The notes under the pieces are model-generated. The model saw nothing but the letters and a program-made list of their open reading frames with translations. It had not been told where the DNA came from and made no database searches. 64,000 nt of DNA from Bolinopsis microptera (lineage: Eukaryota; Ctenophora; Tentaculata; Lobata; Bolinopsidae), in assembly GCF_026151205.1 (NCBI RefSeq), contig NC_087083.1:4008460-4072459 (forward strand), in the 5' to 3' direction. The translations under genes were made by a program, and so were the position numbers. This document shows, one piece after another, positions 1 to 64,000 of the stretch (positions are counted from its first letter, which is position 1; the number at the start of each line of letters is the position of its first letter).

Positions 1-235
1 GTGACATCTTGAGGCGCCCACGTGACATACTCCATCCAACACCGTGCATGTTGCTGAGTGTACCGAGCACCACTCACTGGCCAATCACAACGCTGGATCT
101 CACCCACGTGCTAGTTAATAGCCAATCAGCGGACAGTATGCCTGCTAGCAGCCAATAATGGAGAGTTTGCTGCGATCACAGGACACGTTTAGTGTTTTAC
201 GCGTGTGATTGAGTTGTGTGGAAGAGTAGTTCAGT
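1..235. other. Unassigned flank with three CCAAT boxes
   Basis: No coding potential is seen. CCAAT pentamers occur at 81-85, 122-126 and 152-156, and CACGTG at 20-25 and 105-110, an arrangement that could belong to a promoter of a neighbouring gene. No TATA box or gene follows within the window, so this is only a weak suggestion. Confidence 0.25.
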
Positions 236-479
236 TCTCTCCTCCACACCTTTCACACTGTCATGTATGATATAGTCTCTCCTCGACACCTTTCACACTG
301 TCATGTGTGATATAGTCTCTCCTCCACACCTTTCACACTGTCATGTGTGATATAGTCTCTCCTCCACATCTTTCACACTGTCATGTGTGATATAGTCTCT
401 CCTCCACACCTTTCACAGTTCACACTGTCATGTGTGATATAGTCTCTCCTCCACATCTTTCACACTGTCATGTGTGATA
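236..479. repeat. 40-bp minisatellite, left part
   Basis: About six copies of a 40-bp unit containing CACACTGTCATGTGTGATAT. CACACTGTCATGTGTG is a near-palindrome. The same array continues at 1155 after an inserted MITE-like element, which shows that the array predates the insertion. Confidence 0.9.
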
Positions 480-1008
480 CCTTACAAGACATATTTATAG
501 CGGCCTAATTTGCGGCGACCGAAATTTTGGCGGTCCGAAAATATGGCGAAATTGAACAAAAACCGTCAAATTTCGGACGTCACAGAAAATAAGGGTATTT
601 TTCATCATTTTTTGTGACAGTTAGCAGTAAGGAAATTTCTGAAATTCGGTGAAATCTTGTAGGTTTACAACCTACCAGGACGAGTTGGACTCGTCGACGG
701 TCCAATATATGGAACAGATATTTTACGAGTATCACCCGTTAAGTAAAATCATGTTCAAACTTAGTCTGTATTAAGACTGTAAGACTTTCATGTTAGCACA
801 TAATACATGTATTTTAATGCAAATTTAAACTGTATTGCTTGACATTGAATTCGTCATTGGTGTGGTGATAATTTGTCCCAAGATGCCAGAATTTATTTAT
901 TTATTTTACTTGATATTACTTTTTAGAAACAAAATAAAGCAGTGAAGGCACAGTCATTGAAATAAGCTAAAAGATAATGCGACGGATTCTATTACGACGA
1001 CCGAAATT

Positions 1009-1044
<36 letters not shown>

Positions 1045-1154
1045 AAGGTATACGGTTGGCCCCCCCCCCCCCCCCCAATTTTGGCGGTCCGAAAATATGG
1101 CGGAAATTTCGGAAAACCGCCACATTTCGTACGTTATAAATATGTCTTGTAAGG
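480..1154. mobile_element. TA-target MITE with G33 and C17 runs
   Basis: The ends are inverted copies of each other, CCTTACAAGACATATTTATA at the left and its complement at 1135-1154, and a second inverted block around CGAAATTTTGGCGGTCCG lies inside. It is flanked by TA on both sides (478-479, 1155-1156), and removing it restores a normal minisatellite unit. A TA duplication suggests mobilisation by a Tc1/mariner-type transposase. It has no ORF of its own. The right arm holds 33 G (1011-1043) and 17 C (1060-1076). Part of its interior (about 655-760) matches the hairpin element at 2489-2685. Confidence 0.75.
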
Positions 1155-1708
1155 TATAGTCTCTCCTCCACACCTTTCACACTGTCATGTGTGATATAGT
1201 CTCTCCTCCACATCTTTCACACTGTCATGTGTGATATAGTCTCTCCTCCACACCTTGCACACTGTCATGTGTGATATAGTCTCTCCTCCACACCTTACAC
1301 ACTGTCATGTGTGATATAGTCTCTCCTCCACACCTTGCACACTGTCATGTGTGATATAGTCTCTCCTCCACATCTTTCACACTGTCATGTGTGATATAGT
1401 CTCTCCTCCACATCTTTCACACTGTCATGTGTGATATAGTCTCTCCTCCACACCTTTCACACTGTCATGTGTGATATAGTCTCTCCTCCACACCTTACAC
1501 ACTGTCATGTGTGATATAGTCTCTCCTCCACACCTTTCACACTGTCATGTGTGATATAGTCTCTCCTCCACACCTTGCACACTGTCATGTGTGATATAGT
1601 CTCTCCTCCACACCTTACACACTGTCATGTGTGATATAGTCTCTCCTCCACACCTTTCACACTGTCATGTGTGATATAGTCTCTCCTCCACACCTTTCAC
1701 ACTGTTGT
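1155..1708. repeat. 40-bp minisatellite, right part
   Basis: About fourteen further copies of the same 40-bp unit as at 236-479, with small variants (ACACCTTTCAC, ACACCTTGCAC, ACATCTTTCAC). It ends near 1708, where unrelated sequence begins. Confidence 0.9.
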
Positions 1709-1750
1709 TATTTCTTTAGAGCCTGTCATGAGAACCCATGGTCTGACAAG

Positions 1751-2340
1751 TTTGTTTGGATGATGTGTGATTAAATCTAAAGCTTCTCGAGACTTACAAA
1801 TCGCACTTTACTCAAACTTTTCATACATTTGTATGGCCAAGAGACGGATAATCGGTGAAATTTTCGGCCAATTTTAAGCAGCCGAACTCAAAATATTCTT
1901 GCAAACACAGGAAACCTTGTCCAAAGGGGCATTTTGGGGGTCACAAAGGCGCATATCTCGAGACTCAAAAGTCCCACTTTCTTCAAACTTTTCACATCGC
2001 TGTATGGCCAGGACACGGATAATCGGTGAGATTTTGGGCAAATTGTAAGCAGCCGAACTCGAGATATCCCTTGAAAACCCGAAAACCCTATCCAAAGGGG
2101 CAATTTCGGGGTTCACAAAGGCGCATATCTCGTCACTTTTCAAAGGCGCATATCTCGAGACTCAAAAGTCCCACTTTCTTCAAACTTTTCACATCGCTGT
2201 ATGGCCAGGACACGGATAATCGGTGAGATTTTGGGCAAATTTTAAGCAGCCGAACTCGAGATATCCCTTGAAAACCCGAAAACCCTATCCAAAGGGACAA
2301 TTTTGGGGGTCACAAAGGCGCATATCTCGAGACTTACATG
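1751..2340. repeat. Three diverged ~185-bp tandem repeats
   Basis: Three direct repeats share blocks such as GCGCATATCTCGAGACT, GTATGGCCAGGACACGGATA and CAGCCGAACTCGAGATAT. The first copy (about 1785-1960) is more diverged than the other two. Short open frames here are only by-products of the repeat. No function is recognised. Confidence 0.75.
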
Positions 2341-2488
2341 GAAAATGATTTGACGTCGGTTTTTTTTCGAATCGATTTAAAAACGATGGCGGACATGAGC
2401 CACCATATATTATATGTCCTTCTTATCTTATTCTATTCTGATTAGTTATTATAACAGTAACACCCCACGATATAATGTAGATCAGTCT

Positions 2489-2685
2489 TTGTAGGTTTAT
2501 GACCTACCAGGACGCGCGCCGAGTTGGACTCGTCGAAACAAATATTTTACGAGTATCACCCGTTAAATCAGTCTAAGCGAGACAATATTGTTTTCCTCTC
2601 AAATAATATAAAAACTATTGCTTAACGGGTGATACTCGTAAAATATTTGTTTCAAAGACCGTCGACGAGTCCAATAAACCTACAA
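2489..2685. mobile_element. Foldback MITE-like hairpin
   Basis: A nearly perfect inverted repeat of about 85 bp per arm. The left arm starts TTGTAGGTTTA and includes ATTTTACGAGTATCACCCGT; the right arm returns as ACGGGTGATACTCGTAAAAT and ends TAAACCTACAA. The two arms are separated by about 60 bp. I see no clear target-site duplication and no ORF. The same sequence block occurs inside the element at 480-1154. Confidence 0.7.
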
Positions 2686-3412
2686 GAGAATGCGACCATT
2701 TTACCGTTACGATATAGTTTAATTGCTATATCATGTATATGTATCTGCGACACTAAATAAAATGTGCAGTCTTACATTTAACGAAAACAAATTACATTTC
2801 AATTACAAATTATCACCTGGACAATTAGAATCGTACATCAAAATTTACAACTACAAGTTTTTCGACTGAAACAATAAATGAGTTTTCTATTAAACTTAAA
2901 CATAATCAAAAAAACTTTGCTTGATAAATGTTCATTTGTTTTTCTCATAAAAATTCTCGCAAATCAGATTGTAAACTTGGACAGAACTTTGTTGTCTTGA
3001 AGTTGACTTTAAGATTTTCAGGTGGGTCTCAAGTTTATTAACATAAACAAAAATTCAACTCACCAAACCTTTAAAAAAAACAACAGTAAATATAAGATTT
3101 AACACGGCTTTGGTTTTTAACTTAAACAATCAAATTTCACGTAAAAATCTGTAAATAAATCAGTTGTCTTGTTTACTTAACAGTTGTCTTGTTTACTTAA
3201 CGGGTTCTGCACTTAGAAGATAGGGCAAAATTACAGATTTTTACGTAGATCGATACTTTTCTTCGCGCTCTTTCAGGGTACCTGAAATCGGAAACATTAA
3301 CACAACGCTGAAACTTGAAAGTTATAATTATTTGAATATCTAATTTAATGAAGGTGGTTTGAAACTAACATTGCTATATATATATAGTACAGGGTGTATA
3401 ATAGCAGAAGTA
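2686..3412. other. AT-rich 3' flank of ATG2
   Basis: This lies immediately downstream, on the minus strand, of the ATG2 stop codons, so it should hold the 3' UTR. A minus-strand AATAAA (about 3030-3040) is a candidate polyadenylation signal. A 22-bp duplication (CAGTTGTCTTGTTTACTTAA) is at 3159-3200. No gene is seen. Confidence 0.45.
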
Positions 3413-3512
3413 TTACTCACTGGGTTTGAGATGGTTCTGCGCGCCGTTAGAAAGCTGTGTAATAACTTTAGGAAGAGTTATAAAGGGGAGTAACAGGGTG
3501 GGAGGAATCTCT
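3413..3512 (-). CDS. ATG2: ATG2 last coding exon, copy b
   Basis: Acceptor TTAACAG at 3519-3513, then the EIPPTLLLPFITLP block and a TAA stop at 3413-3415 after the residues HLKPSE. This ending resembles the usual ATG2 C-terminus (RNQI-P-) better than copy a. It is a tandem duplicate of the exon at 3547-3649, including its splice acceptor. Confidence 0.75.
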
Positions 3513-6500
3513 CTGTTAATAATTAGTTAATTAGTTAATTAGTTAATTAGTTAATTATACTAATTAGTTGGTTCTGCGCGCCGTTAGAAAGCTGTGTAAT
3601 AACTTTAGGAAGAGTAATAAAGGGGAGTAACAGGGTGGGAGGAATCTCTCTGTTAATAATTAGTCTTCAGATAAAGGAGTACATAGTCTGTTGAATATTG
3701 ATATTATTTCCCATCTCTTAACTCGAAATAAGAGGGTACCATAATAATCTAGTAGCAGAGTGATATCACTCTAGTAGCAGAGTGGTTAAAAACACAGTGG
3801 TATTAACAAGTCTCGATAGAAGCGCCTAGTAAGGTTGTAAGATAAAGGCGAATAACCTGAGGACCCCCCTAGTAAGGTTGTAAGATAAAGGTGAATAACC
3901 TGAGGACCCCCTAGTAAGGTTGTAAGATAAAGGTGAATAACCTGAGGACCCCCCCTAGTAAGGTTGTAAGATAAAGGCGAATAACCTGAGGACCCCCCTA
4001 GTAAGGTTGTAAGATAAAGGTGAATAACCTGAGGACCCCCCCCCCCTAGTAAGGTTGTAAGATAAAGGTGAATAACCTGAGGACCCCCCCTAGTAAGGTT
4101 GTAAGATAAAGGTGAATAACCTGAGGACCCCCCTAGTGATGTTATAAGATAAAGGCGAATAACCTGAGGACCCCCCCCTAGTAAGGTTATAAGATAAAGG
4201 TGTATAACCTGAGGACCCCCCCCCCCCCTAGTAAGGTTGTAAGATAAAGGCGAATAACCTGAGGACCCCCCCTAGTAAGGTTGTAAGATAAAGATGAATA
4301 ACCCGAGGACCCCCCCCCCCCAGTAAGGTTGTAAGATAAAGGCGAATAACCTGAGGACCCCCCCTAGTAAGGTTATAAGATAAAGGTGTATAACCTGAGG
4401 AGTGAGGACCCCCCCTAGTAAGGTTGTAAGATAAAGGTGAATAACCTGAGGACCCCCCTAGTAAGGTTGTAAGATAAAGGTGAATAACCTGAGGACCCCC
4501 CCTAGTAAGGTTGTAAGATAAAGGTGAATAACCTGAGGACCCCCCCTAGTAAGGTTGTAAGATAAAGGCGAATAACCTGAGGACCCCCCCTAGTAAGGTT
4601 GTAAGATAAAGGTGAATAACCTGAGGACCCCCCCAGTAAGGTTGTAAGATAAAGGTGAATAACCTGAGGACCCCCCTAGTAAGGTTGTAAGATGAAGGTG
4701 AATAACCTGAGGACCCCCCTAGTAAGGTTGTAAGATAAAGGCGAATAACCTGAGGACCCCCCCTAGTTAGGTTGTAAGATAAAGGCGAATAACCTGAGGA
4801 CCCCCCCTAGTTAGGTTGTAAGATAAAGGTGAATAACCTGAGGACCCCCCTAGTAAGGTTGTAAGATGAAGGTGAATAACCTGAGGACCCCCCTAGTAAG
4901 GTTGTAAGATAAAGGCGAATAACCTGAGGACCCCCCCTAGTTAGGTTGTAAGATAAAGGCGAATAACCTGAGGACCCCCCCTAGTTAGGTTGTAAGATAA
5001 AGGCAAATAACCTGAGGACCCCCCTAGTAAGGTTGTAAGATAAAGGCGAATAACCTGAGGACCCCCCTAGTAAGGTTGTAAGATAAAGGCGAATAACCTG
5101 AGGACCCCCCCTAGTAAGGTTGTAAGATAAAGGCGAATAACCTGAGGACCCCCCCTAGTAAGGTTGTAAGATAAAGGTGAATAACCTGAGGACCCCCCCC
5201 CCTAGTAAGGTTGCAAGATAAAGGTGAATAACCTGAGGACCCCCCCCTAGTAAGGTTGTAAGATAAAGGTGAATAACCTGAGGACCCCCCCCCCTAGTAA
5301 GGTTGTAAGATAAAGGTGAATAACCTGAGGACCCCCCCTACAGCAGAAGTAATTCCTTTAGTCGTGTGGTTATAGAGAGCTGCGTGCTGGATACTGCTAG
5401 CTCGGGAACTGATATCAGTCGTCACTACCTGCACGTGGTAGTTTAAATAAACTAACTGATTAACTAATTAACTAATCAACTAATTAACTAATTAACTAAT
5501 TAACTAATTAACAAGTCATATAACAGTTCCATGCTTCTACCTTGAGATTAATATACCCACAAAATCATAGAACAAACTACCTTATCAAGTTATCGATTAA
5601 CGTTACAAACCTTATTACCAGATAATTAACTGAATATTTATTTACCTGGTAAGTAATGAGGTTGCCCCCCCCCCCTTATTTACCTGGTAAGTAATGAGGT
5701 TGCCCCCTCCCTTATTTACCTGGTAAATAATGAGGTTGCCCCCTTATTTACCAGGTAAATAATGAGGTTGCCCCCCCCTTATTTACCAGGTAAATAATGA
5801 GGTTGCCCCCTTATTTACCAGGTAAATAATGAGGTTGCCCCCCATTATTTACCAGGTAAATAATGAGGTTGCCCCCCATTATTTACCAGGTAAATAATGA
5901 GGTTGCCCCCCCTTATTTACCAGGTAAATAATGAGGTTGCCCCCCCCCTTATTTACCAGGTAAATAATGAGGTTGCCCCCCCCTTATTTACCAGGTAAAT
6001 AATGAGGTTGCCCCCCCTTATTTACCAGGTAAATAATGAGGTTGCCCCCCCCCCCCCCCCTTATTTACCAGGTAAATAATGAGGTTGCCCCCCCCCCCCC
6101 TTATTTACCAGGTAAATAATGAGGTTGCCCCCCCCCCCCTTATTTACCTGGTAAGCGTTAACTAGACCCTCTCTAAGATCAGCTGGGTGCTGGAACGAGG
6201 GAGAACTCCTTCTGTGTTGGGACGGAGACACTAGGTCGTACGTTACCTGTTGTTATTTAGTGTGTTATTAATTTACAATTGTTTCAATATCAATTAATTT
6301 TCGAAATTTGGTTTATAATTAGTGTATGATTAATTTAAAGTTAGTGATTAGTATTTATTCAATATAGGATTAGCAAACCTCAGTGGTTACTATTGGTAAC
6401 TATGGTTACTAACCTCAGCCACACACTGAATTGAGGAGAATAGTTTAGTTGTGAGCTGTAAGAGTGAGACAGCAGTACTGTGTGTAAAACTGTTAGCCCC

Positions 6501-9500
6501 TCTCTGCAGTCCTCTCACTATCCTACCATCCTCCCTGTACTGCTGCACTGGCAAGTAGACCAGATCCACCACTCCTGACACATAATTAAATATTAACTAA
6601 TTAACTAATTAACTAATTAACTAATTAACTAATTACGTAGTTAATAAGGTTATGATAAGTTTACCTGAGAACAGCTGAATGAAGGAGTGCATTGTTTACC
6701 TGAGAACAGCTGAATGAAGGAGTGCATTGTTTACCTGAGAACAGCTGAATGAAGGAGTGCATTGTTTACCTGAGAACAGCTGAATGAAGGAGTGCATTGT
6801 TTACCTGAGAACAGCTGAATGAAGGAGTGCATTGTTTACCTGAGAACAGCTGAATGAAGGAGTGCATTGTTTACCTGAGAACAGCTGAATGAAGGAGTGC
6901 ATTGTTTACCTGAGAACAGCTGAATGAAGGAGTGCATTGTTTACCTGAGAACAGCTGAATGAAGGAGTGCATTGTTTACCTGAGAACAGCTGAATGAAGG
7001 AGTGCATTGTTTACTTGAGAACAGCTGAATAAAGGAGTGCATTGTTTACCTGAGAACAGCTGAATGAAGGAGTGCATTGTTTACCTGAGAACAGCTGAAT
7101 GAAGGAGTGCATTGTTTACCTGAGAACAGCTGAATGAAGGAGTGCATTGTTTACCTGAGAACAGCTGAATGAAGGAGTGCATTGTTTACCTGAGAACAGC
7201 TGAATGAAGGAGTGCATTGTTTACCTGAGAACAGCTGAATGAAGGAGTGCATTGTTTACCTGAGAACAGCTGAATGAAGGAGTGCATTGTTTACCTGAGA
7301 ACAGCTGAATGAAGGAGTGCATTGTTTACCTGAGAACAGCTGAATGAAGGAGTGCATTGTTTACCTGAGAACAGCTGAATGAAGGAGTGCATTGTTTACC
7401 TGAGAACAGCTGAATGAAGGAGTGCATTGTTTACCTGAGAACAGCTGAATGAAGGAGTGCATTGTTTACCTGAGAACAGCTGAATGAAGGAGTGCATTGT
7501 TTACCTGAGAACAGCTGAATGAAGGAGTGCATTGTTTACCTGAGAACAGCTGAATGAAGGAGTGCATTGTTTACCTGAGAACAGCTGAATGAAGGAGTGC
7601 ATTGTTTACCTGAGAACAGCTGAATGAAGGAGTGCATTGTTTACCTGAGAACAGCTGAATGAAGGAGTGCATTGTTTACCTGAGAACAGCTGAATGAAGG
7701 AGTGCATTGTTTACCTGAGAACAGCTGAATGAAGGAGTGCATTGTTTACCTGAGAACAGCTGAATGAAGGAGTGCATTGTTTACCTGAGAACAGCTGAAT
7801 GAAGGAGTGCATTGTTTACCTGAGAACAGCTGAATGAAGGAGTGCATTGTTTACCTGAGAACAGCTGAATGAAGGAGTGCATTGTTTACCTGAGAACAGC
7901 TGAATGAAGGAGTGCATTGTTTACCTGAGAACAGCTGAATGAAGGAGTGCATTGTTTACCTGAGAACAGCTGAATGAAGGAGTGCATTGTTTACCTGAGA
8001 ACAGCTGAATGAAGGAGTGCATTGTTTACCTGAGAACAGCTGAATGAAGGAGTGCATTGTTTACCTGAGAACAGCTGAATGAAGGAGTGCATTGTTTACC
8101 TGAGAACAGCTGAATGAAGGAGTGCATTGTTTACCTGAGAACAGCTGAATGAAGGAGTGCATTGTTTACCTGAGAACAGCTGAATGAAGGAGTGCATTGT
8201 TTACCTGAGAACAGCTGAATGAAGGAGTGCATTGTTTACCTGAGAACAGCTGAATGAAGGAGTGCATTGTTTACTTGAGAACAGCTGAATGAAGGAGTGC
8301 AGTGTTTACCTGAGAACAGCTGAATGAAGGAGTGCATTGGTCCGACTCCCCCTAAAATGGAAGGTAGTTGGGATGTCTTTATGTCATTTACCCACTGATT
8401 CGTAGCCCATTCTAAGAGTCGAGAGTAGCCCAATAAACCTGTAGTATTAGACTCGGTTATTAACGTGGAATAAACGGGGTCTGGACTCTACGGCGTGAGA
8501 CTCTACGGCGGGTTAGGGTTAGGGTTAGGGTTAGGGTTAGGGTAAGGGTAAGGGTAAGGGTAAGGGTTAGAGTTAGGGTTAGGGTTAGAGTCTTACGCCG
8601 TAGAGTCTTACGCCGTAGAGCGTAGAGTCCCGGACCCAATGTTTAATCCATTAATAAGTTAATATATACTTATTACTTACTTCCCGTTTAAATGCTGACA
8701 AGAAAATGTCGCTGCTAGCAGAGAACCAATAGTGGTCGGATATTTATTCTAATTTGAACTTCTGATTCCACTTACCCTGTCTGTAACAAAGGGACTTGAG
8801 TCTGAGTTCTGAACAATTACCTGGTTACCTGGTTACCTGGTTACCTGGTTACCTGGTTACCTGGTTACCTGGTTACCAATCACCCTGTCTGTAACAAAGG
8901 GACTTGAGTCTAAGTTCTGAACAATTACCTGGTTACCTGGTTACCTGGTTACCTGGTTACCTGGTTACCTGGTTACCTGGTTACCTGGTTACCTGGTTAC
9001 CAATCACCCTGTCTGTAACAAAGGGACTTGAGTCTAAGTTCTGAACAATTACCTGGTTACCTGGTTACCTGGTTACCTGGTTACCTGGTTACCTGGTTAC
9101 CAATCACCCTGTCTGTAACAAAGGGACTTGAGTCTAAGTTCTGAACAATTACCTGGTTACCTGGTTACCTCGTTACCTGGTTACCTGGTTACCTGGTTAC
9201 CACTTACCCTGTCTGTAACAAAGGGATTTGAGTCTGAGTTCTGAACAATTGAGCTGAGCCAATCCTATCAGCAGATTAGTCACTGGATTACTGATTAAAT
9301 TCTTATCTCCTCTTATGTTCTTTCCCTGGTGGGTGGTGTTATCAAATAATTAACGTTGTAATCAGTTAATCAGTGTAGTCAAACATTAATTTACTCGAAA
9401 CCCTAAATAATGTAATAATAATTTGATAGATTAAAATTCAAAAGACTACAACAGACTACAATTCTATTTTCATTTTTTAGATTTCAGAATGTCGATATGG

Positions 9501-12500
9501 TTACCTTGTAGTCCACTCTGATAGGCACCTCAGGAGAGAAAACAAACGCTTTGATAAAAGTGGGAGTATCTTCAATGTCGGGTGTCGACCGGTTGGACTC
9601 TGCTTTAAATAAATTGGATAAGATTTTGGTGAAGGCGCTATCGTGTTAACGATCAAAAGGTTGCGAGTTCGAGACCCTCTAAAGATCTCCCCTAGTAGAA
9701 GATCTCCCCTTGTAGAAGATAAACTGAATGTTGGGCCCCACTAACCTGGTAATGTAGTCCCACAGACAGACCCTGATGCAGCAGTAGATCTAGCGTGTAG
9801 AGAAGAGGATGCTGATGACGTCATACTCCCACGAGATGATGACGTCATTGGTGCCGTCACACCTCCCCTCTCCGACACAGCACACGCGGTTGTCTTGCCT
9901 ACCACTGCTGAACTTTTACCGAAAGAGAGCGGCTCCTCAGCCACTGTTCTGGTAGTAGAGGTTGTACAGGGAGGGTTGCTAGGAGACGCACGGGTAGGAA
10001 CGCGCGCACGCCGGTAGGGCGCTATCTCGGACATGTTGTTGAAGAAGTTGAACATGAAGATGAGTGCGTCCTGGTCGATGTTAAATCGGAGAGGGAGGAG
10101 TGATACTCGGATTATCGCATCTTCTGTTAGCTCTTCCGATCTGTTGTGGACTACCTGATAGAGGAACACATTACAGACATTGTCCCAGCTTACATCCTCA
10201 TAGAAATATTCTTAATATATCTCAATCTGACCAATCAAAATATAAAAACAACTGCTTACTTTAACAGAGAGCATGGGGGTACGGGAGGGTCGGGGGTTCT
10301 CGTCTGTACTGTACTGATATAGGTTACCTGGTTACCTGGTTACCTGATTACCTGGTTACCTGGTTACCTGGTTACCTGGTTACTCACTTTAACAGAGAGC
10401 ATGGGGGTACGGGAGGGTCGGGGGTTCTCGTCTGTACTGTACTGATATAGGTTACCTGTTTACCTGGTTACCTGGTTACCTGGTTACCTGGTTACCTGGT
10501 TACCTGGTTACTCACTTTATCAGAGAGCATGGGGGTACGGGAGGGTCGGGGGTTCTCGTCTGTACTGTACTGATATAGGTTACCTGGTTACCTGGTTACC
10601 TGGTTACCTGGTTACCTGGTTACCTGGTTACCTGGTTACCTGGTTACCTGGTTACTCACTTTAACAGAGAGCATGGGGGTACGGGAGGGTCGGGGGTTCT
10701 CGTCTGTACTGTACTGATATAGGTTACCTGGTTACCTGGTTACCTGGTTACCTGGTTACCTGGTTACCTGGTTACCTGGTTACTCACTTTAACAGAGAGC
10801 ATGGGGGTACGGGAGGGTCGGGGGTTCTCGTCTGTACTGTACTGATAGAGGTTACCTGGTTACCTGGTTACCTGGTTACCTGGTTACCTGGTTACCTGGT
10901 TACCTGGTTACTCACTTTAACAGAGAGCATGGGGGTTCTGGAGGGTCGGGGGTTCTCGTCTGTACTGTACTGATAGAGGTTACCTGGTTACCTGATTACC
11001 TGGTTACCTGGTTACCTGGTTACTCACTTTAACAGAGAGCATGGGGGTTCTGGAGGGTCGGGGGTTCTCGTCTGTACTGTACTGATAGAGGAACTTGTTG
11101 AAGTTACTAGAACCCATCTTGTCTCTGATTTCTACATCAGTTAGTATCAGGCACAGTCTGAAAGTTAAATACGTTAAATAATAATATTAGGCTTAACATG
11201 AAGATTTCATGTAAATCAAGAATAAAGAAAAATTAATGTCTTTAACACCCTTACCATGGTTACTAACGGTTACCATGGTTACTATGCAGGAATGAAGTAG
11301 AAAACTACCTGAATATCTGAAGTGCAGTTTCAGGATACTGCTCGAATCTGAGTTTTATTTTATTAATCTGAAACTCCATCTGTTCGGACTTGTTCCGTCC
11401 AACTTCATGGTTCTTATTAGGACTGTTTCTCCGCTCTCTGCCACCTGATTCACTGGACAAGTAGACTGTGTAGTTGTCATGGTAACAAGTAGACTGTGTA
11501 GTTGTCATGGTAACAAGTAGACTGGATTGATGTGATGCTAATCAACGAGCTATCCTTATTTTCAGAAAGTTCAGGGGGAGGGGGGCTAACTAGCCAATTG
11601 TCAGGTAGCCTAGTCCTTCAATTTCGCAAAATCAAACAGCAGATTAAAAAAACCTAAGCTTACCAAAAACGTAAAATGTATCACAAGACAAACGACAATT
11701 ATTAACTTATTAATTTAACCACCAAACATTATTAATTAAAATAACATAACTATTTATTGTTAATATTGAACTATTAACCTGTTAGTTACTAATGGTTACC
11801 ATGGTTACTAACTAACCTGGTAGTTACTAATGGTTACCATGGTTACTAACTAACCTGGTAGTTACTAATGGTTACCATGGTTACTAACTAACCTGGTAGT
11901 ACGCGATCTGTCTGATCTAGGAGTGCCGGGCAAGGAGCGAGGTTCCTGAGCGGGGAAGTCGTTACCTCCGTACATTATCCACTGCAGGGACAGTTCCTTT
12001 ATCTGAGGGATTGGAATATTAACTTCACAAGCTCGGGTATGATAGGTATTTGATTTTGGTACATTTTTACAAACATGAGCTCCCCTAGTATCTATTACCG
12101 TGATCCCCTAGTATCTATTACCGTGATCCCCTAGTATCTATTACCGTGATCCCCTAGTATCTATTACCGTGATCCCCTAGTATCTATTACCGTGATCCCC
12201 TAGTATCTATTACCGTGATCCCCTAGTATCTATTACCGTGATCCCCTAGTATCTATTACCGTGATCCCCTAGTATCTATTACCGTGATCCCCTAGTATCT
12301 ATTACCGTGATCCCCTAGTATCTATTACCGTGATCCCCTAGTATCTATTACCGTGATCCCCTAGTATCTATTACCGTGATCCCCAAGTATCTATTACCGT
12401 GATTCTGGAGAGAGGGAGAGGGAAGTGAGGGGGAGATTTGAGCTGGTCAGTATCTTCAGGTAAAGTCAGATGATCCTCCACAAGTTTGCAAGGAGTGTCC

Positions 12501-15500
12501 ACTAACTTCTTTATAACAAATTGTCCCTTAGCAACCATGGTCTCCACTAACTCACTGTCACAAAGGAACATACTTCAGGTTGATACGACAATTAATCTAC
12601 CGGACATGTTACAGTTTATATTATCCACTGTTGGTTCTCCGTACCTACCACAAACCTCACAACTAATTAATTGGATAATTATATAGTTATTAATTATCCT
12701 AATTAGCTTTATACCTCTCGACTACGAAGAATTCCTGGTCCTCGCTCTCCTCGTCCATAGCTGACTGCATAGCTTCACTAACGCTGTTCAGAGTACTGGA
12801 CAAGTTTTAGGAATAAAATTTACAAAGGAGTAATATAAGTAATATGTATAGTAAGTAAAATAAGGAGTAAGTTAAAAATAAAGATTTAAAAAAAGAGCTT
12901 TTACAGAAAAATTTTGCCGTTTCCCCTCCCCTATCTCTATTTACTTTACTTATTATTATACCTAGGGGTCGTTCACATATTACGTAATATGTAAATGACC
13001 CCTAATTATTTAACGTCTTGATTAGATCTCACCTGTAAGGAGTTTTAACACTAATCGGCAAATCCTCGCTATCATCGTCAACAGCATTAGCGATATCATT
13101 TTCAGTGTTAAGTACAGCTGTAGGGCAGTCATCAGGAAACGTAAACGTCTGGGAAGAATTGTAAAATAAAATAGAATAAATTACCGGAAGAAGAAAGTTG
13201 AGATAAAACCACAGCTAAACACTAAAATGTCATGAAAACACTGCGGATAAGAAACTAAAATGTCGTGAAAACACTGCAGATAAGAAACTAAGATGTCGTG
13301 AAAACACTAAAGATAAGAAACTAAGATATTACTGGGTTGTCATAGTTACACACCTGCCTACTGTAAGCTGGAGTAACCAGCTCTGTTTTGTTAGAACTGA
13401 GCTCGTGATTAGAGGAGGACGTTCTCTTTATCTCCGTGTTAACAGCTGACTTCATCATAGAGGGGATATCATCTGAGCTGCTGTGTTCCCGGACACGCGT
13501 AGTACGGGGCAGTTCCTCCGAACTAGTGTTAGTCCACTCTCCGGGGTCATATAGGTCACCCTAGTGGGGGTACTAGTGTTAGTCCACTCTCCGGGGTCAT
13601 ATAGGTCACCCTAGTGGGGGGTACTGGTGTTAGTCCACTCTCCGGGGTCATATAGGTCACCCTAGTGGGGGTACTAGTGTTAGTCCACTCTCCGGGGTCA
13701 TATAGGTCACCCTAGTGGGGGGTACTAGTGTTAGTCCACTCTCCGGGGTCATATAGGTCACCCTAGTGGGGGTACTAGTGTTAGTCCACTCTCCGGGGTC
13801 ATATAGGTCACCCTAGTGGGGGGTACTAGTGTTAGTCCACTCTCCGGGGTCATATAGGTCACCCTAGTGGGGGGTACTGGTGTTAGTCCACTCTCCGGGG
13901 TCATATAGGTCACCCTAGTGGGGGGTACTGGTGTTAGTCCACTCTCCGGGGTCATATAGGTCACCCTAGTGGGGGTACTAGTGTTAGTCCACTCTCCGGG
14001 GTCATATAGGTCACCCTGTAAAGGTAACTAGTGTTAGTCCACTCTCCGGGGTCATATAGACACAAAAACAAAATTTCAAACTAGTATCCTCAAGAAAATT
14101 AGCCTTCTGAACAGCGAAAAAGTTCACCATCACTTTCTTAAATGGTCACTGGGGGTAAATCGTAAAGCCAGCAACGCAGGCGTCTGGGGTGAGTCAGGCC
14201 GCTACCCATTAATCTATGAATGTATTAACCTCACTCTCAAATATAGCCAACGTTTGAAAATCTCAAAGATAACTCCCTTGTCTCCTTAGCTTTCAAAGAA
14301 CAGATGAACATGAAATTGGACTGGTACAGGGGTTTGGAGCCTGTCCTCGCGCTAGACCCATGTTTCTCTACCGATCATGTCACAGCCTACCGCACACTCA
14401 AAAACAATCACTCCAAGTTTCTTTTCGAAAGAAACCCGAGTATCGCAAAACCACCAAAAGAGGACTTTCTTATTCACAACGGTTTCAAGAAACGAATTCC
14501 TCCTCAATCAACACAACCCATCGGGAGTAAAATATTCACACCACACGTCATTACTAAAACTTTGAAATGTAACTTTAGAGAATATTGGGGGTCCTTTTTT
14601 TTTTTTTTTTTTAGAGAGGCTGGGCCAAGATAGCCCACGAGAGGATAGCATTGAGATGCTCTGCCTACCTCTGGGGTGTGGCAACCTTGGGGAAGGTTAC
14701 CGGTGAGATCAGAGTGATTGGTGGAGGATGGTGTAAGATGTTATATGAGTCAAAATGATACGCTTAAGTGCCAGCTGGGTTTGGAAAAGTAAAACGAGAC
14801 GAGACAGCATATGAGATAATACTTTAAGTCACCCCGGTCTGATCCAGCTCTTCCGGCACAATTAAGCGTTTGGTGCGGTTTGCGAAATTGACAATTGTGG
14901 TGATGTGTTGGTTGTCGAATATGTCATTGACAGAGAGGTAGTAGTCTTGGAAATATTGACCTCTAATTTGGGCAATAGCCGGACACTGTCCAAGGAAGTG
15001 TGAGACAGTTTCCTCTCCGTCCCCGCACATAGGACAAGCACTGGTGTTTGATTTGCAAATGGTGTGAAGGTGTTTATTTAGGCCGCAGTGACCCGTGATG
15101 AGGTGAACTGCAGTTCTGTAATCCTGTCTGTTGTTGCTGAGTGTAGTGTTGAGGTTTTTGATGATTTTGGCATGCTTGTGGCCGAGTGTCAGTTTGGTGT
15201 GTCTGGGACCGTCAGTTACCCAAGTTTCCTGATTCAGTCTGTTGACTTTGTTGTCGATTTGACGTTTGATGTAGGATTGTGGAATTGGACACTTCAAAGT
15301 GGATTCACTGATAGTGCCAAGCTTGGCCAGCTCATCTGCTTTTTCGTTCCCCCACAATCCGATGTGTGCTGCAATCCATCGTATATCTAGCGTGTTGTTG
15401 GATCCGAGTGAATTAAGAGAGTCGTAACAGTCTCTTGTAGTTCTACTCCGCGTTGAAAGTGCGGAGAGAGCTTGAATAGATGATAGACTGTCAGACCATA

Positions 15501-18500
15501 TGATGATGTGTGTGTTGGTATATGTAGATAGATATTTGCAAGCTTCAATGATAGCGGTGAGCTCTGTTTGGTAAACAGTGCAATAGTCAGGGAGCTTGAA
15601 TGATCTTTCTTCAAGGGTGGTGTTATTGTTGTCAGTTGTGATGATATAGCCAGCCCCGCATCCTGAGTCTGTGAGTGACCCGTCAGTGTAGCAGGTGATT
15701 GTTTCACTGGTAATGTTGTCTATGGTGTTTTGAAGTGAATTTCTATATTCAGTGTTATCGGCTCCAGGAGTTGTGACGGTGAAGTGCTGTCCCAGCATCA
15801 TGGTTGGTGTTGTTAGGTCTCTCGTTGCTCTAGGTGGAATAATGAGATCTGCCATGAATTGTTTGTTGATAATGGTATGATTTTTGATAGTTCCCTTCCT
15901 GAAGGCGATAGTTTCAAGAGTGAGGCTGCCATAAGCTTGTAGCCTGGCCGCACCCTTTGCTGCTTCGCCTTGCAGGAACAGTATGATGTCAGAAGTGTCG
16001 GTGAGGTGATTCAATGCGATAAAAGGTGTGCTTGGCATGGCACCAGACATCATTCTGAGTGCCAATGCCTGAACACGTTTGAGTTTCTTCGCGTTATAGT
16101 CCGTTTGAGTGGCCCTGATCCATATACTACAGCAGTAGGATAGGATTGGACGGATGACAGCCGTGTACATCCATTTGCATGTTTTGGGGCTCATACCCCA
16201 TGTGGGGCCGACAGCTCTTCGACATTGCATGAGGGATGCCGTGGCTTTTTTGGTGGTGTTGATGATATGTTCATTGAAGTTGAGTTTGCTGTCCAAGGTC
16301 ACTCCTAGAAATTTAGCAGACTTGGAAAGACCTATAATGTTGTTGCCAACTGTTATAGGTCTTAGAGTCCACTTACTATTCCAGGTAAACATGACTATCT
16401 GAGTTTTAAGGGCGCTAATAGATAGCTCTTTGGTTCTGCACCAATTTTCTATCGTTTTAATAGTTTTGCATGTTCGGTCCCAGATGATGTCTAAATCATC
16501 CCCTTCCGCTAGAGACAACAGATCATCCGCAAAGGCTTGCAGGTAACCCGGGTTGTCTTTTGCGGTAAAGGAAAGGAGATCGTCGACTACCAGGTTCCAG
16601 AGAAAAGGAGAGAGAATGCCTCCTTGGGGGCAACCTCGCCTGATCCGTACCCTTCTCGACTTATCCTTATGATTTAGTGTGATGAATCGATTGGTTACCA
16701 TGTTGATGATCCACTGTGCTGTAGCCAAGTCCACTTTCGTAGCCTTGACTGCTTCAGAGATAGCCTTGAACGAGACATTGTCGAAGGCGCCCTCTATATC
16801 TAGAAAGACACCTAGGACATATCCTTTCTTGGCTATTCTGCGCTCAATGGTGTGAGTAACTTTATGAAGTGCCGCTTCTGTGGAGCAGCCCTTTTTAAAA
16901 CCGAATTGTCGTTTGTTGATATCATTAGCTATGTTGAGGTCATGTTGCATATGCCATAAGATCACTTTCTCCTGCAACTTTAACATCACAGGCGAAAGAG
17001 TGATCGTTCGAAATGACTTAGCTTTGTTGTAGTCGGTTTTTCCAGGCTTAGGGAGACAGATTCCAAGAGAGTCCCTCCACAAAGTTGGGATGTGTTGCGT
17101 TTCATGGTTTTTTGTCATAATGTTTTTTGTTATGTCTTTGATATGAGCCCAGGCTTTCTGGAATATGATAGGTTTTAGAGTGTCAGGTCCTGCAGCCTTC
17201 AAGGGATCGAAGGATAGGAGAGCCTTTTCGATTCTTTCAGGGCTGTAGATTTTGTCTAGTAAGTCTGTGGAGATGGGTAAGGGGCAGAGAGGCGGAACTG
17301 GCGGATCAGTAACACTCTCCTTGAAGTGGGTTTGTGTCATGACCTCCAGTGTCTCCTCTGCGTTTTTGGTGAGTTCTCCATTTGGTTTATAAACGGCTTC
17401 AAGTTTGTTATTGGTGTCAGTACAGGTTTTCAGAATCTTGTTCATCCTTCCAGATTCCTTAACTGATTCTGTGTCTGCGCAGAATTTCCGCCACGCATTG
17501 CGCTGGGAGTTGGACAGGATCTTGTTGTATTGCTTGTTGCTTTCTCTAAGAGCGAGCCACGAAGCTTCAGTTTTGATTCGACGAGCTGTGATGAGTTTGT
17601 GTCTTATACCCCTCTGTGCTTCCTCAACTTCTCGAGTTAGCCAGGGTGGTTTTCTGACAGCGCTGGAGATGTAAGTAATGGGACATGCCTCCTCGAAGGC
17701 CGCTCGGAGAGCAGTATTAATGGTGTTAACTTTGTGATCAATGTCGTGTGGTGTGTTAACGCAGGTGTTGTGGAGATCATTGTTGTTGTAAAGAATCTCG
17801 TCAAATTTCGCCCAGTCAGTGTTCTTGACTAGGCGTATTTGTCTTGGTTCTTTTTTGGGACCAGAAGTAATGTCGAACATGATATATCTGTGATCGGAGT
17901 TTGAGTAAAGATCACTAACGTGCCAGTTACTGATCAGTTCAGCCCCCAGTTGGTTGGTAATAGTGAGGTCAATGATGGAATTATGACCTCGTGAGTTGAG
18001 GAATGTTGGAGTTGAACCTTTGTTGGAACAGGAGAGCCCTAGCGACGAGAGGAAATCAAGTAGTTCCTCTCCTCTTCTATTGCACAACCTGTTACCCCAA
18101 AGAGTGTGTTGGGAGTTGGTGTCAGAGCCTATTATGAGTGGTATTTTGTTGTCTATAGCGTATTTGGCTAGAGGTGTGGTTTCGTGGGATGGAGCTGGTC
18201 CATTAATATCCATGTACGAAGCTGCCAGAATTACTTCTGTCGAGCTAAGTTGAATCTTAATAGCAACTTGATCCGGGGTTGTGAATTGCGATAGTTCCCA
18301 ACTTTTTTCAGCTAGGTTTTTGTGTATTACTATGGCGGCACGGGGCCTAATGTCCCCAACTTTGTAATAATACTCGGTTAGTTCTTTGCTTATTGGTGGA
18401 ATTAGGTGTTTGTTATTAGTGTATGGTTCAGTCGCTAGTACAATAGGATTTTTCCTGCCATGAGTGTTCACCAGCAGGGTTTTCCAAGCGTTGTACTTGC

Positions 18501-21500
18501 GTTTAAGGTTGATTTGAGTAACAGAGTAATATTCATGATGAGTTTTACCTGTTTTTTTGGTATTGGGGACGTGGCGTGCAGCACCTGCAGTTACCCTCAC
18601 CGGTCGGGTACTAGGACCTTTTGGATTGGGCACTGTGTCGGGGGGCTGGTCGAAGTCGAATAGCAGCAGCCAGCGTCTCCGGGAGAAAACTGTGTTTCTC
18701 TAAGAATGTCTCACCCGAAGGTGAGACATCCACCCAGATCCGCTGCCTCTGTTTAAACTCCGTCGACGGGCCCCCACCTTCATGTAGCTGCACAGCCACT
18801 GCCTCCCAGATGTTGGTGATCTGTATCCTATTCCACGGTGGGGTAGGATTGAGAGATAATGAGTTATTGTGTATATGGGAGATTATGTGCGCGTTCCCAC
18901 GCAATGTTGTTGAAATAGGTCCTTTAATCACAATAATGTCTGATGTTAAGCGTAAATCAGAAAACCTCCGCTCTGCGAAAATCAATGTCTCATCCGTGTT
19001 AGGCAGTTGATACATCTCATTACCGCTATCAGTCATGATTGTTTTGTAAATCCGGAGTTGTAGTATAGGGTTAATAGTGGTGGATTCCTTGGTGGTTGCT
19101 GAACGAGCACAGCCCCGATTGAAACCAGCACCCTCGCAGCAAGGCTGTGAAGCCTGCGCAAGTGTGCCAATCCCACACGAGGCCGGCTCAGTCCCGCCTC
19201 CTCCACTGGTAATCCGGTGTTGTAGTGTAGGTGTAGTAGTGGTGGATTCCTTGGTGGTTGCTGAACGAGCACAGCCCCGATAGGAACCAGCACCATCGCA
19301 GCAAGGCTGTGAAGCCTGCGCAAGTGTGCCAATCCCACACGAGGCCGGCTCAGTCCCGCCTCCTCCACTGGTAATCCGGTGTTGTAGTGTAGGTGTAGTA
19401 GTGGTGGATTCCTTGGTGGTTGCTGAACGAGCACAGCCCCGATAGGAACCAGCACCATCGCAGCAAGGCTGTGAAGCCTGCGCAAGTGTGCCAATCCCAC
19501 ACGAGGCCAGCTCAGTCCTGCCTCCTCCACTGGTAATCCGGTGTTGTAGTCCAAGTGTATTAGTGAGAGTTTTAACACTTTCTGCGTATCGTAGAAAGAT
19601 GTTTGTTTTACTACCGCGACAGTAATGATATGCCGCTAATAAGGTAAAGGTAAAACGGGTGCTAATGATCGGTATTAAGGGCCCGACCTTGAAGTACACA
19701 CCCTGAACTTCTAAAACCCTATATGCTCAGGTGTGAGTGAAGGCTGTGAGAGCTCCAAAAGAAAAAGGGATCAAATGAGGTAAAGGAAGACGGTTGGCAC
19801 GTGCGACCTACGTTCAGTTTTGCTCAGCTGAACAGTACAGCTTAGTCTCGGCTGGTCTTGTGATGCCGATTAAGCCCCCTTACCACGGCAAGGTCATTTG
19901 CTTTGGATAAAGCACCATTACCAATCACTATAGGTGAGAGAAACAGGATAGGATTGGGTCCTGGGCAGTAACTCCAGAGCAAATGGGCAGAGTCATAAGT
20001 GGTGCTCTAGTGCTCAGGATTGACTCTGCCGCTGTACTTTAAATCAATAAGTACCTACACGTGTGACAGACGCCCCAGCCGACAAGCCCCCTGACGCGAT
20101 GCATGCGAGCCCAGAACAGAGTGCCTACACCCAGTGGCACGCCATGCTAAGACAACGCCGCCAGCTATCGACCCGGATGCTATCCCCACGAGCTACCTAG
20201 CGACTTTCGTCGCTTGGGTGCTCAATGTGGACTGCCTCCGTTACGACCACCAGCTTCGCCACTCAGCCCAGCGGTCCCCTGGCTTCAGCCATCCACCCCA
20301 GTCTCAGCACACACCACACTGGGAACCACCAACCAGCACATCCAGACCCACATGCCAGGCCTCATCGAAGCTACCTGGTCTTTTGCCCGGAACCAGACAA
20401 AATTGGGGGTCCTGTATCAACACTTCTCGGAAATTAGAATTCTATCGTGACCTAGAATCCAAATTTAACAAAGAGTATTACCTAGATAGTGTCATTAAAT
20501 ATGCAGACCGTGCTAATATCACAAGACTGCGGATCAGTGCACATCGACTCGAAATTGAACTTGGCCGATATAATCAAACTCCACGTGACGAGCGAATATG
20601 CTCCTGGTGCAATATAGTCTTAGGTTCTGGTATTATTGAGAATGAAGACCACTTCCTTAACCATTGTGATCTTAACGCTGCATCGAGGCGAAAAGTCCTA
20701 GACAAGATCCAGTCACTCATATCAAATCCAATCAAACCGTCTGCGACATCTTATTCTGTTCACAATGTCATCCCTGGAGCAAACGTCCTCAAATTCATCA
20801 GCAACAACAGTGAAATCATTGAACTTATCACGAACGAAAGTCAAGTCCACCTCACGAGAGTCGTTGCTAGGTTTGCCACTACGTGTTTTAACAACCGCAA
20901 GAAATTTGTTGACTCTCTGGCCAGTACATGAACAGTGAACACTGAAAATCACTGTACCCGCTTTTGTTTCTTTTCGCGCAACGACGAGTGCAAACTGCAA
21001 AGTGACCTGGCTCAAGCATTACAGCATTACCAAGGCGACTGAAAACAAAATATTTTATGTCAAATCTTTATTTTTCACTTTAGTTAAATTATATTAATAT
21101 AATAAATTCAAATCTTATGATATTGTTATTATCTTAACAGTTACTATTGTAGCTCAAGATTTTAAATTTGTATTCCTTGTATTGTATTCCTTGTATTCCT
21201 TGTATTCCTTATAGGTCACCCTAGTGGGGGGTACTAGTGTTAGTCCACTCTCCGGGGTCATATAGGTCACCCTAGTGGGGGGTACTGGTGTTAGTCCACT
21301 CTCCGGGGTCATATAGGTCACCCTAGTGGGGGTACTAGTGTTAGTCCACTCTCCGGGGTCATATAAATCACCCTAGTGGGGGTACTAGTGTTAGTCCACT
21401 CTCCGGGGTCATATAGGTCACCCTAGTGGGGGGTACTGGTGTTAGTCCACTCTCCGGGGTCATATAGGTCACCCTAGTGGGGGGTACTGGTGTTAGTCCA

Positions 21501-24500
21501 CTCTCCGGGGTCATATAGGTCACCCTAGTGGGGGTACTAGTGTTAGTCCACTCTCCGGGGTCATATAGGTCACCCTGTAAAGGTAACTAGTGTTAGTCCA
21601 CTCTCCGGGGTCATATAGGTCACCCTAGTGGGGGTACTAGTGTTAGTCCACTCTCCGGGGTCATATAGGTCACCCTAGTGGGGGGTACTAGTGTTAGTCC
21701 ACTCTCCGGGGTCATATAGGTCACCCTAGTGGGGGGTACTAGTGTTAGTCCACTCTCCGGGGTCATATAGGTCACCCTAGTGGGGGGTACTGGTGTTAGT
21801 CCACTCTCCGGGGTCATATAGGTCACCCTAGTGGGGGTACTGGTGTTAGTCCACTCTCCGGGGTCATATAGGTCACCCTAGTGGGGGTACTGGTGTTAGT
21901 CCACTCTCCGGGGTCATATAGGTCACCCTAGTGGGGTCTTCCAATGGTTGTGTGAAGCGCAGGTGACCCAAAGCGTCACCGCTGGATAGAGACCCTGGAT
22001 CTGCCTGCAGCAGCCAGAACCTCGAAAAAGGGCTACCCCGTTGGTGCCCTTTTCCAGTACCACATCGAACAGCAAGATGAAGCCTCTCCACAACAAGTCC
22101 TATCCTGCTACCTCCTCGTGGTGAAGACTGGAAACTGGATGAACAGTGGTGATCTCCAGGCTAAGGGCAGCGAAGGGCGACGGGAGGCTCACTGACCCCC
22201 GCGGATTTCAATTATTGGATCACATAATTGTCTCCTAACTCTAAACCTCAAGAGAAGAGAGGTGCAGAGAATCAGTGACTCCCCCGGCTGTGGAGTGAAC
22301 AGTAGCTAAAGAGGTATTGGCCGTTTGCCTCTGATCTTGTCGCCACTAAAAAGGATTTGTTAAAGGCCTGCTACAAAGAGGTAGAGGAGAAGATCCTGAA
22401 AGGAAAGATCAGGAAAGTTGAGGATACTGCTGATCGTTGTAAGAACAAGGAAAGCTGGAAGCTTGTCAACGATATTTCAGGGAGGACAAATCCCAGCTGT
22501 GGACTCGTGGAAGGGGGCAGCTCAACAGAACGTCTTGAGAACTGAAGGAAGCACTTCTCTGGGTTACTTGGACAGCCACCCACAGTCCCTGACAATAGTA
22601 TTCCGATCAGGAATATACACCCCCCACTGAATATAGAGGATGGCCCGTTCACCATTGAGGAACTACGTCTTGCCAAAAAGCAGATAGTAGAAGGCAAAGC
22701 TTATGGTGATGATGGTATCTCACCTGAAGTGATGAAGAGGGTGGACATCGATGACGTCATCCTGAAGTTCTGCAACGATGCATTATGTGATGGTCTCATG
22801 TCCGATCAATGGAAGCTCAGTAATATTGTTCCTGTGCCAAAGAAAGGGGACCTCACTAAGACCGACAACTACAGAGGAATATCTCTGACATCGATAGTCA
22901 GTAAAACTCTGAACAAAATGTTTCTGAACAGGATGAAGCCAAGTCTTGAGGAAGTTTTAAGGGACAACCAGAATGGCTTTAGACCTGGGCGCTCTACAAC
23001 ATCGCACATCCTTGCTCTACGAAGAATTATGGAGGGTGCTAGAGCCAAAAATCTTAAGGCCACCATGGTTTTCATTGATTTCAAAAAGGCGTTCGATAGT
23101 GTGCATAGAGGGTTGCTCATGAAGATATTGAAAGCATATGGCATACCAGAAGCCATAGTGCGGCTCATTGAGGGTATCTAATATCTATATGAGCACAAAG
23201 GCTAAAGTAGTTACAGCCGATGGTATAACAGAAATTTTTGATATCCTGGCTGGAGTACTGCAAGGAGACACTCTTGCCCCGTACTTGTTCATTATCGTGA
23301 TTGACTATATCATGACAGTGACTATAGACGATGATGACTCGGACTCTGGGTTTACTCTCAGGCCTGCACGGAGTAGAAGGATTGGTGCCGAGAAGATCGC
23401 AGACGTCGAGTTTGCAGATGATGTTGCCCTTATCACTGATACCATTGAAGGGGCGAAACTACTCCTGGACAGGCTTGAGAAAGCAGCACTGAGTGTTGGG
23501 CTAGCCATGAACGGCTCTAAAACTAAGTTCATGACTCTGAACATGACAGAGGAGGCGAGTAGTCTTAATAGCTGTTCTGGAAACCAGCTGGAAAAGGTGA
23601 CAGACTTTGTTTACCTTGGAGCTTGGATAGCAACAACAGAGAGGGGCCTGCGGGTCAGAAAAGCTAAGGCTTGGGCAGCCTGCCACAAGCTAAAGAAGAT
23701 GTGGAAGTCTGACCTTAGAAGAGGACTAAAGATCCGTCTATTTGTTGCTACTGTGGAGTCAATACTTCTTTATGGTTCTGAAACGTGGACGTTGACAGAG
23801 CAATTGAAGAAACGCATTGATGGCTGCTACACTAGAATGCTAAGGATGGCACTTAATGTGGATTGGAAGCAGCGAAAAACCAACAAAGAAGTCTATGGCA
23901 ACCTACCGAGAGCAACCATGAAGATCCAAGAGCGCAGGATGCGGCTAGCAGGCCATATCCACCGGCACCCAGAACTAGTCGCAAACCGCTTGCTACTCTG
24001 GGAACCAACTCATGGGGTGCGGAGTAGGGGGAGACCAGCCATGACCTATGTTGATAGCCTACGAGCTGACACGGGTCTCAACGACACTGGAGAAATGGGC
24101 GGACTTATGGCGGATAGAGTTTTATGGAGACAGCGCATCAATACTCGGACGCTGAAGCCGCCTTAAGTCAAGTAAGTCAAGTGGGGGGTACTGGTGTTAG
24201 TCCACTCTCCGGGGTCATATAGGTCACCCTAGTGGGGGGTACTAGTGTTAGTCCACTCTCCGGGGTCATATAGGTCACCCTAGTGGGGGGTACTAGTGTT
24301 AGTCCACTCTCCGGGGTCATATAGGTCACCCTAGTGGGGGGTACTAGTGTTAGTCCACTCTCCGGGGTCATATAGGTCACCCTAGTGGGGGGTACTAGTG
24401 TTAGTCCACTCTCCGGGGTCATATAGGTCACCCTAGTGGGGGGTACTGGTGTTAGTCCACTCTCCGGGGTCATATAGGTCACCCTAGTGGGGGGTACTAG

Positions 24501-27500
24501 TGTTAGTCCACTCTCCGGGGTCATATAGGTCACCCTAGTGGGGGGTACTGGTGTTAGTCCACTCTCCGGGGTCATATAGGTCACCCTAGTGGGGGTACTC
24601 GTGTTAGTCCACTCTCCGGGGTCATATAGGTCACCCTAGTGGGGGGTACTAGTGTTAGTCCACTCTCCGGGGTCATATAGGTCACCCTAGTGGGGGTACT
24701 GGTGTAAGTCCACTCTCCGGGGTCATATAGGTCACCCTAGTGGGGGGTACTAGTGTTAGTCCACTCTCCGGGGTCATATAGGTCACCCTAGTGGGGGGTA
24801 CTAGTGTTAGTCCACTCTCCGGGGTCCTAAAGGTCACCCTAGTGGGGGGTACTAGTGTTAGTCCACTCTCCGGGGTCATATAGGTCACCCTAGTGGGGGG
24901 TACTGGTGTAAGTCCACTCTCCAGGGTCATATAGGTCACCCTAGTGGGGGTACTAGTATTAGTCCACTCTCCGGGGTCATATAGGTCACCCTGTAAAGGT
25001 TACTAGTGTTAGTCCACTCTCCGGGGTCATATAGGTCACCCTAAGTAGGGGATACTTGGTTATAAAGGTCTCCCTAAGTGGGGGGTACAGGGTCATATAG
25101 GTCACCCTGAGAAAAATGGGGTTCACATCCAAGCTGTGACTTTCTCTCTAGTGATAAGCGACTCAACTGTTGCATGTGGCTTCTCATCTGCCCAAAACCT
25201 ACAATTTTGGCGATTGACATGACATTGTATGTACGGAGATACGATGTTATCTACATCATGTAGTGTACACGAAGTAACTATATAAGCGGTTGGAAAAGAG
25301 GTTGATCCACTAATTTCTCTGACACTCACCTCACTAGAGATGTACACAAGAAGGTCTCTAAGAGCCGCGCACGCGTCCGCGCACGTGCCAATATGTAACA
25401 TGTTGTTCTTTATATCAATCTCAAACTGTGGAGACTTCTCATTGGGCGAGATCAGCATCTTTATCATCAGCTCAAACAGGTCCAGGTCTATGAGCTTCAC
25501 GTAGTCTGCCAATGTTTCACGTGATCAACATTGCAAAGTAACCATGGTAACGAGGGTATAACATTGAACAAATATATCAAAATATATCATCGTGAAAGTA
25601 ACAATACCAACATTCAGATGATACACTTTTAAAGTAAGCTGTTGTCAAGGAGGGAATTAACTAATTAATATATTAACTAATTAACTAATTAATAGATTAA
25701 CTAATTACTAACCAGTAACAGGGGTCTCATCCTCACTACCAGGAGCTAGATACAATGACAAGTCTTCTAATAGCACTCTCAGAGAAGTTACAGAACTTTC
25801 TAGAGCTAGATTACTGCTGATACCTGTAACCATGGTAACTGTAAATGGGCTGTTACGTGACCAACATGTCATTCTTTATCTTTTAGTAGATCACAATTCA
25901 GATCTTGTTTGAGTTATAAACATGAATATTTGAACTGCAAGATTATTCAACTACCCTGAATCCTCTCTCTCAGTACTAACCTAGACTCTGAACTGTAAGA
26001 AGTAGCTTCCAAGGTAGGTAAAGAGGCCTGTAATCAACAGCCAGGTTCCACAAGTGAGTGTGTAGTGAAGTAACACTGAGAGGCAGCTTGTAACCCGGTA
26101 CAGTGTAGTCCTGTGAGATAATGTAAAGGTTACCAGGTTACCAGGTTACCAGGTTACCAGGTTACCAGGTTACCAGGTTACCAGGTTACTAAGTAACACT
26201 GAGAGGCAGCTTGTAACCCGATACAGTATAGTCCTGTGAGATATTGTAAAGGTTACTAGGTTACCAGGTTACCAGGTTACTAGGTTACCAGGTTACCAGG
26301 TTACCAAGTTACTAGGTTACCAGGTTACCAGGTTACCAGGTTACCAGGTTACTAAGTAACACTGAGAGGCAGCTTGTAACCCGGTACAGTATAGTCCTGT
26401 GAGATATTGTAAAGGTTACTAGGTTACCAGGTCACCAGGTTACTAGGTTACTAGGTTACCAGGTTACTAGGTTACTAAGTAACACTGAGAGGGAGCTTGT
26501 AACCCGGTACAGTATAGTCCTGTGAGATATTGTAAAGGTTACTAGGTTACCAGGTTACCAGGTTACTAGATTACCAGGTTACTAAGTAGGAGGGAGCTTG
26601 TAACCCGGTACAATGTAGTCCTGTGAGATATTTTTAAGGTTACTAGGTTACTAGGTTACCAGGTTACCAGGTTACTAGGTTACTAAGTAACACTGAGAGG
26701 GAGCTTATAACCAGGTACAGTATAGTCCTGTGAGATATTGTAAAGGTTACTAGGTTACCAGGTCACCAGGTTACTAGGTTACTAGGTTACCAGGTTACTA
26801 GGTTACTAAGTAACACTGAGAGGGAGCTTGTAACCCGGTACAGTATAGTCCTGTGAGATATTGTAAAGGTTACTAGGTTACCAGGTTACCAGGTTACTAG
26901 ATTACCAGGTTACTAAGTAGGAGGGAGCTTGTAACCCGGTACAATGTAGTCCTGTGAGATATTTTTAAGGTTACTAGGTTACCAGGTTACCAGGTTACCA
27001 GGTTATTAAGTTACTAAGTAACACTGAGAGGGAGCTTATAACCAGGTACAGTATAGTCCTGTGAGATATTTGTAAAGGTTACCAGGTTACCAGGTTACTA
27101 AGTGCTGACCTCAGTCTAACACCAAACTTATCACTGATGCCCCCTTCCCCCCCCCCCCGGCCCCCCTCCCCCCTCCCTCCCCCTCCTGCCTCTTCTTCAT
27201 TTACCTGAACATCAAAGAACTCCATAAGTTGTAAGGCGAATGTTTCCTCCCTGGGCTTTACGTAGACTCTGTGACACACGTTTTGTAAAGCAACAGCTAG
27301 CGTTATCTCTTTAATATTCTTGCTCTGTAACAAGTAGTTAATATAAGTACATATTAGTATTTAATAATATTATATTAGCATATATTACAATCCTCTGAAA
27401 TAAGAAGAGCAGATAAGTAACATCCAAAACAAATAGACCGCAGAACTATGTGAGAATTGGTTACGTAGGGAGCTTGAGAATTGGTTACGTAGCAAGGTTA

Positions 27501-27898
27501 AATTGAAATAAAAACACCTAACTTTTAAGATATCTGTAGAAACAAACCTGGTCAAAGAAGACTTTAGAAGCTAGAGTAAAGAATCCGTAATCTTTGTTAC
27601 TGTCCGGCAGGAGATTAGTGAGACGAGAAGGTAGAGTGTAGAGTATCTCGTTAAGTTGTGTTGTGTTTATGAAGGAGCCGGTTAGAGTGGAGGTGGACAC
27701 ACCAACTGGAGAGTTGTTGCCGTGTAGAAGTGTGCCAGTTTCCGAGCTCCTGATAAATGTAGTGTCAGTCACGCTGTCTTATATAATGAGTGTACCAGAA
27801 CTCTCATAGATATAAATATCTATTGAAGGTCTTTTATGTAAATTATAATGGTTAAATTGGTAAGTTATAGGACCTAATACGGAGTCCAGTGGCACAAT

Positions 27899-27948
<50 letters not shown>

Positions 27949-30900
27949 GTCATGTCCGTCTATGTCCGCCTATGTCCTGTCCTTTTTGGATTCTATGAGA
28001 CAACAGACGTGTTTTTTGGGACATTGGCGGACTCGGACGGACATTGGCGGACTCGGACGGACATTGGCGGACTCGGACGGACATTGGCGGACCCGGACGG
28101 ACATTGGCGGACTTGGATGGACATTAGCGGACAAACATTTTGAGGACTGAAGAGTACTGAAGAGTACTGAAGAGTACTGAGGAGGATGGCTGAGAAGGAT
28201 GGCTGAGGAGGATGGCTGAGGAGGATGACTGAGGAGGATGACTGAGGAGGATGACTGAGGAGGATGACTCATGACTGAGAGGGAGGAGAAGGATCAGGAA
28301 GACCCAGGAGGAGGAGGAGGAGGAGGACCCAGAGGGAGGACCTAGGAGGAGGAGGAGGAGAACTGAGGAGGATGACTCAGGAGGAGGAGGACTCAGGAGG
28401 AGGACTGAGGAGGACTGAGAAGGAGGAGGACTGAGGAGGATGGCTGAGGAGGATGGCTGAGGAGGATGACTGAGAGGGAGGAGGAGGAGGAAGAGGAGGA
28501 AGAGGACTGAGGAGGAGGAGGACCCAGGAGGAGGACCCAGGAAAAGGCCCCAGGAGGAGGAGGAGGACTGGGGAGGAGGAGAACTGTTGAGGACTGGTGA
28601 GGAGGACTGAGGACGAGGAGGAAGAGTAGGAGGAGGACTGAGGAGGGGAGGAGGAAGAGGACTGGGGAGGATCAGGAAGACCCAGGAGGACCCAGGAGGA
28701 GGAGGAGGAGGAGGACCCAGGAGGAGAAGGACTGAGGAGGACTGAGGAGGAGGACTGACGATGACTGAGAAGGAGGAGGACTGAGGAGTACTGAGGAGGA
28801 TGGCTGAGGAGGATGGCTGGGGAGGATGGCTGAGGAGGATGGCTGGGGAGGATGGCTGAGGAGGATGATTGAGGAGGATGACTGAGAGGGAGGAGGAGGA
28901 GGAAGATGAGGAAGAGGACTGAGGAGGAGGAGGACCCAGGAGGAGGACCCAGGAAAAGGCCCCAGGAGGAGGAGGAGGACTGGGGAGGAGGAGAACTGTT
29001 GAGGACTGGTGAGGAGGACTGAGGACGAGGAGGAAGAGTAGGAGGAGGACTGAGGAGGGGAGGAGGAAGAGGACTGGGGAGGATCAGGAAGACCCAGGAG
29101 GACCCAGGAGGAGGAGGAGGAGGAGGACCCAGGAGGAGGAGGACTGAGGAGGACTGAGGAGGAGGACTGACGATGACTGAGAAGGAGGAGGACTGAGGAG
29201 TACTGAGGAGGATGGCTGAGGAGGATGGCTGGGGAGGATGGCTGAGGAGGATGGCTGGGGAGGATGGCTGAGGAGGATGATTGAGGAGGATGACTGAGAG
29301 GGAGGAGGAGGAGGACTCAGGAGGAGCAGGGGCGTGCACAGGATTTTTGAAAGGGGTAGGCGAGCCTACCGCCGCGAGGGAAGCGAGTGGCGGCAGGTGC
29401 CCGGGGGCGCAGCCCCCGGAAAATTTTTGACTGAATTATAGAATTATATGCTAAGCCAATAGGATTAAGGATATCATTAGAGAAGGTTCAGACAGTTGAT
29501 ACACACTTGGTCATTAGAAATTTTTGAACTTTATCAGCCTAGATGCCAAGTGGATATCATCAGTCATCTAACATTGTACATGAAGATACTAGATCAAAGT
29601 AGATACTTTAGCTCCTCTTTCCCATATTAATCTGCCTCTCTCTAATCTCTTGACTCTTTTGAGCTTGAACTGTTTCTTAATGTGTTGCCATTTCTGACTG
29701 TATACTGGACTAAGTAACGTAATGATCATTAATCACGAATGATTATAGATGTATGTAAGTATTAACTATTAAGAACTGATGAATATCAGGGAAATTATAA
29801 TTTCGTACTTGTTGACCCAACCATGAATGAGTGGCTACCTAGAATTAGGGCAGCCATCCCATGGAAAATGTATGCACAAGGCATGTGTAACGGCCTTATT
29901 CAATTAGTTCGAAATTAGTACATATGTTTAAAAAGTAATACTTGTAATTGTGTTTGATGTTATGTCGTTTAATTTTTTTTGTGAACATTTTTATAAAATT
30001 TTTTATAAAAATATTTTTTTGCTATAAAAAGCAATTTTCGACAAAAAATTATAGGTCAACATTTCAAAAAGGGGGCGGCGGCCGCCTCCATCGCCCCCCC
30101 CCCCTGGGCACGCCCCTGACTGGAGGAGGACTTAGGAGAAATGAGAAGGAGGACTGAGGAGAACTGAGGAGGAGGAGGAGGACTGAATAGGAGGAGGAGA
30201 AGGAGGGGGACTGGGAGAGGTCTGGGGAGGAGGAGGACTGATGAGAAGGATGAGGAGGAGGACTCAGGAGGAGGAGGACTGAGGACCGAGGAGGAAGATG
30301 AAGAGGAGGAGGAGGACCCAGGAGGAGGAGGACTGAGGAGAAGGACTGAGGAGGACTGAGGAGGACTGAGGAGGATGGCTGAGGAGGATGACTGAGAGGG
30401 AAGAGGAGGAGGAGGAGGAGGAGGAGGGGGACTGGGGGAGGACTTAGGAGGAGGATGGAGGAGGACTGAAGACTGAGGAGGAAGAGGAGGAGGATGAAGA
30501 GGAGGAACATTTTGAGGACTGAAGAGTACTGAAGAGTACTGAGGAGGATGGCTGAGAAGGATGGCTGAGGAGGATGGCTGAGGAGGATGACTGAGGAGGA
30601 TGACTGAGGAGGATGACTGAGAGGGAGGAGAAGGATCAGGAAGACCCAGGAGGAGGAGGAGGAGGAGGACCCAGAAGGAGGACCTAGGAGGAGGAGGAGG
30701 AGAACTGAGGAGGATGACTGAGGAGAAGGAGGACTCAGGAGGAGGACTGAGGAGGACTGAGAAGGAGGAGGACTGAGGAGGATGGCTGAGGAGGATGGCT
30801 GAGGAGGATGACTGAGAGGGAGGAGGAGGAAGAGGAGGAAGAGGACTGAGGAGGAGGAGGAGAAGGAGGACCCAGGAGGAGGAGGACCCAGGAGGAGGAC

Positions 30901-33900
30901 CCAGGAAAAGGCCCCAGGAGGAGGAGGACTGGGGAGGAGGAGAACTGTTGAGGACTGATGAGGAGGACTGAGGACGAGGAGGAAGAGTAGGAGGAGGACT
31001 GAGGAGGGGAGGAGGAAGAGGACTGGGGAGGATCAGGAAGACCCAGGAGGAGGAGGAGGAGGAGGACCCAGGAGGAGGAGGAGGACTGAGGAGGACTGAG
31101 GAGGAGGACTGACGATGACTGAGAAGGAGGAGGACTGAGGAGTACTGAGGAGGATGGCTGAGGAGGATGGCTGGGGAGGATGGCTGAGGAGGATGACTGA
31201 GGAGGATGACTGAGAGGGAGGAGGAGGAGGACTCAGGAGGAGGATTCAGAAGGAAGAGGAGGAGAACTCAGGAGGAGGACTCAGGAGGAGGACTCAGGAG
31301 GAGGACTTAGGAGAAATGAGAAGGAGGACTGAGGAGACCTGAGGAGGAGGAGGAGGAGGAGGAGGACTGAATAGGAGGAGGAGAAGGAGGGGGACTGGGA
31401 GAGGACTGGGGAGGAGGAGGACTGATGAGGAGGATGAGGAGGAGGACTCAGGAGGAGGAGGACTGAGGACCGAGGAGGAAGATGAAGAGGAGGAGGAGGA
31501 CCCAGGAGGAGGAGGACTGAGGAGGAGGACTGAGGAGGAGGACTGAGGAGGATGGCTGAGGAGGATGACTGAGAGGGAAGAGGAGGAGGAGGAGGAGGAG
31601 GAAGAGGAGGACTGAGGAGGACTGAGAAGGAGGAGGAGGAGGAGGAGGACTGAATAGGAGGAGGAGGGGGACTGGGGGAGGACTAAGGAGGAGGATGGAG
31701 GAGGAAGAGGAGGAGGATCAAGAGGAGGAGGAGGACCCAGGAGGAGGACCCAGGAGGAGGACTCAGGAGGAGGAGGAGGACTGGGGAGGAGGAGGACTGT
31801 TGAGGACTGTTGAGGAGGACTGAGGACGGGGAGGAGGAGTAGGAGGAGGACTGAGGAGGGGAGGAGAAAGAGGACTGAGGAAGATCAGGAAGACCCAGGG
31901 GGAGGAGGAGGAAGAGTAGGAGGAGGAAGCATCTAAATGTTATTTCCATTTTTGTCCGTTTTTGTCCATTTTTGTCCGTTTTTGTCCGCTCTATTTTTTG
32001 TCCGTTTTGAAAATATAGGGTACCGAACGGACAAAAAACATGATCCCCCTATAACAGCAAAAATTGAACATTTTATTTAGCAATTTAAGTGTCCATTAAT
32101 GTCCGCCTATGTCCGCCTATGTCCGTCTATGTCCGCCTATGTCCGCCTATGTCCGTCTATGTCCGCCTATGTCCGCATATGTCCGCCTATGTCCTGTCCT
32201 TTTTGGATTCTATGAGACAACCCGAGACAAGCGGACATAGACGGACGTGACACCCCCCCCCCCACAATAGATAAACTAAGCTAAGGTACTCGCAAATTTT
32301 AAGTTCGACTGATCTACCGCCTGTTTTACAACATACTAACACAAGTAATTTTCAATAATTTCACAAATGTAGTAGGGATCTATTAGTAGATGTTATTAGG
32401 GATCTATTAGTAGATATTAACTAACACTGAAAAGTAGGAAGTGTCCGGATCTCCTTCATGCTCCATAACAGTAAAGATGTGAGTGTTTATTATCTCCAGC
32501 AGCAGCTCACCAGTAGGGTTAACATGTAATGGGGACTGTTCGGGAGTAGGAGGGACTGTGCAGTTTAGTGACACTCTGCTCTGTGGGGAGGTGGTAATTA
32601 GTGGGGTAATAAGTGAGGTAATTAGTGAGGTGATTAGTGAGGTGATTAGTGAGGTGATTAGTGAGGTGATTAGTGAGGTAATTAGTGAGGTAATTAGTGA
32701 AGTAATTAGTGCGGAAATCAGCGAGGTAATTAGCGAGGTAATTATTGAGGTAATTATTGAGGTAATTAGTGAGGTAATTAGTGAGGTAATTAGTGAGGTA
32801 ATTAGCGAGGTATGAGGGGTAGTTAATTTTTTGCTGATAACAATAAAATGAAAACAAAATTAAATATATATATACAACAAAGTATTATAGTTTATTTTTA
32901 TGAATATTATCATTGCAAAACTAACAAGAATTGCGCCGGTCAGCGGACGCTAGATTTCCATCAACCGAAGGCATTGCCTTCTAAAATTTTAATTAACGAT
33001 AGTTTTATGTTGGTCAAAATATCAAATAATGCTTCTTCATTTACCATTCTTGGGGCGCTAAGAAAGAACAATTATATAGGTGATTTAATATTGTATGGGC
33101 GTGGTCTTAAATATTCGAATTTTGGCGACAGAATCCTCGAATGAGTGGTATATGGCCCAACGTATGTCACTTTTGGCCCACCTGTATTAATTAGCTTTCT
33201 ATTTGAAAAAGTTGAGTTGTAGGGGCAATGTAGGGGCTACAATGTAGGGACGAGGGGGAATAAGCTGGGTTATCTGTGGTTAGTTGCAGGAAACAACTAG
33301 TTCAGCCACGTGTAACTACCCTGTCTAACCTGTGGTTAGTTGCAGGAAACAACTAGTTCAGTCACGTGTAACTACCCTGTCTAACCTGCTGATAGTTGCA
33401 GGAAACAACTAGTTCAGCCACGTGTAACTACCCTGTCTAACCTGTGGTTAGTTGCAGGAAACAACTAGTTCAGCCACGTGTAACTACCCTGTCTAACCTG
33501 TGGTTAGTTGCAGGAAACAACTAGTTCAGCCACGTGTAACTACCCTGTCTAACCTGTGGTTAGTTGCAGGAAACAACTAGTTCAGCCACGTGTAACTACC
33601 CTGTCTAACCTGCTGTTAGTTGCAGGAAACAACTAGTTCAGCCACGTGTAACTACCCTGTCTAACCTGTGGTTAGTTGCAGGAAACAACTAGTTCAGTCA
33701 CGTGTAACTACCCTGTCTAACCTGCTGATAGTTGCAGGAAACAACTAGTTCAGCCACGTGTAACTACCCTGTCTAACCTGTGGTTAGTTGCAGGAAACAA
33801 CTAGTTCAGCCACGTGTAACTACCCTGTCTAACCTGTGGTTAGTTGCAGGAAACAACTAGTTCAGCCACGTGTAACTACCCTGTCTAACCTGTGGTTAGT

Positions 33901-36900
33901 TGCAGGAAACAACTAGTTCAGCCACGTGTAACTACCCTGTCTAACCTGTGGTTAGTTGCAGGAAACAACTAGTTCAGCCACGTGTAACTACCCTGTCTAA
34001 CCTGTGGTTAGTTGCAGGAAACAACTAGTTCAGTCACGTGTAACTACCCTGTCTAACCTGTGGTTAGTTGCAGGAAACAACTAGTTCAGCCACGTGTAAC
34101 TACCCTGTCTAACCTGTGGTTAGTTGCAGGAAACAATTAGTTCAGTCACGTGTAACTACCCTGTCTAACCTGTGGTTAGTTGCAGGAAACAACTAGTTCA
34201 GCCACGTGTAACTACCCTGTCTAACCTGCTGATAGTTGCAGGAAACAACTAGTTCAGTCACGTGTGACTACCCTGTCTAACCTGTGGTTAGTTGCAGGAA
34301 ACAACTAGTTCAGCCACGTGTAACTACCCTGTCTAACCTGCTGTTAGTTGCAGGAAACAACTAGTTCAGTCACGTGTAACTACCCTGTCTAACCTGTGGT
34401 TAGTTGCAGGAAACAACTAGTTCAGCCACGTGTAACTACCCTGTCTAACCTGTGCTGTGGTTAGTTGCAGGAAACAACTAGTTCAGCCACGTGTAACTAC
34501 CCTGTCTAACCTGCTGTTAGTTGCAGGAAACAACTAGTTCAGTCACGTGTAACTACCCTGTCTAACCTGTGGTTAGTTGCAGGAAACAACTAGTTCAGCC
34601 ACGTGTAACTACCCTGTCTAACCTGCTGATAGTTGCAGGAAACAACTAGTTCAGCCACGTGTAACTACCCTGTCTAACCTGCTGTTAGTTGCAGGAAACA
34701 ACTAGTTCAGTCACGTGTAACTACCCTGTCTAACCTGTTGTTAGTTGCAGGAAACAACTAGTTCAGCCACGTGTAACTACCCTGTCTAACCTGTGGTTAG
34801 TTGCAGGAAACAACTAGTTCAGCCACGTGTAACTACCCTGTCTAACCTGTGGTTAGTTGCAGGAAACAACTAGTTCAGCCACGTGTAACTACCCTGTCTA
34901 ACCTGCTGTTAGTTGCAGGAAACAACTAGTTCAGCCACGTGTAACTACCCTGTCTAACCTGCTGTTAGTTGCAGGAAACAACTAGTTCAGTCACGTGTAA
35001 CTACCCTGTCTAACCTGTGGTTAGTTGCAGGAAACAACTAGTTCAGCCACGTGTAACTACCCTGTCTAACCTGTGGTTAGTTGCAGGAAACAACTAGTTC
35101 AGCCACGTGTAACTACCCTGTCTAACCTGTGGTTAGTTGCAGGAAACAACTAGTTCAGCCACGTGTAACTACCCTGTCTAACCTGTTGTTAGTTGCAGGA
35201 AACAACTAGTTCAGCCACGTGTAACTACCCTGTCTAACCTGTGGTTAGTTGCAGGAAACAACTAGTTCAGCCACGTGTAACTACCCTGTCTAACCTGCTG
35301 ATAGTTGCAGGAAACAACTAGTTCAGCCACGTGTAACTACCCTGTCTAACCTGTGGTTAGTTGCAGGAAACAACTAGTTCAGCCACGTGTAACTACCCTG
35401 TCTAACCTGCTGTTAGTTGCAGGAAACAACTAGTTCAGCCACGTGTAACTACCCTGTCTAACCTGCTGTTAGTTGCAGGAAACAACTAGTTCAGTCACGT
35501 TCAACTACCCTGTCTAACCTGTGGTTAGTTGCAGGAAACAACTAGTTCAGCCACGTGTAACTACCCTGTCTAACCTGTTGTTAGTTGCAGGAAACAACTA
35601 GTTCAGCCACGTGTAACTACCCTGTCTAACCTGTGGTTAGTTGCAGGAAACAACTAGTTCAGCCACGTGTAACTACCCTGTCTAACCTGTGGTTAGTTGC
35701 AGGAAACAACTAGTTCAGCCACGTGTAACTACCCTGTCTAACCTGTTGTTAGTTGCAGGAAACAACTAGTTCAGCCACGTGTAACTACCCTGTCTAACCT
35801 GTTGTTAGTTGCAGGAAACAACTAGTTCAGCCACGTGTAACTACCCTGTCTAACCTGCTGTTAGTTGCAGGAAACAACTAGTTCAGCCACGTGTAACTAC
35901 CCTGTCTAACCTGTGGATAGTTGCAGGAAACAACTAGTTCAGCCACGTGTAACTACGCTGTCTAACCTGTGGTTAGTTGCAGGAAACAACTAGTTCAGCC
36001 ACGTGTGACTACCCTGTCTAACCTGTTGTTAGTTGCAGGAAACAACTAGTTCAGCCACGTGTAACTACCCTGTCTAACCTGTGGTTAGTTGCAGGAAACA
36101 ACTAGTTCAGCCACGTGTAACTACCCTGTCTAACCTGCTGTTAGTTGCAGGAAACTACTAGTTCAGCCACGTGTAACTACCCTGTCTAACCTGCTGTTAG
36201 TTGCAGGAAACAACTAGTTCAGCCACGTGTAACTACCCTGTCTAACCTGCTGTTAGTTGCAGGAAACAACTAGTTCAGCCACGTGTAACTACCCTGTCTA
36301 ACCTGTGGATAGTTGCAGGAAACAACTAGTTCAGCCACGTGTAACTACCCTGTCTAACCTGCTGTTAGTTGCAGGAAACAACTAGTTCAGCCACGTGTAA
36401 CTACCCTGTCTAACCTGCTGTTAGTTGCAGGAAACAACTAGTTCAGCCACGTGTAACTACCCTGTCTAACCTGTGGATAGTTGCAGGAAACAACTAGTTC
36501 AGCCACGTGTAACTACCCTGTCTAACCTGTGGTTAGTTGCAGGAAACAACTAGTTCAGCCACGTGTAACTACCCTGTCTAACCTGCTGATAGTTGCAGGA
36601 AACAACTAGTTCAGCCACGTGTAACTACCCTGTCTAACCTGTGGTTAGTTGCAGGAAACAACTAGTTCAGTCACGTGTAACTACCCTGTCTAACCTGTGG
36701 TTAGTTGCAGGAAACAACTAGTTCAGCCACGTGTAACTACCCTGTCTAACCTGTGGATAGTTGCAGGAAACAACTAGTTCAGCCACGTGTAACTACGCTG
36801 TCTAACCTGTGGTTAGTTGCAGGAAACAACTAGTTCAACCACGTGTGACTACCCTGTCTAACCTGTGGATAGTTGCAGGAAACAACTAGTTCAGCCACGT

Positions 36901-39900
36901 GTAACTACCCTGTCTAACCTGTGGTTAGTTGCAGGAAACAACTAGTTCAGCCACGTGTAACTACCCTGTCTAACCTGTTGTTAGTTGCAGGAAACAACTA
37001 GTTCAGCCACGTGTAACTACCCTGTCTAACCTGTGGTTAGTTGCAGGAAACAACTAGTTCAGCCACGTGTAACTACCCTGTCTAACCTGCTGTTAGTTGC
37101 AGGAAACAACTAGTTCAGCCACGTGTAACTACCCTGTCTAACCTGTGGTTAGTTGCAGGAAACAACTAGTTCAGCCACGTGTAACTACCCTGTCTAACCT
37201 GTGGTTAGTTGCAGGAAACAACTAGTTCAGCCACGTGTAACTACCCTGTCTAACCTGTGGTTAGTTGCAGGAAACAACTAGTTCAGCCACGTGTAACTAC
37301 CCTGTCTAACCTGCTGTTAGTTGCAGGAAACAACTAGTTCAGCCACGTGTAACTACCCTGTCTAACCTGTGGTTAGTTGCAGGAAACAACTAGTTCAGTC
37401 ACGTGTAACTACCCTGTCTAACCTGCTGTTAGTTGCAGGAAACAACTAGTTCAGTCACGTGTAACTACCCTGTCTAACCTGTGGTTAGTTGCAGGAAACA
37501 ACTAGTTCAGCCACGTGTAACTACCCTGTCTAACCTGCTGTTAGTTGCAGGAAACAACTAGTTCAGCCACGTGTAACTACCCTGTCTAACCTGCTGATAG
37601 TTGCAGGAAACAACTAGTTCAGCCACGTGTAACTACCCTGTCTAACCTGCTGTTAGTTGCAGGAAACAACTAGTTCAGCCACGTGTAACTACCCTGTCTA
37701 ACCTGCTGTTAGTTGCAGGAAACAACTAGTTCAGCCACGTGTAACTACCCTGTCTAACCTGCTGTTAGTTGCAGGAAACAACTAGTTCAGCCACGTGTAA
37801 CTACCCTGTCTAACCTGCTGTTAGTTGCAGGAAACAACTAGTTCAGCCACGTGTAACTACCCTGTCTAACCTGCTGTTAGTTGCAGGAAACAACTAGTTC
37901 AGCCACGTGTAACTACCCTGTCTAACCTGTGGTTAGTTGCAGGAAACAACTAGTTCAGCCACGTGTAACTACCCTGTCTAACCTGCTGTTAGTTGCAGGA
38001 AACAACTAGTTCAGTCACGTGTAACTACCCTGTCTAACCTGTGGTTAGTTGCAGGAAACAACTAGTTCAGCCACGTGTAACTACCCTGTCTAACCTGCTG
38101 TTAGTTGCAGGAAACAACTAGTTCAGCCACGTGTAACTACCCTGTCTAACCTGCTGTTAGTTGCAGGAAACAACTAGTTCAGCCACGTGTAACTACCCTG
38201 TCTAACCTGTGGTTAGTTGCAGGAAACAACTAGTTCAGCCACGTGTAACTACCCTGTCTAACCTGTGGTTAGTTGCAGGAAACAACTAGTTCAGTGTAAC
38301 TACCCTGTCTAACCTGCTGATAGTTGCAGGAAACTACTAGTTCAGCCACGTGTAACTACCCTGTCTAACCTGCTGTTAGTTGCAGGAAACAACTAGTTCA
38401 GTCACGTGTAACTACCCTGTCTAACCTGCTGTTAGTTGCAGGAAACAACTAGTTCAGCCACGTGTAACTACCCTGTCTAACCTGTGGTTAGTTGCAGGAA
38501 ACAACTAGTTCAGCCACGTGTAACTACCCTGTCTAACCTGCTGTTAGTTGCAGGAAACAACTAGTTCAGCCACGTGTAACTACCCTGTCTAACCTGTGGT
38601 TAGTTGCAGGAAACAACTAGTTCAGCCACGTGTAACTACCCTGTCTAACCTGCTGTTAGTTGCAGGAAACAACTAGTTCAGCCACGTGTAACTACCCTGT
38701 CTAACCTGTGGTTAGTTGCAGGAAACAACTAGTTCAGCCACGTGTAACTACCCTGTCTAACCTGCTGATAGTTGCAGGAAACAACTAGTTCAGCCACGTG
38801 TAACTACCCTGTCTAACCTGTGGTTAGTTGCAGGAAACAACTAGTTCAGCCACGTGTAACTACCCTGTCTAACCTGCTGTTAGTTGCAGGAAACAACTAG
38901 TTCAGCCACGTGTAACTACCCTGTCTAACCTGCTGTTAGTTGCAGGAAACAACTAGTTCAGCCACGTGTAACTACCCTGTCTAACCTGTGGTTAGTTGCA
39001 GGAAACAACTAGTTCAGCCACGTGTAACTACCCTGTCTAACCTGTGGTTAGTTGCAGGAAACAACTAGTTCAGCCACGTGTAACTACCCTGTCTAACCTG
39101 CTGATAGTTGCAGGAAACAACTAGTTCAGCCACGTGTAACTACCCTGTCTAACCTGCTGTTAGTTGCAGGAAACAACTAGTTCAGCCACGTGTAACTACC
39201 CTGTCTAACCTGCTGTTAGTTGCAGGAAACAACTAGTTCAGCCACGTGTAACTACCCTGTCTAACCTGCTGTTAGTTGCAGGAAACAACTAGTTCAGCCA
39301 CGTGTAACTACCCTGTCTAACCTGTGTTAGTTGCAGGAAACAACTAGTTCAGCCACGTGTAACTACCCTGTCTAACCTGCTGATAGTTGCAGGAAACAAC
39401 TAGTTCAGCCACGTGTAACTACCCTGTCTAACCTGCTGTTAGTTGCAGGAAACAACTAGTTCAGCCACGTGTAACTACCCTGTCTAACCTGTGGTTAGTT
39501 GCAGGAAACAACTAGTTCAGCCACGTGTAACTACCCTGTCTAACCTGCTGATAGTTGCAGGAAACAACTAGTTCAGCCACGTGTAACTAACCTGTCTAAC
39601 CTGCTGTTAGTTGCAGGAAACAACTAGTTCAGCCACGTGTAACTACCCTGTCTAACCTGTGGTTAGTTGCAGGAAACAACTAGTTCAGCCACGTGTAACT
39701 ACCCTGTCTAACCTGCTGTTAGTTGCAGGAAACAACTAGTTCAGCCACGTGTAACTACCCTGTCTAACCTGCTGTTAGTTGCAGGAAACAACTAGTTCAG
39801 TCACGTGTAACTACCCTGTCTAACCTGCTGTTAGTTGCAGGAAACAACTAGTTCAGCCACGTGTAACTACCCTGTCTAACCTGCTGTTAGTTGCAGGAAA

Positions 39901-42900
39901 CAACTAGTTCAGCCACGTGTAACTACCCTGTCTAACCTGCTGATAGTTGCAGGAAACAACTAGTTCAGCCACGTGTAACTACCCTGTCTAACCTGCTGAT
40001 AGTTGCAGGAAACAACTAGTTCAGCCACGTGTAACTACCCTGTCTAACCTGCTGATAGTTGCAGGAAACAACTAGTTCAGCCACGTGTAACTACCCTGTC
40101 TAACCTGCTGATAGTTGCAGGAAACAACTAGTTCAGCCACGTGTAACTACCCTGTCTAACCTGCTGATAGTTGCAGGAAACAACTAGTTCAGCCACGTGT
40201 AACTACCCTGTCTAACCTGCTGATAGTTGCAGGAAACAACTAGTTCAGCCACGTGTAACTACCCTGTCTAACCTGTGGTTAGTTGCAGGAAACAACTAGT
40301 TCAGCCACGTGTAACTACCCTGTCTAACCTGTGGTTAGTTGCAGGAAACAACTAGTTCAGCCACGTGTAACTACCCTGTCTAACCTGCTGTTAGTTGCAG
40401 GAAACAACTAGTTCAGCCACGTGTAACTACCCTGTCTAACCTGTGGTTAGTTGCAGGAAACAACTAGTTCAGCCACGTGTAACTACCCTGTCTAACCTGT
40501 GGTTAGTTGCAGGAAACAACTAGTTCAGCCACGTGTAACTACCCTGTCTAACCTGTGGTTAGTTGCAGGAAACAACTAGTTCAGCCACGTGTAACTACCC
40601 TGTCTAACCTGTGGTTAGTTGCAGGAAACAACTAGTTCAGCCACGTGTAACTACCCTGTCTAACCTGTGGTTAGTTGCAGGAAACAACTAGTTCAGCCAC
40701 GTGTAACTACCCTGTCTAACCTGTGGTTAGTTGCAGGAAACAACTAGTTCAGTCACGTGTAACTACCCTGTCTAACCTGTGGTTAGTTGCAGGAAACAAC
40801 TAGTTCAGTCACGTGTAACTACCCTGTCTAACCTGCTGATAGTTGCAGGAAACAACTAGTTCAGCCACGTGTAACTACCCTGTCTAACCTGTGGTTAGTT
40901 GCAGGAAACAACTAGTTCAGCCACGTGTAACTACCCTGTCTAACCTGCTGTTAGTTGCAGGAAACAACTAGTTCAGCCACGTGTAACTACCCTGTCTAAC
41001 CTGTGGTTAGTTGCAGGAAACAACTAGTTCAGCCACGTGTAACTACCCTGTCTAACCTGTGGTTAGTTGCAGGAAACAACTAGTTCAGCCACGTGTAACT
41101 ACCCTGTCTAACCTGCTGTTAGTTGCAGGAAACAACTAGTTCAGCCACGTGTAACTACCCTGTCTAACCTGCTGTTAGTTGCAGGAAACAACTAGTTCAG
41201 CCACGTGTAACTACCCTGTCTAACCTGCTGTTAGTTGCAGGAAACAACTAGTTCAGCCACGTGTAACTACCCTGTCTAACCTGCTGATAGTTGCAGGAAA
41301 CAACTAGTTCAGCCACGTGTAACTACCCTGTCTAACCTGCTGTTAGTTGCAGGAAACAACTAGTTCAGCCACGTGTAACTACCCTGTCTAACCTGTGGTT
41401 AGTTGCAGGAAACAACTAGTTCAGCCACGTGTAACTACCCTGTCTAACCTGTGGTTAGTTGCAGGAAACAACTAGTTCAGCCACGTGTAACTACCCTGTC
41501 TAACCTGCTGTTAGTTGCAGGAAACAACTAGTTCAGCCACGTGTAACTACCCTGTCTAACCTGCTGATAGTAGCAGGAAACAACTAGTTCAGCCACGTGT
41601 AACTACCCTGTCTAACCTGCTGTTAGTTGCAGGAAACAACTAGTTCAGCCACGTGTAACTACCCTGTCTAACCTGTGGTTAGTTGCAGGAAACAACTAGT
41701 TCAGCCACGTGTAACTACCCTGTCTAACCTGCTGTTAGTTGCAGGAAACAACTAGTTCAGCCACGTGTAACTACCCTGTCTAACCTGCTGTTAGTTGCAG
41801 GAAACAACTAGTTCAGTCACGTGTAACTACCCTGTCTAACCTGCTGATAGTTGCAGGAAACAACTAGTTCAATCACGTGTAACTACCCTGTCTAACCTGT
41901 GGTTAGTTGCAGGAAACAACTAGTTCAGCCACGTGTAACTACCCTGTCTAACCTGTGGTTAGTTGCAGGAAACAACTAGTTCAGCCACGTGTAACTACCC
42001 TGTCTAACCTGCTGTTAGTTTCAGGAAACAACTAGTTCAGCCACGTGTAACTACCCTGTCTAACCTGTTGTTAGTTGCAGGAAACAACTAGTTCAGCCAC
42101 GTGTAACTACCCTGTCTAACCTGCTGTTAGTTGCAGGAAACAACTAGTTCAGTCACGTGTAACTACCCTGTCTAACCTGCTGTTAGTTGCAGGAAACAAC
42201 TAGTTCAGCCACGTGTAACTACCCTGTCTAACCTGTGGTTAGTTGCAGGAATCAACTAGTTCAGCCACGTGTAACTACCCTGTCTAACCTGCTGTTAGTT
42301 GCAGGAAACAACTAGTTCAGCCACGTGTAACTACCCTGTCTAACCTGTTGTTAGTTGCAGGAAACAACTAGTTCAGCCACGTGTAACTACCCTGTCTAAC
42401 CTGCTGTTAGTTGCAGGAAACAACTAGTTCAGCCACGTGTAACTACCCTGTCTAACCTGTGGTTAGTTGCAGGAAACAACTAGTTCAGCCACGTGTAACT
42501 ACCCTGTCTAACCTGTTGTTAGTTGCAGGAAACAACTAGTTCAGCCACGTGTAACTACCCTGTCTAACCTGCTGATAGTTGCAGGAAACAACTAGTTCAG
42601 CCACGTGTAACTACCCTGTCTAACCTGCTGTTAGTTGCAGGAAACAACTAGTTCAGCCACGTGTAACTACCCTGTCTAACCTGTGGTTAGTTGCAGGAAA
42701 CAACTAGTTCAGCCACGTGTAACTACCCTGTCTAACCTGCTGTTAGTTGCAGGAAACAACTAGTTCAGTCACGTGTAACTACCCTGTCTAACCTGTGGTT
42801 AGTTGCAGGAAACAACTAGTTCAGTCACGTGTAACTACCCTGTCTAACCTGCTGTATGTCAAACGAGAGAGAAAGCCACGAGCTGGAGTGTTGAGGAGAT

Positions 42901-45900
42901 CTGTAAACTGGAGCATTATATTCTCCTCCGTTCTCCTCCTCGTCTGAGTCTGATTCTAAACACAAGGAAAGTTTTAAACACGGGAAATTTAATGAAAAAG
43001 GGACAACAGTGTTTAATAGTGTAATCCAGGAAACTTGGTTAACTGACGGTCCCAGACACACCAAACTGACACTCGGCCACAAGCACGCCAACTTCATCAA
43101 AAACCTCAACACTACACACAGCAACAACAGACAAGATTACAGAACTGCAGTTCACCTCATCACGGATCACTGCGGCTTAAACAAACACCTTCACACCATT
43201 TGCAAATCAAACACCAGTGCTTGTCCTATGTGCGGCGACGGAGAGGAAACTGTCTCACACTTCCTTGGATAATGTCCGGACTTTTGCCCAAATTAGAGGT
43301 CAATATTTCCAGGACTACTACCTCTCTGTCAATGACATATTCGACAACCAACACATCACCACGATTGTCAATTTCGCAAACCGCACCAAACGCTTAAATG
43401 CGCCGGAAGAGCTGGGTCAGACCGGGGTGACTTAAGGTATTATCTCATATGCTGTCTCGTCTCGTTTTAATTTTCCAAACCCAGCACCCAAATCCTCCAC
43501 CATTCACTCTGATTTCACCGGCAACCTTTCCCAGAGTTGCCACACCCCCGAGGTAGGCAGAGCATCTCAATGCTATCCTCTCGTGGGCTATCTTGGCCCA
43601 GTCTCTCTTTAAAAAAAATAGAAAAAAAAGAAGTGTAATCCTGTTTGGAAGCGAGGTAAGTAAATAATTAACATTTATAAATTTATTTATTATTATTTAT
43701 TTACCTAATATAAATATTAGTGAACATCTCAGGTTCTGAGATTCCCCCTTATATAGGGACTACGGGTGGAAGATGAATAATTCAAATTCCAACATCTTGT
43801 TCCCTTAATTGTGCTGATTCTGGGAAGCAATCTCTTTACGCTCTCATCATACTGTAGAATGAGATATTGTTCATTTATAATTGGGTATTTATAGGCCTGT
43901 CAAGGATTGTAGTCCAATTAAGAGCTGATCAATTGCAGCTACTTGCGCCATATAAGGGATAACTGAGGTCACGTGACAGTCGGTCCTATCACGTGACCGC
44001 TGATCATATCACGTGATCTTGATTCGTAAATCCTCGGACACGCGATCCCATTCATACGACTACGTCACCAGAGCTCAAGCTACTTGATCAGACCTTACAT
44101 GGAATAGTATAGTGTATCGCGTGTAATTGGATCCGCGTGTAAACCCTATGTTTAAGACAAAACTAGTTATAATAAAACAAATATTTAATAAAACAAATAT
44201 TTATTTTTACGGCACAATCAAACAATATCAATAATAAATAAATCAGGGGAGGTTTGAAGAGGTTTCAAGTGCCGAAGTGTTGGCCTCTCGGACCAACAAG
44301 ACTCTTTAATTATAGGTGGTTCTTTGCTAAAGTTCCGTTCATTTGGCTGAATTTGTCGAATCCATTTCTCTTGAGAACTCAAAGTTTTAGTATACCTTCA
44401 AGTCAAATTTATTTTACGGATTGAAACAGTTAATTGAATTAACCCGTAAAACTCTTAGAAGGCACAGCTACAGTGACTTTGGTCATTAGTCCAGTGAAAC
44501 TTTCAAAATATAAAACACCGATAACGGGTCTACTCAAATGATCCAGGGTGTTGGTCATTAGTCCGGAAAAACTTTCAAAATATACGGACCTTCAAATGAT
44601 ATAGGGTACATAGTTCCGTGTTGATTAGTTTCAATTGAGCATTAACGAGGCCACGCATCGGCGATCTAGAAGCCGTGTTTCGATGCGTCCTAACGGTAAC
44701 AACACTGCCCGACTATATCTGAATTTTAGTTGCGATAGCAACAAGTTACAATTCGACGTAGCTCTCTAATAAGCTACAAGTTCAATTCAAATCGGAAATA
44801 TAAAAAGACTCTCAGTATATGAACCTTATCTCCGAAGGTATCTATTTAATGAATTAATGGAAGTATTATTATATTTGAAGGCTTGTTATACGACTCTATC
44901 AATTGTGTTCAAGTAACCATAAATTGAGACTGATTAAAAGCTCTAAAATAAAAAATATAAATAAACCACAACGGCAGTAGCCAAAACTGGTGCCCTCCTG
45001 GTTCGAATTGACGATCTCTTCATATCAAGCTTCAATTACTGAAACATCAAACTTCAATCATTGAAACATCAAGTTCAATAAAATGGCTGAACTGGACAAT
45101 GTCTACTAGAGGTCAAAAGGAAACAAGAAGAGAAAAAGAAGAAACTTGTAAAGAATCAGAGAAGCAAGAAGAAGACAGATCTAAAAGTCAAAAGGAAACA
45201 AGAAGAGAAAAAGAAGAAACTTGTAAAGAATCAGAGAAGCAAGAAGAAGACAGATCTAGAGCTCAAAAGGAAACAAGAAGCGAAAATGAAGAAACTTGTA
45301 AAAAATCAGAGAGGCAAGAGGAAAGGACCAATCTGGAACCTGAATATGAAAACATCACACCCACAGGTAGCGATGTGGACAGACGAAATTGGTTAATAAT
45401 TTTAAATGTGACTTCAAATGGCTGGAACACAGATCTAAGACTACGACATCTTGTTATTTCTCGGATGGAGTAGTAATAGCGAATCATGAGGATACATTTA
45501 CGTCCTCTTTGTCAAATATGGAGGGTTGCGACTATAGTTCAGGGTACTGTCTAACGCATAACGGAAAACACGTCACTTGGAACGTGATTGAAAATGTAAA
45601 AAGGGCTTATTTGCCTGTGGGGCAGTTCAATGCAACACAAATCGAAAATAAGCTACTCGTACCCGAGTTGAGCATGTCATTTAATCTGCCGGAGAAAAAT
45701 CCGGGTAACACTTGGATCGATAGGGATTTCCAAATAAAGGGAAGCCCAGCCCCGTATCAATTTAATCTTGAAAATGTAAATTCGAATAATGAAAATGCGA
45801 TCGAAGCAATAAGAGAGGAACTCGTCAATAAATTTAATTATCTTTTGGAATTAATTAAAAGTCCGTTGGCGCAAACGGAGTATTTGTGTAACGTGTACAA

Positions 45901-48900
45901 CGACATATATGGGACTGAGAGAATCCTAGCGAAAATCGATCCAACTGATTACGTACAATGGAAGTTAAATAGGACGGATGTAAAGGCTAAATTGGTCGGA
46001 AAATTGTTAATGATTTATCCTTGTCTGCAAATTCAACATTATCGATTCATAAACGACACCAACAGGTGTTATAACGGGTTTAAAATAGAATATAATCTGC
46101 CGGAAAATGATGAATATATTGAGGGCTATGTAGATCCTAAGTATAACATGATAATGCCTACCGCAATAGAGATAGATTGTCACAACTCTACGAACCAATA
46201 TATGATGGTGAATAATACGATTCTCGCTCAAAGTTCTCATGGGTTACACGAAATGAGGGTAAACCTTTCAAAGGTAGAAAGTATAGACAGAGTGAAACTT
46301 ACTGGAATACCCATGTCTCAAGATTTTCAAAATTGGATATATAATACGTCTGAATTGAAGCACCATGATATTAGCGATTTAATCCTGAAGGAAATGGAAA
46401 ATGAAATTAACCATTTGACGATTGATAAAACGGAAAAACGAAATGTAAAATCCAATTGGCGGGAATTATTTGGAATATTCGGACAAAGTAAGTTTACGAT
46501 TATATTTGCTATTATTAGCAACGTACAAAGCATCGCCGTATGGTATCTAATCTGGAGGTACATTATAGTAGAATTAATTATAAGTAAATGCGTCGATCGC
46601 ACCAGAGGACGGATCCCAGTTAATGAGGGCCCAATTGACCGGGATGGTCAGGATGATACGGAAGTTTAATTCCTAGATTGACACTGTCCTTTATATGTAC
46701 TGTAGTAAATGTGTATATTTAGATATTCTCCTTAGATATTCCATCAACATAAAGAATTAATTAGCTGGAATTTTAATTATGTTAGTAAATAAGGATAAGT
46801 AGTAACAAGGCTACTATGTATGATGAACATTATTTGAAGGAACTACTATAAATAAAGTATATATATATATGAAGTATGAGTACTAGGACAGTATAACTAT
46901 ATTATGATTGACAATGAAACAATGATAATGAATAACAAGTGCACAATATGATATGTAATAAGAAATAAATATGCGCAATATGAAAGTATTTGTATGCAAT
47001 GATATTAAAGTAAATGCACTATGTATGACAAAGATTATGTTATGAAAGATAATAAAGCGCAATCATATAAAATGAAAGTGCACAAGATAGCTAGATTATG
47101 AATGAAGTGTATGCGCAAAGATATGATCAAGATGAGTAACAAGTAATGCACAATATGGCATGATATTTAAATAAGTGATAAGCAAGCGCTATGAAAATAT
47201 AAGATTAAAATAATGTGAGATATGAAACGCCATGAAACAAACCATATTTTAAATGCAGGCCGGCCAAATGGAATGGGAACTAGATTAAATGACGTCACCC
47301 GGAAAATTTTATTTATTTATTTATTTATTTAGTTCTTAATTTATTTATTTATTTGCGTGCACGATTTGTGCCAAATCTGAGCTTAAATGTGCCAAAAGAC
47401 TCTTTAGATCCAAGGCAAATTGAACGTGATTGTTGTCTGGAACCAAAATAATTACTTTAGCATGACCTGTTTTGTATACTTTTCTAATAAAACACAAAAA
47501 CCAAATTAGGCACGTAGTAATTTAGAATCTTGTATCTTTGTAACTAAAGTTACAGTTATAAAAATATATTATAATATGACCGGTTAATGGTGGTTAATCT
47601 AAATACTTAAATAGCAAGGATGCGGAAGAAAGGATATTATCAACAAGTTATCTTCTTTATCAGTTGCTGCATAGCACTTTCAAAAGGAATGATTGAAGAA
47701 ATCAATTACCACCAGGAAAAGACTGGTCTCATCTTACAAGGAATCGGAATCGTCGCACCGGAGATTACCCCTGTGCTGATATCAACATTTATAAAGATAA
47801 GAAATCCAATGAAAAATGTAAATGAATGCGAAAACATATGCAACATTGACGAAAATGTAATTTGGGGACTGCTAACCCACGTAAAATGTAATCATGTGCA
47901 CAACAAAATCGGAGATCGCCAAAATGTAATAAAGGAAATCGAGAATTCGGTGGATAAAGACCTCGAAAATGATTCTAGACAAATGGCGGAACGATGTTTC
48001 AGAGAATGTATCAAAATACCGAAATGTAAAGCTTTCGGTGTGGAATATAGATCTGACGTCGTGATCTGCATTCTGAGAGAAACCATCCCTACGTATCATC
48101 AGGATTCTAAAGGTTCAAGCGAATTCGACATGCGATGCATGGTCGAAGATAAGAATAAATTCTGTGGACAATATCAGTCCAGAATCAATATTCTGTTTGA
48201 AAAATCAAATGAAAATTTTGTCAATGAAACAATGACAAAAATAGAAAAACTTACTGAATTGACGAAAAACAGGAAACAGAAAAGATTTGTTCAAGCAGCC
48301 CTTGGATTTTTTGCCGGTTCTATTCTTACTGGAGTGTTCAGTCTCTATGAACAATCGAAAATTTCAACTCAACTTAACGAGTTCTACGACCAATTTCAGG
48401 ATTTCCGTAATGAAATGACGGACTATATTGAATCAGCAACGGAATTTCATGAAGGTATGTTGAAAATGTACAAAACTTTGGAATTAAATTCCCAGGAGTC
48501 ATTGGAAGAATTAAGCTGTGAAATGATGAGTATAATTCGGTATAACCTGAAAAGAAATCAGCTTCAAGACTGGAAAGAGTATATATACACTCTCTCGAAA
48601 GATTTGATAGACGGCCAATTAAAAGGTCCCGTGAGTCCCACAATATTTAATGAAACGAATATACTGGATTTGCTGAAACATAAAAGAATGGAGGACGCAA
48701 TTTATGTTGACAACGTCCCTTTATTCTATCGTCTAGGCAGAATGTGGCTAGCTGATGTAAAGAAAGATGGAAAATTTTTCAATCTTCATGTGATTATATC
48801 GATACCTCAAATAAAAAGTGATGAAATGTACATCCTATATCAAGTGAACCAAGTAGGTTTGGTCAATGGTACTCAGTGCATGCGTCTGGATATACCGAAT

Positions 48901-51900
48901 CACGTGTATCAAAAAGATGGCGAATTTTACGAATTGGAAAACGAAAATAATTGCGAGGTCCGAAGTGGGATAAAATTATGTCTGGGGAATAAAGAAAACG
49001 AAGAATCTGCAAAGAAAGCAAGGTGTTTAAACGCCGACCCAAGAATATGTAAAACGAATTTGGAAAAATGTCAAATGCGCAATATTCAGACTAGTTCTGG
49101 TGTCATGGTCAGAGCAATACATCATTTGAAAGCATCGACGCAAGAAAGTCCTACTGAATACGTGGATATTTCAAATGGAAGTACGGTGAAATTTCTCAAC
49201 TACGATAAATATTATCAAATAGTTGCCGACAACTACATCATTAGATCAATTAAAGAGCCAATGTTTACGAAAGAACTAGAGTTGACGAACCCCGAAAAAT
49301 GGGACGAATATTTGATATCTGAAAATGAATTGCTGAAAAGAACGAATCTAAGTCAGCTCAGTGCTCATGTAGTTCAACAAAAAGAAATTGTTAAACATAT
49401 CAAATCTGAAAGAATCGGACTAAATCTGACGAAGGATCTAACTCTTGTGAATTTTATAGGAATTTTAACAGTAATGATTAGCATTATAGTGGGAATCTTC
49501 CTTCTATACAGCTATTGGAAAAAACGGTTCAGGACAAGGAAAGTAGAAAAGGACATAGAATTAGAAGAACAAAATAAAGACGAACTTTTAGAAAGCGGAA
49601 AAGATGAAGAATCTGGAGTAGATGAAACTAATTTCAGTGGTGAATATAGCGAAGGACTGCGACAAAGAGCGCCTAGTACAACTAAGGTGTATTCAGTGGA
49701 CGATGTGAAAAACAGAGTCTTATGACTAGACGAAGTAGAAGAATCAAATTTAAACTTGAACTGGAACCTAAATTGCGAAAATATAAATTGTGGAAAGGTG
49801 TCAGAAAAAGAGGTAAAGAAAGCTGTAAATTTACATTACGAAAATGTAAATGATAGTGTTCAAGATGTCAGCGACTGGGAAAGTGAATCAAAGAATACAA
49901 TAGACTCAAATAGTGCTTCGGATATACACGAGGAACTGGAGGAATTGAACATCGAGCATGACGCTTCTAACGATGATAATTTGGAACAACTACACAAAGA
50001 AGAGACGAAACGAGAAACAGAAATACCAATAGAAATATGGGTGATGATATTTAATTACCTCACCATCAAGCAATTACTGAAAGTACGAGAATTAAATAAA
50101 CGATTCAGTAGTTTGGTGAAGGATTACTTGCGGAACCCTACCAATGTAATAATGGAAAATTTTAAATTTTATAGTTACGAAACGTTCTATTTAACGGAAA
50201 TACTTATAGAAGATCAAATGTGTTGGACGAATATGAAAACTAAAATTGGAAAGTTTGCCATGAAATACATGATCATGAAAGGGGTGTACTGCAGCGCCAT
50301 CAATAAAGTGGAAAAACCATACTTGAGGTTTTTAAGAACACGGTGTCTACCATTGTATACTTTCAAGGACCGGCTAAGAAGCTTCACCCCTAAAGCGTCT
50401 GACGACGAAGTGATCATAAGATGGAAGGAATATAAGAAGAATTCTTGGGCGGATATTTCCCCATTGGAAAAATCATGCATTAAAATGGAATGCAAGTTCC
50501 AAACTTTCTTAACGAAACTATATATGAATAAATATGGTACGTCTCTACCGATAACTACGAATCGGGAAAAGATCCAAAGAATAGGCAAAATGCTGAAAAC
50601 CGAAGAGAATAAAAACTTCAATCTTCTTCAAGCTATAAAATATAGACCCCCGATTGAAGTTCTAATAGGGTAATCAAACCGTAAAAAGGAAAATGTAAAA
50701 TGTAAAATGTAATTCAAACGTAATATGTCAAACGTAATATCACAACTCACCAACGGGTTCAAAATTATAGAAACAGGCTCTTTCGTCATTTCCATTATCA
50801 CTTTAATTAAAGTTTTCTAACCACATATTGATCAGCAAAGCAAATGGAAAATACATCAGAAGAGATACCTTCAAAAACAGAAGAAATTCAAAGTCTATCC
50901 ATTAAAGAAGTCAAATCAGTTTCCAACTGTAATCTACCTATTGAACTATGGCATATTATTTTGACAAGGCTGAATCTACGTGATTTACTCAAAGCCAGGT
51001 TAATTTGCAAAAGGATGGGGAAAATCGTCTTTGACATTCTAATGGAGAACGAGATGTATTGGACCAGGATACAAACGAATATTGGAAAATTCGCGATAAA
51101 ACTCCTAACCATGAGAGGAGCGTATAATGCAGCAGTATTAGGACAAAAGAAATGTTATGCTCGTTTTGTCAGAACTAGATGTCTAACATTTGAAAAATAC
51201 AAGTCATTATTCCCAAATGAATCGGACTGGGTTATCCTAGAACGTTGGGGAAAGTATAAACACGAGTCATGGACGAAATTGTCAAGAATCGAAAAATCAA
51301 TTATTAAGATGGAATGCAAATTCGATTAGTATTTAAAGTACCAATACTGTAAAGCTTATGGAACCTGGTTGTCTATTACAATGACAGAAAAGAAAATAAA
51401 AGAAATCAGTAAAATGATGAAATACGAAGATAAGCAATACGGTAAATGAGTTCATCGCATAACTATGCGTGAATCTGCATTTAGATAAAGAATGATGAAA
51501 AATGTAAATATTGAAAAATTTGAAACTTAAAATATAAAACTGAAAACGGGCAGGTTTAAAGATGAGGAAGTTAGATAAGTAAAGGATCGAACTCAGCCCA
51601 ACTGAGATCCTAAATAATAAATATATGTATACAGTTTAAATTGTGAAAGTTATTATAAGACTTCAATAAGTTAAACATTTATTAAGTTAAGTAAGAAATT
51701 AATTAAATTAATAAGTAAGAATAAGTTAAAAGGCAAATAAGTTAAATATCCGATAAATTGAAAGTAGTTTGTCAAAGGACTATTAATTTAGTACCATTTC
51801 AGAGCCTTTTAAGTTTATTGAAGTCTACTGACCAAAATGGCCCATCCAGGGGTTATGATCAAGTTATTTCATAGGTTCTTAAATAGTTCTTGAATAGAAA

Positions 51901-54900
51901 ATTACAAGCTAGTAGATCTTCTCGTTTAGCCGGTCTATTGAGATTCTGGATCGCAACCGTATCCCCTCTCTGCACAGGAACATTTCCTACGAAGACCGTA
52001 GACGCATCGTTATCGGGACGTAACCCGAATCTGTTTCGTATCGGGACGTAACCCCCGTTGAGAAGAAGAAGAAAGAAGAAAGAAGAGGGAATGGAAAGAA
52101 TTATAATTGTAGCAATTCGTTACCGGGACGTAACCCGACTTTAAAAGCATCGCAATCAGGGCGTAACCTGACCCCCGTTGTCGTCGAAGAAAGAAGACCA
52201 AAGAAAAGGAAAGGAAAGGAAGGAAAAGAAAAGAAAAGAAAGATACTACTTGTAATAGTGGTGAGCGGCCCTAATGGCGAATTAGGTATTAATATATGTT
52301 AACAGTTTTAAGAAATGTTGATCAGCCCTAATGGCTAAATTATAGTAAATATTCTCCTATTTGAAGGAGAGGAAAACTTTGGTGTTAGATGATGATTATA
52401 ATTAGGAGACCTAGGTTCTAAAATTCAGAGTCTTAAAATTTAAGGATGTCAAGGAAAATTTAATAGAAGAAAAGAAGAAGACGAAAAAGAAAAAGAAATA
52501 TTTCATTAGAATAGTACGAGTAAGCCCTCGGTTGGCGAATCGGCTAATCGGTGAAATGATCAAATTAAAAACTCTATGAAAAAGGGGATCGTGTTGGCCT
52601 CTCGGACCAACAAGACTCTTTAATTATAGGTGGTTCTTTGCTAAAGTTCCGTTCATTTGGCTGAATTTGTCGAATCCATTTCTCTTGAGAACTCAAAGTT
52701 TTAGTATACCTTCAAGTCAAATTTATTTTACGGATTGAAACAGTTAATTGAATTAACCCGTAAAACTCTTAGAAGGCACAGCTACAGTGACTTTGGTCAT
52801 TAGTCCAGTGAAACTTTCAAAATATAAAACACCGATAACGGGTCTACTCAAATGATCCAGGGTGTTGGTCATTAGTCCGGAAAAACTTTCAAAATATACG
52901 GACCTTCAAATGATATAGGGTACATAGTTCCGTGTTGATTAGTTTCAATTGAGCATTAACGAGGCCACGCATCGGCGATCTAGAAGCCGTGTTTCGATGC
53001 GTCCTAACGGTAACAACACTGCCCGACTATATCTGAATTTTAGTTGCGATAGCAACAAGTTACAATTCGACGTAGCTCTCTAATAAGCTACAAGTTCAAT
53101 TCAAATCGGAAATATAAAAAGACTCTCAGTATATGAACCTTATCTCCGAAGGTATCTATTTAATGAATTAATGGAAGTATTATTATATTTGAAGGCTTAT
53201 TATACGACTCTATCAATTGTGTTCAAGTAACCATAAATTGAGACTGATTAAAAGCTCTAAAATAAAAAATATAAATAAACCACAACGGCAGTAGCCAAAA
53301 GAAGGCCACTGCTTATCTTTAGGATTTGAGAGTGACCTGTGCTTGAAACCCCCTCAACATCCACTACGTCAATATACTTATTATACAAATATAGAAAAAT
53401 ATAATAATCTAAAATTACTTATTGGTTTAGTTTGGTGACAAAGGAGAGCCCAGTTGAGTTTTAGTTTAGCTTTAGGTTTTGAATCACAGTTTAAAAGGTT
53501 AGCCATGTTTCATAGCAGAGAGAGATATCATGTGTGCATAGCCGTACCGGATGTAGAGTTTGAGATATAATATAGATTAGTTACCATGTAACTAATCATA
53601 CTCAAGGGCAAATTACTTTAAAATGCATTTTACTGTCATAGATGTTATTATATGCTAAGTAAAGCGCCCGAGCGGCTTATCGGATGGCACCGATTTTAGA
53701 TAAACTAACAGGAACCCGCCTAACCCTATAGTGGTGTCAACGAAAGAGCTGTATAGTATCAATTAACGATCAAAGCTAATCCTTATTACAATCACATACC
53801 AAACTACCTAATCAGATTGATTGCTTAGCAGTCCTAAAGTAATTGGAATACGAAATTAAACATTAGGTTTCTGATATTCGACCTAATCCTTATCAGTATA
53901 ATTACATTAGTGGATCCTTATTAATTAATTGAATTTGAGACTTATCGTAAGTAACTCTAAAACTAATTAATAATGAGACGTATCATAATTAATAATGAGA
54001 CGTATCATAATTAACTCTAAAACTAATTAGGGTGAGTATAAATACATGGAGAGTGGATGATGAAACATCAACCTCACTACCACTTTAGTTTTATATCGTT
54101 TGCTTCAGTTTGATATCTTCTTCAAAAATGTCTATATATTGATCTAAAAACATTTGACTATCAGCAGTTCGCCTGCGAGGAGTGTGATCAGATCGATGGA
54201 CATGCAGAAGTTCTTCAGTGAACAGGTGGTCACTACCACTTTAGCTTCATATCGTTTGTTTCAACTTCAACTCTACAAAATGCCAATCACCTACACAAGC
54301 TACGGCACACTTGCCAGGTTGGAGTTACTTACTATGTACAAGAGGATCACAGTTACAACAGCCGTATGTTTTGGGTTGGATACCATGAGATACAATGTTT
54401 GGGACCGGAAGATGAGACGTATCGCTAGAAAATATGAAGGACTTATCATAATTAAATCTAAAACTAATTAACGAGGGGGGAGTATAAATACATGAAGAGT
54501 GGATGATGAGACATCAACCTCACTTCTCCTTTACTCTTTTACAGTTTGTAACAATTCACTAATCAACAAAATGGTCGTCCTTTATACCAGTTATGGCACA
54601 CTCGCCAGACTAGAGTTGCTGACAATGTACATGCGTATAACGGTGACTACGGCTGTGTGCTTTGGTCTGGACACAATGAGGTATAACGTGTTTGACAGGA
54701 AAATGAGACGCGTCGCCAGGAAGCTAGAAGGACAACATGTAAGTATCATTGATCTTTATTATATGTATTATATGATTATTTGCTATTATTGACTTCCAAC
54801 CATTAAAAATTATCAAAGAGTTTGTTTGTTGATATTTTAATAATTACACCATCAAAACATCTCAGGTCAAAGTGACGTATACGACCGACAATGGAGCGTT

Positions 54901-57900
54901 CAGGAAGATCCAGAAACTAGAGCTAGCCGAACTTGATACATGCGGGAGATGCCATAGCACCATTTTGGCACAGGATGCCCAGGTAACTATATATTTATAA
55001 TCTGCTATATATGTATCCCCGTGCCAGACCCTCTAGACTTTTAATGCTTAGATTTAATATATCGCTATAATATTGACATAAAGTAATGATTAGACATAAA
55101 ATACAATTAATCTAAAAATATTTCACTTTCAGCAATTCACATGCGAGGAATGCGACAGAATTGAGGGCAATGATATGCCAACATTCTTCAACCAACAGGT
55201 GGTGATCCAGAAGGTAGTGAATAGAAAATACAGCTACAGTATGGGTTGTCATCTGGAGTTTCTGTTCGAAAAGGAAACTTACCACACAAGTTTGGTCTTT
55301 GAGAAAGACCCCATGTACCAACAGTTCATGGAAGTGGATGAGGGTGAAGCAAGGACGATCAAGGGATGGAAACAATTCCTTATGAAGCTAGTCACATCGA
55401 CTTGTAACATTTAATTTTGGTAATGATTTCAGCTCGACTAAGCTTGCTCCAAATTTCTTCCCGAAGACGGCATATGTTATTCACCTTAGAAACCTGCAGT
55501 TCTATCTGAGTCAAGGTGTTGTGCTCACATACGTACGTCGAGCAATTTGGTTTCAGCAAGAAGCTTGGATCGCTCCGTACATAGCAGAAAATACTAGACT
55601 CAGACAGGCTGCAGTGGACAAGTTTGAAAAGGACTACTATAAGCTCCTTAACAATGCCCTCTTTGGGAAGACAATGGAGAATGTGAGGAAGAGAGTTAAG
55701 ATTGTGCTTGTTAACTAGGGAAGGAGCCATGCCTGGCAAACTTCCAAACCCACGTTCAAGAGATTCGAAATCTTTGATGAGAATCTCGTGGGGGTGGAAG
55801 TGGCACAGACAACCATTACCTTGGACAAGCCAATCTTTGTTGGCTTCACTGTTCTAGATCTGTCAAAACTGCTCATGTACAAGTTTCACTATGAGGTAAT
55901 GAAACCAAACTTCCCAGAAGCAGTGCTCTGGTTACCTAATCATGTCTACATCTGTTTCAAAATCAACCCTCCTTGGTGATTTTTACCACCCAAACATCGA
56001 AGACGCCATATACATAGCAATACAACTTTCGGAGGAGGACCTGGATTTTCTCACTCAACTGCCTAAGAAACTCAGAGTCATCTGACCCACTAGTAGGGTT
56101 AGCTCCAACCAACAACACAAGCAGTTTCATCGGTTTGGAAACCAACCCCTTAGAATTCCTGGGAATCACAACGCCAATCCTGACAGAGATAAAGGAATCT
56201 CCAACACCCCAGCCGCTGAGAGTCACGTTCACCTCAACCGCACGTACCGTGAGAGGAAGGGGACGAGGAAGGAAGGCACCCACGACCCACACTGGGCCTG
56301 CAAGACCTGGAGTAGCTTCAGCAACCCAGACCCAGGCGTCCCTAAGACCTGCACCGAAAACAGCAGACTCGATGATCCAGACCGCAGCGTCTGTCGAGGT
56401 ACAAACTGACAGATCGGCTTATAGAGGGAACATGTTATCATTTACAAATGATAAGATCCCTGGACCGGTTAAGTTCCCTCAAAACTTCACCCTTAATCTG
56501 GAGCTCAGCGTGACACAAGCGGTAAAGATGGCTGGAAGGAGAGAGTACCTGCAGCTGGGCACAAGATTCGCGACCTTGCTGGGGCAAGGATTCAACGCCA
56601 TCGACTCGATACATGGTTCACCGGATAGTTCCCAAATCTCAATGACCCAGAGGAGGAATTGGCGATTCTTCATTAACCCAATTAGGACTACACTAAAGTT
56701 CCTAGTGTCTCACGCCGTTATATAATCAAGGAAATGACTGTTCTATTCGACTCAAGCTGCTATCAGCATTTTCATTTTAACTGCACAATTGATCTTATCA
56801 TTGGGCCCAGAAATTGGAACACGATCAGATGGCAGCAAAACAACAGCGGTCTGATCCTGCAGGATGGCAGTTACCTGCCATACGAGATGGTTAGCTACAT
56901 CCTCTCAAGACTCAACCATCTCCGTATATTCACAGCCGGGAACCAAAGCGCCTCTACTCTATCCTTCTTCATGCCGAAAGCAGACATCGTTCATGAGCTT
57001 GAAACATGTGGTCGGTGTCACAGCACTATTTTTGCACAGGATGCCCAGGTAACCATATTTTAATAATCTGCTATTATATATTGTATTCCCGTGTCTTGTT
57101 CAGATCCTCCAGACTTTTAATGCTTAGATTTAATATATCGCTATAATATTGATATAAAGTAATGATTAGACATAAAATACAATTAATCTAAAAATATTTC
57201 ACTTTCAGCAATTCACATGCGAGGAATGCGACAGAATTGAGGGCAATGATATGCCAACATTCTTCAACCAACAGGTGGTGATCCAGAAGGTAGTGAATAG
57301 AAAATACAGCTACAGTATGGGTTGTCATCTGGAGTTTCTGTTCGAAAAGGAAACTTACCACACAAGTTTGGTCTTTGAGAAAGACCCCATGTACCAACAG
57401 TTCATGGAAGTGGATGAGGGTGAAGCAAGGACGATCAAGGGATGGAAGCAATTCCTTATGAAGCTAGTCACACCGACTTGTATCATTTAATTGTTTTATT
57501 TATATTTAGTTATTATTATTTCTGGTCAGGTTGAAGAGTTATTTTGACTTTTCAAACCTAGCGGAAGATCACCCGCTGTTCTCAAATGAGAATGAAGCAG
57601 TTTTTAGCAAGTTCAAGGATGAGGCTGAGGGGTGGATCATCATAGAGTTTATAGGTTAGTTTTTCATTTTATTTTAATTCTGGTCATGGTTTTAATTTGT
57701 TTACTTTAAATTATAACTCAATCTGATACTGTTCATATATTGAATTACACTGCTAAATCATCTTTTAATAAATAATTACTATACATTTTTTCAGGATTAC
57801 GTTCCAAGATGTATTCAATACTCATTGATGACAAGGAGAACGGCAAGCAAAAGAGTACTGCGGCCGGGGTTAAGAAGTGCGTAAAAGACAAGGAGTTACA

Positions 57901-60900
57901 TCACGAACTCTACAGGAAAATCTTACAGGGTCCAGTTGCAGTGGTGATCAATGAGACGGAAACATCGCCAGAAGATCACTATATCCATCAGATGACATTC
58001 CGTTCCAAGAACCACACTGTCTACACAGTGGATCAGTGTAAAGTTGGTTTGACGCGGTATGACGACAAACGCTGGATCCTGCATTGATGACAAAGAGAAC
58101 GGTAAACAGAAGAGCACTGCAGCCGGGATTAAGAAGTGTGTGAAAGATAAGGAGCTGCACCATGAAAGATAAGGAGCTGCACCATAAAAGATTTAAAGGA
58201 GCTGCACCATGAAAGATAAGGAGCTGCACCATGAACTTTATAGGAAAATCTTGCAGGGTCCTGTGGTGATCAATGAGACGGAGACATCGCCAGAAGATCA
58301 CTATATCCATCAAATCAAAGAACCACACTGTTTACACAGTGGATCAGTGCAAGTGCAACCCAATAACTAACCACGTTACACCTCAGTTACCTAAAGATGT
58401 CTACCTCTGTTTCAAAATCAACCCTCCTTGGTGATTTTTACCACCCTAGTATCGAAGACGCCATAACAATACAGCTTTCGGAGGAGGACCTGGATTTTCT
58501 CACTCAACCACCTACTAGTAAGAAACTTAGAACAGAGTCTCCTGACCCACTAGTAGGGTTAGCTCCAACCAACCAAACAAGCGGTTTCGTCTGCTCAGAA
58601 ACCAACCCCTTAGAATTCCTGGGAATCACAACACCTAACCTGACAGAGGGAAAAGAATCTCCAACACCCCAGCCGCTGAGAGTTATTTTCACCTCAACCG
58701 CAAGAACCGTGAGAGGAAGGGGACGAGGAAGGAAGGCACCCCGACCCACACTGGGCCTGCAAGACCTGGAGTAGCTTCAGCAACCCAGACCCAGGCGTCC
58801 CTAAGACCTGCACCGAAAACAGCAGACTCGATGATCCAGACCGCAGCGTCTGTCGAGGTACAAACTGACAGATCGGCTTATAGAGGGAACATGTTATCAT
58901 TTACAAATGATAAGATCCCTGGACCGGTTAAGTTCCCTCAAAACTTCACCCTTAATCTGGAGCTCAGCGTGACACAAGCGGTAAAGATGGCTGGAAGGAG
59001 AGAGTACCTGCAGCTGGGCACAAGATTCGCGACCTTGCTGGGGCAAGGATTCAACGCCATCGACTCGATACATGGTTCACCGGATAGTTCCCAAATCTCA
59101 ATGACCCAGAGGAGGAATTGGCGATTCTTCATTAACCCAATTAGGACTACACTAAAGTTCCTAGTGTCTCACGCCGTTATATAATCAAGGAAATGACTGT
59201 TCTATTCGACTCAAGCTGCTATCAGCATTTTCATTTTAACTGCACAATTGATCTTATCATTGGGCCCAGAGATTGGAACACGATCAGATGGCAGCAAAAC
59301 AACAGCGGTCTGATCCTGCAGGATAACAGTTACCTGCCATACGAGATGGTTAGCTACATCCTCTCAAGACTCAACCATCTCCGTATATTCACAGCCGGGA
59401 ACCAAAGCGCCTCTACTCTATCCTTCTTCATGCCGAAAGCAGACATCGTGGACATATGTCAGGAGTGGGATTCTAAGTATCCAACGGTGCTAGAAGACTC
59501 GCCGTGCTTAGTAAATTACCGCCAACAATATTAAAACTTATCATTTCTTCTTTACAATATCCACAATAGTTACAATGTCTTGCTATATTGCTATCGAAGT
59601 CTTCCAAGTCTCCCGCCGCTATATAATCAAGGAGATGACTGTTCTATTCGACTCAAGCTGCTATCAGCATTTTCATTTTAACTGCACAATTGATCTTATC
59701 ATTGGGCCCAGAAATTGGAACACGATCAGATGGCAGCAAAACAACAGCGGTCTGATCCTGCAGGATGGCAGTTACCTGCCATACGAGATGGTTAGCTACA
59801 TCCTCTCAAGACTCAACCATCTCCGTATATTCACAGCCGGGAACCAAAGCGCCTCTACTCTATCCTTCTTCATGCCGAAAGCAGACATCGTTCATGAGCT
59901 TGAAACATGTGGTCGGTGTCACAGCACTATTTTTGCACAGGATGCCCAGGTAACCATATTTTAATAATCTGCTATTATATATTGTATTCCCGTGTCTTGT
60001 TCAGATCCTCCAGACTTTTAATGCTTAGATTTAATATATCGCTATAATATTGATATAAAGTAATGATTAGACATAAAATACAATTAATCTAAAAATATTT
60101 CACTTTCAGCAATTCACATGCGAGGAATGCGACAGAATTGAGGGCAATGATATGCCAACATTCTTCAACCAACAGGTGGTGATCCAGAAGGTAGTGAATA
60201 GAAAATACAGCTACAGTATGGGTTGTCATCTGGAGTTTCTGTTCGAAAAGGAAACTTACCACACAAGTTTGGTCTTTGAGAAAGACCCCATGTACCAACA
60301 GTTCATGGAAGTGGATGAGGGTGAAGCAAGGACGATCAAGGGATGGAAGCAATTCCTTATGAAGCTAGTCACACCGACTTGTATCATTTAATTGTTTTAT
60401 TTATATTTAGTTATTATTATTTCTGGTCAGGTTGAAGAGTTATTTTGACTTTTCAAACCTAGCGGAAGATCACCCGCTGTTCTCAAATGAGAATAAAGCA
60501 GTTTCTGGCAAGTTCAAGGATGAGGCTGAGGGGTGGATCATCATAGAGTTTATAGGTTAGTTTTTCATTTTATTTTAATTCTGGTCATGGTTTTAATTTG
60601 TTTACTTTAAATTATAACTCAATCTGATACTGTTCATATATTGAATTACACTGCTAAATCATCTTTTAATAAATAATTACTATACATTTTTTCAGGATTA
60701 CGTTCCAAGATGTATTCAATACTCATTGATGACAAGGAGAACGGCAAGCAAAAGAGTACTGCGGCCGGGGTTAAGAAGTGCGTAAAAGACAAGGAGTTAC
60801 ATCACGAACTCTACAGGAAAATCTTACAGGGTCCAGTTGCAGTGGTGATCAATGAGACGGAAACATCGCCAGAAGATCACTATATCCATCAGATGACATT

Positions 60901-63900
60901 CCGTTCCAAGAACCACACTGTCTACACAGTGGATCAGTGTAAAGTTGGTTTGACGCGGTATGACGACAAACGCTGGATCCTGCATTGATGACAAAGAGAA
61001 CGGTAAACAGAAGAGCACTGCAGCCGGGATTAAGAAGTGTGTGAAAGATAAGGAGCTGCACCATGAAAGATAAGGAGCTGCACCATAAAAGATTTAAAGG
61101 AGCTGCACCATGAAAGATAAGGAGCTGCACCATGAACTTTATAGGAAAATCTTGCAGGGTCCTGTGGTGATCAATGAGACGGAGACATCGCCAGAAGATC
61201 ACTATATCCATCAAATCAAAGAACCACACTGTTTACACAGTGGATCAGTGCAAGTGCAACCCAATAACTAACCACGTTACACCTCAGTTACCTAAAGATG
61301 TCTACCTCTGTTTCAAAATCAACCCTCCTTGGTGATTTTTACCACCCTAGTATCGAAGACGCCATAACAATACAGCTTTCGGAGGAGGACCTGGATTTTC
61401 TCACTCAACCACCTACTAGTAAGAAACTTAGAACAGAGTCTCCTGACCCACTAGTAGGGTTAGCTCCAACCAACCAAACAAGCGGTTTCGTCTGCTCAGA
61501 CACCAACCCCTTAGAATTCCTGGGAATCACAACACCTAACCTGACAGAGGGAAAAGAATCTCCAACACCCCAGCCGCTGAGAGTTACTTTCACCTGAACC
61601 GCAAGAACCGTGAGAGGAAGGGGACGAGGAAGAAATACACCCCGACCCAAACTGGGCCTGCAAGACCTGGAGTAGCTTCAGCAACCCAGACCCAGGCGTC
61701 CCTAAGACCTGCACCGAAAACAGCAGACTCGATGATCCAGACCGCAGCGTCTGTCGAGGTACAGACTGACAGATCGGCTTATAGAGGGAACATGTTATCA
61801 TTTACAAATGATAAGATCCCTGGACCGGTTAAGTTACCTCAAAACTTCACCCTTAATCTGGAGTACATCGTGACACAAGCGGTAAGATGGCTGGAAGGAG
61901 AGAGTACCTGCAGCTGGGTACAAGATTCGCAACCCTGCTGGGGCAGGGATTTAACGCAATCGACTCGATCCATGGCTCACCGGATACATCGCAGATCTCA
62001 ATGACGCAGAGGAGGAATTGGAGATTTTTCATCAACCCAATCAGGACTACATTAAAATTCCTGGTATTTAACCTAGACCAGCCTGAGTACTTGACCAGGC
62101 CCACACACGAGCTGCTGATAACATTAATTCAAAGGCTACTCATCGTCAACGACGACCGGTTTCACTGAGATTTAATTTACCTAGCAGAACAGTTTAAATT
62201 ATTTTACATTAACTTTTAGGGAGGGTTTTATTTAATCTAACGTTTGAGGGGGAGAGTTGGACAATCTAAGACAGAGACTCCCCCCTCTAAACTTGTATCA
62301 CGTTAAGTTTTATCTCATTAAGTTTTATCATATTAATTAGATTGAGGGAGAAGTTAATTAAACCAGGAAATAGGTATATATATATTAACATGGAGTAACC
62401 CTATTAGGGGCAATTTACCCAGCTCCAGTATACCTCCTTATCACTCTATCGATAATTAATTACCCAATCGAGGGCTATATATATATGGGATACGAGGGCA
62501 GTTTTTACAAGTTATCAACTTTTACCTTTACAACCTTGATCTCACGGCTTTTTAACCGTTGAGTAATTTAACCTAGAACGGGTTGCCATTTATTTAAGAC
62601 TTAGTTATTCTTTACATATTATACCCTAAAATACTATTATATTAAGTCACATTACCTTATCCTACCAGGATTTCATATAACTTGTCTCCTTTGTACTCAC
62701 TTAAATATCAAACAAAATACAGTCCCCTTTTAATTCAAACCGAGTAGCTCTACATGATGACAAACGCTGGATCCTGGAAGATGGGGTCACTACCGTCCCT
62801 CATGGACACTAGTGAGTAACTGAGCTGTTTGCTAGGTTTCAGAAGGTGATATTACCAGATCAAGATGCTGCAATAAAATTGCACGGCTCCTATAATTGGA
62901 TCCAATTATACGCGATACACTATACTATTCCATGTAAGGCCTGATCAAGTAGCTTGAACTCTGGTTACGTAGTAGTATGCCGACTATATTAGTCGGCATA
63001 CGACACGTTACGAATGTGATCGAGTGTCCGTGGATTAACGAATCAAGGTCACGTGATAGGATCAGCGGTCACGTGATAGTTATCCCTTATATGGCACAAG
63101 TAGCTGCGATTGATCAGCTCTTAATTGGGCTACAATCCTTGACAGGATTTTAATTACCGAATTTTAAATGAACGATATCTCATCCTACAGTATGATGAGA
63201 GCGTATAGTAAAGAGAATGCTTCCCGGAATCAGCACAATGAAGGGAACAAGATGCTGTTGAAATTTTAATTATTCATCAACCTCCACCCGTAGTCCCTAA
63301 CCTTATAGTTCTACCTCTGTGAGCAGTACTGGTGCACATTTTGAAGATCTCCGGTTCCAACTTCACGTTTGTTTCTTGAACTACAGGACAGCCAGGAGTC
63401 CACAAACATAGGTCAGTGAATATCCTGGGGAAGTAATTAGCATGAAATAAGCAGTTAATTAGCGGTAATTTAGCATACGATTAGCTCACCAAGACACCTG
63501 GTGTTTACATTTTAGCATTACCCACAAACCTGTTATAGAGGACCTCAAGACACCTGGTGTTTACATTTTAGCATTACCCACAAACCTGTTATAGAGGACC
63601 TCAAGACACCTGGTGTTTACATTTTAGCATTACCCACAAACCTGTTATAGAGGACCTCAAGACACCTGGTGTTTACATTTTAGCATTACCCACAAACCTG
63701 TTATAGAGGACCTCAAGACACCTGGTGTTTATATTTTAGCATTACCCACAAACCTGTTATAGAGGACCTCAAGACACCTGGTGTTTACATTTTAGCATTA
63801 CCCACAAACCTGTTATAGAGGACCTCAAGACACCTGATGTTTACATTTTAGCATTACCCACAAACCTGTTGTAGAGGACCTCAAGACACCTGATGTTTAC

Positions 63901-64000: not shown

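What the first reader, a model, noticed from the sequence alone, without database searches (positions are those of the whole stretch)
44278..53300. Recently moved LTR element with Env and F-box genes but no gag-pol
The LTRs appear to differ at one base in 709, a 4-bp duplication is intact, and the 7.6-kb interior has two glycoprotein-like frames and two F-box frames without any reverse-transcriptase, integrase or Gag motif. Non-autonomous LTR elements usually lose coding, whereas here the surface and host-interaction genes remain open and the replication genes are gone. This could be a satellite-like passenger that borrows Gag-Pol from a helper and supplies a fusogen and ubiquitin-ligase adaptor.
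Basis: partly seen in the sequence, partly recalled or inferred. Interest (0 to 1): 0.9.

Follow-up and report, generated by a model that had tools for sequence, protein, structure and literature searches.

The report
Pol-deleted copy of two-fusogen Gypsy retrovirus
This is a young, internally deleted copy of a large virus-like jumping gene that carries two unrelated cell-fusion proteins and F-box proteins; gag-pol behind the same LTR exists elsewhere in the genome, and the gene set is the unusual part.

Summary
In detail: LTRs 44278-44986 and 52592-53300 differ at 1 of 709 bases, TSD GAAG is intact, no RT/IN lies between. It is not a lone env/F-box passenger. Ten two-LTR copies were found in the 264.7-Mb genome. 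All ten lack RT-RNaseH-IN and keep the F frame open, but each has its own deletion (10 of 10 breakpoint pairs differ). Contig C184 carries the same LTR, an open Gag and an open Ty3-type pro-RT-RH-IN frame up to the contig end. The inferred parent is a >=15.5-kb Ty3/Gypsy retrovirus, gag-pol-(ORF-X)-G-F-Fbox-Fbox. G resembles class III fusogens, F paramyxovirus-type class I F. A relative with 45% pol identity has gag-pol-G-F-Fbox in the same order, so this is no chance capture; another relative (49%) shows no G, F or F-box downstream. Here G lacks its N terminus and F-box2 is damaged. Best reading: a DI-like deletion made during reverse transcription; no deleted form of this family has multiplied. 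Elsewhere, 8 of 15 diverged G loci have gag directly upstream with no room for pol.

The parts
44274..44277 (.). target-site duplication GAAG, left copy
44278..44986 (+). 5' LTR, 709 bp, TGTTGG...CCAAAA
   Evidence: 30 LTR matches in the genome
44988..44998 (+). primer-binding-site-like TGGTGCCCTCC (tRNA not identified)
   Evidence: read by eye
45083..45100 (+). remnant of gag: first six codons, then a deletion junction
45101..45380 (+). remnant of the stretch between pol and G (ORF-X), with three 75-bp tandem repeats 45106-45330; second deletion junction at 45380/45381
45389..46669 (+). G: N-terminally truncated class III-like fusion glycoprotein (565-aa open frame in 2 of 10 copies)
47620..49725 (+). 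F: class I paramyxovirus-type fusion glycoprotein by its homologues, 701 aa; furin-like RKQKR and C-terminal hydrophobic stretch read by eye; open in 10 of 10 copies (one of them with a 24-base in-frame loss)
49756..50673 (+). F-box protein 1, 305 aa (open in 8 of 10 copies)
50844..51329 (+). F-box protein 2, 161 aa here: in-frame loss of 72 bp at 51028-51030 and a premature stop (about 230 aa, open, in the other 9 copies); 42% identical to F-box 1
52578..52587 (+). polypurine-tract-like gaaaaagggg before the 3' LTR
   Evidence: read by eye
52592..53300 (+). 3' LTR, 1 of 709 bases different from the 5' LTR
53301..53304 (.). target-site duplication GAAG, right copy

Best explanation
The window holds a recently inserted, internally deleted provirus of a large Ty3/Gypsy (Metaviridae-like) endogenous retrovirus with the inferred gene order LTR-gag-pro-RT-RNaseH-IN-(ORF-X)-G-F-Fbox1-Fbox2-LTR. 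Shown: the copies, their frames, the private deletions, and gag-pol behind the same LTR on C184. Inferred: parental genomic RNA was packaged with parental Gag-Pol; during minus-strand synthesis, which starts at the 3' end and copies F-box, F and G first, RT jumped from the ORF-X/G region to pol's start, gag or the leader, so the DNA that integrated had lost pol. Such a provirus could express F and F-box proteins but could not copy itself. Inferred function: G and F serve entry and egress of enveloped particles; F-box proteins act as SCF ubiquitin-ligase adaptors against a host factor.
For: Ten two-LTR copies; LTR pairs differ by 0-4 mismatches (and 0-3 gaps) per about 710 bp, exact 4-bp TSDs in 8 of 10. 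Ten of ten breakpoint pairs differ; copies lie 3-17 mismatches apart over 3621 columns. Junctions: BLAST overlaps of 0-7 bp, some imperfect, or 12-22 bp of filler; no GT-AG pair at 11 junctions read by eye (L009 and L016: 5' side only). C184: LTR, 508-aa Gag, 1399-aa open frame with RVT_1 1.4e-23, RNase H, Integrase_H2C2 and rve above cut-off, protease just below it; nearest solved relative Ty3 Gag-Pol, 1.5e-67. It is the only match above 50% to this RT-IN. L014/15, L021 and L023/24 keep gag and protease upstream of G or its remains, which ties gag-pol to the env block. The C3 relative has gag (38%), open pol (45%), G (37%), F (35%) and an F-box gene (29%) in that order. F: 6 nonsynonymous of 14 variable columns, P 0.003; open in 10 of 10.
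Against: No single copy shows RT-IN and env together: C184 ends in or just after pol, so the full order is inferred from overlapping deleted copies. The window and L021 share a 3' breakpoint (45381) with different 5' breakpoints, unexplained. Deletion after integration is not excluded. G (pN/pS 0.65), F-box1 (0.98) and F-box2 (0.81) show no significant constraint among copies, and F against the other three gives P 0.11. F-box genes were seen only in the window's family and the C3 relative, not in L038, L039-L041, L042 or L043.
Confidence: 0.72

Rival explanations
1. A satellite element that lives by keeping Env and F-box and borrowing Gag-Pol.
For: 10 of 10 two-LTR copies lack RT-IN and keep F open. 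If deletions of >=3 kb fell at random in a 15.5-kb parent, the chance that one spans RT-IN and spares F is about 0.19, or 5e-8 for ten; given loss of RT-IN, sparing F ten times is about 4e-4 (a crude uniform model on a minimum length). Other diverged lineages here hold pol-less gag-G-F, 8 of 15 outside G loci, some multi-copy.
Against: No two copies of this family share a deletion, so no deleted form has multiplied; G is whole in 2 of 10 copies and F-box2 is damaged here.
Confidence: 0.15
2. Copies were deleted after integration by host recombination or repair, and pol-bearing copies were purged.
For: Junction overlaps and fillers also fit end joining.
Against: All ten losses are internal and leave both LTRs, and LTR pairs are nearly identical, leaving little time.
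Confidence: 0.1
3. Retrocopies of spliced subgenomic env RNA.
For: Leader joined to env-side sequence is the layout expected of an env mRNA (inference).
Against: No GT-AG border at the junctions read, and ten different breakpoint pairs.
Confidence: 0.03

Closest known systems
Env-bearing Ty3/Gypsy elements (errantiviruses such as gypsy and ZAM; features recalled)
   Same: LTRs, Ty3-type Gag-Pol, 4-bp TSD, env downstream of pol
   Different: Two unrelated fusogens, F-box genes, parent >=15.5 kb; the window copy lacks pol
Anakin (BEL-Pao + chuvirus glycoprotein, mosquitoes; PMC7642597, passages seen)
   Same: A negative-strand-RNA-virus-type glycoprotein inside an LTR element, with many defective copies
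   Different: Ty3/Gypsy, not BEL-Pao, and a second, class I fusogen. PMC10084718 (abstract, results and discussion read) reports no clear evidence of such capture by Gypsy. A chuvirus origin of G was not tested here
TelKA clade of bdelloid rotifers (PMC5408684, passages seen)
   Same: Paramyxovirus-type F (PF00523) as env of an LTR element
   Different: No class III G in the passages seen; 'f-box' occurs 0 times in that text
Defective HIV-1 proviruses with large internal deletions (PMC10470503, PMC12154797; start of abstract in a search listing)
   Same: Internal deletions between LTRs, in most copies

Membership tests
LTR retrotransposon insertion | paired LTRs, TSD, PBS and PPT | tested here: met
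   PBS and PPT by eye, tRNA not identified
Ty3/Gypsy (Metaviridae) | pro-RT-RNaseH-IN order with Ty3-type domains | tested here: met
   on the C184 copy, not in the window: (protease 25.3 bits, cut-off 28.2 there; 28.7 bits in the L023 piece)
Ty3/Gypsy (Metaviridae) | RT phylogeny inside the family | not tested
   no tree was built
Autonomous endogenous retrovirus (the window copy) | own gag and pol | tested here: not met
Class III fusogen (G) | sequence match to gB / monjiviricete fusion proteins | tested here: met
   PF24664 30.7 bits (cut-off 27) on the window frame; profile of four G proteins to herpesvirus gB 9.4e-7. Against: the full-length L023 frame and P0007 did not list PF24664, C3 G is just under the cut-off (26.5 bits), and gB PF00606 stays below its cut-off
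Class III fusogen (G) | fold | tested here: inconclusive
   AlphaFold2 mean pLDDT 35
Class I paramyxovirus-type F | PF00523 match | tested here: met
   for homologues only: C3 F 39.2 bits, cut-off 29.8; P0005, 65% identical, has PF00523 precomputed; C3 F to RSV F E 0.002. Against: the window F has no such hit, nor P0001, P0002, P0004, and the profile A1 matched no solved chain at E <= 1
Class I paramyxovirus-type F | fold | tested here: inconclusive
   AlphaFold2 mean pLDDT 39
SCF substrate adaptor (F-box) | F-box domain | tested here: met
   PF00646 above cut-off in both frames; the C3 gene is below it (15.4 bits, cut-off 20.5)
SCF substrate adaptor (F-box) | Skp1 binding | not testable with these tools
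   needs a binding assay
Satellite dependent on a helper | a pol-less form that multiplies | tested here: not met
   10 of 10 deletions differ in the window's family; seen only in other lineages, without LTRs found

The most novel reading that the evidence does not exclude
A lineage of Ty3/Gypsy retroviruses enters cells with a two-fusogen machine (class III G plus class I F), in part disarms hosts with F-box adaptors, and repeatedly throws off pol-less gag-G-F elements that persist or spread as satellites or host-kept enveloped capsids.
Probability: 0.3. Interest if true: 0.85.

Novelty: new variant of a known kind. Interest (0 to 1): 0.6.

Why it matters
Env-bearing retroelements usually carry one fusogen (established knowledge, recalled). 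Here two unrelated fusogens sit side by side in diverged elements of one genome: 14 of 15 G loci outside the window's family have F just downstream, while 13 of 27 F rows have no G within 4 kb upstream, so F alone also occurs. If G and F are both needed where they co-occur, this is a new way for a retrovirus to build an entry machine. The ten private pol deletions give a natural set for asking why F and F-box are kept while pol is lost.

Tried and rejected
Chance capture of env/F-box in one copy: rejected. Spliced-RNA retrocopy: no GT-AG at the junctions read. C184 and C129 as two ends of one insertion: flanks ATCG and CTTC do not match. Structure models of G and F: too poor, so no fold search was run. 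F-box1 relatives in the large protein set: none at E <= 0.001 among 472 candidates. The F-box1 genome search did not complete and nor was a protease search, so their spread is unknown beyond fetched loci. No tRNA in the window. The host was not identified and no test of it was made. Paper searches aimed at F-box or two env genes in LTR elements (15 of 122, 10 of 17, 10 of 80 and 2 of 2 papers listed) showed no such case in titles and abstract starts; that is all they say. The 245-bp block with a double zinc ribbon in L016 (1011-1255) may be ORF-X or captured sequence; not resolved.
Full report
Observation. LTRs 44278-44986 and 52592-53300 differ at one base and GAAG flanks both ends. No Gag, RT or IN frame lies between them in the ORF lists. 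Two corrections: the first glycoprotein frame is cut at its N terminus by a deletion ending at 45381, and F-box2 has an in-frame loss of 72 bp plus a premature stop.

The family. The LTR finds 30 matches (counts of repeats are lower bounds). By my reading of their positions, 23 belong to ten two-LTR copies (window included; three have one LTR split by a later insertion). The other seven are the C184 LTR, an LTR at the start of contig C129, and five single or partial LTRs, two of them 90% identical. The nine other two-LTR copies were fetched in pieces. Over 45380-51030 their aligned blocks are 99.2-99.8% identical to the window; blocks that include the 3' part and LTR run lower, to 96.2%. LTR pairs differ by 0-4 mismatches. 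TSDs are exact in 8 of 10; L018 has one mismatch and L023/L024 none that matches.

Gag-pol exists. C184 carries the LTR, a 508-aa Gag (PNMA 25.5 bits, cut-off 25) and a 1399-aa open frame with protease, RT, RNase H and integrase, closest among solved structures to Ty3. The contig ends there, so whether G and F follow is not seen. A genome search with RT-IN found this pol once; the next matches are 45-49% identical (43 of 503 candidates scored).

Deletions. None of the ten copies matched the RT-RNaseH-IN part of C184. The 5' breakpoints lie from the leader to just before RT, the 3' breakpoints from the ORF-X region into G (rows of 85% identity or less dropped). All ten pairs differ. Overlaps of 0-7 bp by BLAST, short fillers and no GT-AG borders point to template switching or end joining, not splicing. 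Copies span 8.8-18.5 kb as they lie, later insertions included.

Frames and constraint. F is open in 10 of 10 copies (L019 lacks 24 bases), F-box1 in 8, F-box2 in 9, full-length G in 2. Pooled pairwise pN/pS: F 0.18, G 0.65, F-box1 0.98, F-box2 0.81. Only F departs from neutrality (6 of 14 columns nonsynonymous, P 0.003; the others P 0.14-0.60), and F against the rest gives P 0.11. Counts are small.

What the proteins are. F: the window protein has no Pfam hit above cut-off, but C3 F matches PF00523 (39.2 bits) and RSV F at E 0.002, and P0005 (65% identical) has PF00523 precomputed. Against this, P0001, P0002 and P0004 list no PF00523 and a profile of six F proteins matched no solved chain. 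Five F relatives at 46-65% identity lie in unnamed ENA records. G: monjiviricete- and gB-type by Pfam and by profile, with relatives at 99, 60 and 48%; not every G listed the family. A chuvirus origin was not tested. The two F-box proteins are 42% identical. Structure models failed.

The module in diverged elements. The C3 relative holds gag, open pol, G, F and an F-box gene in the same order. Its F-box is below Pfam's cut-off but matches F-box1 at 29%, E 6.8e-11 in a search of three loci. The C5 relative (49% pol) showed no G, F or F-box in the 9.7 kb downstream (L038). Outside the window's family 15 G loci were compared: 14 have F 0.43-2.25 kb downstream, 7 have pol upstream (one of these pols decayed), and 8 have gag 0.38-1.43 kb upstream, with no room for pol (of 30 G rows, 12 of the window's family and 3 second pieces were left out). 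Thirteen of 27 F rows had no G within 4 kb upstream.

Pol-less relatives. Three of those eight (L039-L041) are 97-98.6% identical over about 7.8 kb, with open Gag, G and F except that G of L041 is frameshifted. No terminal repeats were found. pN/pS: G 0.10-0.44 (P 0.06 to 5e-6), F 0.25-0.41 (P 0.002-0.008), gag 0.9-2.5. Two more (L042, L043) keep an open 276-aa Gag with decayed G and F. No F-box match was found in these five loci.

Reading. The window is best seen as a dead-end, DI-like provirus. That RT-IN is lost and F kept in all ten is more than a uniform model gives, so some bias is at work: direction of minus-strand synthesis, genome size, cis signals in the 3' half, purging of pol-bearing copies, or an assembly that breaks in full-length copies (C184 ends in or just after pol; C129 starts in an LTR). 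These were not separated.

Literature. PMC10084718 (abstract, results, discussion read) finds Jingchuvirales-type G near Gypsy fragments but no clear capture by Gypsy. Passages of PMC7642597, PMC5408684 and PMC6431247 and the abstract of PMC12440569 were seen. The listings showed no LTR element with F-box genes or two such fusogens.

Noticed in passing
L039, L040, L041 (C11:8033000, C5:10097000, C6:20634500): A diverged pol-less gag-G-F unit in three copies, 97-98.6% identical, without LTRs or TIRs by the tests used, 3' end AATAAAGGTAAAA in two of them; it may have moved by LINE-type copying or be host-kept.
   Followed up: partly
L042, L043 (C9:16412500, C2:12877500): Another pol-less gag-G-F group, 92-93% alike over most of its aligned length, with an open 276-aa Gag but decayed G and F.
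   Followed up: partly
L016:1000-1839; L035:2704-2979: Zinc-ribbon ORFs upstream of G (DZR E 2.3e-7 in L016; weak RanBP-type, below cut-off, in the C3 relative), a possible accessory gene between pol and G.
   Followed up: partly
window 45380/45381 and L021: Two copies with different 5' breakpoints share the same 3' deletion breakpoint.
   Followed up: no
window 14824-18699 (-): A long open frame of 1291 aa that looks like a non-LTR (LINE-type) reverse transcriptase, judged by eye.
   Followed up: no
window 28001-32000: Strong GC skew and overlapping repetitive, low-complexity frames.
   Followed up: no
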